A DNA stretch of 64,000 bases, taken from Acidovorax benzenivorans. Lineage in GTDB: Bacteria > Pseudomonadota > Gammaproteobacteria > Burkholderiales > Burkholderiaceae_C. The notes beneath the pieces were generated by a model. That model was not told where the DNA came from and made no database searches. It worked only from the letters and a program-made list of their open reading frames with translations. The DNA is taken from contig NZ_JAPCKI010000009.1 in assembly GCF_028680575.1 (NCBI RefSeq), forward strand, positions 62,001-126,000, in the 5' to 3' direction. The position numbers and the translations under genes are program-made. This document shows positions 1 through 64,000 of this stretch, one piece after another; positions within the stretch are counted from its first letter, which is position 1; each line of letters opens with the position of its first letter.

Positions 1-1
1 G

Positions 2-619
2 CACATGGCAGGCCTGTGGCCTACCGACGAAGAGCTGGCGGGCTTCCAGGCCACCATGCTCGCCTTTGAGGGCCAGTGCTGGCAGGTAGCGATGCAGGTG
101 CTGTCGTGTTTTGCGTGGAAGTTGGGGTTTGACGAAGCCTTCTTTGCCCGTGCGCACGACCCCGCGCAGGCCAGCTACCAAAGCACCTTGCGCCTGCTGC
201 ATTACTTTGCGACCCCGCCCGAGCAGCAAGCGAGCCTGGGCCTGTGGCGCGCCGGGGCGCATACCGACTTTGATTGTCTGACCCTGCTCTTTCAGCGCCA
301 GGGCCAGGGCGGCTTGCAGGTGTGCCCAGGCAAGGAGATGGACACCCAGGCCTGGACCTCGGTGGAACCCGACGAGCAGGCCATCACCTGCAACATCGGC
401 GACATGCTGATGCGCTGGAGCGACGACCAGCTGCCCAGCAACTTCCACCGCGTGAAGAACCCGCTGCCGGGTGAGTACATGGGGCCGCGCTACAGCATCG
501 CCTTCTTTGCCCAGGCCAACCGCGACGCCATCATCGAAGGGCCCGGCAAGAAGTACCCGGCGATTGCCGCGGGCGACTACCTGAACCAGCGGGTGGCGGC
601 CAACTTCAAGGCTTATTGA
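2..619 (+). CDS. Isopenicillin N synthase-like Fe(II)/2-oxoglutarate dioxygenase, C-terminal part (5' end outside window)
   Basis: The frame is already open at the left edge and the jelly-roll N-terminus is missing, so the true start lies upstream; the Met at base 5 is probably internal. Counted from that Met, the iron-binding triad is visible as HTDFD (His86, Asp88) and FHRV (His148), followed by RYSIAFF, whose Arg162 would hold the 2-oxo acid carboxylate. This is the standard 2OG-Fe(II) oxygenase arrangement, so the protein should be a cytoplasmic oxygenase using O2 and a 2-oxo acid. The substrate is unknown. It converges on the VOC gene at 714 and has a paralogue at 1127-2134, so both may act on related compounds. 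Confidence 0.85.
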   Translation, partial: HMAGLWPTDEELAGFQATMLAFEGQCWQVAMQVLSCFAWKLGFDEAFFARAHDPAQASYQSTLRLLHYFATPPEQQASLGLWRAGAHTDFDCLTLLFQRQGQGGLQVCPGKEMDTQAWTSVEPDEQAITCNIGDMLMRWSDDQLPSNFHRVKNPLPGEYMGPRYSIAFFAQANRDAIIEGPGKKYPAIAAGDYLNQRVAANFKAY

Positions 620-713
620 CGCGTGACTTGGGAGGCAGGGGTGGGCGCTTGTCCGCCCCGGCGATGCCTGGGTGGGCGGCTGCCGTCGATGGCCCGGCCG
701 GGCAGGGGCAGGC

Positions 714-1130
714 TCAAGCGGCGTGGCGCGGTACACCCACGGCGCTTATCCGGAATACGTTGTCCTCCGGGTCGGCCAGCACCGCCTGCCATTGGCCGTA
801 GTAGGTGGCGTAGGGTGGTTTGATGATCTTCCCGCCCAGGGCGGTCACCTTCACACTCGCCGTCTCCACCGCATCCGGCGTGTCCAGCATGAAGGTGGCG
901 TAGCCCGTCACGCTGCGCGGTGGTGGTAACGCCGCGTCGGGTTGCCGGTCGGCCAGGCCCAGCAGGGCATAGGCCTCGGGCGCGTTGAAGCCAAGCTGGA
1001 AGTGCTCTGTCTCCACTGCACGGTAGATGGCCGAGCGCGTGCCGGGCGCCTCGGGCAACTGCAGCAAGGCTTGGTAAAACTGCAGTTGTGCATCGATGTC
1101 CTGGCACAGCAGGTTGAACCAGAGCTTCAT
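714..1130 (-). CDS. VOC (glyoxalase/bleomycin-resistance/dioxygenase superfamily) protein
   Basis: 138 aa. The start MKLWFNLLCQDIDAQLQFYQ and the end DPEDNVFRISA are typical of a single-domain VOC protein with paired beta-alpha-beta-beta-beta modules. Such proteins bind a metal and act as isomerases, dioxygenases or binding proteins, so the fold does not give the reaction. The start codon overlaps the stop of the upstream oxygenase by 4 bp (1127-1130), so the two are translationally coupled and probably act on the same substrate. It is the last gene of the minus-strand unit binding protein, oxygenase, VOC. Confidence 0.8.
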   Translation of the reverse strand: MKLWFNLLCQDIDAQLQFYQALLQLPEAPGTRSAIYRAVETEHFQLGFNAPEAYALLGLADRQPDAALPPPRSVTGYATFMLDTPDAVETASVKVTALGGKIIKPPYATYYGQWQAVLADPEDNVFRISAVGVPRHAA

Positions 1131-2134
1131 GCCATCACCGTCGCGCTGGCCGGGGTGGTGGATGTGGTGGTCTGACCCAGGCCGTAGGTCTTGCGGTACA
1201 TGGCCTGCAAGTGCTCGCCCACGGTGCAGGGTGCAAAGCGCGGCGACTCACCCGCAGGCACACAGGTGGGGACGGGGACCACCTGGGCCTCGTAGTCGGG
1301 CGTGTAGAAGAACGGAATGGAGTGGCGGGGTACGCCGCCACTGTGCACATTGCGCACGCGGTGCGGGTTGGACCGGTACAGCCCATTGGTCCAGCGCGGG
1401 ATCATGTCGCCCAGGTTCACCACCAGCGCGCCTTCGATGGGTGTGGCGGCCACCCAGTCGCCAGTGGGCAGCTTCACCTCCAGCCCGCCATGGTGGTCCT
1501 GGGCCAGCAGGGTGATGGCGCCCCAGTCTGTGTGTTCGCCCGCGCCAAAGGTGAGCGCATCGGCGCTTTCGGGGTGGGGTGGGTAGCGCAGCAGCCGCAG
1601 CGTGAGCATGGGGCTTTGGTGTGTGTGGTCGAAGTAGTCCTCGGGCAGGTCGAGGGACAGTGCCAGCAGCTGCATCAGCCGCAGGGCCAGCTGCCGCATG
1701 GCGGCGATGTAGGTGCGGCTCTGGGTGGCCAGCTCGGGCAACCCCTCAGGCCACTGGTTGCTGCCGTAGGAGTGGTAGCCGCGCTGCACATACGGATGGT
1801 CTGCCGCGTAGTCCAGCCCGCAGTAAAAGCTTTCCTTGAGGTCCGGGCGCGCATTCGCGTCCAGTGTCTGCCCGCCCAGGCTTTCGTAGCCCCGCATGAC
1901 GGGCGAGTGGTGCAGCGAAATGGCTTCCTTGGATGCCAGCGGCAGGTCGAAGAACTGCTGCATCAATGCAAACTGGCGCGCAATGACATCCTGCGGCACG
2001 CCGTGGTGGCGCACGTAGAAGAACCCTGCGCCCATGCAGGCCTGGCGCAATTGGGCTGTCACAGCGGTCACCGCCGGGGAGTGTGGTGCGCCGGACTGCA
2101 GCGCTCCGCTGAGGTCGATGAGGGGGATGCCCAT
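1127..2134 (-). CDS. Isopenicillin N synthase-family 2OG-Fe(II) oxygenase
   Basis: 335 aa from the Met of MGIPLIDLSG, the usual first strand of this family; the frame is open further upstream but would run into the preceding gene. The N-terminal DIOX_N part includes GAGFFYVRHHGVP. The catalytic core has HTDWG (His201, Asp203), NPHRV (His258) and RHSIPFF (Arg about 268), giving a complete iron triad and 2-oxo acid anchor. Full family length, so it should be active. It starts 13 bp after the substrate-binding protein gene ends and overlaps the VOC gene by 4 bp. Family members oxidise many substrates; none can be assigned here. An import-coupled catabolic role is inferred from context. Confidence 0.88.
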   Translation of the reverse strand: MGIPLIDLSGALQSGAPHSPAVTAVTAQLRQACMGAGFFYVRHHGVPQDVIARQFALMQQFFDLPLASKEAISLHHSPVMRGYESLGGQTLDANARPDLKESFYCGLDYAADHPYVQRGYHSYGSNQWPEGLPELATQSRTYIAAMRQLALRLMQLLALSLDLPEDYFDHTHQSPMLTLRLLRYPPHPESADALTFGAGEHTDWGAITLLAQDHHGGLEVKLPTGDWVAATPIEGALVVNLGDMIPRWTNGLYRSNPHRVRNVHSGGVPRHSIPFFYTPDYEAQVVPVPTCVPAGESPRFAPCTVGEHLQAMYRKTYGLGQTTTSTTPASATVMA

Positions 2135-2147
2135 GGCGAGCCTCTGG

Positions 2148-3176
2148 TCAGGCCTTGAGCTTGCGGTCGGCGGCCGTGGGCAGAAAGCGGTCGGTCCAGA
2201 TGTCGGCCACCGCCAGGCTGCTCTTGAGGCCAAAGGCCGCCACTGTTTCGTCGATGGTGGCCTGTAGGCGCGCAGGTGTGGCAGCGCCCCAGCCGTTGGC
2301 GCGTGTCTCGGCGGTTTTCATCGTGCCGTCCACGATGAGCTGCAGGCGCTCGAATTCGATCTCTTCATGGGCCAGGGGCTCGCGGGCCTTGATGGCAGCA
2401 GCGCCGGCGCGCGGGTCGGCAATCGCATCGACCCAGCCGCGTGTGGTGGCTTTGACGAAGGCCTTCATGGCGTCCGGGTTGTCCTGCATGCTCTTGGCGT
2501 TGGCGATCAGCCCATTGCCATACGACTTGAGGCCATAGTCCGAAAAGCGGAACACCGTGATCTGATCAGGTGTCAGGCCCCGCGCCTTCAGGTTGAGCAG
2601 ACCGGTGAAGAAGAAGTAAGCCGCCGCGTCGAAGTCGCCTTTGACGAAGCGTGTGTCCCCGATGTCGGGGGCCACGTTCTCCCACTTCACGCCGGTGCCA
2701 TCAAAGCCCTGTGCCTTGGCAAAGGCAGGGAACAGCTTGCGCGAGGCGTTGAAGGGCTGGCCCAGGATGGTCTTGCCCGCCAGGTCGGAGGGCTTCTTGA
2801 TGGCGCCGTCCTTGCGCACCATGACCGAGTTGGGGTTCAGGTCGTACTGGATGGCGACCGCTGCCAGCTTGGCCTGCGGATTGGCGGTGTTGAACTCGAT
2901 CATGGTCGAGAGGTCGGCCGATGCCACGTCATAGGCACCACCCGCCACCAGGCTGATGGCAGAGGCGGAACCGTTGCCGGTGTCGATGGCTACATCGAGC
3001 CCCGCGTCCTTGTAGTAGCCGCGCTGCTGCGCCAGCAAAAAGCCCGCGCCCGAGGCCTCGACCTTCCAGCCCAGGTTGAACTTGAACTTTTGCAGATTGC
3101 CCTGGGCGCGCACAAACGGTGTGGCAGACAGCAGGGCGGCGGCGCCAGTGGCGCGGATGAGGGAACGGCGTTGCAT
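2148..3176 (-). CDS. NMT1/THI5-like ABC transporter substrate-binding protein (orphan)
   Basis: 342 aa. The start MQRRSLIRATGAAALLSATP gives a signal peptide with a twin-arginine-like RR and an ARAQ-type cleavage site, and AGGAG lies just upstream of the ATG; longer in-frame starts lack these. The mature protein is the two-lobe NMT1/SsuA type (FKFNLGWKVEASGAGFLLAQQRGYYKDAGL, shown here only as a family hallmark of K, W and GYYKDAGL elements). It resembles the binding protein at 16374-17405. No permease or ATPase is adjacent, so it may use the ABC core at 14691-16301 or one outside the window. Its downstream partners are an oxygenase and a VOC protein. Confidence 0.85.
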   Translation of the reverse strand: MQRRSLIRATGAAALLSATPFVRAQGNLQKFKFNLGWKVEASGAGFLLAQQRGYYKDAGLDVAIDTGNGSASAISLVAGGAYDVASADLSTMIEFNTANPQAKLAAVAIQYDLNPNSVMVRKDGAIKKPSDLAGKTILGQPFNASRKLFPAFAKAQGFDGTGVKWENVAPDIGDTRFVKGDFDAAAYFFFTGLLNLKARGLTPDQITVFRFSDYGLKSYGNGLIANAKSMQDNPDAMKAFVKATTRGWVDAIADPRAGAAAIKAREPLAHEEIEFERLQLIVDGTMKTAETRANGWGAATPARLQATIDETVAAFGLKSSLAVADIWTDRFLPTAADRKLKA

Positions 3177-3541
3177 GGTGGGGCACTCCTGGTCGTTGGC
3201 GGGGTAACCACGGCGGAGTGAAAAGCCAGGCTTCACACCCCTCCGAACGGGGTGCATGCAATCAACCGACAGGGCGCTGGGGCTGCGAGGTGGGGGCTCC
3301 GGCCTCCTGAAGACGCACAGTCCTGCGCGCCCGTGGTGGCGTCAGTCCATTGCATGCTTCAAGAGCAATTTCCGGGCGGTGGCCGCTGAACGCTTCTACT
3401 CTTGGCGTCTGCGTATTTGCAGGATCTGTGCCATGCGATCCCATCGCGTGAGCTGTGCCCAAATGCCCCCGCGTGCCACGCCATGGTGCGCGCTGCACCA
3501 GCGTCAGGCGTGCAGCGGCAACTGTGGTGCGGGGTAGGTCT
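3177..3541. other. Intergenic region between binding-protein gene and otnI
   Basis: 365 bp without a convincing gene. The part nearest the binding-protein gene is its 5' leader and contains a short hairpin near 3234-3253 (CACCCC and GGGGTG arms). The rest shows no clear terminator with a T-run after otnI and no recognisable RNA gene. Confidence 0.5.
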
Positions 3542-4339
3542 TTACAGCCAGGGCTTGAGCCAGCCCAGCCCGTCGCTGGTGGCGTGGGCGGCGGCTCCGC
3601 GCGCGGGGCGGTATTCGCAGCCAATCCAGCCGTCGTAGCCCAGGCTGTCCAGCAGCTTGAACAGATAGGTGTAGTTGATCTCGCCCACATCGGGTTCGTG
3701 GCGCTCGGGCACACCGGCAATCTGGAAGTGGCTGACGTTGTCTGTGGGCAGGTACTGGCGCACCTTCATGGCCAGGTCGCCTTCCACGATCTGGCAGTGG
3801 TACAGGTCCATCTGCACCTTCACATTGGCGGCGCCAATCTCGGCGATCAGCGCATGGGCCTGGTCCTGGCGGCTCAAGAAGAAGCCGGGCATGTCGCGGC
3901 CATTGATGGGCTCCAGCAGGATCTGGATGCCATGGGGCGCGGCCTGCTCGGCGGCGTAGCGCACGTTGGCGATGTAGGTGGCGCGCACGGTGGCTGCGTC
4001 GGCCCCCTGGGGCACCAGCCCGGCCATCACGTGGATGCGGGGGCATTGCAGGGCCTGGGCGTATTCGATGGCTTTGGCAATGCCTTCGCGGAATTCAGCC
4101 TCACGTCCCGGCAGGCAGGCCAGCCCGCGTTCGCCCGCGTCCCAGTTGCCGGGCGGGGCGTTGAACAGCACCTGCTGCAGGCCGTTGGCTTGCAGGCGTG
4201 TGGCCAGTTCTTGCGCAGAGTAGGCGTAGGGAAAGAGGTACTCCACCGCCTTGAAGCCATCGCGGGCAGCGGCGGCAAAACGGTCGAGAAAGTCCACGTC
4301 GTTGTAGAGCATGGACAGGTTGGCGGCGAAACGGGGCAT
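3542..4339 (-). CDS. otnI: 2-oxo-tetronate isomerase (hydroxypyruvate isomerase family)
   Basis: 265 aa starting [20 protein letters not shown], the normal family start; upstream codons in the same frame look non-coding. It is a xylose-isomerase-like TIM barrel with the Hyi/OtnI hallmarks [38 protein letters not shown] and GCEYRPA, which carry the metal-binding Glu, Asp, His and Glu. In the L-threonate route (LtnD, OtnI, OtnK, OtnC) it interconverts 2-oxo- and 3-oxo-tetronate. The family also contains hydroxypyruvate isomerases, but neighbouring otnK, otnC and ltnD favour the tetronate role. It is the last gene of the minus-strand operon, 44 bp after otnC. Confidence 0.88.
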
Positions 4340-4383
4340 GGGATTCTTTCTGTCTGTGGGCAAAGCCGCAGCGTTTGCAGGCT

Positions 4384-5094
4384 TCACCACTGCGCGCCAA
4401 AAGTCTGGCGCAGTTCTTCGATCTGGGGCTCGGTCAGCGGCGTGGGGCGGGGCTGGCACAGCAGCCACAGGCGGGCAGTCTCTTCCAGCTCCTCCAGCAC
4501 CGCCATCGCTGCGGCAGGCGTGTCGTGCCACACGTTGGGCCCCAGGCGTGCCAGCATCACGGCGCGCACAGGGCTGCCCTGTGCGGCATAGCGGGTGATG
4601 GTCTGCGCCACCAGCGCTGCCGCCGTGGCATCACCGGGGCGGTGGTAAGGGATGTGCGGCACGCGGCCCACCTTCATCACAAAGTAGGGCGTGATGGGGG
4701 GCAGCAGTTGCGCATCGGGCGCCAGCTGGCCACCTGCAGCGGTGTCGGCTTGCAGCGAGCAGGCCACCAGGTGCGTGCTGTGCGTGTGGATCACGCAGCG
4801 TGCTGGGGCTGCTGTCGATGCCGAGGCCTCGTAAATCTGCCGGTGCAGTGCAATGGTCTTGCTGGCCCGGTCGCCCGCCACCTGCTGGCCTTGGGCGTCC
4901 AGGCGCGCCAGTCGCTCGGGCTGCAGTGTGCCCAGGCAGGCATCGGTGGGGGTGATCAGGTAGCCATCGGCCAGGCGCACGCTGATGTTGCCAGCGGTGG
5001 CATGCACATAGCCCCGCTCAAACAGGCTGCTGCCCACGCGGCAGATCTCGTCGCGGGCTTGGGGCTCATCCATGAAGGCGGGGGTAGAGGTCAT
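4384..5094 (-). CDS. otnC: 3-oxo-tetronate 4-phosphate decarboxylase (class II aldolase family)
   Basis: 236 aa. A class II aldolase/adducin domain is seen in [18 protein letters not shown], the zinc ligands in CVIHTHSTH (HTHxxH) and a later His in IPYHRPGD. OtnC decarboxylates 3-oxo-tetronate 4-phosphate to dihydroxyacetone phosphate and CO2, the last step of L-threonate use. The start overlaps the otnK stop by 4 bp, indicating translational coupling. Family members with similar motifs act on fuculose or ribulose phosphates; the otnK partnership makes the decarboxylase assignment the best one. Confidence 0.9.
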
Positions 5095-6368
5095 GCCAAC
5101 AATTGTGCAAAAGCCTTGGTGAAGAAGTCGGTGCTACCGAAATTGCCCGACTTCAGCGTGATGTGCAACCCGTCCTTCGCGTCGGGGGCCACAGCATGGC
5201 ACCACGGCACCCCGGGGTCGATCTGGGCGCCGATGCGCATTTGCGTGATGCCCAGGGCCTGCACGCAGGCGCCCGAGGTTTCGCCACCCGCCACGATGAG
5301 CTGGCGCACACCACGCTGCACCAGGCCGCGTGCAATGGCGGCAATGGTCTCTTCCACCATGGCACCGGCCTTCTCGGAACCCAGCTTGCCTTGAATGGCG
5401 CGCACGGCCGAGGGTTCGGCGGTGGAATACACCAGCACCGGGCCGTTGCCAATGTGGCCTTCGGCCCAGGCCAACGCTTCGGCGGCCACGTCCACGCCTG
5501 CAGCGATGCGCAGCGGGTCGATGGCCAGGGCGGGCTTGCCGGCCTTGATGAAATCCATCACTTGCTGGTTGGTCGCCACCGAGCAGCTGCCCGACACGAT
5601 GGCCTGCAGCCCTTGTGCAGCGGGCAGGCGGGCGGCCTCGTTGCTGGGCGCCACGCCAAAGTTGCCCGGCAGGCCAATGGCCACGCCCGAACCCGCTGTG
5701 ACCAGCGGCATGCCCTTGAGGGCAGGGCCCAGGCGCAGCAGGTCGGCGTTCGACACCGCATCCACCACAGCCATGCGCACGCCCTCGGCCTTCAGTTGGT
5801 CGATGCGTGCGCGGATGGCGGCCTCGCCCTGTGCGACCACGCTGTGGTCGATCAGGCCCACGCGGCTGGGCGTTTGCGCCTGCAGCACGCGCACCAGGTT
5901 GGGGTCCGTCATGGGCGTGAGCGGGTGGTTTTGCATGCCGCTCTCGTTCAGCAGCACATCGCCCACAAACAGGTAGCCCTTGAACACGGTGCGCTTGTTG
6001 TCGGGGAACGCGGGCGTGGCGATGGTGAAGCCGGTGCCCAGGGCCTGCATCAGCGCATCGGTCACGGGGCCGATGTTGCCGTCGGCCGTGCTGTCAAAGG
6101 TGGAGCAGTATTTGAAGTAGATCTGCTCGGCACCTTGCGCCTGCAGCCACTGCAGCGCCTCAAGCGACTGGGTGATGGCTTCGTCCTTGGGAATGGTGCG
6201 CGACTTGAGCGCGACCACGATGGCATCGGCCTCGGTATCCAACGGCGCCGTGGGCACGCCCATGGCTTGCACCACGCGCATGCCTGCGCGCACCAGGTTG
6301 TTGGCCAGGTCGGTCGCGCCGGTGAAGTCGTCGGCAATGCAGCCCAGCATGGCACGTGCGCGTGTCAT
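5091..6368 (-). CDS. otnK: 3-oxo-tetronate kinase (four-carbon acid sugar kinase family)
   Basis: 425 aa. The N-terminal substrate-binding domain starts with the hallmark GCIADDFTGATDLANNLV. The C-terminal nucleotide-binding domain has VSGSCSVATNQQV, IVAGGETSGACVQALG and LKSGNFG, all typical of the DUF1537 kinase family. OtnK phosphorylates 3-oxo-tetronate at O4 using ATP. Start and stop each overlap the neighbouring operon gene by 4 bp. A start six codons in (MLGCIADD) is possible, but the upstream ATG makes the ATGA overlap with ltnD and is preferred. Confidence 0.92.
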   Translation of the reverse strand: MTRARAMLGCIADDFTGATDLANNLVRAGMRVVQAMGVPTAPLDTEADAIVVALKSRTIPKDEAITQSLEALQWLQAQGAEQIYFKYCSTFDSTADGNIGPVTDALMQALGTGFTIATPAFPDNKRTVFKGYLFVGDVLLNESGMQNHPLTPMTDPNLVRVLQAQTPSRVGLIDHSVVAQGEAAIRARIDQLKAEGVRMAVVDAVSNADLLRLGPALKGMPLVTAGSGVAIGLPGNFGVAPSNEAARLPAAQGLQAIVSGSCSVATNQQVMDFIKAGKPALAIDPLRIAAGVDVAAEALAWAEGHIGNGPVLVYSTAEPSAVRAIQGKLGSEKAGAMVEETIAAIARGLVQRGVRQLIVAGGETSGACVQALGITQMRIGAQIDPGVPWCHAVAPDAKDGLHITLKSGNFGSTDFFTKAFAQLLA

Positions 6369-7276
6369 GCCTTGTCCTTCCCTTCGGGCAAGGTAATGCC
6401 CGGGAAGATTTTGATCACGGCGCTGTCATCTTCCTTGGCAAAGCCTGCGGTGGATGCCTGCATGAACATCTGGTGCGCGGTAGCCGCCAGCGGCAGGGGG
6501 AATTTGCTGGCGCGGGCGGTGTCCAGCACCAGGCCCAGGTCCTTCACGAAGATATCGACGGCCGACAGCGGCGTGTAGTCGCCCGCCAGCACATGGGCCA
6601 TGCGGTTTTCAAACATCCAGCTGTTGCCCGCGCTGTTCGTGATCACTTCATACAAGGCGCTGGCTTCCACGCCTTCGCGCAGGCCCAGGGCCATGGCTTC
6701 GGCGGCCACGGCAATGTGCACACCGGCCAGCAGCTGGTTGATGATCTTGACCTTGCTGCCCGCGCCCGCCTTGTCGCCCAGGCGGTACACCTTGCCGGCC
6801 ATGCCGTCGAGCACGGCGTTGGCTGCGGCATAGGCCTCGGGTTTCGCCGAGGTCATCATGGTCATCTGGCCCGATGCGGCCTTGGCGGCGCCGCCGGAGA
6901 TGGGCGCGTCCACATAGTGCAGGCCCAGGGCGTTCAGGCGCGCTTCCAGCGCCACCGACCAGTTGGGGTCTACGGTGGAGCACATCACAAAGGTGCTGCC
7001 GGGCCGCATGGTGCTGGCCGCGCCGCCTTTGCCGTCGTCGCCAAACAGCACGCTCTCGGTCTGCGCGGCGTTGACCACCACCGACACCACCACATCACTC
7101 ACTGCCGCCAATGCAGCGGTGGTGGCGTGGGCCGTGCCGCCGTCGGCCACAAAGGCATCGGCCACGCCGGGGCGCACGTCGCACACGTGAATGGTGAAGC
7201 CGTTGTTGCGCAGGGTCTTGGCAATGCCAGCGCCCATGGCGCCCAGGCCGATGATGCCGACGGTGGGTTTTGTCAT
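6365..7276 (-). CDS. ltnD: L-threonate dehydrogenase (beta-hydroxyacid dehydrogenase family)
   Basis: 303 aa. The N-terminal Rossmann fold carries VGIIGLGAMGAGIAKTLRNNG. The substrate motif DAPISGGAAKAASGQMTMM and the catalytic-lysine helix KIINQLLAGVHIA follow, in the order expected for the 3-hydroxyisobutyrate dehydrogenase family. LtnD oxidises L-threonate to 2-oxo-tetronate with NAD+ and feeds OtnI, OtnK and OtnC. It overlaps otnK by 4 bp and lies 37 bp after the permease gene. Tartronate-semialdehyde reductases share the motifs; the operon decides the call. Confidence 0.9.
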   Translation of the reverse strand: MTKPTVGIIGLGAMGAGIAKTLRNNGFTIHVCDVRPGVADAFVADGGTAHATTAALAAVSDVVVSVVVNAAQTESVLFGDDGKGGAASTMRPGSTFVMCSTVDPNWSVALEARLNALGLHYVDAPISGGAAKAASGQMTMMTSAKPEAYAAANAVLDGMAGKVYRLGDKAGAGSKVKIINQLLAGVHIAVAAEAMALGLREGVEASALYEVITNSAGNSWMFENRMAHVLAGDYTPLSAVDIFVKDLGLVLDTARASKFPLPLAATAHQMFMQASTAGFAKEDDSAVIKIFPGITLPEGKDKA

Positions 7277-7313
7277 GTTGTCAGTCCTTCAAAGAAATTC
7301 AAAAAGGGGGCGT

Positions 7314-8681
7314 TCAGGCCACCAGCACCCAAAGCAAAGCCGTGAGTGCAAAACCCGCCAGGCCCAGCACCGTGGTCAGCACGGTCCAGGTGCGCAGGCC
7401 ATCGCCCACGCTGAGGCCCAGATAGCGGGTCACGATCCAGAAGCCCGAATCGTTGACGTGTGACAGGCCCAGGCTGCCAAAGCCGATGGCAACCGTGAGC
7501 AGCGCCACTTGCAAGGGGGAATACCCGCCACCCGCCATCGCATCGGCCAGCAGGCCGCAGGTGGTGATGATGGCCACGGTGGCTGAGCCCTGCGCCGCGC
7601 GCAGCGCCAGCGAGATGATGAACGCCAGCAGGATGAGCGGCAGGTGAGTAGCGGTGAGGCTTTGCGACAGCGCCGCGCCAATGCCGCTGGCGGTGAGCAC
7701 CTTGGCAAACACGCCACCCGCGCCTGTCACCAGGATCACAGTGGCAGCCGGGGGCAGGGCGGATTCCATGATGGCGTTGGTGCGCTCGCGGTTCCAGCCC
7801 TGGTTGCGGCCCAGCAGGAACATCGCCAGGCCCACGGCCACCATCAGGGCAAAGATGGGCGAGCCGATGAAGCCCAGCACATTGCGCAGGTTGTCGCCCT
7901 TGGGCAGCAGCGTGGCACCAGTGGTGCCCGCCATGATGAGGGCCAAGGGAATGATGATCAGCGCCATGATGGTGCCCACGCCGGGCGCTTTAGCCGCTTT
8001 GCTGGTCTGGCTGTCTTCGCTGTTGCCAAAGGCTGCAAACTGCTCGGCCGTGGTGGGCAGCATGGGGTAGCCCTTGCGGTTGAGCCAGCCCGCCACGACC
8101 TGCGACAGCGCCGCCAGCGGGATGCAGATGGCCAGGCCAATGATGGTGATCCAGCCAATGTCGCCCTTGACGATGGCCGCTCCGCCCACGATGCCGGGGT
8201 GCGGTGGTACTACCACGTGCGCGGCCAGCATGATGCCCGCTACGGGCAGGCCGAACTTGATGGGGTTGACGCCCGCCGCCTTGCAAAACCCGTAGACGAT
8301 GGGCACCAGGATGATGAAGCCCACGTCAAAAAACACCGGGATGGCCAGCACCAGCGCAGCGGCGGTGAGGGCCATGGGCACCCGTGTGGGGCCCAGCAGC
8401 TGCGTGAAGCGGTTGGCCAGGCTGGCTGCGCCGCCCGACACCTCGATCATCCGCCCCAGCATGGAGCCCAGCGCTACCAGGATGGCCACCGACCCCAGCG
8501 TGCCGCCCATGCCCGCAACCAGCGTGCTGATGATGTCGCCAATGGGCATGCCGGTGGCAAACGCCACCAGAAAGCTCACCAGCATCATCGCCACGAAAGC
8601 GTGGACCTGCCAGCGGATGATGAGCAACAGGAGCAGGCCAATGCTACCGGCGCCGATGCCGAGGAGTGCGAGGGTGGACAT
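7314..8681 (-). CDS. GntP-family sugar-acid:proton symporter, probable L-threonate permease
   Basis: 455 aa from MSTLALLGIGAGSIGLLLLL. About 12 hydrophobic segments are present, with GntP features such as GGTLGSVAILVALGSMLG, PVFFDVGFIILVPIVYG and HVVVPPHPGIVGGA. The family imports gluconate and related sugar acids with protons across the inner membrane. As the first gene of the operon after the regulator it is the natural importer of L-threonate or a related tetronate. The longer in-frame extension upstream covers the operator region and is unlikely to be translated. Confidence 0.87.
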   Translation of the reverse strand: MSTLALLGIGAGSIGLLLLLIIRWQVHAFVAMMLVSFLVAFATGMPIGDIISTLVAGMGGTLGSVAILVALGSMLGRMIEVSGGAASLANRFTQLLGPTRVPMALTAAALVLAIPVFFDVGFIILVPIVYGFCKAAGVNPIKFGLPVAGIMLAAHVVVPPHPGIVGGAAIVKGDIGWITIIGLAICIPLAALSQVVAGWLNRKGYPMLPTTAEQFAAFGNSEDSQTSKAAKAPGVGTIMALIIIPLALIMAGTTGATLLPKGDNLRNVLGFIGSPIFALMVAVGLAMFLLGRNQGWNRERTNAIMESALPPAATVILVTGAGGVFAKVLTASGIGAALSQSLTATHLPLILLAFIISLALRAAQGSATVAIITTCGLLADAMAGGGYSPLQVALLTVAIGFGSLGLSHVNDSGFWIVTRYLGLSVGDGLRTWTVLTTVLGLAGFALTALLWVLVA

Positions 8682-8777
8682 GAACGGGGTATCTCCGGGA
8701 TGGAAGGTGCTGCGCAACGGGACTGGCCCGTGAAGGGTGCCGAACGAGGCCTGGATGGCACCTTTGGTTGGTACGTT

Positions 8778-8794
8778 TATATGGTTATCATACA
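8778..8794. promoter_or_regulatory. Candidate GntR operator upstream of the threonate permease
   Basis: TATATG-GTTAT-CATACA is an inverted repeat with one mismatch between arms, about 100 bp upstream of the permease start. Spacing and the TATG/CATA arms resemble FadR-type GntR sites. It is probably bound by the regulator encoded at 9058-9837. Confidence 0.5.
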
Positions 8795-8874
8795 AATTAT
8801 CGAGCACTCCATTGGTACGGGTTAACCCGCGTCTGGTGGGCCGTGTGCGCGGGTTGTGACGCGGGTCTAAAGAG

Positions 8875-8933
8875 TTTTAGGGCTCAAGTGCTTGTGGAAT
8901 AAGCGCTGGTAGCTATCAAATAGATAGCAAAAT
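8875..8933 (-). repeat. AGCT/GCGC dispersed repeat, copy R1
   Basis: Read on the minus strand it runs AGCTACCAGCGC, about 11 nt, then GCAC and GAGCCC. The core is nearly identical to R6 at 43957 (AAGCGCTGGTAGCTAT on the plus strand). The tail contains a small hairpin, GCTATC-AAATA-GATAGC at 8912-8928. One of ten copies in the window. Confidence 0.75.
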
Positions 8934-9020
8934 AGCTTTGATGGTTTTGTACTGTGCGGCGAGCCCATCAACCACCACCCGCAAGCCCCGCGCAGAGATG
9001 TGCCAGGTCCGAAACCAGGG

Positions 9021-9043
9021 CCTGTTCAAGCCCTCTGAACAGG
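9021..9043 (-). terminator. Hairpin after the GntR gene
   Basis: CCTGTTCA-AGCCCTC-TGAACAGG is a perfect 8-bp stem 14 bp beyond the regulator stop codon. There is no T-run, so it may be a factor-dependent terminator or a 3'-end stabiliser. Confidence 0.45.
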
Positions 9044-9057
9044 TGCTTGAACTTGGC

Positions 9058-9837
9058 TCAGAACACCAGCGGTGCCGATGCCGCCACCAGCGGCTGGGCC
9101 AGCCGCGCGCCGTCCTGGGCCCAGAACGTGAGGTCGGCCTGCTCGATGCGGGCCAGTGCGTTCTTCATGTGCTGCGCCGCCGCCGCGCGTGCGGCCACCG
9201 CGTCGCCCGCCTCGATAGCCCGCACGATCTGCGTGTGCTCGTGCGTCACCGCATCGGCAAAGTCGGTGCGCCGCGCTTCGTTGGCGCGGGTCACGCGGGT
9301 GGCGCCTTTGAGGAACTGCGCCAGATAGTCCAGCGTGCTGATCATGAACGGGTTGCCTGCCGCCTGGGCGATGGCGCGGTGGAACAGCACGTCTTCTTCC
9401 ACCCCGTCACGGCCGACGCGCACGGCGTCGGCGATCTGTTGCATGGCCTGGCGGATGGCGGCGATGTCGGCATCGGTGCGCCGCAGTGCGGCCAGCTCGG
9501 CCACTTCGGATTCGAGCGCACGTCGCACCTCCACGATCTGCATCACGGCCTCGCGCGACGCCGCGAGGGGCACATCGAACTGCAGCGGCTCGATGCCGGG
9601 CGCCAGTACATACACACCGCTGCCCTGCCGCGAATCCACCAGCCCCAGCGACTTGAGGCGCGAGATCGCCTCACGCACCACCGTGCGGCTAACCTGGAAC
9701 TGCTGCGCCAGCACGGCCTCGGTGGGAAGCTTGTCGGCCGCCTGGATGCGGCCTGTGCGTATTTCTGCCTCCAGTGCGCTGGCTACCTGGTCGGAGAGCT
9801 TGGCGTTGGGTTTGACGGCGGAGAACGGCGAAGACAT
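9058..9837 (-). CDS. FadR-family GntR transcriptional regulator, probable threonate-cluster repressor
   Basis: 259 aa from MSSPFSAVKPNAKLSDQVAS; another ATG five codons upstream (9852) is equally possible because no strong ribosome-binding site separates them. The winged helix-turn-helix (KLPTEAVLAQQFQVSRTVVREAISRL region) spans about residues 25-75. The all-helical FCD ligand domain follows, with metal-ligand-type residues in EEDVLFHRAIAQAAGN and HEHTQIVRAI. FCD regulators sense small acids. Its position directly upstream of the permease, on the same strand, makes it the likely regulator of the L-threonate genes through the site at 8778-8794. Confidence 0.88.
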   Translation of the reverse strand: MSSPFSAVKPNAKLSDQVASALEAEIRTGRIQAADKLPTEAVLAQQFQVSRTVVREAISRLKSLGLVDSRQGSGVYVLAPGIEPLQFDVPLAASREAVMQIVEVRRALESEVAELAALRRTDADIAAIRQAMQQIADAVRVGRDGVEEDVLFHRAIAQAAGNPFMISTLDYLAQFLKGATRVTRANEARRTDFADAVTHEHTQIVRAIEAGDAVAARAAAAQHMKNALARIEQADLTFWAQDGARLAQPLVAASAPLVF

Positions 9838-10143
9838 GGGTGAGGCGGGCATGAGTGGCGGCGGCAGTCCCGAAGGACGGCCGACTGTACCCCAAGACCC
9901 CAAGCGTTAGCTCAGGGAGCCGTGCCGTGCGCCCTCGCCCCTTGCCCAGGTTTCGCGCAAGTACCCGTCAGATCGAAACTGGCGTCTCGGGATGTTTGCA
10001 TAGGCGTCTGCACATGGGCTTTTTCAAATGATCAACCTTCCGCCGTTGCCTGAACAGCGATGACTGGCCACGCACCGCTGAGGGCAGCACACGATCTGCT
10101 GGTGCTGGGCCAGCGTTGGGTGTCCGGCACCGCGAAGGTCAGA
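9838..10143. other. Intergenic region without recognised features
   Basis: 306 bp between the GntR gene start and the 3' end of the hydrolase gene. I see no open frame with coding character, no strong hairpin and no repeat copy. The regulator promoter must lie in its left part. Confidence 0.5.
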
Positions 10144-11400
10144 TCAATTTGCCACCTTTAACCGCTGCATAAGCCAGTTCGCTGTGAAATCAAAGTGCTC
10201 ACGCATGTGCAATTCCGCCGTGTGGCCGTCGCCTCCATAGACCAACTGGGTCACGTTGAAGCCGAGAGCAGCAAGAGATGAAGGTTCATCTTTGGACACA
10301 AGATCTTCGTGGATCCCGTTCACCATCAGAATGGGCTTTTGCAACTGCGCCATCGTCGGCGTCTTCAATTGGCGTGAGAGTTGGAAGGCTTCATAGTAAT
10401 TGCACATTGTTTGCCGAGGTGTTGTGCGCGGATCCATGTTCGCAAACATGGTGTACGGCGCGACGATCCATGCAGGAGCAATCATGCAATGCGCGCTCCC
10501 AAAGCTGGAGTCGCTAGGGCCGCCAATGTTGACAACCGCTTTGTAGAGATCATTCTTCAACCCGCCAAGCGTTGCCAAATAGCCTCCCATGCTCCAGCCA
10601 TACACAGCCACTCGGCTGGCATCCAGATCACTGCGTTGTTTGATGTAGTCGGCAATGGCGTCGAACATCACATGGGAGTCGGGGTGGAACCCCAGCTGGT
10701 TCTCCCCGGTATCTGGGTTCTCCACAACGATCGTTGCGAACCCACGACCTGCGAAGTAGTCGCTGTGCCGGATCATCTCCGTCTTCAAGTTGTCGAGGCC
10801 GCCAAGAATTACCAAAGTCGGCAGCTTTGCATCGCCGCTGGGGCGTGTGGATGGGGTGCGGAAGTAGCCCATGAACTCTTTGCCGCCGGTCTTGAAGGCA
10901 ATCCGCTGGAGCGGTTTTCCCAAGGCTGCATAGGCTTGTTCGGTTGCGTGCAGATCCGCAGCGGGGACCCGCTTGGGGATCCGGTTCATCCGCAAGTAGA
11001 AAGCGGCCTTTTTGTAGGCGGCCGATGCCTCCATGTTGTCTCCCCGCTCAGCGGCCGCGCGTGCTCTTTCTGCATACATCTGCGCGGGCTTGCTGAACGT
11101 TGCTTGCCAGACCGGTTGCGATGGCCCCGTGTGTTCTGGCAGCGCTCCAACGACTTCGTCAAAGGTCCGCGCTTCGATCCCGGCATCTTCTAGCCACCAG
11201 CAGATGTTGAACTTGAACGAAGGATGCATGTGAGCGATGCCCCCGGGGTACTCCGCCTGCCCCTTTTCGCAGAAATCGGCCATGCTGCTCGCGGCCTTGA
11301 CGGAAGGAACGCTCTGCGCTGCGGACTGTTGCGGCGCTGCCGCGATCAGCAAACTGGTTCCGAAGGTCGTTAAAAGTTTCAAAGCCATTTTGTTCTTCAC
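10144..11400 (-). CDS. Secreted alpha/beta hydrolase (dienelactone hydrolase/prolyl-oligopeptidase-like)
   Basis: 418 aa from a GTG start preceded by AAAGGA at good spacing; the next ATG lies four codons in. A signal peptide (LLTTFGTSLLIAAAPQQSAAQ) predicts export. The N-terminal helical part (to about residue 160) is followed by an alpha/beta hydrolase fold with the nucleophile elbow GWSMGGY, a likely acid in GIHEDLV and the catalytic His in GGDGHTAEL. Several Cys residues could form disulfides. It is probably an esterase or peptidase of unknown substrate. The DNA looks lower in GC than its surroundings, as in the next two genes. Confidence 0.75.
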   Translation of the reverse strand: MKNKMALKLLTTFGTSLLIAAAPQQSAAQSVPSVKAASSMADFCEKGQAEYPGGIAHMHPSFKFNICWWLEDAGIEARTFDEVVGALPEHTGPSQPVWQATFSKPAQMYAERARAAAERGDNMEASAAYKKAAFYLRMNRIPKRVPAADLHATEQAYAALGKPLQRIAFKTGGKEFMGYFRTPSTRPSGDAKLPTLVILGGLDNLKTEMIRHSDYFAGRGFATIVVENPDTGENQLGFHPDSHVMFDAIADYIKQRSDLDASRVAVYGWSMGGYLATLGGLKNDLYKAVVNIGGPSDSSFGSAHCMIAPAWIVAPYTMFANMDPRTTPRQTMCNYYEAFQLSRQLKTPTMAQLQKPILMVNGIHEDLVSKDEPSSLAALGFNVTQLVYGGDGHTAELHMREHFDFTANWLMQRLKVAN

Positions 11401-11535
11401 GGTCTTTCCTTTCTTGGGTCACTCGTTGAGGCGCGGCAAGGCGCTGAGATGACGGATGGTTGACGGGGTGCGTTGCGCACGCTTGGTTTGGCTGCTCACG
11501 CCCGTCACAAGAACGACGCAGCCGTGTGCCTGGCG

Positions 11536-12585
11536 CTATCGGTTCGGCACACTTGGCAGCCAGCCATGGCCGCGATACCAGGCGACCGTGTCAGCCACCG
11601 TTTGCTCCACCGGGCGAAACTTCAACTGAAGTTGTTGCGCACTTTTGGCGTGATTGAAATGGCTGCGCCCCGCTTCTTTGCGCATCAGCCGCACAGTGGC
11701 CAAGCTGAGCAAGATGGGTTTGCCGGTGATGTGTGCGTAGAGTTCTTGCACGCCCGCCAAGAGATACAGGAGCGGAAAGGGCAGATTGCGCGTGGGCGTT
11801 TTGATGCCCGCGATCTTTCCTACCAAAGGCACCAGTTCCTGCATCGTCATGTGGCGGCCGGCCGCCAGATAGCGTTCGCCCCGCAGCCCCTGCTCTGCCG
11901 CTGAAATCTGCGCATTTGCTACGTCGCGGGCATCCACAACGGAAAAGCTGCCGGGCACCAGCCCCGGTAGTTTTCCAAGCACCACATCGTTGACAAACTG
12001 CCCGGAGGAGGTGGGGCCGATATCGGCTGGCCCCCACATCCATCCCGGCAAGATGAAGCTCGCATGCATGTCCGGGTGCGCCGCCAGAAAGGCCGACACG
12101 GCTTGATCGGCCAGTATTTTGCTGCGGTAGTAGTCGTCCTCGGCATCTGCCAGGTCACGCAGGCAGGTCTCATCAATGGGCACGCCTGGCTCGCCATTGA
12201 GCACCGCAATGGACGAGGTCTGAATGAAGCGTCGGATGCCCGCGTCATATGCCCGTTCGATGAGGTCCTTCGTGCCGTCTACATTGATGCGCTTGAGTTC
12301 TGCCCAGTGGCTACCGCCTTTGAAGTTGTCCCTGAAGAACGCAGCGGTGTGAAACACCACGTCACAACCCTGGAGTGCGCGGGAGAAGGCGGGCACGTCC
12401 GCCATGTCGCCCTGCACCAATTCGACACCTTCCACCCCTGCAAACTGCTGCTGACCTTTGGCTTTCGAGCGCACGAGTGCCTTGACGGAATAACCCCGCG
12501 CGACCAGTTCGCGCACAAGATTGTTTCCGAGGAGACCGGTAGCGCCCGTGACAAAAGCGGCCCGCAAGCCCTTGGATTGTTTCAT
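11536..12585 (-). CDS. NAD(P)-dependent epimerase/dehydratase (dihydroflavonol-4-reductase-like extended SDR)
   Basis: 349 aa. The N-terminal cofactor motif GATGLLG is preceded by FVTGAT, DMADVPAF lies at the strand-3 Asp, and the active site is DYYRSK (YxxxK) near residue 155. FHTAAFFRDNFKGG fits extended SDRs that reduce keto groups or make sugar-nucleotide derivatives. Substrate unknown. It may be cotranscribed with the hydrolase downstream (135 bp gap) and is divergent from the TetR gene, with a clear palindrome between them. Expected to be a TetR-controlled gene. Confidence 0.82.
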   Translation of the reverse strand: MKQSKGLRAAFVTGATGLLGNNLVRELVARGYSVKALVRSKAKGQQQFAGVEGVELVQGDMADVPAFSRALQGCDVVFHTAAFFRDNFKGGSHWAELKRINVDGTKDLIERAYDAGIRRFIQTSSIAVLNGEPGVPIDETCLRDLADAEDDYYRSKILADQAVSAFLAAHPDMHASFILPGWMWGPADIGPTSSGQFVNDVVLGKLPGLVPGSFSVVDARDVANAQISAAEQGLRGERYLAAGRHMTMQELVPLVGKIAGIKTPTRNLPFPLLYLLAGVQELYAHITGKPILLSLATVRLMRKEAGRSHFNHAKSAQQLQLKFRPVEQTVADTVAWYRGHGWLPSVPNR

Positions 12586-12638
12586 GTCGATTGAACTTCA
12601 AAAATCAAATGATCTTTCAGTTTATCGGCGTGCAAACT

Positions 12639-12656
12639 AAATATCAAGTGATATTT
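12639..12656. promoter_or_regulatory. Perfect palindromic operator, probable TetR site
   Basis: AAATATCA-AG-TGATATTT has perfect 8-bp arms and sits between the divergent reductase (start 12585) and TetR (start 12732) genes. A related ATCA-AA-TGAT lies nearby at 12604-12613. The position suits autorepression plus control of the reductase/hydrolase pair. Confidence 0.7.
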
Positions 12657-12731
12657 GAAAGCTGTGCTTAGCCTGGCTGCACCGGCACGTGCCCCGGGTT
12701 TATCTCGAAAGTTCATGTGATATCTTTGGGC

Positions 12732-13364
12732 ATGAGCCCCACGACAGCTAGAAAGCGCCTGAGCCGAGAGGAAAGCCAAGCGCAAACGCGCGAACGCCTG
12801 ATCGAAACTGCGCAGCAGTTGTTTGTTGCGAACGGGTATGGGGGCGCGTCCATCCGCGACATTGCGAACAAGGCGGGCTACTCCCAAGGCGCGTTCTATT
12901 CCAACTTTTCGAGCAAGGAAGATGTGCTCCTGGAGTTGCTGCGACGTCACATGGCGGCAGAAGCGGCCCAGCTATCCCGGCTTATGTCCAACGATGGGCG
13001 GGACTCCGAGCGGATGCTTGCCGAACTTGATGTCTGGGCTTCCACACTCAACCAGGATGCCGATTGGTGCATGCTTTCCATCGAGCTGCAGTTGCATGCC
13101 AACCGCAGTAAGACCTTTGCTGCGGAGTACCAAAAGGTGTGGGATCAGCATCGGTTCGAACTTGGCCGCGTGATAGGCCAGTTGTTCAACAAGCTTGGGC
13201 GAGTTCCTCCTGAGGAGCCAGGGGAACTGGCTGCCGCTTTCATGGCACTCTCGCATGGCCTGGCGTTGCAGCGAATGTCCACGCGCCCTGATTCCTCGGG
13301 GCGGCTGATCATGGCGTTCCTACGCGGCCTGATTGCCAATGCGGAGCGTGAAAATGCAGAGTGA
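12732..13364 (+). CDS. TetR-family transcriptional regulator
   Basis: 210 aa from MSPTTARKRLSREESQAQTR; a GTG five codons earlier (12717) is an alternative. The N-terminal helix-turn-helix is clear: TRERLIETAQQLF, GYGGASIRDIANKAGYSQGAFYSNF and SSKEDVLLELL. The C-terminal helical ligand domain has no recognisable specificity. It is divergent from the reductase gene over the palindrome at 12639-12656. Probably a repressor that responds to a hydrophobic or aromatic ligand handled by the hydrolase and reductase; the ligand is unknown. Confidence 0.9.
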   Translation: MSPTTARKRLSREESQAQTRERLIETAQQLFVANGYGGASIRDIANKAGYSQGAFYSNFSSKEDVLLELLRRHMAAEAAQLSRLMSNDGRDSERMLAELDVWASTLNQDADWCMLSIELQLHANRSKTFAAEYQKVWDQHRFELGRVIGQLFNKLGRVPPEEPGELAAAFMALSHGLALQRMSTRPDSSGRLIMAFLRGLIANAERENAE

Positions 13365-13462
13365 GTGCGGGTGGCAATGTTCAGATTTGTGTTGACTGCA
13401 ACGCAGTGATCATCTTGCCGCTTGGCTAGGCGCCGCCCGCCGTATTGCGCAGGGCGATGTGC

Positions 13463-14503
13463 CTACTTGGCAGTCGTCGGCGCAGTGCATGGCTCACTCA
13501 TTCCTGCCATGCCGGCCAGCCGCTGCAAGCGGGAGCGGTTCTCCATGCAGGCCTTGTACTCAGTCTCCTGCGCCTTCTGCTGGGTCAGTTGCGCGGCGCG
13601 CGCGCGCTCGGCCTGCAACTGGGCGATGCGCTCGCGGATCTGCGGCATCACGGCCAGGGCGGCTTTTTCGCCTTCCACGATGGCATTGGCGCGCTGGCTG
13701 AAGTCAGCAGCGCCGATGTCCAGCACCTGGGGACGGATGATCACGTCGGCCCGGGCCAGCTCGGCTTGGCCCAGTTTCTGGCCCATGATGGCAATCGACT
13801 GGTTCAGCGCGCCCAGCATGTTGCCCGGCGTCTGGCCACGGGCCTTGTTGGAGATGTCCACGGCAATCACGATGTCGGCGCCCAGTTGGCGTGCGGCATC
13901 CACCGGCACGGGGCTCACGATGCCGCCATCCACAAAGTGGTATTTGCCGATGGTGACGGGCTGGAACACGCCGGGCACGCTGCTCGATGCACGCACGGCC
14001 TGGCCGGTGTTGCCGCGTGCGAACACGGTGCGCTCGCCGTCTTCGAGCCGTGTGGCCACCACCACAAAGGGCTTGGCCATCTGCTCCAGCGGCTTGCGGC
14101 GCACCTGCTCGTTCACATAGTCTTCGAGTTTCTGGCCCAGCACCAGCCCGCCGGACGAGAGCTGCAGGTCGCGGATCTTGGCCTCGTCCAGCGCCACGGC
14201 CTTTTCCTGCATGTCAAAGGCGTTCATGCCGCTGGCATACAGGGCACCCACCACGCTGCCCGCGCTGGTGCCGGAGATGACGGCAGGCGCAAAGCCATTG
14301 GCCTCCAGCATCTTGATCACGCCGATGTGCGCAAAGCCCTTGGCTGCGCCGCCTCCGAGGGCGATGCCAATGCGAAGGGGTGCCGCGGTGGACGGCTGCG
14401 CATCGACGGCCACCGTCGGCCGGGCTGGTGTCGTGCCGCCGCAGGCCGCCAGGCCCAGGGCGGTGCAAAGTGCCAGGGAGTGCAAAAGAAGCGACGGGCG
14501 CAT
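13463..14503 (-). CDS. Patatin-like phospholipase lipoprotein (RssA-like)
   Basis: 346 aa from MRPSLLLHSLALCTALGLAACGG, a lipoprotein signal with lipobox LAAC. The patatin domain has the oxyanion loop GIALGGGAAKGFAHIG, the nucleophile motif GTSAGS and the catalytic Asp in DGGIVSP. The C-terminus is helical and rich in Ala, Glu and Gln (ERIAQLQAERARAAQLTQQKAQE), probably a coiled coil. It should be a membrane-anchored serine lipase/acyl hydrolase. It stands alone, convergent with TetR. Confidence 0.88.
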   Translation of the reverse strand: MRPSLLLHSLALCTALGLAACGGTTPARPTVAVDAQPSTAAPLRIGIALGGGAAKGFAHIGVIKMLEANGFAPAVISGTSAGSVVGALYASGMNAFDMQEKAVALDEAKIRDLQLSSGGLVLGQKLEDYVNEQVRRKPLEQMAKPFVVVATRLEDGERTVFARGNTGQAVRASSSVPGVFQPVTIGKYHFVDGGIVSPVPVDAARQLGADIVIAVDISNKARGQTPGNMLGALNQSIAIMGQKLGQAELARADVIIRPQVLDIGAADFSQRANAIVEGEKAALAVMPQIRERIAQLQAERARAAQLTQQKAQETEYKACMENRSRLQRLAGMAGMSEPCTAPTTAK

Positions 14504-14621
14504 GCCGGGAAATCCTGCTATCCAGAAGGGGCGGGCAGTATATGCCGCCGTGCGGCGCGTTGGGCAACTGCTTGTGCCAAGGGGCTGCCGGCGCATCCCT
14601 TGCGCTGGCGGTGTTCCCCTT

Positions 14622-14645
14622 CCCGAATCGCGCTAGCGATTCGGG
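14622..14645 (-). terminator. Strong hairpin after the NMT1-type ABC operon
   Basis: CCCGAATCGC-GCTA-GCGATTCGGG is a perfect 10-bp stem, extendable by CCTT/AAGG pairs, lying 46 bp beyond the permease stop. No T-run follows on the minus strand, so termination could be Rho-dependent. Confidence 0.55.
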
Positions 14646-14690
14646 AGAAGGGTGAAGGCGCTGAAGGCGACTCAGGGGATGCAACCCTAC

Positions 14691-15458
14691 CTACTCTCCC
14701 TGCGACCCGCGATGCGCCCAGCCCGTGGTGCGTTTTTCAATCCAGCTGAACAGCTCGTACATGACCATGGCCATCGCTCCCACCACCATCAGGCCTGCAA
14801 ACGCCAGGCCCATCTGCATGGACGAGCCCGCGCTGATGAGCAGGTAGCCAATGCCTTCGTTGGCAGCAGTCATCTCCGACACCGTGGTGCCCACAAAGGC
14901 CAGGGTGATGGCGACCTTGAGCGAGCCGTAGAAGTACGGCATGGAGCGTGGCAGGCCCACCTTGGTCAACACATCCCAGCGCTTGGCGCCCAGCACGCGC
15001 AGCACGTCTTCCAGCTCGGGCTCCAGGGTGGCGAGGCCGGTGGCGATGTTGACCATGATGGGGAAGAAGCTGATAAGAAAGGCCGTGAGGATGGCCGGGC
15101 CCACGCCAATGCCGAACCACACCACCAGGATGGGCACGAACGCTGCCTTGGGCAGCGCGTTGAAGGCCGTCATCAGCGGGTACACGGCGGCGTAGGCCAG
15201 GCGTGAAGAGCCGATCACAAAGCCCAGCAGCACCCCCACCACGATGGCGATGCCAAAACCGGCCATGGTCACCCAGAAGGTACGCCAGGCGTGGCCTGCG
15301 ATGACGCCGCTGAACTCCGTCAGCTGTACGCCGATGGCCCAGGGGCTGGGGAAGAGGTATTCAGGGATGCTGAAGGCCGAGCAGATGATTTGCCACAGCA
15401 GAATGGTGGCGGTCAGCAGCAGCCAGGGAGACCAGCGCTCTACAGTTTTCTTGTGCAT
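14691..15458 (-). CDS. ABC transporter permease (SsuC/TauC type)
   Basis: 255 aa with about six transmembrane segments. The BPD_transp_1 coupling region is AFNALPKAAFVPILVVWFGIGVGPAI (EAA-type loop, short form of the motif). It belongs to the NitT/TauT/SsuC group and should form a homodimer in the inner membrane with the ATPase encoded 18 bp upstream and the binding protein at 16374. The substrate cannot be read from the sequence; the riboswitch-like leader of the operon suggests a purine-related compound. Confidence 0.88.
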   Translation of the reverse strand: MHKKTVERWSPWLLLTATILLWQIICSAFSIPEYLFPSPWAIGVQLTEFSGVIAGHAWRTFWVTMAGFGIAIVVGVLLGFVIGSSRLAYAAVYPLMTAFNALPKAAFVPILVVWFGIGVGPAILTAFLISFFPIMVNIATGLATLEPELEDVLRVLGAKRWDVLTKVGLPRSMPYFYGSLKVAITLAFVGTTVSEMTAANEGIGYLLISAGSSMQMGLAFAGLMVVGAMAMVMYELFSWIEKRTTGWAHRGSQGE

Positions 15459-15476
15459 GGTGGGGCGGTTTACGGG

Positions 15477-16301
15477 TTACTGCTGGATGGGCGCGCCTGC
15501 TTTGCGCAGTGCGCCGATGTGGCCGCGCAGTTCATGCACGATGTCGGTGAATTCCTTGGTGTAGGTCACCTCCAGGTCGCGCGGGCGGGGCAGCTCGATC
15601 TCCTTCCTCACCACAAACCGACCCGGGCTCTTGCTCATCACGTACACCGTGTCGGCCAGGAAGACCGACTCGCGCAGGTCGTGTGTGACCAGGATCACGT
15701 TGAATTTCTGCTCGGTCCACAGGTCGCGCAGGATGCACCACAGCTCCTCGCGCGTGAAGGCGTCGAGCGCGCCAAAGGGCTCGTCCAGCAGCAGCATCTT
15801 GGGCTCGTGGATCAGCGCGCGGCAGATGCTGGCGCGCTGCTGCATGCCGCCGGACAGCTGCCAGGGGAACTTGTCCTCGTAGCCCGCCAGCCCCACTTTT
15901 TGCAGCAGCTTGCGGGCACGCTCTTCGTACTCCTTGCGCTTTTGCTTGAAGTGGCTGCGGTAGGGCTCGACGATCTCCAGCGGCAGCAGCACGTTGTCCA
16001 CCGTGGTGCGCCAGGGCAGCAGCGAAGGCGCCTGGAAGGCCATGCCCGAGACCTTGAGCGGCCCCGTCACCGGCTGCCCGTCGATGAGGATCTTGCCCAT
16101 CGACGGCATCTTCAGCCCCGTGGCCAGCTTCATGAAGGTGGACTTGCCGCAGCCCGAGGGGCCGACGATGGCGATGAACTCGCCCTGCCGCACCTGCAGG
16201 TCGATGGCCTCCACCGCAAACTGGTTCTTCGCGCGCAGTTCGTCGTTGTAGGCGAGCCAGACGTCGCGGAAGTCCACAAAATAATTGTCAGCAGCCTGCA
16301 T
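15477..16301 (-). CDS. ABC transporter ATP-binding protein (SsuB/TauB type)
   Basis: 274 aa from MQAADNYFVDFRDVWLAYND; a GTG nine codons upstream lies in the repeat and is less likely. All nucleotide-binding motifs are present: Walker A GPSGCGKST, Q-loop FQAPSLLPW, signature LSGGMQQR, Walker B LLLDEPFGALD and H-loop VTHD. It energises import with the permease downstream. An AGCT/GCGC repeat copy (R2) separates it from the binding-protein gene. It may also serve the orphan binding protein at 2148-3176. Confidence 0.92.
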   Translation of the reverse strand: MQAADNYFVDFRDVWLAYNDELRAKNQFAVEAIDLQVRQGEFIAIVGPSGCGKSTFMKLATGLKMPSMGKILIDGQPVTGPLKVSGMAFQAPSLLPWRTTVDNVLLPLEIVEPYRSHFKQKRKEYEERARKLLQKVGLAGYEDKFPWQLSGGMQQRASICRALIHEPKMLLLDEPFGALDAFTREELWCILRDLWTEQKFNVILVTHDLRESVFLADTVYVMSKSPGRFVVRKEIELPRPRDLEVTYTKEFTDIVHELRGHIGALRKAGAPIQQ

Positions 16302-16321
16302 GGAAGTTTTTGTGCTCAGAA

Positions 16322-16371
16322 AGGCCACAAGCGCAATAGCATAATGCGCCTGCAGCTATCAAATTGATAGT
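16322..16371 (-). repeat. AGCT/GCGC dispersed repeat, copy R2
   Basis: On the minus strand: AGCTGCAGGCGC, 12 nt, GCGC, then GGCC. It begins immediately after the stop codon of the binding-protein gene, with the tail CTATCAAATTTGATAG-like palindrome next to the TAA. It lies inside the operon, between the binding-protein and ATPase genes. Confidence 0.75.
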
Positions 16372-16373
16372 AA

Positions 16374-17405
16374 TTACTTCTTCGGCAGGATGTTCAGCTC
16401 AGCGGTGCTGGGCAGAAAGCTGGCGTTCCATACATCTTCGGCGTTCACACGTGTCTTGGTGTTGAACGCGTCCGACACCTGCGACGCCATCAGCGAGAGG
16501 CGGCCGGCCTTGAGCTGGCCAAAGCCTTCTGCACGTGCGTCGGGGCTGTTGATGACGGTGTCGATGGCCAGTTGCAGGCGGCGGGTTTCGAGGGGCACGT
16601 TCACGATGCCATCGCGCGCCTTCACATGCTCAATGGCGGCGGCGGGGTTGGCGATCACTTCCTTGGCCCCCTTGGTGAAGGCAGACAGGAACGCCTTGAT
16701 GGCGGCCGGGTTCTCCTTGATGAGCTTGGGCGACGCGATGATCACGTTGCCGTAGAGCTTCACGCCGAAGTCCGCGTAGGGCAGCACCACCACGTCGGCG
16801 GCCTTGGCGCCACGGGCTTCCAGGTTGAGCAGCGAGGTGAAGGTGAAGCCGGTGATGGCGTCCACATCGCCGCGCACCAGCATGGTTTCGCGCAGCGGCG
16901 GGTCCATGGCGGTCCAGGTCACGGCGCCGATGCCGTTGGCCTTCTGGAAGATGGGGAATGCGCGGCGGCCCGCGTCGAAAACGGGTGCGCCCAGCTTCTT
17001 GCCCGCCAGGTCGGCGGGCTTGGTGATGCCGCTCTTTTTCAGCGCCATGACCGAGGCGGGGGTGTTGTTGTAGACCACCATCACCGCGACGGGCTTGTTC
17101 TGCGCGTCGGGGTTGTTGGCGTGGAACTCCATCACGGCGGCCAGGTCGGCAAAACCCATGTCATATGTGCCCGAGGCCACGCGCTGCACGGCACCGCCTG
17201 ATCCATTGCCCGCGTCCACCGCGACGTCCAGCCCTGCGGCCTTGAAGTAACCCTTGGCCACCGGCTGCAGGAACAGCGCGGAGGGGCCTTCAAAACGCCA
17301 GTCGAGCTGGAACTTGATGGGCGTGGTGGCCTGGGCCTGTGCCAGCGAGGTTCCGCCGATCAGAGCCAGGGCGGCAGCGGTTTGCATAAACAGTCTTTTT
17401 TTCAT
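16374..17405 (-). CDS. NMT1/THI5-like ABC transporter substrate-binding protein
   Basis: 343 aa from MKKRLFMQTAAALALIGG with an AQAQ cleavage site. It is a two-lobe NMT1 fold (FQLDWRFEGPSALFLQPVAKGYFKA; GSGGAVQRVASGTYDMGFADL). It resembles the binding protein at 2148-3176 along its length. First gene of an operon with ATPase and permease. The family covers pyrimidine, riboflavin, sulfonate and nitrate binders. Its leader contains a structure resembling the NMT1-motif xanthine/urate riboswitch, so a purine-oxidation product or related nitrogenous base is the best guess. Confidence 0.88.
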   Translation of the reverse strand: MKKRLFMQTAAALALIGGTSLAQAQATTPIKFQLDWRFEGPSALFLQPVAKGYFKAAGLDVAVDAGNGSGGAVQRVASGTYDMGFADLAAVMEFHANNPDAQNKPVAVMVVYNNTPASVMALKKSGITKPADLAGKKLGAPVFDAGRRAFPIFQKANGIGAVTWTAMDPPLRETMLVRGDVDAITGFTFTSLLNLEARGAKAADVVVLPYADFGVKLYGNVIIASPKLIKENPAAIKAFLSAFTKGAKEVIANPAAAIEHVKARDGIVNVPLETRRLQLAIDTVINSPDARAEGFGQLKAGRLSLMASQVSDAFNTKTRVNAEDVWNASFLPSTAELNILPKK

Positions 17406-17464
17406 CGGGGGCTCCTGTCGGGCGAGGGGAAATGCGGTGAGGGAAGGCATGGGCCCCATCCAAG

Positions 17465-17498
17465 GGGCATATACCTGCAGTCAGCAAAAACGATGCCC
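17465..17498 (-). promoter_or_regulatory. Candidate xanthine (NMT1-motif) riboswitch aptamer
   Basis: On the minus strand GGGCAU at 17498-17493 pairs with AUGCCC at 17470-17465, enclosing GCUGACUGCAGGUAUA. A nearby alternative stem, GCCCC with GGGGC, would compete with the 3' strand of the first stem. The motif lies about 60 nt before an NMT1-family gene, the context for which the NMT1 motif was named. Sequence agreement is from memory of the consensus and was not scored against a covariance model. Confidence 0.45.
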
Positions 17499-17613
17499 GG
17501 TTTGCGCATGTGGGTGTTTTGCTGCGTTCCATTGTTCACCGAAGTGGTGCATGCAAACATGCTGAGTTTCCCGAAATGGTGCAGACGCAGTGCGAGGGGC
17601 TGTCGCGCCCATG

Positions 17614-17638
17614 AAAAACGGGGCCCGTGGGCCCCGTT
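17614..17638 (-). terminator. Rho-independent terminator of maeB
   Basis: On the minus strand AACGGGGCCC-AC-GGGCCCCGTT is followed by TTTTT. It lies about 70 bp after the malic enzyme stop codon. Confidence 0.85.
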
Positions 17639-17709
17639 GGAACGGTGGGTGGACTGGCCTGCGCATGGCCTGTTCACGGCCTACTTAAGGCCAGCGCAGC
17701 ACGGTGCAC

Positions 17710-20016
<2,307 letters not shown>

Positions 20017-20113
20017 GCGGAAATCCTGGAAGTCCTGAGCGGAAAGCAAAAACAAGGGTACCCGATGGCGTGGGCGGCGGACATGCAGGTTTATGCGTAT
20101 GCAGCATGAAGCC

Positions 20114-20145
20114 AAAACCCCCTGGCAGCCGTGGCGGACAGGGGG
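20114..20145 (-). terminator. Rho-independent terminator of the NCS2 permease gene
   Basis: On the minus strand CCCCCTG, a 14-nt loop that can itself pair in part, CAGGGGG, then TTTT. It lies about 50 bp after the permease stop. Confidence 0.75.
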
Positions 20146-20193
20146 CGGGCCACGCGGGTGGTGGCAGGTTTTCGGCAGCGGGCAGGCGAGACG

Positions 20194-21681
20194 CTAGTGG
20201 GCGTCGGCCTGGCGTGCGGCGTTGACAGCGGCGGAGGTGTCGCGGCTGGCGCCATTGAAGAAAACGTTCAGGGCCACCGCCGTGATCGAGGCCAGGAGGA
20301 TACCGGATTCGATCAGGGGGTGGATGGCATGTGGCATCCACTGGCGGAAGCTGGGCGCGATCAGCGGGACCATGCCCACGCCGATCGACACGGCCACGAT
20401 CATGGCGTTGAAGCGGTTGGTCTTGAAGTCCACCCCGCCCAGGATGCGGATGCCCGTGGCCGCCACCATGCCGAACATCACCAGCCCCGCGCCGCCCAGC
20501 ACCATGGTGGGCAGCGACTCGACCAGCGCCGCCATCTTGGGCAGCACGCCCAGCACGATCAGGATCACGCCCCCGGCCACACACACAAAGCGGCTCTTGA
20601 CACCCGTGACGGCCACCAGCCCCACGTTCTGCGAGAAGCTGGTGTACGGAAAGGTGTTGAAGATGCCCCCCAGCAGCGTGCCCAGGCCGTCGGTGCGCAG
20701 GCCGCGCGTCAGGGCCGCCTGGTCCACCTTGCGGTCGGTCATCTCGCCCAGGGCCAGGAACATGCCGGTGGATTCGATCATCACCACGATCATCACCAGG
20801 GTCATGGTCAGGATGAGGATGGGGTCGAACACCGGGGCTGCGATCTCGAACGGCAGCACCAGGTCAAACCACTGCGCCTTGGCTACCTTGTCGAAGTGCA
20901 TCAGGCCCATGCCCACGGCCACCACCGCACCGATCACGATGCCCAGCAGCACCGAGATGTTGGCGATGAAGCCCTTGGCGAACTTGGCAATCAGCAAGAT
21001 GGACAGCAGCACCAGGCCCGAGATGCCCACGCCGGTCAGGTCCGCGTATTTGGGGTTGGGCACCGTGGGCACCACCGCAAACCCCTTGGGCACCGGTGGC
21101 AGTGACGAGCCGGGGGCTCCGGCAGCGGCCTGCGCATCGGCCAGCCACTTGAGGTGCTCGGGGTTGGGCACGCTGGGCGCCGTGGGGCCCACAGGGTTGC
21201 CGAAGATCCAGTTGATGCCCACGCGCATCAGGCTGATGCCGATCACCGCAATGATGGTGCCGGTGACCACCGGCGGGAAGAAACGGAGCATGCGGCTGAC
21301 CAGCGGAGCGATCAGGATGGAGATGACGCCCGCGCCGATCACCGAGCCAAAGATCAGCCCGGCCCCAGCCGTGCCCCCGGTGCTTTGCGCCATCGAGATC
21401 ATGGGCGCCACCGAGGCAAAGGTCACCCCCATCATCACCGGCAGCTGAATGCCAAACCAGCGCGAGGCGCCCAGCGCCTGGATCAGCGTGACCAGTCCGC
21501 ACACAAACAGGTCGGCCGAGATCAGTTTGGCCACCTGGTCGGGCGTGAGGTTGAGCGCACGCCCCACGATGAGCGGTACCGCCACGGCGCCCGCATACAT
21601 CACCAGCACATGCTGAAGGCCCAGCGCCGTGAGTCGGCCCAGGGGCAGGTGTTCGTCCACGGGGTGTACGGGCGGGTTCAT
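20194..21681 (-). CDS. NCS2-family urate/xanthine/uracil permease
   Basis: 495 aa from MNPPVHPVDEHLPLGRLTAL. It has about 14 transmembrane segments and the NCS2 hallmarks QHVLVMYAGAVAVPLIVG, GIQLPVMMGVTFASV and the signature GVKSRFVCVAGGVILI with SLPTMVLGGAG. The family imports xanthine, urate or uracil with H+ or Na+. An insertion rich in Pro around residues 190-235 (EHLKWLADAQAAAGAPGSSLPPVPKG region) lies between helices, as in other members. The purine setting, an upstream GntR gene and a GTATAC site make urate or xanthine most likely. Confidence 0.88.
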   Translation of the reverse strand: MNPPVHPVDEHLPLGRLTALGLQHVLVMYAGAVAVPLIVGRALNLTPDQVAKLISADLFVCGLVTLIQALGASRWFGIQLPVMMGVTFASVAPMISMAQSTGGTAGAGLIFGSVIGAGVISILIAPLVSRMLRFFPPVVTGTIIAVIGISLMRVGINWIFGNPVGPTAPSVPNPEHLKWLADAQAAAGAPGSSLPPVPKGFAVVPTVPNPKYADLTGVGISGLVLLSILLIAKFAKGFIANISVLLGIVIGAVVAVGMGLMHFDKVAKAQWFDLVLPFEIAAPVFDPILILTMTLVMIVVMIESTGMFLALGEMTDRKVDQAALTRGLRTDGLGTLLGGIFNTFPYTSFSQNVGLVAVTGVKSRFVCVAGGVILIVLGVLPKMAALVESLPTMVLGGAGLVMFGMVAATGIRILGGVDFKTNRFNAMIVAVSIGVGMVPLIAPSFRQWMPHAIHPLIESGILLASITAVALNVFFNGASRDTSAAVNAARQADAH

Positions 21682-21716
21682 GGGTGTCCTTCGGGGGTTG
21701 GGGTGTGAATACGGAA

Positions 21717-21750
21717 TGGACACCTGTGCCAGATGGTGCACAAGTGTCCA
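21717..21750 (-). promoter_or_regulatory. Leader hairpin of the NCS2 permease mRNA
   Basis: TGGACACCTGTGC at 21717-21729 pairs with GCACAAGTGTCCA at 21738-21750, a 13-bp stem with one G-U pair and an 8-nt loop. It begins 36 nt before the start codon, just downstream of the GTATAC site. Confidence 0.55.
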
Positions 21751-21755
21751 TACAA

Positions 21756-21767
21756 AAATCGTATACA
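21756..21767. promoter_or_regulatory. Candidate GntR operator upstream of the NCS2 permease
   Basis: On the minus strand TGTATACGATTT, identical over 12 bp to the site at 50075-50086 before the first BMP gene. The centre is the palindrome GTATAC. Confidence 0.6.
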
Positions 21768-21890
21768 AAATGACCGGGCGCGCTTATCCCGGTAAACCCT
21801 TAGAAGATGGCGCAGCAAATCGACCGCCCGCCTTCAACGAAGGTCGTCGGGAGGTTTGGGGGCGGATAAGTACCGCGTGTGCGGCTTGGC

Positions 21891-22595
21891 CTAGCCCCGG
21901 TCTGTGGATGCCGCCTTGGTGCGTTGACCGGTCAACGGTGCGAGGGATTCACGCAGCCGGTCGCGCACCAGCGGTTGGCCGGGGTTCAGGGCGCCCTCCA
22001 CATGGCCGATGTGGGCCAGCATGCGTTCGCGGGCCAGCGCGGTGTTGCCGGCCTCCAGCGCCTCCACGATGGCGGCATGTTCGGCGCAGGATTGGCTGGC
22101 CGCGTGTTGCGACTGGTACAGCGAGGCGGCCAAGGTGGTGCGCGCCGTGAGGTCGCGCAGGATGTCGCTCAGGCTGCGGTGGCCCATCGCCTCGGCCAGG
22201 CAGACGTGAAAGTCTGCGAGCAGAAAGGCGCGTGTGGCGGCATCGGCGCCTTCGATGGCCTGCTGCTCGTCGGCAATGTGCGCCCGCAGGCGGCGGGTCA
22301 CGGTTTGCAGAGGGCGGCCCGCATCGGCCAGGATGCCCGATTCGATGATGCGCCGGGCCGAAAACGCATCGCGTGCATCCTCTACCGAGGGCTCCACCAC
22401 GTACCAGCCCCGGCGCGAGCGCACTTCAACAAAACCTCGCGCCTGCAGCTGCATGAGGGCTTCGCGCACCAGCGTGCGGCTCACGCCGAACAGATCGGCC
22501 AGCTCCTGCTCGCCCAGGCGCTCGCCGGGCGAGAGTTTTTGTGCAAGGATGGATTCCACCACCTGCTGGGCGATCTGGGTCTGGTTGATGCTCAT
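21891..22595 (-). CDS. FadR-family GntR regulator, probable regulator of the NCS2 permease
   Basis: 234 aa from MSINQTQIAQQVVESILAQK. The winged helix includes ERLGEQELADLFGVSRTLVREALMQL; the FCD domain carries FHVCLAEAMGH and the His-rich SCAEHAAIVEAL. It is paralogous to the regulators at 30120-30788 and 49028-49729. It starts 38 bp after the dctA stop codon on the same strand and lies upstream of the NCS2 gene, so it may control either or both. A GTATAC site precedes the permease gene. Confidence 0.88.
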   Translation of the reverse strand: MSINQTQIAQQVVESILAQKLSPGERLGEQELADLFGVSRTLVREALMQLQARGFVEVRSRRGWYVVEPSVEDARDAFSARRIIESGILADAGRPLQTVTRRLRAHIADEQQAIEGADAATRAFLLADFHVCLAEAMGHRSLSDILRDLTARTTLAASLYQSQHAASQSCAEHAAIVEALEAGNTALARERMLAHIGHVEGALNPGQPLVRDRLRESLAPLTGQRTKAASTDRG

Positions 22596-22633
22596 GGCTG
22601 GATTGTCGCGTGCTGCACAGATGCCATGCCCGC

Positions 22634-23914
22634 TCAGGCGCGTGGCGATGGGGGCTCGCGGCCGTCGAGCACGGCATGGGCACGTTCGCGGTCGATATCG
22701 CCCTCCCACGCCGCCACGGCCACGGTGGCGACGCAGTTGCCGACGAGGTTGCCCAGCGCGCGGGCGATGCCCATGAACCAGTCCACCGACAACACCAGTA
22801 CCAGGCCGATGGCCGGGATGGCAGGGATCGCCTGCAAGGTGGCCGCCAGCACCACGATGGCCGAGCCCGGCACACCGTGTGCGCCCTTGGAGGTGACCAG
22901 CGAGATCGCCAGGATCGTCAACAGGTCGGCCATGGAGATTGGCGTGTTGGTGGCCTGGGCGATGAACACGGCTGCCAGCGTGATGTAGATCGAGAACGCG
23001 TCCAGGTTGAATGAGTAGCCCGTGGGGATCACCAGGCCCACGGTCGATTCGCGGATGCCCATGTGCTTGAGCTTGGCCATGATCTGCGGCAACACGCTGT
23101 CGGATGATGTGGTGGCAAACACCACGGCCAGCTCCTCGCGCAAGTAGCGCAGCAGCTTGAACAGGCTGAAGCCCGACAGCCGCATGATGAGGCCCAGCAC
23201 CACCACGACGAAGATGGCCACGGCGGCGTAGAACAGCGCCACCAGCATGCCCAGCTGCTTGAGGGAGCCCAGGCCATACTTGCCCACGGTGAATGCAATG
23301 GCGCCGAGCACACCCAGAGGGGCGAGTTTGATGATGATGCCCATCGTCTTGAACAGCACGTGCGACAGGTCTTCGATCAGCAGCGTGACCCGTGCCCCGC
23401 GCTCACCCAGCATGGCCAGTGCACAGCCAAAAACGATGGAGAACAGCAGTACCTGCAAGACATCGCCGTTGGCGAACGCGCTCACGGCCGTGGTGGGAAT
23501 GAGCTTGAGCAAGAAGTCGGTGAAGCCGCCCCCGGTGAGCTTGCTGGCGTTCTCGGCGTAGGCGCCCATGGCTTTGGGGTCCAGCGCCTTGGGGTCCACG
23601 TTCATGCCCACACCCGGCTCGAACCAGAAAGCCAGCGCCAGGCCCAACAGCAGCGCGATGGTGGTCACCAATTCAAAGTAGATCAGCGACTTGATGCCCA
23701 CCCGGCCCACCCGCTGCAGGTCGCCGGTGCCTGCGATGCCATGCACCACCACGCAGAAGACGATGAGCGGGATCAGCATCTTGATGAGCTTGATGAAACC
23801 GTCGCCCAGGGGCTTGAGCGCGATGGCGGTGTCGGGCCAGACCAGGCCTACCACCACACCGGCTATCAAGGCCAGCACCACCTGGCCAAAAAGGGATTTG
23901 AAAAACCGGGGCAT
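22634..23914 (-). CDS. dctA: C4-dicarboxylate:cation symporter
   Basis: 426 aa from MPRFFKSLFGQVVLALIAGV. Glutamate/DAACS-family motifs are clear: LIPLIVFCVVVHGIAG, the serine-rich ATTSSDSVLPQIM in the re-entrant loop, PTGYSFNLDAFSIY and GAHGVPGSAIVVLAATL. It imports succinate, fumarate and malate with cations, which would feed malic enzyme. The extension upstream of the chosen Met lacks coding character. The C-terminal REPPSPRA tail is short. Confidence 0.92.
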   Translation of the reverse strand: MPRFFKSLFGQVVLALIAGVVVGLVWPDTAIALKPLGDGFIKLIKMLIPLIVFCVVVHGIAGTGDLQRVGRVGIKSLIYFELVTTIALLLGLALAFWFEPGVGMNVDPKALDPKAMGAYAENASKLTGGGFTDFLLKLIPTTAVSAFANGDVLQVLLFSIVFGCALAMLGERGARVTLLIEDLSHVLFKTMGIIIKLAPLGVLGAIAFTVGKYGLGSLKQLGMLVALFYAAVAIFVVVVLGLIMRLSGFSLFKLLRYLREELAVVFATTSSDSVLPQIMAKLKHMGIRESTVGLVIPTGYSFNLDAFSIYITLAAVFIAQATNTPISMADLLTILAISLVTSKGAHGVPGSAIVVLAATLQAIPAIPAIGLVLVLSVDWFMGIARALGNLVGNCVATVAVAAWEGDIDRERAHAVLDGREPPSPRA

Positions 23915-24027
23915 GCCAACTCCTTCAGTAGCTTTTTGAACGCAAATCTTGCATACAAGAACTGTAGGCAAGTCTGGTGGTGGGCGGTATGAGGGTATGC
24001 CCGCATGGTGTCGCGAAGGCTGCAATG

Positions 24028-24057
24028 AAAAAGGCCACGCCCTTGTGGGGCGTGGCC
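24028..24057 (-). terminator. Rho-independent terminator of ggt
   Basis: On the minus strand GGCCACGCCCC-ACAA-GGGCGTGGCC is followed by TTTTT, about 50 bp after the ggt stop codon. Confidence 0.88.
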
Positions 24058-24107
24058 TGGCACATACAGACAACTAAACACAGCCCGCGCGAGGCGGGGG
24101 TTGGCAA

Positions 24108-25886
24108 TCAGTAGCCGAGCGTCTTGCCGTCGGGGTTGCGAGGGTCGGAGTAGCCGTACAGCGCGCCGCCCCGGATCTGGATCGTCTGCGTGCGGCCCAT
24201 CGACGGCTTCACCGCGATGTTGTGGCCGCGCTGCTTGAGCAGGGCGATGGTGTCGGGCGACAGTCCCTTTTCGACGCGCAGCTCGTCCGGCGTCCACTGG
24301 TGGTGCACGCGGGGTGCGGCAGCGGCCTCGGCAGGGTTCATGCCGAAGTCGATGGTGTTCACCACTGTCTGCAGCACCGTGGTGATGATGCGCGCGCCGC
24401 CGGGGCTGCCGGTGACCAGCGTGGGCTTGCCGTCTTTCAGCACCAGGGTGGGCGTCATGGACGACAGGGGGCGCTTCTTGGCGGCTACCGCGTTAGCGTC
24501 ACCACCGACCAGGCCGTAGGCATTGGCCACGCCGGGCTTGGCCGAGAAGTCGTCCATCTCGTTGTTGAGCAAGATGCCCGTGCCCTTGGCGACGATGCCG
24601 CTGCCGAAGTTGGTGTTCAGCGTGTAGGTCACGGCCACGGCGTTGCCGGTCTTGTCCACCACCGAGTAGTGGGTGGTCTGGTCGCTTTCATACGGCTGTG
24701 GCTGGCCGGGCTTGATGCTCTTGCCGCTGCGTGCGGTGTTGGCGTCGATGCCCTTGGCCAGCGATGCGGCGTATCGCTTGGAGGTCAGGCCCTTGAGCGG
24801 GATCTTCACGAAGTCCGGGTCGCCCAGGTACTCGGCGCGGTCGGCATATGCCAGCTTCATGCTCTCGGCCATGTAGTGGATGGTCTGCGCGCTGTTGGGG
24901 CCCCACTGGGCCAGGGGCAGGGGTTCCAGCATGTTCAGGATCTGCACCAGGTGCGGGCCGCCCGAGGAGGGTGGGGGCATGGTCACGATCTCGTAGCCAC
25001 GGTAGGTGCCGCGCGTGGGCACGCGCTCGGCCACCTTGTATTCGCGCAGGTCCTGCAGCGTCAGGGCACCGGCGTGTGGGGCCATTTCGGCGGCGATCTT
25101 CTGGGCGATCTCGCCTTCGTAGAACGCCTTGGCGCCCTGTTGGGCGATGAGGCGCATGGACTGGGCCAGGTCTTTTTGCACCAGCGGGTCACCCACCTTC
25201 AGGGGCTCGCCGTTCTTCCAGAAGATGGCCTGGGTGGCAGGCCATTGGCCCATGTTCTTCTTCTCTTGCTGCAGGATCTTGGCGAGCGTTTCGCTCACCG
25301 GGAAGCCCTTGTCGGCCAGTTCGATGGCCGGGGCGATCACACGCGACAGGGGCAGGGTGCCCCAGCTCTTGAGTGCGTGCTCCATGCCCGCCACGGTGCC
25401 GGGCACGCCTACGGCGTAGTGGGTGTACAGCGACTTGCCGTCCACCACGTTGCCCTTGGCATCCAGGTACATGTCGCGCGTGGCCTTGATAGGTGCGACT
25501 TCGCGGAAGTCGAGGGCCACACTCTTGCCGGTCTTGGCGTCGTGCACCACCATGAAGCCGCCACCACCCAGGTTGCCCGCATTGGGCAGGGCCACGGCCA
25601 GCGCAAAGCCGATGCCCACGGCCGCATCCACTGCGTTGCCACCGGCCTTGAGGATGTCCAGGCCGATCTTCGAGGCAAGCTCCTGCTCGGTCGCGACCAT
25701 GCCATTGCGCGCCACCACGGGGTGGAACACGTCCATGTCAAAGTCGTACGCGGCGCTCGCGGCCTGGGCCGAGGCGGTCTGCTGTACGGCAGGTGCGGTG
25801 GCCGCGGGCGGCGTGCTGCCGCAGGCGGTGAGGCTGGCCAGGGCCAGCGCGACGCTGCCAGCCAGCAGCGTTTGGCGGATGTTCAT
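24108..25886 (-). CDS. ggt: Gamma-glutamyltranspeptidase, lipoprotein form
   Basis: 592 aa from MNIRQTLLAGSVALALASLTACGS, a lipoprotein signal with lipobox LTAC. The proenzyme motif QTTHYSVVDKTGNAVAVTYTLN places the autocleavage and nucleophile Thr in TTHYS near residue 405. The small-subunit motifs SSMTPTLVLKDGKP and GSPGGARI give the glutamate pocket, and NAVDAAVGIGFALAV is in the large subunit. It hydrolyses glutathione and gamma-glutamyl compounds at the membrane or periplasm. No obvious link to the purine genes. Confidence 0.95.
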   Translation of the reverse strand: MNIRQTLLAGSVALALASLTACGSTPPAATAPAVQQTASAQAASAAYDFDMDVFHPVVARNGMVATEQELASKIGLDILKAGGNAVDAAVGIGFALAVALPNAGNLGGGGFMVVHDAKTGKSVALDFREVAPIKATRDMYLDAKGNVVDGKSLYTHYAVGVPGTVAGMEHALKSWGTLPLSRVIAPAIELADKGFPVSETLAKILQQEKKNMGQWPATQAIFWKNGEPLKVGDPLVQKDLAQSMRLIAQQGAKAFYEGEIAQKIAAEMAPHAGALTLQDLREYKVAERVPTRGTYRGYEIVTMPPPSSGGPHLVQILNMLEPLPLAQWGPNSAQTIHYMAESMKLAYADRAEYLGDPDFVKIPLKGLTSKRYAASLAKGIDANTARSGKSIKPGQPQPYESDQTTHYSVVDKTGNAVAVTYTLNTNFGSGIVAKGTGILLNNEMDDFSAKPGVANAYGLVGGDANAVAAKKRPLSSMTPTLVLKDGKPTLVTGSPGGARIITTVLQTVVNTIDFGMNPAEAAAAPRVHHQWTPDELRVEKGLSPDTIALLKQRGHNIAVKPSMGRTQTIQIRGGALYGYSDPRNPDGKTLGY

Positions 25887-25928
25887 GAGGTATCTCCTGG
25901 GTTGTTTGTTGGTCTTTGAAAATGACGA

Positions 25929-25957
25929 CGGGCGCACCCACCGGATGGATGCGCCCG
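25929..25957 (-). terminator. Hairpin between the M20 hydrolase and ggt genes
   Basis: CGGGCGCA and TGCGCCCG form a perfect 8-bp stem with a 13-nt loop that contains a further CCA/TGG pair. It separates the ureide operon from ggt but has no immediate T-run. Confidence 0.45.
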
Positions 25958-26059
25958 CGTCAGTGTAGGCCGGTCACTGGGCTGCAGGAGGCAACCCGGT
26001 CATGACATTGAAACGCTGTAGTGATGCGCTTCTGGCATTACCGTTTCTTATGCAGCGGC

Positions 26060-27310
26060 TCAGGCCAGCAGGTCGCTCAGCGTGCGGGCAATCACCTTGG
26101 TGGCGCGGCGCAGGTCTTCCAGCTGCAGACGTTCGTCGGCCCGCTTGGCATGCGATTCGAGCACCGTGCGGGGGCCTGCACCGTAAATCACGCCGGGAAT
26201 GCCGCGCTCTACGTACAGGCGCACATCGGTGTACAGCGGCGTGCCCACGGCGGGCACAGGCTCGCCAAGCACCGTCTGCGCGTGTTTCTGAATGGCCTGC
26301 ACCAGCGGCGCATTGCCCGCCAGCGGGGTCATGGCGTTGGCCAGCAGCAAGCGCTTGATGTCCACGCTGATGCCCGCGCGCTCGCCCGCAGCCTGCTCGA
26401 TGATGCGGCGGATGTTGGCTTCGACCTCCACCGGGTTCTCTTCGGGGATCATGCGGCGGTCGAGCTTGAACATCACCTTGCCGGGCACCACGTTGGTGTT
26501 GGTGCCACCCTCGATGCGGCCTACGTTCAGGTAGGGGTGTTTGATGCCTTCGACCTTGGACGTGACCTTCTTGTACGCATCGTTCTGCGCATACAGCGCG
26601 TTCAGGATGTGCACGGCGCCCTGCAGGGCATCCACTCCGGTGTGGGGCACGGCGGCATGGGCCATCTTGCCGTGCACCGTCACTTCCATCTGCAGGCAGC
26701 CGTTGTGGGCGGTGACCACTTCGTAGCTGAAGCCTGCGGCAATCATCAGGTCGGGCTTCGTCAACCCCTTTTGCAGCAGCCAGCCGGGACCGAGTTCGCC
26801 GCCAAACTCTTCGTCGTAGGTGAAGTGCAGCTCTACCGCGCCCTGGGTGGGTCTGGCCACGGCTTCCAAGGCCCGCACGGCAAAGGTGAAGCTTGCAAAG
26901 TCGCTCTTGCTCACGGCGGTGGCGCGGCCGTACATGGCGCCATCGACGATCTCGGCACCGTAGGGGTCGTGCGTCCAGCCTTCGCCCGGAGGCACCACGT
27001 CACCATGGGCGTTCAGCGCAATGGTCTTACCGCCGCTGCCCTGCGCACCGTACTGGCGACGCACGATGAGGTTGGTGATCGACTCCATGCCGTAGGCCAA
27101 CACATCGGCGGCGGGCACGGCATGTTTTTCTGCCGTGTAGCCAAACTCGGTGAGCAGCTCTGCCGTGCGCTCGGCGTGGGGGGCGTTGTTGCCGGGTGGG
27201 GTGTCGGTGGGCACACGCACCAGGGCCTGCAAGAAGCGCACTTCTTCGTCAAAGTGCTGGTCGATCCAGGCGTCCAGGGCGGCGTAAGAGGCCGGTGTGG
27301 GAGTGGTCAT
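26060..27310 (-). CDS. M20-family metallohydrolase (ArgE/DapE/ACY1-like) of the ureide operon
   Basis: 416 aa from MTTPTPASYAALDAWIDQHF. Di-zinc motifs are present: LNAHGDVVPPGEGW (His, Asp), FTYDEEFGGELGP (catalytic and metal Glu) and a late TDVRLYVERGIPGVIYGAGP region, with the dimerisation domain between. It overlaps the upstream UraD-AllC gene by 4 bp, so it is part of ureide degradation. A plausible substrate is a carbamoyl or ureido intermediate after allantoate, such as ureidoglycine or ureidoglycolate, or a peptide-like side product. The substrate is inference; the fold is clear. Confidence 0.85.
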   Translation of the reverse strand: MTTPTPASYAALDAWIDQHFDEEVRFLQALVRVPTDTPPGNNAPHAERTAELLTEFGYTAEKHAVPAADVLAYGMESITNLIVRRQYGAQGSGGKTIALNAHGDVVPPGEGWTHDPYGAEIVDGAMYGRATAVSKSDFASFTFAVRALEAVARPTQGAVELHFTYDEEFGGELGPGWLLQKGLTKPDLMIAAGFSYEVVTAHNGCLQMEVTVHGKMAHAAVPHTGVDALQGAVHILNALYAQNDAYKKVTSKVEGIKHPYLNVGRIEGGTNTNVVPGKVMFKLDRRMIPEENPVEVEANIRRIIEQAAGERAGISVDIKRLLLANAMTPLAGNAPLVQAIQKHAQTVLGEPVPAVGTPLYTDVRLYVERGIPGVIYGAGPRTVLESHAKRADERLQLEDLRRATKVIARTLSDLLA

Positions 27311-29091
27311 GGGTGGGTTTCCTCGGCAAGCTGGTGCAGCACCTGGGTGAAGGCGTCCACGGCCAGCTGCATGTCGTTGTTGGTGGTGGATTCGAGTGGG
27401 TTGTGGCTGATGCCGGAGTTTTCTCCGCGCACAAACAGCATGGCCTGCGGCATGATTTCGTGCAGCTTCATCGCATCGTGGCCCGCGCCGCTGGGCATGC
27501 GGAACACGGGCACGCCCAGGTGGTCCACCGCACGCTCCCAATGGTGCTGCAGGGCCGGGGCGCTGGGGGCGGCGGCGGCGCGCATGGATTGCTCCAGCGT
27601 ATTGCGCAGGCCGCGCCGGGCAGCAATCTGCCCCAGCTGGTCCAGCACATCTCGCACCAGCGCGTCACGTTGCGGATCGGTGGGCGCACGCAGGTCCAGG
27701 CTGAACTGGCAGCGGCCCGGCACCACATTGATGGAGCCGCCGGGCACGTTGAGCAGGCCGATCGTGCCCACCGAGTCTCCGTCCTGGGCGGCGCGCTGCT
27801 CGATGTACAACGCCAACTCCGCCACGGCCACAGCCGCATCGCGGCGGCGATCCATAGGGGTGGTGCCTGCGTGGCTGGCGGTGCCGATCATCTCGCCCAC
27901 AAAGCGCACACCACCGTTGATGGAGGTGACCACGCCCAGGGGCAGGTCCAGCTCGTTGAGCACCGGGCCCTGTTCGATGTGGACTTCAATGAAGCCCAGG
28001 TACTGTGCCGGGTCGCGCTGTAGCTTGGTGATGTCGTCAATGCACAGGCCCGCATGCTGCATGGCCGCGCGCATGGTCACGCCATCGGCATCCTTCTGGT
28101 CGAGCCATGCGGGGTTGAAGTGCCCGATGAGCGCGCCCGAACCCAGGAAGGTGGCTTTGTAGCGCTGGCCTTCCTCTTCGGCAAAAGCGATGACCTCGAT
28201 GCCAAACGGCAGGCGGCGACCCGCGCGGTGCAGCTCGCGCACGCAGGCCATGGGCACAAAGATGCCCAGGCGCCCGTCGTACTTGCCGCCATTGCGCACG
28301 GTGTCGTAGTGGCTGCCCGTCATGAGGTACTTGCCCTGTGCTGCGTCAGGGGCCGGGTGGTAGCGCCCCACCACGTTGCCCACAGCGTCCACCTCGACCT
28401 CGTCAAAACCGCAGTCGCGCATCCAGTGGCTGATGCGTTGGGCGCAGGCGCGGTGCGCGTCGGTCAGGTAGGTGACGGTGAGTTGGCCCTTTTCGGCAAA
28501 GCCAGGGTCGGAGTGTTCGGCCAGCTTTTCATGCCAGTCCCACACGTCGTTGCCCAGCACGGGCTCGGCGGCGAACTTGTCGGCGAGGCGGATCTCGGCA
28601 ATGCGGTGGATGTTGCGCAAGGCCTCGGCCACCTCAAATTCCGGGTGGTTGTCGAGCCGCCGCGCAAAGGTGTCGATGATCTGCTGCTTGTTCAACCCCG
28701 CGCCGCGCGGTCCGCGCACGGCCAGGATGAAGGGGAAACCAAAACGTGCGTTGTAGTCCGCATTGAGCTGCTGGATGCGCGCGAACTCTTCAGGCGTGCA
28801 CTGCGTCAGGCCCGCCTTGGATTGTTCGTTGGTCGATTCGGCCGTGAGGTTTTGCGCCACCATGGCCTTGCCCGCCAACTCGGGGTGGGCGCGGATCAGG
28901 CCCAGCTTGGCGTCTGGCCCGGCGGTACGCACCACCTGCGCCAGCGCGTGCTTCAGGTGCGCCAGCGTCCGGAAGGGCCGCTGCGCCAGGGCCTGCTCGG
29001 CAATCCAGGGCGAGTGTTCGTACAGCCCGTCCAGCAGCGCCAGGGCCTCGGCGGGGCTGGCGGCGTTGAATTGTTCCAGGGTCAGTGGCAT
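27307..29091 (-). CDS. Fusion of OHCU decarboxylase (UraD) and allantoate amidohydrolase-like M20 domain
   Basis: 594 aa. Residues 1 to about 165 are UraD: MPLTLEQFNAASPAEAL, AHPELAGKAM with the catalytic-type His, and GFPFILAVRG. From about residue 175 a Zn-dependent carbamoylase-type hydrolase follows, with GSHYDTVRNGGKYDG, AFAEEEGQRY, EVHIEQGPVLNE, SHAGTTPMDRRRDA and PSGAGHDAM. The first domain turns OHCU into S-allantoin and the second opens allantoate to ureidoglycine, so the fusion skips the allantoinase step supplied by PuuE next door. Both active sites look intact. Cytosolic, cotranscribed with puuE and the M20 gene. Confidence 0.9.
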   Translation of the reverse strand: MPLTLEQFNAASPAEALALLDGLYEHSPWIAEQALAQRPFRTLAHLKHALAQVVRTAGPDAKLGLIRAHPELAGKAMVAQNLTAESTNEQSKAGLTQCTPEEFARIQQLNADYNARFGFPFILAVRGPRGAGLNKQQIIDTFARRLDNHPEFEVAEALRNIHRIAEIRLADKFAAEPVLGNDVWDWHEKLAEHSDPGFAEKGQLTVTYLTDAHRACAQRISHWMRDCGFDEVEVDAVGNVVGRYHPAPDAAQGKYLMTGSHYDTVRNGGKYDGRLGIFVPMACVRELHRAGRRLPFGIEVIAFAEEEGQRYKATFLGSGALIGHFNPAWLDQKDADGVTMRAAMQHAGLCIDDITKLQRDPAQYLGFIEVHIEQGPVLNELDLPLGVVTSINGGVRFVGEMIGTASHAGTTPMDRRRDAAVAVAELALYIEQRAAQDGDSVGTIGLLNVPGGSINVVPGRCQFSLDLRAPTDPQRDALVRDVLDQLGQIAARRGLRNTLEQSMRAAAAPSAPALQHHWERAVDHLGVPVFRMPSGAGHDAMKLHEIMPQAMLFVRGENSGISHNPLESTTNNDMQLAVDAFTQVLHQLAEETHP

Positions 29092-29107
29092 GGTAGGTGC
29101 TTCAAAA

Positions 29108-29157
29108 AAGTGAGCTGCTCGCGCTTATTGAATAAGCGCTGGAGGCCAATTTGACTC
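29108..29157 (+). repeat. AGCT/GCGC dispersed repeat, copy R3
   Basis: AGCTGCTCGCGC, 9 nt, AAGCGCTGGAGGCC, then AATTTGACTCAT. The far end overlaps the puuE stop codon (TGA at 29156-29158 on the minus strand). The core GCGCTTATTGAATAAGCGC is a perfect palindrome. It fills the puuE to uraD-allC gap. Confidence 0.8.
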
Positions 29158-30106
29158 ATAAAGCTGGCGCAGGGTGGTGCTGCGCCCAATGGCGGGCAAT
29201 GTCGATGCGCCGCGCGACCCACACCTGGTCGTGCTGTGCGATGTGGTCCAGAAAGCGCTGCAGCGCCGTGATGCGCCCGGGGCGGCCCAGCAGGCGGCAG
29301 TGCATGCCAATGCTCATCATCTTGGGCGCGTTGTCGCCGTTGGGGTCGCCCTCGGCGTACAGCGCATCGAACGTGTCCTTCATGTACTGAAAGAACGGGT
29401 CGGCGTGTGAGTAGCCCTGAGGCAGCGCAAAGCGCATGTCGTTGCAGTCCAGCGTGTAGGGCACGATGAGCTGGGGCGCTGCGCTGCCATCGGTCTTTTG
29501 TACCTTCATCCAGAAGGGCAGGTCGTCGCCGTAATAGTCGCTGTCGTATTCAAAACCGCCATAGTCGGCCACTAGGCGGCGGGTGTTGGGGCTGTCGCGG
29601 CCGGTGTACCAGCCGGTGGCGCGCTGGCCGGTCATGCGTTCGATGATGGCCATGGCCTCGGCCATGTGGGCGCGCTCGACTTCTTCGGGGATGTGCTGGT
29701 AGTGGATCCACTTGAGGCCGTGGCAGGCGATCTCGTGGCCCAGTTCCACAAAGGCCGCAGTCAGCTCCGGGTGGCGTTGCAGTGCGGTCGATACACCGAA
29801 CACGGTAAGGGGCAGATTGCGCTTTTCAAACTCGCGCAGGATGCGCCACACGCCGGCCCGCGAGCCGTATTCGTAGATCCCCTCCATGCTCATGTGCCGC
29901 TCGGGGTAGCTGGCCGGGTTGAACATTTCAGACAGAAACTGCTCGCTGCCCGCGTCGCCATGCAGCACCGCGTTCTCGCCGCCTTCTTCGTAGTTGAGTA
30001 CGAACTGCACGGCAATGCGCGCGCCGCCCGGCCACTGTGCATGCGGTGGGTTCTTTCCGTAGCCGATGAGGTCGCGGGGGTAGGCCTGGGTTGCGTCGTA
30101 GATCAT
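29156..30106 (-). CDS. puuE: Allantoinase, polysaccharide-deacetylase family
   Basis: 316 aa. PuuE hallmarks: NPPHAQWPGGARIAVQFVLN, EGGENAVLHGD, EYGSRAGVWRILREFEKR, HEIACHGLKWIHYQ, GWYTGRDSPNTRRLV and SIGMHCRLLGRPGR. This cofactor-poor NodB-like enzyme hydrolyses (S)-allantoin to allantoate and is unrelated to the AllB metallo-allantoinase. It lies between the GntR gene (14 bp upstream) and the UraD-AllC fusion, giving an uninterrupted OHCU to allantoate to ureidoglycine sequence. The stop codon falls at the edge of repeat R3. Confidence 0.94.
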   Translation of the reverse strand: MIYDATQAYPRDLIGYGKNPPHAQWPGGARIAVQFVLNYEEGGENAVLHGDAGSEQFLSEMFNPASYPERHMSMEGIYEYGSRAGVWRILREFEKRNLPLTVFGVSTALQRHPELTAAFVELGHEIACHGLKWIHYQHIPEEVERAHMAEAMAIIERMTGQRATGWYTGRDSPNTRRLVADYGGFEYDSDYYGDDLPFWMKVQKTDGSAAPQLIVPYTLDCNDMRFALPQGYSHADPFFQYMKDTFDALYAEGDPNGDNAPKMMSIGMHCRLLGRPGRITALQRFLDHIAQHDQVWVARRIDIARHWAQHHPAPAL

Positions 30107-30119
30107 GGTTTAGTGGGTT

Positions 30120-30788
30120 TCAAGAGGCCAGGGCGGCAGCCAGGTCGCTGGCAGGGCGCTTGCGGTCAAAGGTCAGGCTGGCTTCGACATGTTCGAGGTG
30201 GCTTTGCATCAGGGCGACAGCGCGCTCTTCGTCGCGCGCGGCCAGGGCCGCCACGATGTCGGCATGCTCCTCGTGCGAGTGTTCTGCTGCGCTGGCCGAC
30301 TGGTACATCAGCGTGATGAGAGCGCAGCGCGAGATCAGGTCGCCCAGCATCTGCGCTAGCACCTCGTTGCCCATCAGTTCGGCCATGCGCACATGAAAGT
30401 CGCCCAGCAGCTCGGTGCGGGTGCTGGCGTCCTGCGTGCCCATGGCGGCCTTTTCGCTGGCGACATGGGCGCGAAGGGCCTTGAGCTTGGCAGGGGTCAC
30501 GCTGCGCACAAAGGCGCGGGTCATCTCGGTCTCCAGCATGCGGCGCACGGCAAACACCTGCCGCGCCTCCTCGACCGAGGGCGTCGCCACAAACGCGCCA
30601 CGCGCGGGCTCCAGCGTGACCAGGCGGTTCTGTGCGAGCTGGAACAGCGCCTGGCGCACCAGCGTGCGCGACACGCCAAAGTGGTCGGCCAGCTTTTGCT
30701 CGGCCAGCTTGGTGCCGGGTTGCAGGCGGTGCTCTACGATGGCGCGAGTCAGCGCGTCGACGATGGCGCTGGTGGAGGAAGATTCCAT
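30120..30788 (-). CDS. FadR-family GntR regulator of the ureide genes
   Basis: 222 aa. The winged helix (TKLAEQKLADHFGVSRTLVRQALFQL) occupies about residues 20-70; the FCD domain has FHVRMAELMGN and the metal-site-like EHSHEEHADIVAAL. It is the first gene of the ureide operon and divergent from uraH over a perfect 18-bp palindrome, the likely operator. Paralogues lie at 21891 and 49028. A purine-degradation intermediate such as urate, allantoin or xanthine is the expected ligand by analogy; the sequence does not identify it. Confidence 0.9.
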   Translation of the reverse strand: MESSSTSAIVDALTRAIVEHRLQPGTKLAEQKLADHFGVSRTLVRQALFQLAQNRLVTLEPARGAFVATPSVEEARQVFAVRRMLETEMTRAFVRSVTPAKLKALRAHVASEKAAMGTQDASTRTELLGDFHVRMAELMGNEVLAQMLGDLISRCALITLMYQSASAAEHSHEEHADIVAALAARDEERAVALMQSHLEHVEASLTFDRKRPASDLAAALAS

Positions 30789-30812
30789 GGCTGCATGATA
30801 CGGTGGATGGTG

Positions 30813-30830
30813 AAAAGTGTATACACTTTT
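30813..30830. promoter_or_regulatory. Perfect 18-bp palindromic operator between GntR and uraH
   Basis: AAAAGTGTATACACTTTT is its own reverse complement, centred 34 bp upstream of the GntR start and 75 bp upstream of uraH. A partial match (ATACACTTT) recurs at 32995-33003 before puuD. Confidence 0.8.
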
Positions 30831-30896
30831 GGTCTACACACTGCGATCTGGCAATCGTCGTCGATTGGACAGACTCTTACTTCAGGAGATTCCCCC

Positions 30897-31247
30897 ATGG
30901 GATTGAGCACCCACGTTCTGGACACCATGAACGGCTGCCCTGCCGCCGGTATGGAGGTGGCGCTGTACTCCACCGATGGCGACAACGCCACCCTCATCAA
31001 GCGCCTGGTGCTGAACCACGACGGCCGCACCGACGCCCCGCTGTTCGACAACGCCAGCCTGCGCACCGGCACCTACCGGCTGCGCTTTGATGTGGCAGGC
31101 TACTTCAGGGCCCGTGGCGTGCAACTGCCCGAGCCGAATTTTCTGAACCAGGTGAGCCTGGACTTCGGCATTGCGCACGCCGATCAGCACTACCACGTGC
31201 CGCTACTGGTCAGCCCCTGGAGCTATTCGACTTACCGGGGATCGTGA
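30897..31247 (+). CDS. uraH: 5-hydroxyisourate hydrolase (transthyretin-like)
   Basis: 116 aa from MGLSTHVLDTMNGCPAAGME, with AGGAG nine bases upstream. The three family signatures are present: STHVLDT at the start, the internal HDGRTDAPL, and the C-terminal YSTYRGS tetrapeptide region. It hydrolyses 5-hydroxyisourate from PuuD to OHCU for UraD. No signal peptide, so cytoplasmic. Controlled with the divergent ureide operon through the 30813-30830 palindrome. Confidence 0.96.
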   Translation: MGLSTHVLDTMNGCPAAGMEVALYSTDGDNATLIKRLVLNHDGRTDAPLFDNASLRTGTYRLRFDVAGYFRARGVQLPEPNFLNQVSLDFGIAHADQHYHVPLLVSPWSYSTYRGS

Positions 31248-31249
31248 TG

Positions 31250-31330
31250 TGAAGCCCCCTGAGTCGCTTCGCGCCTTCCCCCTCAGGGGGACGCCGCCAG
31301 CGCGGCGGGGCGGCCCTTGCGCGGCGGCAC
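31250..31330 (+). repeat. GC-rich hairpin repeat, copy F2a
   Basis: Contains CCCCCTGAG and CTCAGGGGG arms (first arm directly after uraH) followed by CGCGGCGGGGCGGCCC. The CCCCC/GGGGG then GGGGCGGCCC pattern recurs twice inside xdhA (47458-47515 and 48243-48310). Here it lies 3 bp after the uraH stop and could act as a 3'-end structure. Confidence 0.65.
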
Positions 31331-31402
31331 TGGCCTGTGCAGCGCCAGTTGCTTAGGTTGGCTCGTCCCCGCACATTCAGCGCGGGTGCAAAACGCCAGC
31401 GT

Positions 31403-31951
31403 CTAAAGCTGCCCTTCGGTGAGCGTATCGAGCTGAAAGTGCCCGCCCTTGTCCCACAGCCAGGTCTCGGTGTAGGTGACCTTGCCCATGCGGGCCGGGA
31501 CGGGGAAGGGCGCAGCGGCGCGCACGGTGCGCTCAATCTCGGTGACCACCTCGGGGGCATGGCGCGGGGCGCGCATCCAGTGCAGGCGAGTGATCTTGCC
31601 GGAGCGGTCGATGTCGAGCTGCAGCACGCCGATGGCATACAGCTGCGGCGGCAGTTTGCCCTTGAAGATGCGCTCGCGGTTCAGACCATACAGGTGCGTG
31701 GCGGCATCCTGGCGGTAGGCCAGCGGTGTGGCGGCGGCCGAGGGGCGCGCAGACCCGGCGGCGGCTGGCACAGGGCCTTTGATGCCACTGGCATCGGGGC
31801 CGATGGAGGGGACGCTGTCGGGTGCGGGAGGCGACGCGGGCTCTGGCGGGGACTTGCAGGCCGAGACCAGCGCCGCGCCCACGGCCATGATGCCTGCCAG
31901 CAACCAGTGGCTGCGCTTTCCGGTGGAGCGGGGAGAGGGCGTGTCGGGCAT
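31403..31951 (-). CDS. Lipoprotein with TonB C-terminal-like domain
   Basis: 182 aa from MPDTPSPRSTGKRSHWLLAG. A signal segment ends in lipobox VSAC, then comes a Pro/Ala/Ser-rich linker to about residue 75. The C-terminal part (QLYAIGVLQLDIDRSGKITRL, IERTVRAAAPFPVPARMG, YTETWLWD) resembles the TonB C-terminal beta-alpha-beta fold used by energy-transducer-like periplasmic proteins. It lacks the N-terminal ExbB/D-contacting helix of true TonB. Function unknown. It is convergent with uraH and divergent from xdhC. Confidence 0.65.
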   Translation of the reverse strand: MPDTPSPRSTGKRSHWLLAGIMAVGAALVSACKSPPEPASPPAPDSVPSIGPDASGIKGPVPAAAGSARPSAAATPLAYRQDAATHLYGLNRERIFKGKLPPQLYAIGVLQLDIDRSGKITRLHWMRAPRHAPEVVTEIERTVRAAAPFPVPARMGKVTYTETWLWDKGGHFQLDTLTEGQL

Positions 31952-32097
31952 GGTGTGAGAGGTTCCTGAAACTGCGGGCACGATAACCCAGCGGCGAAGG
32001 GGGTGCGTTACAAAATGACGACGGACGCAAATCGGGGGGCAACAGCGGCCTCGCCTGAAGGGTGAGCCGCTTGCCTGGCCCCTGTTTTGCGCCAGTC

Positions 32098-32937
32098 ATG
32101 AAAAGGATGTCAGTGACGAATTTGCAAATGCTGCTGGACGGTCTGAAGGCCGCGCCAGCCTGTCTGGTGACCGTGGAGTCTACCCAAGGGTCTGTGCCCC
32201 GGGAGCCCGGCGCCTGGATGGCCGTGTTCGCCGACCGGCTGGTGGGCACCATCGGTGGCGGGCATCTGGAGCTGCAGGCCATTGCCGAGGCGCGCCGCCG
32301 CCTGGCGGGTGGGCCGGTAGCGTCCCCCGGCCCCATGCGGTTTGCGCTAGGCCCGGCGCTGGGCCAATGCTGTGGCGGTGTGGTGCACCTGGGGTTTGAA
32401 TGCCTCACGGCCCACGACGCCCCGGCATTGGCCCGGCGCCTCACGCCCCGCCTGCACCCGGTGGCCCTGTTTGGCGGCGGGCATGTGGGCCACGCGCTGG
32501 CCCGCGTGCTGGCGCCCCTGCCCTTTGCGCTGACCTGGATCGACAGCCGGAACGGCATCTTCCCGCCCGACCCGCCCGAGGGCGTGGTCTGCGAACACTC
32601 GGAGCCGGTACAGCTCGCCGTGCCCCGTCTGGCACCCGGCAGCCGTGTGCTGATCATGAGCTTCAGCCATGCCGAGGACCTGGACGTGGTGGCCGCCTGC
32701 CTGCGCCGCCAGCGCGAGCAGGGCGATCTGCCCTTCATCGGGCTCATCGGCAGCAAGACCAAATGGGCCACCTTCAGCAACCGCCTGCATGGGCGCGGGT
32801 TTGTGCCCGAGGAGCTGGCGCAGGTGACCTGCCCCATCGGCATCCCCGGCATTGGGGGCAAGGAGCCCGAGGTGATTGCCGTGGCGGTGGCGGCGCAGTT
32901 GCTGCAAACGCTGCAGGCATTGCCAACCGCCGAATGA
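32098..32937 (+). CDS. xdhC: Xanthine dehydrogenase accessory/maturation protein
   Basis: 279 aa from the ATG at 32098 (MKRMSVTN); the ATG at 32107 and a GTG at 32062 with GAAGG upstream are alternatives. XdhC motifs: ACLVTVESTQGSVPREPGAWM, GTIGGGHLE and, after a linker, the Rossmann-like VALFGGGHVGHAL and FIGLIGSKTKWATF, ending CPIGIPGIGGKEPEVIAVAVAAQLL. It binds and sulfurates the molybdenum cofactor before insertion into XdhB. It sits about 11.8 kb from xdhAB, next to puuD and uraH rather than in the usual xdhABC order. Confidence 0.94.
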   Translation: MKRMSVTNLQMLLDGLKAAPACLVTVESTQGSVPREPGAWMAVFADRLVGTIGGGHLELQAIAEARRRLAGGPVASPGPMRFALGPALGQCCGGVVHLGFECLTAHDAPALARRLTPRLHPVALFGGGHVGHALARVLAPLPFALTWIDSRNGIFPPDPPEGVVCEHSEPVQLAVPRLAPGSRVLIMSFSHAEDLDVVAACLRRQREQGDLPFIGLIGSKTKWATFSNRLHGRGFVPEELAQVTCPIGIPGIGGKEPEVIAVAVAAQLLQTLQALPTAE

Positions 32938-33404
32938 GGGTAATTCCGGCCCCGGATGCCCCAGGTTGGGGCTGGAATCGGGAACAATTCCTGCATACAC
33001 TTTGACGTACCGGTCGCAGCGGTGCCCCGGCCAGAAACCCACTGGCCAAGGTGCGCGACCTTAATGTCTGCTCAGAGCGCCCGCAGTGGTGAGCAGGTTG
33101 CAAGAACGTGTTTGTGATCTCCCAGGGGTCGCGCAGCGGTCTTTGCGGGATGGGATGCAAGGCGCGGTGCGCAGCCAATAGCTCGGCTATTGGCAAGTGC
33201 CGCAACGCCGCAGACCGCCCGCAAAGACCACTGCCCGAAGGGTTGGAGCGAAATCGGGCGATTGAACGCCTCGGCTGCTTGCATGGGCATGAGCCCATGC
33301 GACGCATCCGAGGCATCCACTCATCCCGATTGCGCGCCAACGCGATCCCCTGCAAGATCGCAAACACGTTCAATGTGGCGCGCACGCGCCATCAAGGTTG
33401 AGAT
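32938..33404. other. puuD leader region with structured element
   Basis: 467 bp without a gene. It contains an ATACACTTT half-site (32995-33003) matching the uraH palindrome, a 268-bp multi-arm inverted-repeat element (33104-33371) and a final hairpin TGGCGCG-CA-CGCGCCA (33376-33391) immediately before the puuD Shine-Dalgarno region AAGGTTGAG. Confidence 0.7.
33104..33371. repeat. Structured palindromic element predicted to form a three-way junction
   Basis: Closing stem: 33104-33132 with 33342-33371 (about 29 bp, three mismatches and one extra base). Arm A: 33133-33149 with 33218-33234 (one mismatch), capped by GCCAATAGC-TCG-GCTATTGGC. Arm B: 33243-33258 with 33325-33340 (two mismatches), then GCCTCGG/CCGAGGC, capped by GCATGGGC-ATGA-GCCCATGC. 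The arms abut each other, leaving only 8 nt and 1 nt unpaired at the junction. Could be an RNA structure of the puuD leader or a mobile palindromic element. Confidence 0.75.
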
Positions 33405-34649
33405 ATGGAAAGCTACTTTCTCGACTGGGCCAACCTGCTTTTGCGCTGGGTCCATGTCATTACGGCCATTGCCTGGATCGGCTCGTCGTTCTACTTCGTT
33501 TTTCTGGACAGCAGCCTCACGCCGCCCGAGGACGAAGACCTGAAAAAGCAGGGCGTGAGCGGCGAACTCTGGGCCGTGCACGGCGGCGGGTTTTACCACC
33601 CGGTCAAGTTCGCGGTGTCGCCGCCACAGTTGCCCAAGCACCTGCACTGGTTCTTTTGGGAGAGCTACAGCACCTGGATCAGCGGGTTTGCGCTGTTCAC
33701 CGTGTCGTACCTCTACAGTGCCAGCACTTACCTCATCGACAAGTCGAAGATGGACTGGGCGCCTGCCACCGCCGTCGTGGTGGCGCTGGGCTTCTTCGTG
33801 GTGTTCTGGCTGCTGTACGACGCCATCTGCCGCATCTTCGGCCAGCGCAAGAACGGCGATGCCATCGTGGGCGCGCTGGTGCTGGTGCTGGTGTGCGTGG
33901 CCTCGTGGCTGGCCTGCCACTGGTTTGCGGGCCGCGCGGCCTTCCTGCTGGTGGGGGCGATGATCGCCACATCCATGAGCGCCAATGTTTTCTTCTGGAT
34001 CATCCCCGGCCAGCGCACCGTCATCGGCCAGATCAAGGCCGGCCAACCGGTGGACCCGATCCACGGCAAACGGGGCAAGCAGCGCAGCGTGCACAACACC
34101 TACTTCACGCTGCCCGTGCTGTTTGCCATGCTGAGCAACCACTACAGCTTCACCTGGAGCCACCCGCAAAACTGGCTGGTGCTGATCCTCATGATGTTTG
34201 CGGGCGCCGCCATCCGCCAGTTCTTCGTGATGCGCCACGGCTACAAGCTGGGCCGCAATGGCAACCCACTGCCCTATGCCCTAGTGGGCGTGGCCGTGAT
34301 CGCGGGCGCCATCGTGTGGATGCGCCCCGCGCAGGTGGTCACCCCCGTAGCGAATGCTCCTGTTTCAGGAGCTGCCAGCGCAGATAAAACGGGCGCTAGC
34401 GGCCAAAATGACTTCAAGGCCGTGCAGGCGGTGCTGGAGCAGCGCTGCTACATGTGCCACGGCGAGCAGGTGCAGATGAAGAACCTGCGGCTTGACTCCC
34501 CCGACAGCGTGAAGCAACACGCCCAGGCCATCTACCAGCAGGCCGTGGTGCAAAAGCTCATGCCCATGAACAACGCCACGGGCATTACCGATGCCGAGCG
34601 TGCGCTCATCGGCCGGTGGTTTGAGGCGGGGGCCTCTACGGGGCCTTGA
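33405..34649 (+). CDS. puuD: Membrane urate oxidase (urate hydroxylase) with cytochrome c domain
   Basis: 414 aa. About eight transmembrane segments form the PuuD domain (LRWVHVITAIAWIGSSFYFV; MSANVFFWIIPGQRTV; SVHNTYFTLPVLFAML). A C-terminal cytochrome c domain has the haem motif CYMCH (Cys348, Cys351, His352) and likely axial Met in KLMPMNNAT. It oxidises urate to 5-hydroxyisourate and passes electrons to the respiratory chain instead of making peroxide. The linker, about residues 316-337, is encoded by a copy of the AGCT/GCGC repeat (34351-34414). Next steps are UraH and UraD. Confidence 0.95.
   Translation: MESYFLDWANLLLRWVHVITAIAWIGSSFYFVFLDSSLTPPEDEDLKKQGVSGELWAVHGGGFYHPVKFAVSPPQLPKHLHWFFWESYSTWISGFALFTVSYLYSASTYLIDKSKMDWAPATAVVVALGFFVVFWLLYDAICRIFGQRKNGDAIVGALVLVLVCVASWLACHWFAGRAAFLLVGAMIATSMSANVFFWIIPGQRTVIGQIKAGQPVDPIHGKRGKQRSVHNTYFTLPVLFAMLSNHYSFTWSHPQNWLVLILMMFAGAAIRQFFVMRHGYKLGRNGNPLPYALVGVAVIAGAIVWMRPAQVVTPVANAPVSGAASADKTGASGQNDFKAVQAVLEQRCYMCHGEQVQMKNLRLDSPDSVKQHAQAIYQQAVVQKLMPMNNATGITDAERALIGRWFEAGASTGP
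34351..34414 (+). repeat. AGCT/GCGC dispersed repeat, copy R4, inside puuD
   Basis: GCTCCTG-TTT-CAGGAGC hairpin, then AGCTGCCAGCGC, 10 nt, GCGCTAGCGGCC and AAAATGACTT. It is in frame and encodes the flexible linker (ANAPVSGAASADKTGASGQ) between the membrane domain and the cytochrome domain. Confidence 0.8.
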
Positions 34650-34750
34650 GGTTTGCGGAGTGGGGTGGCGGGAAATGAAGGCTGGCAGAGCCAGCCGCAG
34701 GGCCCCGCGTGCAACGACGGGTCAGGCATCACCCTGCGCTCAAACGTGGC

Positions 34751-35134
34751 CTAGCCTTTGACGACGGTGGCGTCGATCTCCACCACCTGCCCCGGATATC
34801 CCAGGCGGGCGACCCCCAAGAGCGTCGCCGGAGGCACTTGCCCGCCAAAGTGCTCGGTCACTGCACTCCAGGCCGTTGAGAGATCGGCCTGTTCGCCGAC
34901 AACGTAGACAACCAAGCGGCGAATATCCAGCGCGGCAAACCCGTGAACAGCCAGGACTTTGCTCAGATTCGCCAGGCACTGCAATGCCTGCGCGTACGGC
35001 TCTCCGGGCGCCACGATCGAGCCATCGGCGGCTTGCGGCACTTGGCCTGCAAGGAAGAGCTGACTGCCAACCTGCTGCGCGTATTGATAGTGCGGTGTGA
35101 CCGGCAGGCCTGCGGCGGTTTCGGCTTCGTTCAT
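34751..35134 (-). CDS. RidA/YjgF-family protein
   Basis: 127 aa from MNEAETAAGLPVTPHYQYAQ. Family features: LFLAGQVPQAADGSIV, QALQCLANLSKVLAVHGF and the C-terminal PPATLLGVARLGYPGQVVEIDATVV, although the usual catalytic Arg of enamine deaminases (R-x-x-V near the C-terminus) is represented here only by VARLGYP. Related Rid proteins hydrolyse reactive enamines or imines or aminoacrylates; other subgroups act in ureide or pyrimidine breakdown. It is convergent with puuD, so a purine link is suggestive only. Confidence 0.8.
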   Translation of the reverse strand: MNEAETAAGLPVTPHYQYAQQVGSQLFLAGQVPQAADGSIVAPGEPYAQALQCLANLSKVLAVHGFAALDIRRLVVYVVGEQADLSTAWSAVTEHFGGQVPPATLLGVARLGYPGQVVEIDATVVKG

Positions 35135-35258
35135 GGGTGGTGCAGAGCGAGATATGGCGCGAGTTCTCTCTGTGGCGCCTGACGTTTGGCATGAGGAGTG
35201 ACCGAAAGGCGCAGCCTCTTGGCCGTCCCCTTGACAGGGGGGGCATCGTTGCAGGTGC

Positions 35259-35750
35259 TCAGTGATCAGCAGCCTGGTGCTCGAGTTGATACCACTGCTC
35301 ACCCTCTGGCGCCCGGTTGGACACCAGCCCCACAGAGAACTTTGCAGCTGACCGCAGTATTGGCTGGGGTCGCGGACTGGTCCGCGAGCTGAAGTCGCCA
35401 TTCCACCTCCGGTGATGCTCTACGTGCACGACTTTGGAGTTTGCTCGGAAGACCAGAACGAATTCGCCCTCATTCACTTCGGCAGGGAGTGTGGTACGGC
35501 ACTTGAACCAGCCAATTTCTAGCACCCGGCAGTTGCTCTCGCGGGTTGAGTACGGGCCAAAGGCGAACAGTTCATTCCAGTCCAGTGGGAGTACGTTTGC
35601 CAGATCTACCTCGCGGACCTTCTCGGATCGAACCAACTTTCCGAGGGCTGTGCTGAACTCACCTGCTGGCTCGGCAGTAGTACAGGCGACGAGTATTGGG
35701 AGGACGCTCGCAAGCGCCATGGCTCTTGCGAAATTCAGGAGTGGGTGCAT
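35259..35750 (-). CDS. Hypothetical lipoprotein
   Basis: 163 aa from MHPLLNFARAMALASVLPIL with lipobox LVAC. The mature part (VREVDLANVLPLDWNELFAFGPYSTRE, then CRVLEIGWFKC and VFRANSKVVHVEHHRRW) matches no family I can name with certainty; the two Cys could pair. Similar short proteins with a DWD/FGPY-like element occur as uncharacterised lipoproteins. Base composition looks lower in GC and codon use less biased than in neighbouring genes, suggesting recent acquisition. Confidence 0.6.
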   Translation of the reverse strand: MHPLLNFARAMALASVLPILVACTTAEPAGEFSTALGKLVRSEKVREVDLANVLPLDWNELFAFGPYSTRESNCRVLEIGWFKCRTTLPAEVNEGEFVLVFRANSKVVHVEHHRRWNGDFSSRTSPRPQPILRSAAKFSVGLVSNRAPEGEQWYQLEHQAADH

Positions 35751-36182
35751 TGAGGTCTGACGTGATGTATCCCGCGAATCTTGCGAATTAAGCTGGACTG
35801 CGCGGGATATTGTGGACACGGATTCCTCTTGAAATTGGCTTGCAGTCTGGGATTGGTTTCGATGTGCTGTGAAGGTATCTGGGTATAAAAATTCCTCGAA
35901 ACCCGGCACGCCTCAGCCGAACAAACTATAGCTTGCGAAGTTGAAAGGCTGGGTGGCATCGACTCCAGTTCGAGGTGTGCACGGCGTCAATGACCGGATC
36001 GGGGAGAGGCGCTCACAGGCGCGCCTGGCGCCAAAGCCAACTGGCCTGCCGCGTGAATCGTCTAGTCCCTACGGCCGACTGAAGCCACGCTGCGGGGCGC
36101 GGGCCTCTGCGTCATGTGCAGGCTCATTACGGTTTGGTCGCTTCACAAGCCCATCAACCCCCCCCGCCGCTCCCTCCAACCC
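35751..36182. other. Intergenic region upstream of the lipoprotein gene
   Basis: 432 bp. The part near the lipoprotein gene is relatively AT-rich and probably holds its promoter. The rest, towards the 3' end of the EAL/GGDEF gene, contains a GGCGC-rich inverted repeat near 36010-36030 and no convincing gene. Confidence 0.45.
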
Positions 36183-38060
36183 CTACGCCGCCAGCACGTC
36201 CTGCAACGCCCGCGTGGCGGCCAAGGCACCCAGGCTCGACTCGGTAAAGCCGCCGTGCAGCACTACCCCCGTGGCTGCCTGCTTTGCCTCGTGTTTGGCC
36301 ACCGCCGCCAGGTTAGCCACTTCTTCGGCATGCCGAAAACGGCCGGGTGTGATGCGCACCGCGCCAATGGCCAGCGTGGTGCACGGAAAGAACCGCTGTA
36401 CGCCATGCCGGTCCTCGGCGTGGATGCCGCCCGCCAGCCGGGCGCTGTCGTCAAACAGCGTGACGGCCTCGCGCGCAAACTCGTCCACGATGTTCTTGCA
36501 GCGCTGCAGCCAGTTGCTGCTCTGGAAGATCAGCATGAAATCATCGCCGCCCACATGGCCCACAAAGTCGCGCCGTGCATCGCAATGTGCGGTGGCCAGG
36601 CGCGCCACCAAGCGGATCATCTGGTCGCCGCGCCAGTAGCCGTAGTGGTCGTTGAAGGGCTTGAAGTTGTTCAGGTCCGCATAGCAGGCCACGAACTCGG
36701 CTCCGCTTTCCAGCAAGCGCTGGATGTGCAGGCTGATGGGAATGTTGCCAGGCAAAAAGGTCAGCGGGTTGGCGTGGCGCGCTGCCTCGATGCGGGTCTC
36801 GGTCACGGCGCGCACCAGCTGGTCGCCCGTGCCCAGGCCCAGGTAGCGGCCGTTGTCGGTGACGATGTAGCCGTCGCTCAGGTAGCGCTGGTCCTGCGAG
36901 GTGAGGATGCCCACAAGCTGGTCCACATCGCAGTCCAGCTCGACCACACGCGGCGCCAGATTGGCAAACGCCAGGCAGGACTTGCGGCCATGCACCTCGC
37001 GAAAGTACGGCGTGGCGTAGTGGTTCATGAACTGCTGGCGGTTGATGAGGGCCACCGGGCGCGACCCTTCCACCACCGCCAGCGCGTGCAGGTCCGTGTG
37101 CTGGCGGAACAAGGCCGCCACGGCATCGTTGCTGGTGGCAGGCGATGCGGTGGGTGCCTGCACCACCAGCAGGCTGCGCAGGATGCCCGGACGCGCGGTC
37201 TGCCCCAGGTGCGGCAGCACGGCCACGCGGCGGTCGTGCATCACCTCCAGTGCCGCGTCGTCCACCGCCTCGCGCGGGGCCATGGCCGGGCGGCCCAGCA
37301 GCCAGCCCTGGCCCAGGGGGATGTCCAGGTCGCGCAGCGCGCGCAGGTCGTCGCGGGTTTCGATGCCTTCGGCGATGAGCTGGGTGCCAAACACGTCGGC
37401 AATGCCTTTGATGGCCTGCAGCATCTGCAGGTTCTCGGGGTGGTCGCTGATGTCGCGGATGAAGTATTTGTCGATCTTCACGAAGTCGGGCTTCACCTCG
37501 GACCACAGCCTGAGGCTGGAGCGGCCATCGCCAAAGTCGTCCAGCGCCAGCCGCGCGCCGCAGGCATGCACGGCCTTGATGGCCTGGCGCAGCTGGGGCA
37601 TGTCGGTCACGCGTTCGTGCTCGGTGATCTCCAGCACCAGCATGCGGGCGCTCAGGCCCAGGCTGCGCACGGTGTTGCCCAGTTCTGTGGCGCCGATCAG
37701 CTGGACGCCATGCACCAGGGCGTCGGCGCTGATGTTCACAAACAGCCGGCCGGGGGCGTCGTGGCGTCCCCATTGCTCCAGCGCGGTGAAAACGCACAGC
37801 AGCTCAAAGTCCTGCAGGATGCCCTCGCGCTGTGCCAGGTCGAGCAGGTTGTCGGGGGTGTGCAAAGGGGTGTTCTGGGGGCCCCGGATCAGCGCTTCGT
37901 GCGCGTACACCTGGCCCTCGCGCAGGTCGGCCAGGGGCTGGAACACGCAGTACAGCCCGCCCTCACGCATCAGCCGCGCCAGGGGGCCGGTGCCATGGCG
38001 GGCGGCGGGTGACAGCAGCGCCATCATTGCCTCCAGTCGGCTCCATGGGGTGTTGTGCAT
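36183..38060 (-). CDS. EAL-CBS-GGDEF cyclic-di-GMP protein
   Basis: 625 aa from MHNTPWSRLEAMMALLSPAA; a start at MMALL is possible. Order of domains: EAL first (about 20-270) with HEALIRGP, NISADALV, LEITEHE, LDDFGDGRSS, KIDKYFI and IAEGIET, all consistent with an active phosphodiesterase; a CBS-like pair (about 285-430); then GGDEF (about 440-600) with the variant GGDDF and no clear RxxD inhibitory site. No transmembrane segment. It may hydrolyse c-di-GMP and use the GGDDF/CBS part as a nucleotide sensor. GGDDF can be active, so cyclase activity is open. Confidence 0.9.
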   Translation of the reverse strand: MHNTPWSRLEAMMALLSPAARHGTGPLARLMREGGLYCVFQPLADLREGQVYAHEALIRGPQNTPLHTPDNLLDLAQREGILQDFELLCVFTALEQWGRHDAPGRLFVNISADALVHGVQLIGATELGNTVRSLGLSARMLVLEITEHERVTDMPQLRQAIKAVHACGARLALDDFGDGRSSLRLWSEVKPDFVKIDKYFIRDISDHPENLQMLQAIKGIADVFGTQLIAEGIETRDDLRALRDLDIPLGQGWLLGRPAMAPREAVDDAALEVMHDRRVAVLPHLGQTARPGILRSLLVVQAPTASPATSNDAVAALFRQHTDLHALAVVEGSRPVALINRQQFMNHYATPYFREVHGRKSCLAFANLAPRVVELDCDVDQLVGILTSQDQRYLSDGYIVTDNGRYLGLGTGDQLVRAVTETRIEAARHANPLTFLPGNIPISLHIQRLLESGAEFVACYADLNNFKPFNDHYGYWRGDQMIRLVARLATAHCDARRDFVGHVGGDDFMLIFQSSNWLQRCKNIVDEFAREAVTLFDDSARLAGGIHAEDRHGVQRFFPCTTLAIGAVRITPGRFRHAEEVANLAAVAKHEAKQAATGVVLHGGFTESSLGALAATRALQDVLAA

Positions 38061-38160
38061 GGCTGTTGTGGGTCCCTGAGCAAGGTGCTGACGATACCTG
38101 TGGCGTGTGACAGACTGGTTACAGCAACGTGACTGGTACTGCCGCTGCACAATGCGCGGC

Positions 38161-39516
38161 ATGCACCCAGAAAACCAGCCAGCCAGCCCCTCCCTGCCGG
38201 ACTACCGCACCCATCCCCGCGCTTTTCTGAAGGCGCTGTTTGATGCCGCCGTGCACAGCGCGCAGCCCTTGCATGGCATGCGCCAGTGGTTGCCCCAGCC
38301 GCCCAGTCGCGAGAGCGGGGGGCGCACCCTGGTGCTGGGCGCGGGCAAGGCGGGTGGCGCCATGGCCCAGGCACTGGAGGCCCTGTGGCCGCAGGACGCG
38401 CCCCTGTCGGGCCTGGTGGTCACGCGCTACGGGCATGTGCCGCCCCGGCCCGCGGGCGTGCCCCAGCGCATCGAGGTCGTCGAGGCTGCGCACCCCGTGC
38501 CCGATGCGGCCGGGCTGGCTGCGGCGCAGTGCATCCTGGACCTGACCCAGGGGTTGACGGAGAACGACCTGGTCCTGTGCCTGATCTCAGGCGGGGGCTC
38601 GTCCCTGCTCACCTTGCCCTGCGATGGCGTGACGCTGGAAGACAAACAGCGCATCAACCGCGCTCTGCTCGACAGCGGCGCCCACATTGGTGAGATGAAC
38701 TGCGTGCGCAAGCACCTCTCGCGCATCAAGGGCGGGCGACTGGCGGCGGCCTGTGCCCCGGCGCGCGTGGTCACGCTCACCATCAGCGACGTGCCGGGAG
38801 ACGACCCCTCTGTGATCGCCAGCGGCCCCACCGTGCCCGATGCGACCACCTGCGCCGATGCGCTGGCCATTCTGGCGCGCTATGGCATCGACGTGCCCCC
38901 GGCCATCCGCACCGCGCTGGAGGCGGGCGGCCTGGAGACACCCAAACCCGGCGACGCCCGTTTTGCCGGCCATGCGGTGCACATGATTGCCACGCCCCAG
39001 CAGGCGCTGGAGGCCGCCGCCGCGCTGGCCCGTTCGGCGGGGCTGCCCGCGTATGTGTTGTCGGACGAGATCGAAGGCGAATCGCGCGAGGTGGGCAAGG
39101 TGCATGCGGCGCTGGCCCGTGCCGTGGCGCGGCGCGGCCAGCCGTTTGCGGCGCCGTGCGTGATCTTGTCGGGGGGGGAGACCACGGTCACCGTGCGTCC
39201 GCGCGCTCAGGGCGTGCCCCGGGGGCGGGGCGGGCGAGCGGGCGAGTTTTGCCTGGGCCTGGCGCAGGCGCTGCAGGGCGAGCCCGCCGTGTGGGCGCTG
39301 GCGGCCGACACCGACGGCATCGACGGCAGCGAAGACAACGCGGGGGCCTTTGTGTGTCCTGACACATTGGCGCGCGCCGGCGCTGCAGGCCTGCGCATCG
39401 ACGACCACCTGGCGCGCAACGACGCCTGGGGATTTTTTGCGGGGCTCGACGACCTGCTGGTCACCGGCCCCACACACACCAACGTGAACGATTTCCGGGT
39501 GCTACTGATTTTGTAG
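38161..39516 (+). CDS. Glycerate 2-kinase (MOFRL family)
   Basis: 451 aa from MHPENQPASPSLPDYRTHPR; other in-frame Met codons lie 3 and 18 codons upstream. The N-terminal DUF4147 domain has LVLGAGKAGGAMAQALE, SGGGSSLL and RKHLSRIKGGRLA. The C-terminal MOFRL domain has SGGETTVTVR, GRAGEFCLGLA, ALAADTDGIDGSEDNAG and FGDLLVTGPTHTNVND-like (here GLDDLLVTGPTHTNVND). It phosphorylates glycerate to 2-phosphoglycerate, the exit from glyoxylate via tartronate semialdehyde. The last codons and the TAG stop lie in repeat R5. Confidence 0.92.
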   Translation: MHPENQPASPSLPDYRTHPRAFLKALFDAAVHSAQPLHGMRQWLPQPPSRESGGRTLVLGAGKAGGAMAQALEALWPQDAPLSGLVVTRYGHVPPRPAGVPQRIEVVEAAHPVPDAAGLAAAQCILDLTQGLTENDLVLCLISGGGSSLLTLPCDGVTLEDKQRINRALLDSGAHIGEMNCVRKHLSRIKGGRLAAACAPARVVTLTISDVPGDDPSVIASGPTVPDATTCADALAILARYGIDVPPAIRTALEAGGLETPKPGDARFAGHAVHMIATPQQALEAAAALARSAGLPAYVLSDEIEGESREVGKVHAALARAVARRGQPFAAPCVILSGGETTVTVRPRAQGVPRGRGGRAGEFCLGLAQALQGEPAVWALAADTDGIDGSEDNAGAFVCPDTLARAGAAGLRIDDHLARNDAWGFFAGLDDLLVTGPTHTNVNDFRVLLIL

Positions 39517-39549
39517 CTGCTCAGGCATATTGCACTGGCGCTTGGGGCC
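39504..39549 (+). repeat. AGCT/GCGC dispersed repeat, copy R5, containing the glycerate kinase stop codon
   Basis: TACTGATTTTGTAGCTGC, a degenerate GC half, 10 nt, GGCGCTTGGGGCC. The TAG at 39514-39516 that ends the glycerate kinase gene is part of the TAGCTGC motif. Confidence 0.65.
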
Positions 39550-39578
39550 GCTGGGGCTTGAAAAAGGCCCCAGGCGCC
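39537..39578. terminator. Hairpin between convergent glycerate kinase and porin genes
   Basis: GGCGCTTGGGGCC at 39537-39549 pairs with GGCCCCAGGCGCC at 39566-39578 (one mismatch) around a loop containing AAAAA. It could terminate both genes. It overlaps the end of repeat R5. Confidence 0.6.
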
Positions 39579-39589
39579 ATGTGCAGGAC

Positions 39590-40630
39590 TCAGAACCGGT
39601 GGCGGATGCCCACGCCAAAGCTGTTGCCCTTGGTCTGGTTGGTGATGCGGTCGTTCATGGCCATCACGTACACATCCGTGCGCTTGGACAGGAAGTAGTC
39701 GTACCCCACGGTGAAGGTCTTGCGCGAGATGTCGGTGGCTGTCATCTTGGTCTGTGCCCACGATGCCAGCACCTTGCCTGTGGCGCCTGCAGGCACCGAC
39801 ACCCCCAGTTGTGTGGTCTTGGCCTTGTTGGTGGTGTTGTCGGCCTTGGCCTGGCCGTAGCTGGCAAAGGCCTTCACGATGGCAAAGTCGTAGGCGCCGC
39901 CCAGCATCCAGTCGGTCTTGGTGGTGCCCAGGTAGGTGCTGGGCACGGCGGGGTTGCTCATCTGGTCGCGCTCGTAAAAGCCGGTGACGGTGATGGGGCC
40001 GTTGAAGTACAGCGCGTTGATGCCCACGTTCTTCTTGCTGCTGTCGCCGGCGACCTCGCCAAACTGGTAGTGCAGGTTGGCGGTCAGCCCACCCAGGTTG
40101 GGCGTGCTGTAGATGATTTCGTTGGACCAGCCCGTGTCGGACGGCGTGGTGGAACCCCAGCCCGTGCCGTTGAACAGGGGCACGTTCATGTGCAGGATCA
40201 GCGGAGCGAACGTGAACGAGTCGCCCAGCGGGTTCGACAGGATGGAAGGCAGAAAGTTGGGAGCCATACCGCGCCCCACGGTCACGGTGCCCCAGCTGTC
40301 GCTCAGGCCCACGTTGGCATCGCGCGAGAAGAAGGTGTCGTTGGCAAAGCGGCCTTGAATGCCGCTGTCCACCTTGATGAACGAGGTGAGCGCAAAGTTG
40401 GCCCTGAGCCCACCGCCCAGGTCCTCGGTGCCCTTAAACCCGAACCACGAAGTGGTCATGCCGCCGCTGTTGACCACCTTGCTGCTGCCAGCGTCACCGG
40501 CGTTTTTCATGGAGCCGACAAACACGTCGGTCAGGCCCATCAACTGGACCGAGCTTTGGGCCTGTGCCCCGGTGGTGCACAGCAGCGCGCCGCCGAGCGA
40601 TAGAGACAGTGCGATCAGGTTTTTTTTCAT
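39590..40630 (-). CDS. Gram-negative porin (Omp32-like, porin_4 family)
   Basis: 346 aa from MKKNLIALSLSLGGALLCTT with an AQAQ cleavage site, typical for a 16-strand trimeric porin of this size. Features: SSVQLMGLTDVFVGSMKNAG at the first strand, WFGFKGTEDLGGGLRANFAL, GTVTVGRGMAP and the C-terminal NSFGVGIRHRF ending in Phe, the outer-membrane assembly signal. A general anion- or solute-permeable porin of the Comamonadaceae type. The Crp/Fnr gene is divergent and may respond to conditions that alter porin level. Confidence 0.93.
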   Translation of the reverse strand: MKKNLIALSLSLGGALLCTTGAQAQSSVQLMGLTDVFVGSMKNAGDAGSSKVVNSGGMTTSWFGFKGTEDLGGGLRANFALTSFIKVDSGIQGRFANDTFFSRDANVGLSDSWGTVTVGRGMAPNFLPSILSNPLGDSFTFAPLILHMNVPLFNGTGWGSTTPSDTGWSNEIIYSTPNLGGLTANLHYQFGEVAGDSSKKNVGINALYFNGPITVTGFYERDQMSNPAVPSTYLGTTKTDWMLGGAYDFAIVKAFASYGQAKADNTTNKAKTTQLGVSVPAGATGKVLASWAQTKMTATDISRKTFTVGYDYFLSKRTDVYVMAMNDRITNQTKGNSFGVGIRHRF

Positions 40631-40925
40631 GGAGTCATTCCTGGGGATGAAATCGCCGGATGTCCGGCTGGTGCAAGAGGGAGTGGCGGCCCCCTGTTGC
40701 ACCGTGGTGCACGGGTGGGGGCAGCCGGTGGTGCATCGCAAGTTCCATGCCCTGGTGAAACACCTTTTTACAACGCTGCTGAACCCTTCTGCACGCGCTC
40801 TTGCACGTTGGTGGCGCAGTTTTCGTGTGTTTTGGCGCAAACCTGGGGCGCGCGGGGCGGGCGAGATGGTGCGCCTTTGATGTGGCTCAATGCCGCAGGC
40901 GCAGCCGCACGGCAAAGTGGTCTCC

Positions 40926-41549
40926 ATGCTGCCATCTACCCTTTTTTCTCTGCCCGCTGACACCGAGGTGATCGCTCCCGGCGAAGTGCTGCGCAGGCGC
41001 AACGAGGTGCTGACGACGGTGTTGCACCTCGAAAGTGGCCGCGTGCTGCGCGGTGTGCTGGACGACGGTTTTCTGCGCCACCAGTTGGGCGCGGTCGAGG
41101 GGCCGTTCTGGCTCGACGCCGCTTCGGCCCTGATGGGCCTGCCACTGCCGGTGGACATGGTGGCCGACACCCGCGTGCATGTGCGGCGCGTTCCCATCGA
41201 AGAGTTTCGCCGCAGCCTGGCCGCCATGCCCGCAAGCGCGCGCAGCCTGTTGCTGGACATGGCCCAGGGCTACCGGCAGCAGTCTGAACTGGCTGTGAGC
41301 CGCCTGGCACAAGACGCCGAATCGCGCTGCGCGCAATGGCTGCTGAACCATGCCCAGTCCGACCACAGCGGCGCCATGCAAGTGACCCTGCACCAGCGCA
41401 AACGCCTGATCGCCGCCCAACTGGGCATCGCACCCGAGACCTTCTCGCGCGTGTTGCGCCACTTGCGGGAGCTGGGCCTGATCCACGGCACCGGCAATGT
41501 GCTGGCGCTGCCCCAGCCGCGGGCATTGCAGTCGATGGCGGGCTGCTAG
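40926..41549 (+). CDS. Crp/Fnr-family transcriptional regulator
   Basis: 207 aa from MLPSTLFSLPADTEVIAPGE; a start 12 codons upstream is possible. The N-terminal cupin-like cNMP-binding domain (to about residue 120) lacks the full cAMP pocket motif and the Fnr cysteines, so the ligand is unknown. The C-terminal helix-turn-helix is TLHQRKRLIAAQLGIAPETFSRVLRHLRELG (about 155-185, motif core QLGIAPETFSR). It is divergent from the porin gene across 295 bp and followed by a diguanylate cyclase. Confidence 0.87.
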   Translation: MLPSTLFSLPADTEVIAPGEVLRRRNEVLTTVLHLESGRVLRGVLDDGFLRHQLGAVEGPFWLDAASALMGLPLPVDMVADTRVHVRRVPIEEFRRSLAAMPASARSLLLDMAQGYRQQSELAVSRLAQDAESRCAQWLLNHAQSDHSGAMQVTLHQRKRLIAAQLGIAPETFSRVLRHLRELGLIHGTGNVLALPQPRALQSMAGC

Positions 41550-41833
41550 GGCCTCCTTTGCACAAACCGCCGCGCCGCGCGCATCTGTGGCGCCAGGCCG
41601 ATGCGGCAAGGCCTGCTGCGTAGGGTCTTTTGGCTGCACACACAGCGCCGGGTGCCCTCCGCAGATCCCTGTCCTGCGCTTGCAGGCTCAGGGTTTTTCC
41701 TTGGCTTTTACCAAGGGTTCCACCCAGGCCCCTGGGCACAGGGCCTGCGTATATTCGTTGGGACATGTCTGTCGTGACCCGTCCCAATGCCCCATTCTGA
41801 GCGTGCCCACCAGCCTCCTGTGCGGGAGCGTCC

Positions 41834-43954
41834 ATGACGCCGCCCCCCGCCCCTGCGGCTGCGCCGGACCCCGCGCCGGGCTGGCTGGTGCCCGGAGCAC
41901 TGGTGCTGCGGCTCATGCTGGTGGCGGCGCTGGCGGTGGCCCTGTCGGGGTCCGTGGCGGCCTGGCTGGTAACGCGCGCCTCGGGGCAGGAGGCCATGCG
42001 CCGGATGGTGAGCCAGCAGACCGATGAGGTCGAAGTGGTGGCCCGGTTGCTGGCCAGCAAAATCGAACAAAGCCAGAAGGTGCTGCGCACCGTGGCTGCA
42101 GGCATCACGCCGGGCATGCTGGAGTCACCCTCGTCGCTGGAATGGCTGCTGCAGCAGGGCCTGCCCGCCGTGCAGTTCTTCGACACCATGCAGGTGGCCC
42201 GCGACAACGGCGAACTGCGCCTGAGCCTGCGCGCCGGGCAGCTGGAAAAAGCCGCCGACCTCGACCCCACTGAACGCGATGCCCTGCGCCGCACGCTGGT
42301 GGATGGCAAGCCGCTGGTGTCTGAGCTGATCACCGGGCGCACGGGCGAGGCGCGGGTCATGTTCACCATGCCGCTGCACCGCGAAGACGGCACGGTCATG
42401 GGCGTGGTGGCCGGGGCGTTGCGCCTGCAGTCCCAAAGCCTGCTGCCGCCGTCCATGACGCTGCCTGCGCGCGATGACTCGCAGCTCATCGTCTTCACGC
42501 GTGATGGCACCATCCTGTCGCACTCCGACCCCACCCGCGTACTGGGCCAGGTGCGTGACGAAGTGGGCCTGGCTCCCGTGTACACGCGCTGGCAAAGCCA
42601 GGCCCAGCCTGTGGTGGGGCGGGGCATGACCCATGTGCAGTCCGACCACATCGTGAGCATGGCGGGCATGCCGCTGCCGCAGTGGATCGTGGCGCGGGTG
42701 AGCCAGTCGCAGGCGCTGCTGGCACCGCTGCGCGGCGCCCAGCGCGAAGCCTGGTGGCTGGCGGTGGCCAGCATGGCGCTGTGCATGCTGCTGGCCGTGG
42801 CCCTGATGGGCTGGATGGCGCAGCCCCTGGCGCAGCTCACCTTCAAGGCGCGCCAACTGCTCAAGACCAGCACGCGCCAGCGGCCAGAGACAGAAATGCA
42901 CTGGCCTCAGGCGGGGGGCGAGGTGGGGGACCTGGTGCGGGTGTTCCAGGGCCTGGTGCAGCAAGGCAGCCTGCAGCAGTCGCGCAAGGACACGGTGGTC
43001 GGCCAGTTTCAGGCCGTGCTGGACAGCGCCACAGTGGGCATCGTCATCACGCGCCACGGCATGCTGGAGGTGGTGAGCCACCAGGCCTGCGTGATGCTGG
43101 GCTACACCGCGCAAGAGCTGCAGGGCCGCCCCTCGCGCACCGTGTACGCCAGCGACGCGGACTATGCCCAGGTGGGCGACCGCGTGCGGGCCGAGGTGGC
43201 GGCGCACGGCGCGTTCGATGGCGACATCTGCTTTTTGCGCAAGGACGGCACCCCCGTGTGGGCCCGCGTGCAGGGCCGGGGCGTGCGCCCCGAGGAGGTG
43301 CACGGCGGCACCGTGTGGATCCTGGAAGACATCACCGCCGCGCGCGAGGCCCAGGTGCAGAAGTCCTGGGGCCGTATGCACGATGCGCTGACGCAGCTGT
43401 ATAACCGCGCCGCGTTTGACGAGCGTCTGGGCCAGTTGATGACCGAGCGGTCTGCCCGCCAGCGCGCTCCCGCTCTGGAAGAGGAGGGTGGCGAGGCCCA
43501 GGGCGACGGTGTGGTGCTGTTCCTCGACCTGGACCATTTCACCGTGGTCAACGACATTGCGGGCCACGACGCGGGCGACGATGTGCTGCGGCATGTGGCC
43601 CGTTTGCTGGTGTCCCATGTGCGCCAGATCGGTTGGGCGGCGCGTCTGGGTGGGGACGAGTTCGCGGTGGTGTTGCCCGGCTGTGCGCTGGCGCGTGGCC
43701 AGGCGGTGGCCGAGCAGCTGCGTGCGGCGGTGCGCGCGTGGGAGCCGTCGTACCAGGGGCGCAGTTTTACGCTGGGGGTGAGCATTGGGCTGGTGGTGCT
43801 GGATGCCAGCCTGCAGGATGTGCCGTCGGTGTTGTATGCGGCGGACATGGCTTGTTATGACGCCAAGCGGGCGGGGCGCAACCGGGTGGAGACGCGGCAT
43901 GCGCGGGATGTGTCGGTGACTTCTTCGGGGCGGATGGCGTTGGGGCCGGTTTGA
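41834..43954 (+). CDS. Membrane diguanylate cyclase with Cache-like sensor and PAS domain
   Basis: 706 aa. TM1 is at about residues 20-45 (LVPGALVLRLMLVAALAVAL). A periplasmic double-Cache-like sensor reaches to about 300 (QFFDTMQVARDNGELRLSL; DDSQLIVFTRDGTILSHSDP), TM2 is near 305-330, a short HAMP-like region follows, PAS is at about 385-505 and GGDEF at about 520-690 with GGDEF near residue 606 (WAARLGGDEFAVVL). No clear RxxD site. Likely makes c-di-GMP on sensing an external signal. The stop is followed by repeat R6. Confidence 0.92.
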   Translation: MTPPPAPAAAPDPAPGWLVPGALVLRLMLVAALAVALSGSVAAWLVTRASGQEAMRRMVSQQTDEVEVVARLLASKIEQSQKVLRTVAAGITPGMLESPSSLEWLLQQGLPAVQFFDTMQVARDNGELRLSLRAGQLEKAADLDPTERDALRRTLVDGKPLVSELITGRTGEARVMFTMPLHREDGTVMGVVAGALRLQSQSLLPPSMTLPARDDSQLIVFTRDGTILSHSDPTRVLGQVRDEVGLAPVYTRWQSQAQPVVGRGMTHVQSDHIVSMAGMPLPQWIVARVSQSQALLAPLRGAQREAWWLAVASMALCMLLAVALMGWMAQPLAQLTFKARQLLKTSTRQRPETEMHWPQAGGEVGDLVRVFQGLVQQGSLQQSRKDTVVGQFQAVLDSATVGIVITRHGMLEVVSHQACVMLGYTAQELQGRPSRTVYASDADYAQVGDRVRAEVAAHGAFDGDICFLRKDGTPVWARVQGRGVRPEEVHGGTVWILEDITAAREAQVQKSWGRMHDALTQLYNRAAFDERLGQLMTERSARQRAPALEEEGGEAQGDGVVLFLDLDHFTVVNDIAGHDAGDDVLRHVARLLVSHVRQIGWAARLGGDEFAVVLPGCALARGQAVAEQLRAAVRAWEPSYQGRSFTLGVSIGLVVLDASLQDVPSVLYAADMACYDAKRAGRNRVETRHARDVSVTSSGRMALGPV

Positions 43955-43956
43955 GG

Positions 43957-44013
43957 TGTTTTGGGCTGTATGTGCTTTTGGGATAAGCGCTGGTAGCTAT
44001 TGATTTTGTAGTG
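43957..44013 (-). repeat. AGCT/GCGC dispersed repeat, copy R6
   Basis: Plus strand: TTTTGGGCTG, 12 nt, GGATAAGCGCTGGTAGCTAT, TGATTTTGTAGT. It starts 3 bp after the diguanylate cyclase stop. A 26-bp stretch is an exact inverted match to R7 on the other side of the large palindrome. Confidence 0.8.
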
Positions 44014-44040
44014 TTCGATCTGGTGACCTGATCATGAAGA

Positions 44041-44068
44041 CCGTTCGGGCTGAGCCTGTCGAAGCCGG
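44041..44068 (+). repeat. Copy of the widespread TTCGACAGGCTCAG-type repeat
   Basis: CCGTTCGGGCTGAGCCTGTC followed by GAAG. This short sequence is common between genes in many proteobacteria. Only one copy is seen in the window. Identification is from recognition, not a search. Confidence 0.5.
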
Positions 44069-44099
44069 GGCGTGCTGATTTGAAAGGCGTGCTTGTGTT

Positions 44100-44626
44100 G
44101 AGGGCGGAGGCCGGGAGTCGCCCGGCATGCGAGTAACTTTCTTTTGTTTCGCCAAAAGAAAGTCACCAAAGAAAAGGCGACCCCCAGTCTGCGACCCCTT
44201 CGCTGCGCTACGGGGCAACCGCCCCGCCGCAGGCGCAGCCAGCAGGGGTGGGACAGCCGGACATCCAAACAGCCGAACAGCCATGCGGGCCATTGCTTCG
44301 CTCGGCCCTACCTCGCGGGCGCAAGCGCCTCGCGCTGCGCAAACCTGGGCCGAGCGCAGCAAAGGCCCGTGTGGATGTCCTACTCCCTTTGCCCCTCTGG
44401 ATGCGCCGAGGAGCGCAGGGTTTGGCGGATCAGGGCTCGCGATTGTTTGAGCGTAGTGAAACGAAGCGAGTTCGAGCGAGACCCCGTCAAACCCGAGCAC
44501 CGCAGGTTGCCCCGGCGCGAAGCGCAGGGGACGCAGACAGCGGGGTCGCCTTTCTTTTGGGTACTTTTCTTTGGCGAAGCAAAGAAAAGTACCTCGCATG
44601 CCGGGCGACTCCCGGCCTCCGCCCTC
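44100..44626. repeat. Large nested inverted-repeat element with perfect 34-bp terminal repeats
   Basis: The ends 44100-44133 and 44593-44626 are exact 34-bp inverted repeats. Pairing continues imperfectly inward to about 44220/44500, including CTTTCTTTTG and CAAAAGAAAG-type stretches. Inside are two more arms: 44259-44308 with 44347-44380 (containing GGACATCCA/TGGATGTCC) and 44418-44424 with 44488-44494 plus inner GCTCGC/GCGAGC-like pairs. No transposase. Related sequences are common in Comamonadaceae and Xanthomonadaceae intergenic DNA as I recall them. Confidence 0.8.
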
Positions 44627-44663
44627 ACCAAAGGCATGCGGCTCAATCAGCGCACGCAACCAA

Positions 44664-44719
44664 AAACTACAAAATCAATAGCTACCAGCGCATATCCCAC
44701 TACCGCAAGCAGCCAAAAA
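44664..44719 (+). repeat. AGCT/GCGC dispersed repeat, copy R7
   Basis: ACTACAAAATCAATAGCTAC, CAGCGC, 12 nt, GCAAGCAGCC. It ends 2 bp after the xdhB stop codon on the minus strand, so R6 and R7 hold the same position and orientation relative to their own genes. Confidence 0.8.
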
Positions 44720-44721
44720 CA

Positions 44722-47066
44722 TCACCCTCCCAGCCGCCCCAACGCCTTGAGCACATTCTCCGCAGTCGCCGGAGCCATCAACACCACCGGTGCCGCAGCA
44801 TCCCCGCCACTACGCCCAGCCGCCACTGCATTGCGCAGCGCCTCATACACGCTGATCGCCAGCATGAACGGCGGCTCGCCCACCGCCTTGCTGCCACCCA
44901 CGTTGTCCTCGCGGTTGGCTTCGGGCCACAGGTGGACCTTGAAGTGCGCCGGGATATCGCCCGTCGCCGGAATCTTGTAGGTGCTGGGTGCGTGGGTGGC
45001 CAAGTAGCCCTTGTCGTTCCACACCAGCTGCTCGGTGGTCAGCCAGCCCATGCCCTGCACAAAACCACCCTCGATCTGGCCGATGTCGATGGCCGGGTTG
45101 ATGCTGTGGCCTACGTCGTGCAGGATGTCCACCTTCAGCACGCGGCTCTCGCCGGTGAGGGTGTCGATGGCCACCTCGGTGCAGGCGGCGCCGTAGCTGA
45201 AGTAGTAGAACGGGCGCCCGGTGAGCGTGGTCTTGTCGTAGTGGATCTTGGGCGTGCGGTAAAAGCCGTCGCTCCACAGCTGGATGCGGTTGGCATAGGC
45301 GGCCTGCACCACCTCCTCAAAACTGCGCACCGTCTTGGGCGATATCACCTGGCCGCCCGCAAACCGGATCGCGCCTGCGCCGCAGCCGTCCAGGCCGCAC
45401 ACGAACGAGGCCAGGTTGTCGCGCACGTTGCGCGCGGCGTACTGGGCGGCGCGGCCGTTCAGGTCGGTGCCGCTGCTGGCGGCGGTGGCGCTGGCGTTGG
45501 GCACCTTGCTGGTGTCGCTGGCTGTGACCAGCACACGGTGCAGGGGCACGCCCAGCTCGTCGGCCACGATTTGCGCCACCTTGGTGTGCAGACCCTGGCC
45601 CATTTCAGTGCCGCCATGGTTCACCTGCACGCTGCCGTCGGTGTACACATGGACCAGCGCACCCGCCTGGTTGAACAGCGTGGCCGTGAAGCTGATGCCG
45701 AACTTGACCGGGGTGATGGCGAGGCCGCGCTTGATGACCGGGTTGTGCGCGTTCCAGGCCGCAATCTCGGCCTGGCGCTGGCGGTAGCCCGAGGTCTGCT
45801 CCAGCGTGGGTAGCAGCTCGTGCAGGATGTTGTCTTCCACCGCCATCTGGTAGTGGGTGACGTTGCGGCCGCTGCTTGCGTCCTTGCCGTACAGGTTGGC
45901 CAGGCGCACGTCCTGTGCATCGCGCCCCAGGGCGCGGGCGATGTCGCCCAGGATGGCTTCGATCACGATCACGCCCTGCGGCCCGCCAAAGCCGCGGAAG
46001 GCGGTGTGGCTTTGCGTGTGGGTCTTGCAGCGGTACGACGCGATCTCGACATCACTCAGGTAGTACGCGTTGTCGGCGTGGAACACCGCGCGGTCGGCCA
46101 CGGGGCCCGACAGGTCGGCGCTGAAGCCGCAATTGGCGGCCATCTGCAGCTTCAGGCCGGTGATGCGGCCAGTGTCGTCAAAGCCCACGTCGTACTCGTA
46201 CGCAAACGGGTGGCGTTTGCCGGTGACCATGAAGTCTTCGTCCCGGTCCAGCCGCAGCTTGATGGGGCGGCCCAGCTTGTTGGCGGCCACGGCGGCCCAC
46301 ACGGCCAGGTGCCCGGCCTGTGTCTCCTTGCCGCCAAAGCCACCGCCCATGCGGCGGCATTCCACCTTGACCGCGTGGTTGTCTAGCCCCAAGGCGTGCG
46401 CCACCCAGTGCTGCACCTCGCCGGGGTGCTGGGTGCTGGAGTAGATCCACCACTGTTTTTGCTCCAGCGGCATGGCGTAGGCGATCTGGCCCTCCAGGTA
46501 GAAATGCTCCTGCCCGCCGACTTCAAAAGCGCCACTCAGGCGGTGGGCGGATTGCGCCAGGCCTGCCGCCGCATCGCCCCGCCGTACGAACACCGGCGGC
46601 AGCACATAGTTTTGGGCCTTCAGCGCATCCTGCACCGTCAGCACGGCGGGCAGGGGGGTGAGGTCGAGCTTCACGGCACGCACCGCGCGGCGTGCCTGCA
46701 TGACCGAGTCGGCCACCACGAGGCCGATCACCTGGCCGACAAACTGCACGCTGTCCAGCGCAAACACGGGCTCGTCATGCCCGAACGCGGCCAGGATCTT
46801 GTCGCCGGGCACGTCGCTGGCCAGCACCACGCCACGTACGCCGGGCAGCGCGAGGGCGGAGGTAGCGTCCACCCCGTTCAGCGTGCCGTGCGCCACGGTC
46901 GAGAGGATGGGCGCCGCGTACAGCGTGCCTTTCACCTCGGGCAGGTCGTCGATGTAGTGCGCGGCGCCCGCTACCTGGGCGCGGGCGCTTTCGTGGATGT
47001 GCGACTGGCCCATGGCGGCGCGGGTGGGCGAGGGCAGGGCGGTTTCAGCGATGGTGTGGGGGGCGT

Positions 47067-47070
<4 letters not shown>
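44722..47070 (-). CDS. xdhB: Xanthine dehydrogenase, molybdopterin-binding subunit
   Basis: 782 aa, normal length. Aldehyde oxidase/xanthine dehydrogenase hammerhead and Moco domains: IHESARAQVAGAAHYIDDLP, HDEPVFALDSVQFVGQVIG, GGGFGGKETQ, the substrate-pocket Glu and Arg region FRGFGGPQG, NHGGTEMGQGLHTKVAQI and GSKAVGEPPFMLA (with the catalytic Glu). It oxidises hypoxanthine to xanthine to urate at a sulfurated Mo centre, with electrons passed to XdhA. Start overlaps the xdhA stop by 4 bp. XdhC is encoded at 32098. Confidence 0.96.
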
Positions 47071-48773
<1,703 letters not shown>

Positions 48774-48811
48774 GCGTGGGTGCTCGAAAACATGCAGGTG
48801 GCTGAAGGAGA

Positions 48812-48843
48812 GCGTATGCGCACCTGCTCGGGTGTGCATATGC
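48812..48843. promoter_or_regulatory. Imperfect inverted repeat between xdhA and GntR, candidate operator
   Basis: GCGTATGCGCACC-TGCTCG-GGTGTGCATATGC: 11 of 13 positions pair. It sits in the divergent promoter region, about 40 bp upstream of xdhA, with a GCGTATAACG motif just beyond (48849-48858). Confidence 0.55.
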
Positions 48844-49027
48844 GAGAGCGTATAACGAGGATGCTCTGTGCGCTATGACTGTGTGCATCTTGTGTCGGGC
48901 CATGGTGAACCCCAGGCACGTGGCCATGGCACTGTCAGGGGCAGATCTATACTGCCGCGCACCTTGGGTGCCCCTCGCTGCGCCTGGTTGTCCCTTGTCC
49001 ACCGTCGGACTGCTTGCCCTCTTTTTC

Positions 49028-49729
49028 ATGCCTGCTGCCAGTCGCCCTCGAAAACCCGTTGCCTCTCGCACAGGGCCTGTTGCCACGCTGGATCAACCGG
49101 TGTACGACGCCCTGCTGGACGCTGTCATGCGAGGGCAGCTGCGCCCTGGCGAGCGCCTGGTGGAACCCCTGTTGTGCGAGCGTTTTGGCGTGAGCCGCAC
49201 GGTGGTGCGACAGGCCCTGCACCGGCTGGGTGAACTGCGTATCGTGGACATCGTGCCTAACAAGGGCGCTACAGTGGCCCGCCCCGGTCCGCGCGAGACG
49301 CGCGATATCTTTGCCGCGCGCCGGGTGGTGGAGGGAGGCATCGTGCGCGCGGTGGCCCGACGCATCACGCATGGCGAGGTCGATCGTCTCAAACAGCGCC
49401 TGCGGGCCGAGCACGAGGCCTTGCACCAGCAGGACCATGCCCGCTGGGTGGCGCTGGCGGGAGGCTTTCATCTTGCGCTGGCAGAGCTGTCGGGCAATGC
49501 GGAGTTGCAGCGCATCCTGTCCGAACTGATGACGCGCTGCTCGCTGATCGTGGCCCTGTACGAGGTGCCAGGGGAATCCACCTGTGAGCACGAAGAGCAT
49601 GAGCAACTGGTCGAATGGCTGTCGCTGCGCGATGGTGCTGCGGCGGCCGATGCCATGGACCGCCACTTGCTCGCACTGGAGGCGCGCCTGCAACTGCCGC
49701 CGGATGACGGTGGCGTTGAGATGGCGTAA
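49028..49729 (+). CDS. FadR-family GntR regulator, probable xdhAB regulator
   Basis: 233 aa from MPAASRPRKPVASRTGPVAT. The winged helix (ERLVEPLLCERFGVSRTVVRQALHRL) is followed by an FCD domain with FHLALAELSGN and the His/Glu cluster STCEHEEHEQLVEWL. Paralogous to 21891 and 30120. Divergent from xdhA over an inverted repeat, so likely its regulator. A start further upstream in the same frame would cover the promoter region and is rejected. Confidence 0.88.
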   Translation: MPAASRPRKPVASRTGPVATLDQPVYDALLDAVMRGQLRPGERLVEPLLCERFGVSRTVVRQALHRLGELRIVDIVPNKGATVARPGPRETRDIFAARRVVEGGIVRAVARRITHGEVDRLKQRLRAEHEALHQQDHARWVALAGGFHLALAELSGNAELQRILSELMTRCSLIVALYEVPGESTCEHEEHEQLVEWLSLRDGAAAADAMDRHLLALEARLQLPPDDGGVEMA

Positions 49730-49990
49730 GGCGCCCGCCAGGGCTGCCCCTTTCCCCGGAGCACGGCCCCGTCCATAACGCCGCAACGGCGCTGGTTTGC
49801 TTGGCCTGCTCGACAGACAGGCTGCCCAAGTATTCACGTGCGCTTTCCGACGCGCCGCACTCCTGTCTCCATCGCGCTATTGCGTTTGGGTAGTTCGTTG
49901 AGCCCGGGCTGAAAAGCCTGTGCGCTGAGGCACCGTGATGGTGCGGGGGCGGGTGTTCAGTGATCTGATGGTGGCTTTGTGCACCAAAAC

Positions 49991-50003
49991 AGTATCGTAT
50001 ACT
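49991..50003. promoter_or_regulatory. Candidate operator AGTAT-CGT-ATACT
   Basis: Perfect 5-bp inverted repeat around CGT at the left edge of the AT-rich promoter region of the BMP gene. Confidence 0.5.
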
Positions 50004-50074
50004 TAAATAGAAATGTTAAAAATCATTTAAAAACAAATAGTTAATCAAAATTTTTGGCTGGCATGAATTGTGTA

Positions 50075-50086
50075 TGTATACGATTT
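50075..50086. promoter_or_regulatory. Candidate GntR operator TGTATACGATTT
   Basis: Identical over 12 bp to the site upstream of the NCS2 permease gene (minus strand, 21756-21767). About 50 bp upstream of the BMP gene start. Confidence 0.6.
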
Positions 50087-50135
50087 GATGCGATGGATGT
50101 CCTGTCGCACAGACCACGTACAGGAGTCACGTTTC

Positions 50136-51221
50136 ATGCAACGCCGCCAACTGCTCACCCGGGCGCTCGCCAGCGCCAGCATTGCCGCATTGCCCACCTT
50201 GGGTCGGGCGGCGCCTTCAGGCAAGCCGCTCAAGATCGGCTTTGTGTATTCGGGCCCTGTTTCGGATGTGGGCTGGAGCTTTCAGCACGACCTGGGGCGG
50301 CGCATGGTCGAAAAGGAATTCGGCAAACAGGTAGAGACCGTGTTTGTGGAGAGCGTGCCCGAGGGGCCAGATGCCGAGCGGGTTATCCGCCAACTCGCGT
50401 CCGATGGCTGTGGCATGGTCTTCACGACGTCGTTTGGTTTCATGGACCCGACGGTGCGTGTGGCAGCCGACTTTCCTCAGGTGGCTTTCGAGCATTGCTC
50501 GGGCTACAAGACCGCCGCCAATGTGGGCGTGTACCAGACGCGCTTTTACGAAGGCGCCTACTTGCTGGGCACCATCGCCGGGCGTGTGACCAAGACCAAC
50601 ACGTTGGGTTATGTGGCGCCGTTTCCGATTCCCGAGGTCATCCGCAACCTGGATGCCTTTGTGCTGGGTGCGCGCAGCGTCAACCCCAAGGTGACTGCCA
50701 AGGTGGTGTGGATCAACAGCTGGTACGACCCGGTGCGCGAGCGCGACGCCGCGCAGGCACTGATCAACCAGGGCGTAGACACGCTCTACCAGAACACCGA
50801 TTCGCCCGCCATCGTGCAGCTGGCCGAGAGCAAAGGGTTGTATGCCTTTGGACAGGATTCGGACATGAGCCGCTTTGGGCCGCGCGCCCACCTCACAGGC
50901 AACGTGCTCAACTGGGGTGTGTATTACGTGCACAAGGTGCGCCAGAAGCTGGCGGGCCAATGGAAACCCGAGGACACCAAGTGGGGCATGAAGGAGGGCA
51001 TCGTGCAATTGGCGCCCTTCAGCAAGCAACTGCCGCGCGATGTGGCCGAGCAGGTGGAGAAACAACGTGCCGCCATCGTGGCTGGGCAGTTTCATCCTTT
51101 CACCGGCCCGGTGAAGGACCAGGCGGGCAAGCAGCGCCTTGCAGCAGGCCAGACGTTGCCGGAGTCGGAGTTGTGGACCATGAAGTGGTATGTGGATGGC
51201 ATCGTGGGTCAGCAGCCCTGA
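50136..51221 (+). CDS. BMP-family ABC transporter substrate-binding protein 1
   Basis: 361 aa from MQRRQLLTRALASASIAALP with CAGGAG upstream. The N-terminal RR and hydrophobic stretch could be a Sec or Tat signal. The BMP/PnrA fold is seen in LKIGFVYSGPVSDVGWSFQH, VFTTSFGFMDP, FPIPEVIRNLDAFVLGA and the Trp/Asp pocket region LYQNTDSPAIV. The family binds purine nucleosides or bases. It resembles the proteins at 57289 and 61215. The only BMP-type ATPase and permeases in the window are at 53581-57174, so they are the likely shared core. Confidence 0.92.
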   Translation: MQRRQLLTRALASASIAALPTLGRAAPSGKPLKIGFVYSGPVSDVGWSFQHDLGRRMVEKEFGKQVETVFVESVPEGPDAERVIRQLASDGCGMVFTTSFGFMDPTVRVAADFPQVAFEHCSGYKTAANVGVYQTRFYEGAYLLGTIAGRVTKTNTLGYVAPFPIPEVIRNLDAFVLGARSVNPKVTAKVVWINSWYDPVRERDAAQALINQGVDTLYQNTDSPAIVQLAESKGLYAFGQDSDMSRFGPRAHLTGNVLNWGVYYVHKVRQKLAGQWKPEDTKWGMKEGIVQLAPFSKQLPRDVAEQVEKQRAAIVAGQFHPFTGPVKDQAGKQRLAAGQTLPESELWTMKWYVDGIVGQQP

Positions 51222-51275
51222 AATGCAGCGGCCCGCGTGTTGGGCGGCCCCGAACACCCTAGAAAGTGACTGCCA

Positions 51276-51926
51276 ATGGATATCGATTTTTCGACCATAG
51301 ACGCCTACCAGCGCTACAAGCTCATGGCCAGCCTGATCGTGCCGCGTCCCATCGCGCTCATCACCACCCTGGGGTCAGATGGCACGGTGAACGCAGCGCC
51401 TTTCAGCATGTTCAACATGCTCGGCGAAGACCCGCCCGTGGTCATGGTCAGCATCAACCGATTGCAGGGTGGGGCGCTCAAGGACACGGCCGCCAACATC
51501 TTGCGCACCGGCGAGTTTGTGGTGCATATCACCGACGAGGCCATGGCGGAGCGCATGCACGCCTGCGGCGACCCGCTGCCCCCGCACGAGAGCGAGTTGG
51601 TGCATGCGGGGCTCACGGCGGTGCCGTCGGTCAGCGTGGCGCCGCCCCGTATCGCCGAAGCGCCCGTGGCCTTTGAGTGCGTGCTGCACGAGACCCTGGA
51701 AACCGCCAGTCGCTATGTCTTTATCGGCCGTGTGTTGTGGTTGGGCGTGCGCGACGGTCTGGTGGACACCGAGCGCTGGCGAGTGCGCCTGCAGGACTTT
51801 CACCCGGTGGGGCGCTTTGGCGCGAGCTTTTATGTGCGCACCGGCGAGCGTTTTGCCATCGACCACACCCAGCAGCAGCCGGGTGCTGAATCCACCGCGC
51901 ACTCCACCGCCATCGATGAAATCTGA
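51276..51926 (+). CDS. Flavin reductase-like (FMN-binding split-barrel) protein
   Basis: 216 aa. Flavin_Reduct domain: SLIVPRPIALITTLGSDGTVNAAPFSMFNMLGEDPP, typical FMN-binding stretch of DIM6/NTAB-type proteins, then LKDTAANILRTGEFVVHI and the C-terminal HPVGRFGASFYVRT (conserved R-F-G element). These reduce flavin for a monooxygenase or are themselves reductases. It follows BMP protein 1 and precedes the deaminase by 11 bp, so the two are probably cotranscribed. It could be a reductase for an oxygenase elsewhere; the partner is not obvious. Confidence 0.85.
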   Translation: MDIDFSTIDAYQRYKLMASLIVPRPIALITTLGSDGTVNAAPFSMFNMLGEDPPVVMVSINRLQGGALKDTAANILRTGEFVVHITDEAMAERMHACGDPLPPHESELVHAGLTAVPSVSVAPPRIAEAPVAFECVLHETLETASRYVFIGRVLWLGVRDGLVDTERWRVRLQDFHPVGRFGASFYVRTGERFAIDHTQQQPGAESTAHSTAIDEI

Positions 51927-51937
51927 GGAGATATTCC

Positions 51938-52435
51938 ATGCCCCGCGCCATCCACGCCATGCCGTTCTCCGATCACGACCAAGCCGCCATGCGGCTCGCC
52001 ATCGACGCGTCCCTGCAGGCGCGGGCCCGGGGCGACAGCCCCTTTGGCGCCACGCTGGTTTCTCCGGCGGGGGAGGTGCTGTTGGTGGCACAGAACAACC
52101 AGAACACCACACAGGACTGCACGGGCCACGCGGAGATGGTGCTGGTGCGCGAGGCGGCTGCAGCGCTGGGGCCGCAGGCCCTGAAGGGCGCGACCGTCTA
52201 TGCCAGCGGCGAGCCGTGCGCCATGTGCAGCGGGGCCATGTTCTGGGCGGGTATTGCTCGCGTGGTGTTCGCTGCCACCCAGCAGGACATTGCCCAGGCC
52301 CTGGGCGGCCCTGTTCTGCCGACAGGGTGCGAGGAGTTGCTATCGGCAGCCCGGCCCACCGTGGCCGTGCAACACGGCCTGCTGCGCGCTGAGGCGGCTG
52401 CCGCATTGCGTGGGGCGGTGGCGTCGGCGGGCTGA
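51938..52435 (+). CDS. Nucleoside/nucleobase deaminase, cytidine deaminase fold
   Basis: 165 aa. Zinc motif HAEMVLVREA with the catalytic Glu, and the second zinc motif PCAMCSGAMFWAGI (PCxxC). The N-terminus SDHDQAAMRLAIDASLQARARGDSPFGATLV is typical of tRNA-adenosine/guanine deaminase relatives. CDA-fold guanine deaminases share this size, so it might deaminate guanine or a modified purine or pyrimidine. The window also encodes an amidohydrolase-type guanine deaminase, so this one may handle another base. Confidence 0.85.
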   Translation: MPRAIHAMPFSDHDQAAMRLAIDASLQARARGDSPFGATLVSPAGEVLLVAQNNQNTTQDCTGHAEMVLVREAAAALGPQALKGATVYASGEPCAMCSGAMFWAGIARVVFAATQQDIAQALGGPVLPTGCEELLSAARPTVAVQHGLLRAEAAAALRGAVASAG

Positions 52436-52538
52436 GGCGGTGCTTGGCACCCAGTGGGCGCGTGGTACCTGCGGTTAAAGTTCTGGCACCTCCCACCCAC
52501 ACGGTACAGCGCGGCAAACCCATGCTGCGGCATACGTG

Positions 52539-53501
52539 ATGGCGTATGACAAGAATGCAGGCCCCCGTATGAGAGACCACGCCCTTTTCGACAAGATAGA
52601 CCTCCATCTCATAAGGGTCTTGCACACCGTGCTCACAGAACGCAGCGTATCGAGGGCCGCCGTCCGCCTGGGCATGCACCAGCCGGCGGTGTCGGCTGCG
52701 CTCAAGCGGCTGCGCGACCTGTCGGGCGACCCGCTGCTGGTGCGCTCGGGCGCCAGCATGATGCCCACCGATGCCGCGCTGCGCATGGTGGAGCCCGCAG
52801 GGGCCATTCTGCGTTCGGCCGAGGCCTTGTTTTCAGATGCGCGGGGGTTTGACCCGCGCACTGCCACCCGCACCTTCCGTGTGGCCGCCAGCGACTACCT
52901 CGACCCGCTTTTTCTGCCCCAGCTGGTGGCCCGCATCAAGGTGGAGGCGCCTTCGTGCCCCATCGAAATCCTGCCCCTGTCGGCCGACGCGCACTACCAC
53001 GCGCATCTGGCGCAGGGTGATGTGGATGTGGTGATCGGCAACTGGCCCCAGCCGCCGGACGACCTGCACATGGGCCGCTTGTTTGGCGACGAGGTGGTGT
53101 GTCTGGTGGGCAAGGATCACCCCGCCGTGCGGCGAGGCTGGGACGTGGAAAGCTGGCTGGCCGCCGAACACATCGCGCCCACCCCCACCCACCCTGGTGC
53201 GCGCGGTGTCATTGATGCGCACCTGGACAGCCTGGGCATGCAGCGCCACATCACGGCGCGCTGTGCGCATTTCAGCCTCATCCCCAGCATCGTGGCATCG
53301 AGCTTGCTTGTGCTGACCACGGGCCGGCAGTATTGCGAACGGTATGTGGACCAGTTGCCTCTGGCCATTCTGCCCAGTCCGGTGACGTTCCCCCGCCTCA
53401 TGTACTACCAGCTGTGGCATGCACGCACCCACCATTCGGCCGCCGCCGCGTGGCTGCGCGACTGCGTGAAAACGGTGGCTGCGTCGCTACGAAAAGAATA
53501 G
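52539..53501 (+). CDS. LysR-family transcriptional regulator
   Basis: 320 aa from MAYDKNAGPRMRDHALFDKI; the ATG at 52569 is an alternative. The winged helix is at about residues 15-75 (LIRVLHTVLTERSVSRAAVR, HQPAVSAALKRLRDLSGDPLL). The periplasmic-binding-protein-like co-inducer domain starts near TRTFRVAASDYLDPLFLPQL. It follows the deaminase gene and precedes the BMP ATPase gene on the same strand. The TAG stop is within repeat R9. Likely a regulator of the adjacent uptake/deamination genes; effector unknown. Confidence 0.92.
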   Translation: MAYDKNAGPRMRDHALFDKIDLHLIRVLHTVLTERSVSRAAVRLGMHQPAVSAALKRLRDLSGDPLLVRSGASMMPTDAALRMVEPAGAILRSAEALFSDARGFDPRTATRTFRVAASDYLDPLFLPQLVARIKVEAPSCPIEILPLSADAHYHAHLAQGDVDVVIGNWPQPPDDLHMGRLFGDEVVCLVGKDHPAVRRGWDVESWLAAEHIAPTPTHPGARGVIDAHLDSLGMQRHITARCAHFSLIPSIVASSLLVLTTGRQYCERYVDQLPLAILPSPVTFPRLMYYQLWHARTHHSAAAAWLRDCVKTVAASLRKE

Positions 53502-53541
53502 CTGCTTGCGCATGCTGAACAAGCGCCATGAGGTGTTTTCA
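53486..53541 (+). repeat. AGCT/GCGC dispersed repeat, copy R9, containing the LysR stop codon
   Basis: GCTACGAAAAGAATAGCTGC, TTGCGC, 10 nt, AAGCGCC. The TAG at 53499-53501 that ends the LysR gene is the TAG of TAGCTGC. Confidence 0.75.
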
Positions 53542-53580
53542 TTCTTATAACAAGTTGTAAAACTGAGAGACAATCCCCGC

Positions 53581-55188
53581 ATGAGTTCACCCCCCAATTC
53601 CTCTGCGCCTGGTGCGGCGCCGCCACGGCTGCAGCTGGTGGGCATCACCAAGCGCTACCCGGCCGTGGTGGCCAACAGCGGCGTGTCGCTCACGGTGCTG
53701 CCTGGTGAAATCCACGCCGTGCTGGGCGAAAACGGCGCGGGCAAGTCCACGCTGATGAAGATCATTTACGGCTCGGTCAAGCCCGACGAAGGCAGCGTGT
53801 TCTTCAACGGCCAGGCCGTGCAGGTGCGCAACCCGCAAGAGGCGCGGGCCCTGGGCATTGCCATGGTGTTCCAGCATTTCAGCCTGTTCGACACCCTCAC
53901 GGTGGCCGAGAACGTGTGGCTGGGCCTGGACAAGAGCCTGACGCTGGCCGATGTCACGCAGCGCATCACTGCCAAGGCCGCCGAATACGGCCTCGATATT
54001 GACCCCCTGCGCCCCGTGCACACGCTGAGCGTGGGCGAGATGCAGCGGGTAGAAATCATCCGCGCGCTGCTCACCAACCCCAAGGTGCTGATCCTGGACG
54101 AGCCCACCTCGGTGCTCACGCCCCAGGCGGTCGAAAAGCTCTTTGTGGTGCTGCGCAAGCTGGCCAGCGAGGGCTGCAGCATCCTCTACATCAGCCACAA
54201 GCTGCATGAGATCCGAGCGCTGTGTACCGCCTGCACGGTGCTGCGCGGCGGCAAGGTGACGGGTGTGTGCAACCCGGCCGAAGAATCCAATGCATCCCTG
54301 TCGCGGCTGATGATCGGCGCCGAACCACCCGCGCTGGAACACCGCGCGGTGCAGACCGGCGCCACCGTGCTGCGTGTGCAGGGCCTGTCGCTGCCGCGCG
54401 CAGACCAGTTCGGGGTGGATTTGATCGACCTGCAGTTCGAGGTCAAGGCGGGCGAGGTGGTGGGCATTGCCGGTGTCTCGGGCAATGGCCAGAAAGAACT
54501 GCTGTACGCGCTGTCGGGCGAAGACCAGCGGGCCGAGCCTGCGAGCGTTCAGGTGTCGGGCCAGAACGCGGGCCGCATGGGCCCCGGCCAGCGCCGTGCG
54601 CTGGGCCTGCACTTTGTGCCCGAAGAGCGCCTGGGCCGGGGGGCAGTGCCCACCATGGGGCTGGCGCACAACCTGCTGCTCACCCGCACCAATTCGGTCA
54701 GTGGCAGTGGCTGGATCAAGGTGGGTGCGTTGCAAAAACATGCCGAGGACATCATTCGGCGCTTCAACGTGAAGGCGGGTGGCCCCAACGCAGCCGCCAA
54801 GTCGCTGTCTGGGGGCAACCTGCAAAAGTTCATCGTGGGGCGCGAGATCGACGCCAACCCCAAGCTGCTTATCGTCTCGCAGCCCACCTGGGGCGTGGAT
54901 GTGGGTGCGGCGGCGCAGATTCGCGGCTCCATCCTGGCCCTGCGTGACGCAGGTTGCGCGGTGCTGGTGGTGAGTGAGGAGCTGGACGAATTGTTTGAGA
55001 TCTGTGACCGGCTGCATGTGGTGGCCAAAGGGCATTTGTCGCCTTCCGTGCCGCGCGCTGAGGCCACGGTGGAGCGCATTGGCGAATGGATGAGTGGGCT
55101 GTGGCATGCCGATGTGCAGGCGCACCTGGCGCAGCAAGCCCAAATGCAGCAACAGCAACAACAAGTCGGGGAGGTGCAGCATGCTTAA
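53581..55188 (+). CDS. ABC transporter ATPase of the BMP/nucleoside type (two nucleotide-binding domains)
   Basis: 535 aa with tandem ABC domains. Domain 1: GENGAGKSTLMKIIYG, LSVGEMQRVEIIRAL, LILDEPTSVL. Domain 2: GIAGVSGNGQKELLYALSGE, degenerate relative to Walker A, LSGGNLQKFIVGREI, SQPTWGVDVGAAAQI. This is the RbsA/YufO arrangement in which domain 2 is altered. The Gln-rich C-terminus (QMQQQQQQ) is odd but short. It overlaps the next permease gene by 8 bp. Imports purine nucleosides or bases with BMP binding proteins. Confidence 0.93.
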   Translation: MSSPPNSSAPGAAPPRLQLVGITKRYPAVVANSGVSLTVLPGEIHAVLGENGAGKSTLMKIIYGSVKPDEGSVFFNGQAVQVRNPQEARALGIAMVFQHFSLFDTLTVAENVWLGLDKSLTLADVTQRITAKAAEYGLDIDPLRPVHTLSVGEMQRVEIIRALLTNPKVLILDEPTSVLTPQAVEKLFVVLRKLASEGCSILYISHKLHEIRALCTACTVLRGGKVTGVCNPAEESNASLSRLMIGAEPPALEHRAVQTGATVLRVQGLSLPRADQFGVDLIDLQFEVKAGEVVGIAGVSGNGQKELLYALSGEDQRAEPASVQVSGQNAGRMGPGQRRALGLHFVPEERLGRGAVPTMGLAHNLLLTRTNSVSGSGWIKVGALQKHAEDIIRRFNVKAGGPNAAAKSLSGGNLQKFIVGREIDANPKLLIVSQPTWGVDVGAAAQIRGSILALRDAGCAVLVVSEELDELFEICDRLHVVAKGHLSPSVPRAEATVERIGEWMSGLWHADVQAHLAQQAQMQQQQQQVGEVQHA

Positions 55189-56254
55189 GCTGGAACCGCG
55201 CCCCCAGGCGTCGAAGCTCTGGACCTATGGCTCGCCCCTGCTGGCGCTGGCCGTTACGGTGCTGATCGGTGTGGCCTTGTTCATCGCGCTGGGCAAAGAC
55301 CCGGTGCGTGGGCTGCAGGTGTTTTTCTGGGAGCCCATCAAGACGTCGTATGCCGTGGGCGAACTGATGGTCAAGGCCACGCCGCTGTTATTGATTGCGC
55401 TGGGGCTGGCCGTGTGTTTTCGCTCCAACGTGTGGAACATCGGTGCCGAGGGCCAGTTTGTGATCGGCGCGGTCGCCGCCGGGGGCATGGCCCTGCTGGC
55501 CGACAAGACCACCGGCCCGTGGATCGTGCCCGCCATCCTCATGGCCGGTGTGCTGGGTGGCATGGTGTGGGCGGGGCTTACGGCGCTGCTGCGCGACAAG
55601 TTCAACGCCAATGAAATCCTGGTGAGCCTGATGCTGGTCTATGTGGCCACGCTGGTGCTGGGCTACCTGGTCTATGGTCCGTGGAAAGACCCCATGGGGT
55701 ACAACTTTCCGCAGACCAAGACCTTCGAAAAAGTGACGCAGATCCCGCGCCTGATGCAGGGCTCGCGTGTGTCCATCGGGCTGCTGCTGGCGCTGGCGGG
55801 CGCTGGGGCCTTGTGGGTGTTCCTGTTCCGTACGCGGGCGGGCTTTGCCCAGCAGGTGGGCGGGCTGGCACCAGCGGCGGCGCGTTATGCGGGCTTTTCG
55901 TCGCGTCGCGCGCTGTGGACCGCGCTGCTGATTTCGGGCGGCGCCGCTGGCCTGGCCGGTGCGTTGGAGGTGGCAGGGCCCATCGGCCAGCTCACGCCCT
56001 ATGTGCCCGCAGGCTACGGCTTCGCGGCCATCATCGTGGCCTTCGTGGGGCGGTTGCACCCGGTGGGCATGATCCTGTCGGCCATTTTGATGAGCATGTT
56101 CTACATCGGCGGCGAGTTGGCGCAGTCGCGCATGGGCCTGCCCAAGTCGCTCACGGGCGTGTTCCAGGGCTTGCTGCTGTTCACACTGCTGGCCTGCGAC
56201 ACGCTGATTGCCTATCGCATCCGCTGGGTGGGCACCAAGAAAGGAGGTGTCTGA
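55181..56254 (+). CDS. ABC transporter permease 1 of the BMP type
   Basis: 357 aa from MLKLEPRPQASKLWTYGSPL; the ATG lies inside the end of the ATPase gene. About 8-10 transmembrane segments. YufP-like features: LLLIALGLAVCFRSNVWNIGAEGQFVIGA and FNANEILVSLMLVYVA, with GLAPAAARYAGFSSRRALWTALL near the coupling region. Partners: ATPase upstream and second permease, overlapping by 1 bp (TGATG). Inner membrane. Confidence 0.92.
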   Translation: MLKLEPRPQASKLWTYGSPLLALAVTVLIGVALFIALGKDPVRGLQVFFWEPIKTSYAVGELMVKATPLLLIALGLAVCFRSNVWNIGAEGQFVIGAVAAGGMALLADKTTGPWIVPAILMAGVLGGMVWAGLTALLRDKFNANEILVSLMLVYVATLVLGYLVYGPWKDPMGYNFPQTKTFEKVTQIPRLMQGSRVSIGLLLALAGAGALWVFLFRTRAGFAQQVGGLAPAAARYAGFSSRRALWTALLISGGAAGLAGALEVAGPIGQLTPYVPAGYGFAAIIVAFVGRLHPVGMILSAILMSMFYIGGELAQSRMGLPKSLTGVFQGLLLFTLLACDTLIAYRIRWVGTKKGGV

Positions 56255-57174
56255 TGGAGTCTTATGCACTGCTCATCGGCGCCACTCTGAGCGCGGGCAC
56301 CGTGCTGGCCATCGCTGCCCTGGGCCTGCTGATCAACGAAAAGGCGGGCATCGTCAACCTGGGGGCCGAGGGCATGATGCTCTGCGCCGCCATTGCAGGC
56401 TTTGCCACCGTGGTGCACACGGGCAACACCTGGCTGGGCTTTGGGGCAGGCATGGCCGCTGGCGCGGTACTGGCCGCTATCTTCGGCGTGCTGGTGATCT
56501 GGCTCAACACCAACCAGTACGCCACCGGGCTCGCGCTCAGCCTGTTTGGCGTGGGTTTTTCGGCGTTTGCGGGCATCAGCTACGTGCAGGCCAAGCTGCC
56601 GGAGCTGCCAAAGTACGCGATCCCGGTGCTGGGTGATGTGCCGCTTCTCGGGCCCGCGCTGTTCCAGCAGCATCCGCTGGTGTACCTCACCATGCTGCTG
56701 GTGGCGGGGTTGATCTGGTTCCTGTACCGCTCGCGCGCCGGACTGGTGCTGCGTTCGGTGGGCGAATCGCCCGAGTCTGCCCATGCGCTGGGCTACCCGG
56801 TGCGGCGCATCCGCCTGGCCGCGGTGGTGGCCGGGGGCTCGCTGTGCGGGCTGGCCGGGGCTTACATCTCCACCGTCTACACCCCGCTGTGGGTCGAGGG
56901 CATGGTGGCCGGGCGTGGCTGGATCGCGCTGGCGCTCACCACCTTTGCCACCTGGCGCCCGGCACGGGTGTTGCTTGGGGCTTACCTGTTTGGTGGCGTG
57001 ACCATGCTGCAGTTCCATTTGCAGGCCACGGGTGTGCAGGTGGCCAGCCAGTTGCTGAGCATGCTGCCGTATGTGGCCACCATCGTGGTGCTGGCGCTGA
57101 TCTCGCGCAATCCGGCGTGGATTCGCATCAATATGCCAGCTTCGTTGGGCAAGCCGTTTTACCCCGGCTCGTGA
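56254..57174 (+). CDS. ABC transporter permease 2 of the BMP type
   Basis: 306 aa from MESYALLIGATLSAGTVLAI, with AAAGGAGGTG nearby. YufQ-like features: LGLLINEKAGIVNLGAEGMMLCAA, TNQYATGLALSLFGVGFSAF and RSVGESPESAHALGYPVRRIRLAAVV. Forms the heteromeric pore with permease 1. The BMP lipoprotein 2 gene follows after 114 bp. Confidence 0.92.
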   Translation: MESYALLIGATLSAGTVLAIAALGLLINEKAGIVNLGAEGMMLCAAIAGFATVVHTGNTWLGFGAGMAAGAVLAAIFGVLVIWLNTNQYATGLALSLFGVGFSAFAGISYVQAKLPELPKYAIPVLGDVPLLGPALFQQHPLVYLTMLLVAGLIWFLYRSRAGLVLRSVGESPESAHALGYPVRRIRLAAVVAGGSLCGLAGAYISTVYTPLWVEGMVAGRGWIALALTTFATWRPARVLLGAYLFGGVTMLQFHLQATGVQVASQLLSMLPYVATIVVLALISRNPAWIRINMPASLGKPFYPGS

Positions 57175-57288
57175 AATCGAAGGTCGCCGCCATAAATGCT
57201 GGTTACCCCTTGGTAGATCGGCCCATAATTAATGTTTTCGTCCCGCAACCTTGCAAGTCTTACTTCTTCACTCGATAAGGAAACCGAC

Positions 57289-58455
57289 ATGACTGATCTG
57301 CAGAAACGCTCCATGCTCAAGGTGGCAGCGCTCTCCGCCGTGGCTGCTGCCGCCCTCGTGGGCTGTGGCAAGAAGGAAGAACCGGCACCGGCGCCCGCGC
57401 CAGCACCGGCCCCTGTGGCAGAAGCACCGGCACCCAAGCCAGAGCCTCTGAAGATCGCATTTGCCTATGTCGGCCCCGTGGGCGACGGCGGCTGGTCGTT
57501 CGCCCACGACAACGGTCGCAAGGCCATCGAGAAGGAATTCGGCGACAAGGTCGTGACGAGCTTCGTCGAAAGCGTGCCCGAGTCCGCCGACGCCGAGCGC
57601 GTGCTGCGTGACCTGGCCGGCCAGGGCAACAAGCTGATCTTCGGCACCACCTTCGGCTACATGGAGTCCATGCTCAAGGTGGCCGAGGACAACAAGGGCG
57701 TGAAGTTCGAGCATGCCACCGGCTACAAGACGGCCGAAAACATGCGCACCTATGACAGCCGCACCTACGAAGGCGCGTACATGGCGGGCATCATTGCCGG
57801 TGCCATGACCAAGTCCAACACGCTGGGCGTGGTGGGCTCGGTGCCGATCCCTGAAGTGATCCGCAACATCAACAGCTTCACGCTGGGCGCGCAGTCGGTC
57901 AACCCCAAGATCAAGACCAAGGTGGTGTGGGTGAACGAATGGTTCAGCCCACCCAAGGAAACCGAAGCCGCTACCAGCCTGATCAACGGCGGCGCGGACA
58001 TCCTGTTCCAGAACACCGATTCTCCCGCCGTGCTCAAGACGGCCCAAGAGAAGGGCAAGCGCGCCTTCGGCTGGGACAGCGACATGACTGCCTACGGCCC
58101 CAAGGCCCACCTGGCATCGGCTGTGATCAACTGGGGACCGTACTACGTCAAGGCCACCAAGGACGTGCTGGATGGCAACTGGGCCTCGGGCCAAAGCTGG
58201 TGGGGCGTGAAGGAAGGCGCTATCGACATCGTCTCCATCGCTGAAGACGTGCCTGCCGACACCAAGGCCAAGGTCGAAGCCGTGAAGAAGGGCCTGGCCG
58301 ACGGCAGCTTCAGCATCTGGAAGGGCCCCATCGTGGGTCAGGACGGCAAGCCCGTGCTCGAAAAGGACGCTGTGGCCGACGACAAGTTCCTGGGCGGCAT
58401 CAACTTCTACGTCAAGGGCGTCGAAGGCAAGATCCCCGGCGGCGACAAGAAGTAA
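57289..58455 (+). CDS. BMP-family ABC transporter substrate-binding lipoprotein 2
   Basis: 388 aa from MTDLQKRSMLKVAALSAVAA with lipobox LVGC. The mature protein starts with an Ala/Pro-rich tether (EEPAPAPAPAPAPVAEAPAP) that may span the periplasm. The binding fold has LKIAFAYVGPVGDGGWSFAH, GTTFGYMESMLKVA, VPIPEVIRNINSFTLGA and LFQNTDSPAVLKT. Closest to protein 1 and similar to protein 3. As it follows the ABC core directly it is probably the cognate binding protein of that transporter. Codon usage looks strongly biased (many GCC, AAG, GGC), consistent with high expression. Confidence 0.94.
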   Translation: MTDLQKRSMLKVAALSAVAAAALVGCGKKEEPAPAPAPAPAPVAEAPAPKPEPLKIAFAYVGPVGDGGWSFAHDNGRKAIEKEFGDKVVTSFVESVPESADAERVLRDLAGQGNKLIFGTTFGYMESMLKVAEDNKGVKFEHATGYKTAENMRTYDSRTYEGAYMAGIIAGAMTKSNTLGVVGSVPIPEVIRNINSFTLGAQSVNPKIKTKVVWVNEWFSPPKETEAATSLINGGADILFQNTDSPAVLKTAQEKGKRAFGWDSDMTAYGPKAHLASAVINWGPYYVKATKDVLDGNWASGQSWWGVKEGAIDIVSIAEDVPADTKAKVEAVKKGLADGSFSIWKGPIVGQDGKPVLEKDAVADDKFLGGINFYVKGVEGKIPGGDKK

Positions 58456-58471
58456 TTCGTACCGCGTCCAT

Positions 58472-58493
58472 CAGCAGCTCTTCGGAGCTGCTG
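58472..58493 (+). promoter_or_regulatory. UUCG-capped hairpin in the 3' region of the BMP lipoprotein 2 transcript
   Basis: CAGCAGCTC-TTCG-GAGCTGCTG, 9-bp stem with a UUCG tetraloop, 17 bp after the stop codon and immediately before the terminator. Likely an mRNA 3'-end protecting structure. Confidence 0.65.
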
Positions 58494-58497
58494 TGGC

Positions 58498-58527
58498 AAA
58501 GGGCCGCCCTGGGGTGGCCCTTTTTTG
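58498..58527 (+). terminator. Rho-independent terminator after BMP lipoprotein 2
   Basis: AAAGGGCC, a 10-nt loop, GGCCC then TTTTTT. It ends the ABC core and lipoprotein 2 transcription unit. Confidence 0.88.
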
Positions 58528-58577
58528 TTTGACAGGGTCCTCGGCCAGAGGCCCGCAGGTTTTCAGGAGCAAGGACG

Positions 58578-60613
<2,036 letters not shown>

Positions 60614-60620
60614 GCGTCAC

Positions 60621-61091
60621 TCAGTCATTCGCCAGCTGCGGGGGTGAATCGCCCAGCAGCGCTGCGCGGATCTGGTCTGCATAGGCTTGCAGCACGGCGG
60701 GCCCCGGCTCCTTGCGGGGCCACGTCAATGCAATGCCGTCCTGCGCGTGGCGGGGTACCACATGCATATGAAAGTGGAACACCGTCTGGTCGCCCTCGCG
60801 CCCGTTGGCCTGCAGCAGCGTGATGCCTGGTGGGTCAAAGGCCAGGCGCACGGCCTGGGCTACGCGTTGTGCGGTCTGCATGACGGCAGCAGCTTCTTCG
60901 GGCGTGATGTCGAGCAAGGTGGCGGCGTGGCGCTTGGTGGCCACCAGCACATGGCCGGGGTTGACCTGGCCGATGTCCATGAAGGCGATGGTCAGGTGAT
61001 CCTCATACACCGTGGCTGCCGGGATTTCGCCCGCCACCAGGCGGCAGAAGATGCATTGGCCGGGGGGCGAGGTGTCAACAAACATGGGCAT
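60621..61091 (-). CDS. HIT-family protein
   Basis: 156 aa from MPMFVDTSPPGQCIFCRLVA; the ATG two codons downstream (61085) is equally possible. Nucleotide-binding histidine triad HFHMHVVPR, with CIFCRLVAGEIPA at the start (possible Zn site) and NPGHVLVATKRHAATLLDI. HIT proteins hydrolyse nucleoside phosphoramidates or dinucleotides. It lies alone on the minus strand between two plus-strand purine genes. Confidence 0.9.
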   Translation of the reverse strand: MPMFVDTSPPGQCIFCRLVAGEIPAATVYEDHLTIAFMDIGQVNPGHVLVATKRHAATLLDITPEEAAAVMQTAQRVAQAVRLAFDPPGITLLQANGREGDQTVFHFHMHVVPRHAQDGIALTWPRKEPGPAVLQAYADQIRAALLGDSPPQLAND

Positions 61092-61152
61092 GGGGCGGGG
61101 CTCCGGGCTGTGGCAAACCCCATGGTAGTGCCCCTCGCTTAAAATACGCCAC

Positions 61153-61198
61153 AAAGGCTGCTGTCCCGGCAGCCTTTTGCATTTTCTGTTTTCGGGAC
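61153..61198 (+). promoter_or_regulatory. Candidate pseudoknot or attenuator in the leader of BMP protein 3
   Basis: Stem AAAGGCTGC/GCAGCCTTT (61153-61161 with 61169-61177) has loop TGTCCCG; the loop's GTCCCG can pair with CGGGAC at 61193-61198, making an H-type pseudoknot joined by a U-rich strand. The second helix ends only a few bases before the ribosome-binding AGAGGA. TTTT after the first stem also makes it terminator-like. Confidence 0.55.
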
Positions 61199-61214
61199 CA
61201 TGTAGAGGACCACC

Positions 61215-62315
61215 ATGTACAAAAACCTCGCAGCCACGCTTGTGGCCGCCTGTTTTTTCTCCCCCGTTTTTTCACAGACCACACCTGCCAAAGGCAGCGC
61301 TGCCGAGCCCGTCAAGGCCGGGTTTGTTTATGTCTCGCCCATCACCGAAGCGGGCTGGACACGCCAGCACGATGAAGGCCGCAAGGCCGTCGAAGCCGCG
61401 CTGGGCCAACAGGTGAAGACCACCTTTGTCGAGAACGTGGCCGAAGGCGCTGATGCCGAGCGAGTGATTCGCGACCTGGCCGCCACGGGCCACCAGATCA
61501 TCTTCACCCCCAGTTTTGGCTACATGGAGCCCACGCTCAAGGTGGCGCAGGACTATCCGCATGTGAAGTTCGAGTCCATTACCGGCTACAAGACCACGCC
61601 CAATGTGGCCACTGCCAACGCGCGCTATTACGAGGGCCGTTACCTGGCGGGTATTGCCGCAGGCCGCATGAGCAAGACTGGCGTGGCTGGTTTTGTGGCG
61701 GGTTTCCCCATTCCTGAAGTGCTGCAGGGCATCAATGCTTTCACGCTGGGCATGCGCTCGGTCAATCCCCAGGCCACTGTCAAGGTGGTGTGGCTCAATG
61801 TGTGGTTCGACCCGCCCAAGGAGCGGGATGCCGCCATGGCGCTGTTCAATCAGGATGTCGATGTGATCGCGTTCCACACGGGCTCCACGGCCGTGATGGC
61901 AGCTGCGCAGGAGCGCGGCAAGATGGCCGTGGCCTACCACTCGGACATGCGCCGCACCGGGCCGGATGCGCAGATCGTGGCCGTGACACACCAGTGGGGC
62001 AGCTACTACACCGAGCGCGTGCGCGCCGTGCAAAGCGGCACCTGGAAGAGCGCTAACCTCTGGGGTGGCGTGCGCGAGGGCATGATCCGCGTCGGAGACT
62101 TTGGCCCGCGCGTGCCTGCCGCCGTGCAGCAGGAAGTGCTGAACGCGCAAAAGGCCATTGGGGCGGGCAAGCTCCAGCCGTTCCGCGCGGGCAAGACTCC
62201 GGTGCGCGACAACGAGGGACAAGAGAGGATCGCGCCGGGGCAGGCGCTGACCGATGCGCAAATCCTGCAGATGAACTGGCTGGTGGACGGCGTGGTCGGC
62301 AAGTTGTCCCGCTGA
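61215..62315 (+). CDS. BMP-family ABC transporter substrate-binding protein 3
   Basis: 366 aa with Sec signal MYKNLAATLVAACFFSPVFS and cleavage near FSQT; GTAGAGGACC precedes the ATG. The binding fold has VKAGFVYVSPITEAGWTRQH, FTPSFGYMEPTLKVA, FPIPEVLQGINAFTLGM and IAFHTGSTAVMAA, where the NTDSP motif of the paralogues is replaced by HTGST, suggesting a different ligand. It lies directly upstream of guaD, so guanine or a guanine nucleoside is a fair guess. Confidence 0.92.
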   Translation: MYKNLAATLVAACFFSPVFSQTTPAKGSAAEPVKAGFVYVSPITEAGWTRQHDEGRKAVEAALGQQVKTTFVENVAEGADAERVIRDLAATGHQIIFTPSFGYMEPTLKVAQDYPHVKFESITGYKTTPNVATANARYYEGRYLAGIAAGRMSKTGVAGFVAGFPIPEVLQGINAFTLGMRSVNPQATVKVVWLNVWFDPPKERDAAMALFNQDVDVIAFHTGSTAVMAAAQERGKMAVAYHSDMRRTGPDAQIVAVTHQWGSYYTERVRAVQSGTWKSANLWGGVREGMIRVGDFGPRVPAAVQQEVLNAQKAIGAGKLQPFRAGKTPVRDNEGQERIAPGQALTDAQILQMNWLVDGVVGKLSR

Positions 62316-62359
62316 TCCTGCACGAGCTACCGGCGCTCCCTGAGCTCCATAGCCACTAT

Positions 62360-62387
62360 GGGGCGCTGCGTATACAAACTGCGCCCC
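62360..62387 (+). promoter_or_regulatory. Hairpin containing a GTATAC site upstream of guaD
   Basis: GGGGCGC-TGCGTATACAAACT-GCGCCCC: perfect 7-bp GC stem closing a loop with GTATAC. It lies 20 bp before the guaD start. Could be a GntR operator, a leader hairpin or both. Confidence 0.55.
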
Positions 62388-62407
62388 CTGCCGCTAAGCT
62401 TGTCGCC

Positions 62408-63706
62408 ATGCCTGTTTACCGATCTGCTCTTTTGCGCTTTGCCGACGACGGCTGCGCCCTCTATGACGAAGATGGCCTGCTGGCCATTGGCCCGGATGCC
62501 CAGGGCCGCCAGCGGGTGCTGGCGGCGGGGGCCTGGCAGGCGCTGTCGCCGCAATATGCCCACGAGCCCGTCACGCACCTGCCGGGCCGCATTCTGGCCC
62601 CCGGGTTTGTGGACATGCACATCCACTTTCCGCAGACTGATGTGATCGGCTCGCCAGCGGATGGCCTGCTGCCCTGGCTGGAGAACTACACCTTTCCGCA
62701 CGAGTCCCGTTTCGTAGAGTCCGAATACAGCGGACAGGTGGCGCAGTTCTTCATTGAAGAACTGCTGCGCAACGGCGTGACCACGGCGCTGGCGTTCTCC
62801 ACCTCGCACCCAGCGTCGGTGGACGCCCTGTTCACCGAAGCCCAGCGCCAGCAGATGCGTCTCATCACCGGCAAGGTGCTGCAAGACCGCCACTCGCCCG
62901 ACGGCGTGCGCGACGACACCGAGCAGAGCCTCATCGACACCGACGCGCTGATCCAGCGCTGGCACGGCGTGGACCGCCTGGGCTATGCCATCACCCCCCG
63001 GTTTGCGCCCACCAGCACCCATGAACAACTGCGCGGCGCGGGTGAGCTGGCCGCGCGCTACCCCGATGTGTGGATCCAGTCCCACGTAGCCGAAAACCGC
63101 GACGAGATTCGCTGGGCGCGCGAGCTGTTTCCCGCCGCGCGCAGCTACCTGGGCGTGTACGACGACTTTGGCCTCATGCGCGAACGTGCGGTGTACGCGC
63201 ACTGCATCCACTTTGACGACGACGACCGTGCGCTGATGCGCGACACCGGTGCGGTGGCGGCGGTCAGTCCCACCAGCAACCTCTTTCTGGGCAGCGGGTT
63301 TTTCGACTACGCCGGTGCCGACAGGGTGGGCTTTGGCTATGGGCTGGCCAGCGATGTGGGCGGGGGCACCAGCTTCAGCCCGTTCCACACCATGCTGGCG
63401 GCGTACTACGTGGGGCGTGAGGGCCAGACCAAGCAGGGCCTGAGCCTGTCGCCCCAACGGCTGTGGTGGCAACACACGGCGGGCGCGGCCAAGGCGCTGG
63501 GTCTGGCGGGTGTGGTGGGCAATCTGCAGCCGGGCTGCGAGGCCGATTTTGTGGTGCTGAATCCAGAGGCCACCCCACTTTTGGCACGCAAGACCCGCCA
63601 GGCGCGCAACCTGGATGAGCTTTTGTTTGCGCTGATCGTGCTCGGTGACGACCGGGTGGTGCAAGAAACAGTGATTTCTCAAGCAAAATACGGCTCTAGC
63701 GCTTGA
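62408..63706 (+). CDS. guaD: Guanine deaminase (amidohydrolase superfamily)
   Basis: 432 aa from MPVYRSALLRFADDGCALYD. Metal motif PGFVDMHIHFPQ (His71, His73), WIQSHVAENRDEI with a ligand His, RAVYAHCIHFDD and the catalytic-site Asp region LASDVGGGTSFSPFHTM. The family converts guanine to xanthine with Zn2+, feeding XdhAB. Located after the BMP 3 binding-protein gene and before dcd. The last residues (about KYGSSA) and stop are encoded by repeat R10, beyond the usual C-terminus. Confidence 0.95.
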   Translation: MPVYRSALLRFADDGCALYDEDGLLAIGPDAQGRQRVLAAGAWQALSPQYAHEPVTHLPGRILAPGFVDMHIHFPQTDVIGSPADGLLPWLENYTFPHESRFVESEYSGQVAQFFIEELLRNGVTTALAFSTSHPASVDALFTEAQRQQMRLITGKVLQDRHSPDGVRDDTEQSLIDTDALIQRWHGVDRLGYAITPRFAPTSTHEQLRGAGELAARYPDVWIQSHVAENRDEIRWARELFPAARSYLGVYDDFGLMRERAVYAHCIHFDDDDRALMRDTGAVAAVSPTSNLFLGSGFFDYAGADRVGFGYGLASDVGGGTSFSPFHTMLAAYYVGREGQTKQGLSLSPQRLWWQHTAGAAKALGLAGVVGNLQPGCEADFVVLNPEATPLLARKTRQARNLDELLFALIVLGDDRVVQETVISQAKYGSSA

Positions 63707-63738
63707 TATTCATGCGCTACCAGCTACGTATTTAATAG
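63681..63738 (-). repeat. AGCT/GCGC dispersed repeat, copy R10, containing the guaD stop codon
   Basis: Minus strand: AGCTGGTAGCGC, 11 nt, AAGCGCTAGAGCC. The TGA at 63704-63706 that ends guaD is in the central spacer, so the C-terminal residues of GuaD are repeat-derived. Confidence 0.8.
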
Positions 63739-63786
63739 CGCCCGGCAGTCCACCACTGCAGGGGCCACAGCGCAGGGAGTTCTGCT

Positions 63787-64000
63787 ATGAGCATCAAGAG
63801 CGACAAATGGATCCGCCGCATGGCGGCCGAGCACGGAATGATCGAGCCCTTCGAGCCCGGCCAGGTGCGCGAGGTCGAGGGCCGCAAGATCATCAGTTAC
63901 GGCACCAGCAGCTACGGCTACGACATCCGCTGTGCGCCCGAATTCAAGGTGTTCACCAATATCCACAGCACGGTGGTGGACCCGAAGAATTTCGACGAGA
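63787..64000 (+). CDS. dcd: dCTP deaminase, N-terminal part (runs off the window)
   Basis: Starts [20 protein letters not shown]; 71 codons are visible with no stop. The sequence [20 protein letters not shown] and [17 protein letters not shown] is highly typical of bacterial Dcd, which deaminates dCTP to dUTP in thymidylate supply. GGGAG lies upstream of the ATG. The 3' end is beyond base 64000. Confidence 0.95.

Follow-up and report, generated by a model that had tools for sequence, protein, structure and literature searches.

A mobile palindromic element of MITE type between a conserved candidate leader RNA and the urate oxidase gene puuD in Acidovorax benzenivorans

The DNA analysed here, termed the window, is a stretch of 64,000 nucleotides from Acidovorax benzenivorans, and it contains, between xdhC and the urate oxidase gene puuD, a 268-nt segment that is a mobile palindrome, by kind a MITE, and not an RNA specific to puuD. 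Dispersed copies, empty sites in relatives and IS5-like ends with TNA duplications together identify it as a MITE that lies in the puuD leader. An earlier note on this DNA had offered two readings of 33104–33371, a mobile element or an RNA controlling puuD; the dispersed copies, and the closest relatives of this puuD locus that lack the element, uphold the former and tell against the latter for this segment. The structured puuD RNA that the note envisaged does exist, as the neighbour at 33011–33099 and not as the 268-nt segment. The features of the region are as follows.

33011–33099, plus strand: conserved leader RNA of puuD, distinct from the element; a candidate riboswitch or cis-regulatory RNA of another sort (conservation, covariation, synteny)
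33012–33060, plus strand: leader hairpin 1, P1 GGTCGC/GCGACC with a variable P2 (alignments, covariation)
33068–33096, plus strand: leader hairpin 2, CTGCTCA-GAGCGCCCGCAGTGG-TGAGCAG (alignments, covariation)
33101–33103, plus strand: CAA on the left side, a degenerate target-site duplication (on the right side AAT, 33372–33374)
33104–33371, plus strand: two-armed palindromic mobile element (MITE), 268 bp (folding, copies, empty sites, ends)
33104–33120, plus strand: left terminal inverted repeat GAACGTGTTTGTGATCT, the same end type as the IS at locus L249
33133–33234, plus strand: arm A (RNA fold; helices 2–4 of the element covariation analysis)
33157–33211, plus strand: conserved bulged apex core of arm A, GCAAGGCG...GCAACGCCGC (pattern scans, core alignment)
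33234–33242, plus strand: mini-hairpin CCCGAAGGG between arms A and B (RNA fold)
33242–33341, plus strand: arm B (RNA fold; helices 6–7 of the element covariation analysis)
33355–33371, minus strand: right terminal inverted repeat GAACGTGTTTGCGATCT, minus-strand reading (end comparison among copies)
33375–33392, plus strand: hairpin adjoining the puuD ribosome-binding region (folding; similar in several relatives, by eye)
33405–34649, plus strand: puuD, urate oxidase (Urate_ox_N, E 6.9e-127)

The compact fold that had been proposed for 33104–33371 is confirmed, with a unit of exactly 268 nt. The minimum free energy of the element as RNA is −178.6 kcal/mol, where shuffles average −104.9 (z −15.0); as single-stranded DNA it is −101.1, where they average −55.6 (z −12.8). 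In each case none of 200 shuffles was as low. The RNA fold is closed by a stem in which 33104–33132 pairs with 33342–33371; the stem described in the earlier note is therefore present, at 27 pairs and not 29. The three-way junction described there is right about the two arms, the unit being strictly a four-way junction owing to the tiny CCCGAAGGG hairpin, an arm of only two pairs. The element begins 166 nt after xdhC ends at 32937 and stops 33 nt 5′ of puuD. The further hairpin predicted at the ribosome-binding site is also found, as TGGCGC/GCGCCA (33376–33381 with 33386–33391) folds just before that region. When the whole stretch is folded as RNA, a prediction in which the leader hairpins are partly re-paired, the element forms a closed domain between the leader RNA and the hairpin of the ribosome-binding region. 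As to transposase coding, every open frame of at least 80 aa listed for the element extends beyond its 268 bp.

Copies of the element are widely dispersed. Searched against its own genome, the 268-mer gives 15 matches, the window copy among them; the others comprise two 268-bp palindromes, one of 284 bp and a remainder that is partial or divergent. All 21 genomes drawn from the genus contain matches, from 4 to 41 per genome. Named genomes supplied 80 puuD loci, of which that of Acidovorax facilis (L048) alone carries the whole element before puuD, and a 79-nt partial match is present at L050. As is typical of a MITE, close relatives have empty sites: L045 and L046, whose PuuD proteins are 98% and 97% identical to that of the window, are without the element, as are other relatives. 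In one complete genome (G004), 19 of 20 copies are called intergenic by a simple codon-usage caller, three of them extending 28–56 nt into the predicted end of the adjoining gene, and the remaining copy lies in a weak predicted frame. Among nine open frames taken from one side of such copies, seven have a Pfam match (two below the curated cut-off), and the matches include a transporter, bactofilin, a GMC oxidoreductase, an amidase and an aconitase C-terminal domain. The neighbours are thus unrelated and varied, and not the one constant gene class that accompanies a riboswitch; empty sites and dispersed copies rule out the 268-nt unit as a puuD riboswitch. A search of phages gave no match, and a search of plasmids gave one record, 73% identical, in which the copy is placed between annotated genes. 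Rfam models returned only four matches in the region, all far below gathering score, and none at ten loci with core-bearing palindromes. No description of this repeat, or of the puuD leader RNA, was recognised among the open-licence PMC papers that the literature searches listed.

The ends of the element link it to a group of IS5-family insertion sequences. Full-length copies, selected by the end pattern GARCSTGTTNNNGRTC, have this sequence at the 5′ end and its complement at the 3′ end. The same TNA stands on either side in 7 of 28 full-length rows and not in the other 21; target-site duplications are therefore seen in part of the copies, and the window copy, flanked by CAA and AAT, has no clean duplication. 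The genome G019, from the same genus, contains a decayed 609-bp element with matching ends that holds a C-terminal transposase fragment. With this fragment as query, relatives are found in 11 of 200 family genomes, and seven of 26 fetched loci (three genomes) have a full IS of 843–846 bp with matching ends, whose 3-bp flanks are identical and all TNA; the script that set the borders demanded identical flanks and a G...C boundary, and TNA was not demanded. The IS at L249, in a genome from another genus of the same family, measures 845 bp between TCA flanks, and its ends GAGCCTGTTTACGATCT / GAACGTGTTTACGATCT match the terminal inverted repeats of the MITE. Its 271-aa product is an IS5-family transposase (NF033580, E 1.3e-73, plus DDE_Tnp_1). 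A search for PF13586 transposases in 21 genus genomes returned 30 loci, among which one decayed copy alone has matching ends. The window's own genome contains no relative of the G019-derived fragment at E ≤ 1e-10, so any present activity of the element there is hypothetical. The conserved core of arm A, sought in three IS copies, is absent from all three, and the interior of the element is therefore not a simple deletion of those IS. The IS partner found belongs to the window's end type, the one type for which a partner was sought.

The same ends also occur as solo copies. In G011 these are 16 bp long and nearly all read GAACGTGTTCACGATC; at 24 fetched loci, out of 42 end sites, the same TNA is present on both sides in 15 of 22 (count by eye). 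Across 21 genomes, the exact solo pattern with TNA on both sides is found 18 times in G011, three times in G012 and once each in G000 and G004. Examples of these 16-bp units are seen at L203 and L146–L149. When an empty site was sought for one such copy, its surroundings differed strongly between species. At L145 (G000, contig C38), two inverted end-type sequences flank a pseudouridine synthase stretch, the left one resembling a 40-bp mini-palindrome. This end pair, 1.7 kb apart, was rejected as an autonomous element, the sole scanned frame being the pseudouridine synthase.

The leader of puuD has received such elements repeatedly. L048 and G015 have the element at the same point before puuD as the window does, and their copies are 98.5% and 91.4% identical, respectively, to the window copy. 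Their xdhC and puuD segments are only 85–90% identical to those of the window (85–89% in L048), and the leader just upstream is 79% (L048) or 86% (G015) identical. The flanks are CAA/AAT in the window and L048, and TAA/AAT in G015; because the right flank AAT, which is not TNA, is common to all three, they are read as a single insertion, shared by descent or exchange. Its presence at the same point in L048 and G015 could mean retention for a function. In Paenacidovorax caeni (L080) the two leader hairpins are separated by an independent element, 266 bp long, whose ends are also of this kind, and at L050 a one-armed core element lies directly 5′ of the leader RNA. A short relic that starts with end-like sequence is found between the leader hairpins at L058 and L065, with a variant at L064 (by eye). 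These insertions and relics make the puuD leader a repeated landing place.

The leader RNA itself is a separate and conserved feature. Its pattern is matched at 70 of 80 fetched puuD loci, the unmatched ones being L060 (cut short), L063, L070, L071, L073, L074, L092, L103, L117 and L121, of which L070 was recovered by a model. The model finds the RNA in 143 of 299 family genomes, with a single match in each; puuD is present in 254 of the 299. In all 92 genomes that could be checked, namely those of the 143 with puuD among the matches listed, the RNA lies 18–315 nt 5′ of puuD on the same strand, and puuD adjoins it at 30 of 30 fetched loci. An order-wide draw gave the leader RNA in 6 of 150 genomes, and two matches from another family also precede puuD. 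Two-sided changes are seen at 6 of 19 pairs in an alignment of 50 sequences (of 65 distinct, insertion-bearing or near-duplicate sequences being excluded) and at 7 of 14 pairs in one of 63 sequences fitted to the model; in neither case did any of 500 shuffles have as many. A putative pseudoknot, GCGG/CCGC, is invariant in the 50 sequences. Compared with Rfam, the leader RNA gives nothing at gathering score and nothing meaningful at E up to 1. A conserved, covarying structure fixed 5′ of one gene is what marks a riboswitch candidate, and on sequence grounds the RNA at 33011–33099 is a good one; it is this RNA, beside the element, that probably regulates puuD.

Further observations concern the same region. 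On contig C11 of G240 the leader RNA is 293 nt from puuD, against a median of 46, possibly through another insertion. A palindromic box such as AAGTGTATACACT(T/G), complete or in part, is seen by eye 5′ of the leader RNA at L109, L115 and other puuD loci; the window has a partial box, TGCATACACTTT, at 32992–33003, just 5′ of the leader RNA, perhaps as promoter plus operator. Elsewhere in the window, an NMT1 xanthine riboswitch is found at 3358–3406 on the minus strand (52.9 bits), in the same window as purine-degradation genes.

The element, too, covaries. In an alignment of copies with the window's end type (26 of 28 rows, 25 distinct), two-sided changes are present at 25 of 109 pairs, and the covariation score is 0.190 against 0.091 in shuffles, none of 500 being as high; the arms therefore change together. 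Further pair types show no excess (58 against 58.0 shuffled, 310 of 500 as high). The earlier note had held that copies unlinked to any gene class and without covariation would favour a plain mobile repeat. Unlinked copies are indeed found, whereas covariation is not absent (186 cells with two-sided change against 71.6 shuffled). Since the 268-nt element is unlinked and yet covaries, covariation is here unable to separate the mobile-repeat reading from that of a regulatory RNA.

The element also shares its interior with palindromes that have other ends. The tip of arm A is a bulged hairpin, GCAAGGCG-N-GCAACGCNGC, which recurs in palindromes of the same genome with different ends and, order-wide, in palindromes of about 17 different end types (by eye). 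Of 150 family genomes, 100 contain the exact core pattern, with 906 matches in total and at most 124 per genome, and the reversed pattern, used as a control, gives 0–2 per direction. An order-wide draw gave 285 matches in 52 of 120 genomes, with reversed controls of up to 2 + 2, in one genome that has no real matches. At least five matches per genome, in counts taken from re-typed tables, occur in 39 of 150 family genomes and in 18 of 120 genomes of the order, the latter from 14 families. Single matches may be due to chance, some resembling coding sequence. The bulged AA and AAC are constant across cores, an invariance that is partly built in because the search pattern was exact. The stem of the core is far from constant. 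In 42 aligned cores (of 50 core references), 88.5% of cells are paired against 61.6% in shuffles, 231 cells have a two-sided change against 81.8, and the covariation score is 0.645 against 0.174, with 0 of 500 shuffles as high for each. Up to six standard pair types are seen at a single pair, and a pair is broken in up to 12 of the 42 sequences. Two-sided change of any kind is present at 16 of the 21 pairs, which is no excess over shuffles (15.7, 361 of 500 as high).

The position of the core within the palindromes is also nearly constant in a set of 33 elements with clear ends, chosen out of 77 core-bearing places (59 loci, 17 new ones and the window; end types grouped by eye). In 14 of the 16 two-armed forms the distance from the left end to the start of the core is 52–55 nt, and the other two values are 49 and 56. 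In one-armed forms the core starts at 53–58 nt in 16 of 17 and at 37 in the other, values of 56–58 including a CTAG or TAG tip that is possibly target sequence. Lengths are 264–270 in 13 of 16 two-armed forms (full range 258–279) and 161–167 in 15 of 17 one-armed forms (the other two 145 and 156). Seven of ten two-armed elements that were folded have hairpin loops at 78–80, 131–134 and 185–189 nt; L315 retains just two loops (75 and 183), and L335 and L341 deviate in their second part. L348 has a core in each arm, both times 52 nt from its own end. The simplest summary of this layout is an end, about 53 nt, a core and about 53 nt, repeating. Such a distance is close to five turns of B-DNA and would suit a subterminal site that is in phase with the end, although the length may also be purely inherited.

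Our explanation of these observations runs as follows. The ends of the MITE would be recognised by an IS5-family transposase supplied in trans from another element, which would insert it at TNA sites, mostly between genes. In the window the element landed directly 3′ of the puuD leader RNA, and from this position it should be transcribed as a self-contained hairpin domain ahead of the hairpin of the ribosome-binding region. On the sequences of the chosen set, the window element is one of a group of palindromes found across the order, either one-armed (about 163 bp) or two-armed (about 267 bp). They keep a bulged core approximately 53 nt from their ends, and their stems, the ends included, have been changed compensatorily or exchanged. 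Core and spacing may be kept because a common factor binds the folded or linear form, for movement or for survival, and the ends may be replaceable handles for different transposases, exchanged or re-acquired. We put the probability of this explanation as a whole at about 85%. A broader proposal is tentative, and we would give it somewhat less than even odds: that throughout the Burkholderiales there is a class of mobile folded DNA modules whose structure is what selection acts on, a bulged hairpin core about 53 nt, or nearly five helical turns, from each transposon end, with interchangeable ends and a common factor that reads core and spacing.

Three other explanations have to be weighed against this one. 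The first would have the 268-nt segment act directly on puuD, as a riboswitch or another regulatory RNA. In its favour are a position between a conserved leader RNA and the start of puuD, covariation and the shared site in three genomes; the single whole copy among the 80 puuD loci, at L048, and the copies scattered beside unrelated genes make this reading very improbable. A neutral history deserves more weight, though it too is on the unlikely side. It would derive all of these palindromes from one old MITE ancestor, with arms corrected by template switching, ends acquired through nested insertion, core and spacing merely inherited and no bound factor. Palindromes are known to be corrected by template switching, and the core is common to one-armed and two-armed forms. 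Close neighbours do occur: L360 has two core elements within 930 bp, one of them one-armed and the other two-armed, and their ends differ. This history is harder to reconcile with the contrast between stems, changed at most pairs across many ends and several families, and bulged bases that stay the same, as does the distance from end to core in the chosen set; drift would be expected to alter length as well.

Improbable, if less so than a puuD RNA, is a REP-like mode of movement, in which the core hairpin would be moved as folded ssDNA by a Y1/HUH transposase and would have entered the tips of other palindromes by preference. A conserved bulged hairpin of high copy number would agree with this, and REP elements may be mobilised by TnpAREP (PMC8266576). 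In bounded examples, however, the core lies inside larger palindromes with matching arms, and TNA duplications fit a DDE transposase.

MITEs are usually viewed as shortened copies of one IS and as bound to the ends of that IS. A core, bulges and a spacing that persist while the ends differ would mean that the folded structure is under selection and is read by some factor and, if this is true, a single structural parasite would make use of many transposition systems. A core common to palindromes of differing ends, together with the near-fixed spacing, sets the element apart from an ordinary MITE, possibly in more than these respects. The element is also a warning that covariation and a position in a leader are no proof of a cis-regulatory RNA. 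The leader RNA beside it is a riboswitch candidate that Rfam does not list, found before urate oxidase in roughly half of the sampled family genomes, and is a possible sensor of the urate pathway.

Among known systems, the element is most readily compared with IS5-family MITEs, which are likewise short and non-coding, have IS-type terminal inverted repeats and a small duplication, and are mostly intergenic and of high copy number. It differs from them in its two-armed, cloverleaf-like interior, bulged core, near-constant spacing and many end types. With Correia/NEMIS, ERIC and RUP it shares the character of a mobile palindrome, and NEMIS transcripts with long hairpins may alter mRNA fate via RNase III (PMC2229807). 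Those repeats are found in other hosts and measure about 100–200 bp, and the excerpted text of the same source describes no multi-end group of fixed spacing among them (PMC2229807). The REP/RAYT hairpin element is a palindrome of 20–40 bp tagged GTAG or CGTC (PMC3733652), in contrast to the 268 bp and IS5-type ends found here. The leader RNA, unlike NMT1 in that it gives no match to RF03054 at the thresholds used, is like it in its context of purine-oxidation genes; NMT1 (RF03054) binds xanthine and uric acid (PMC7373994).
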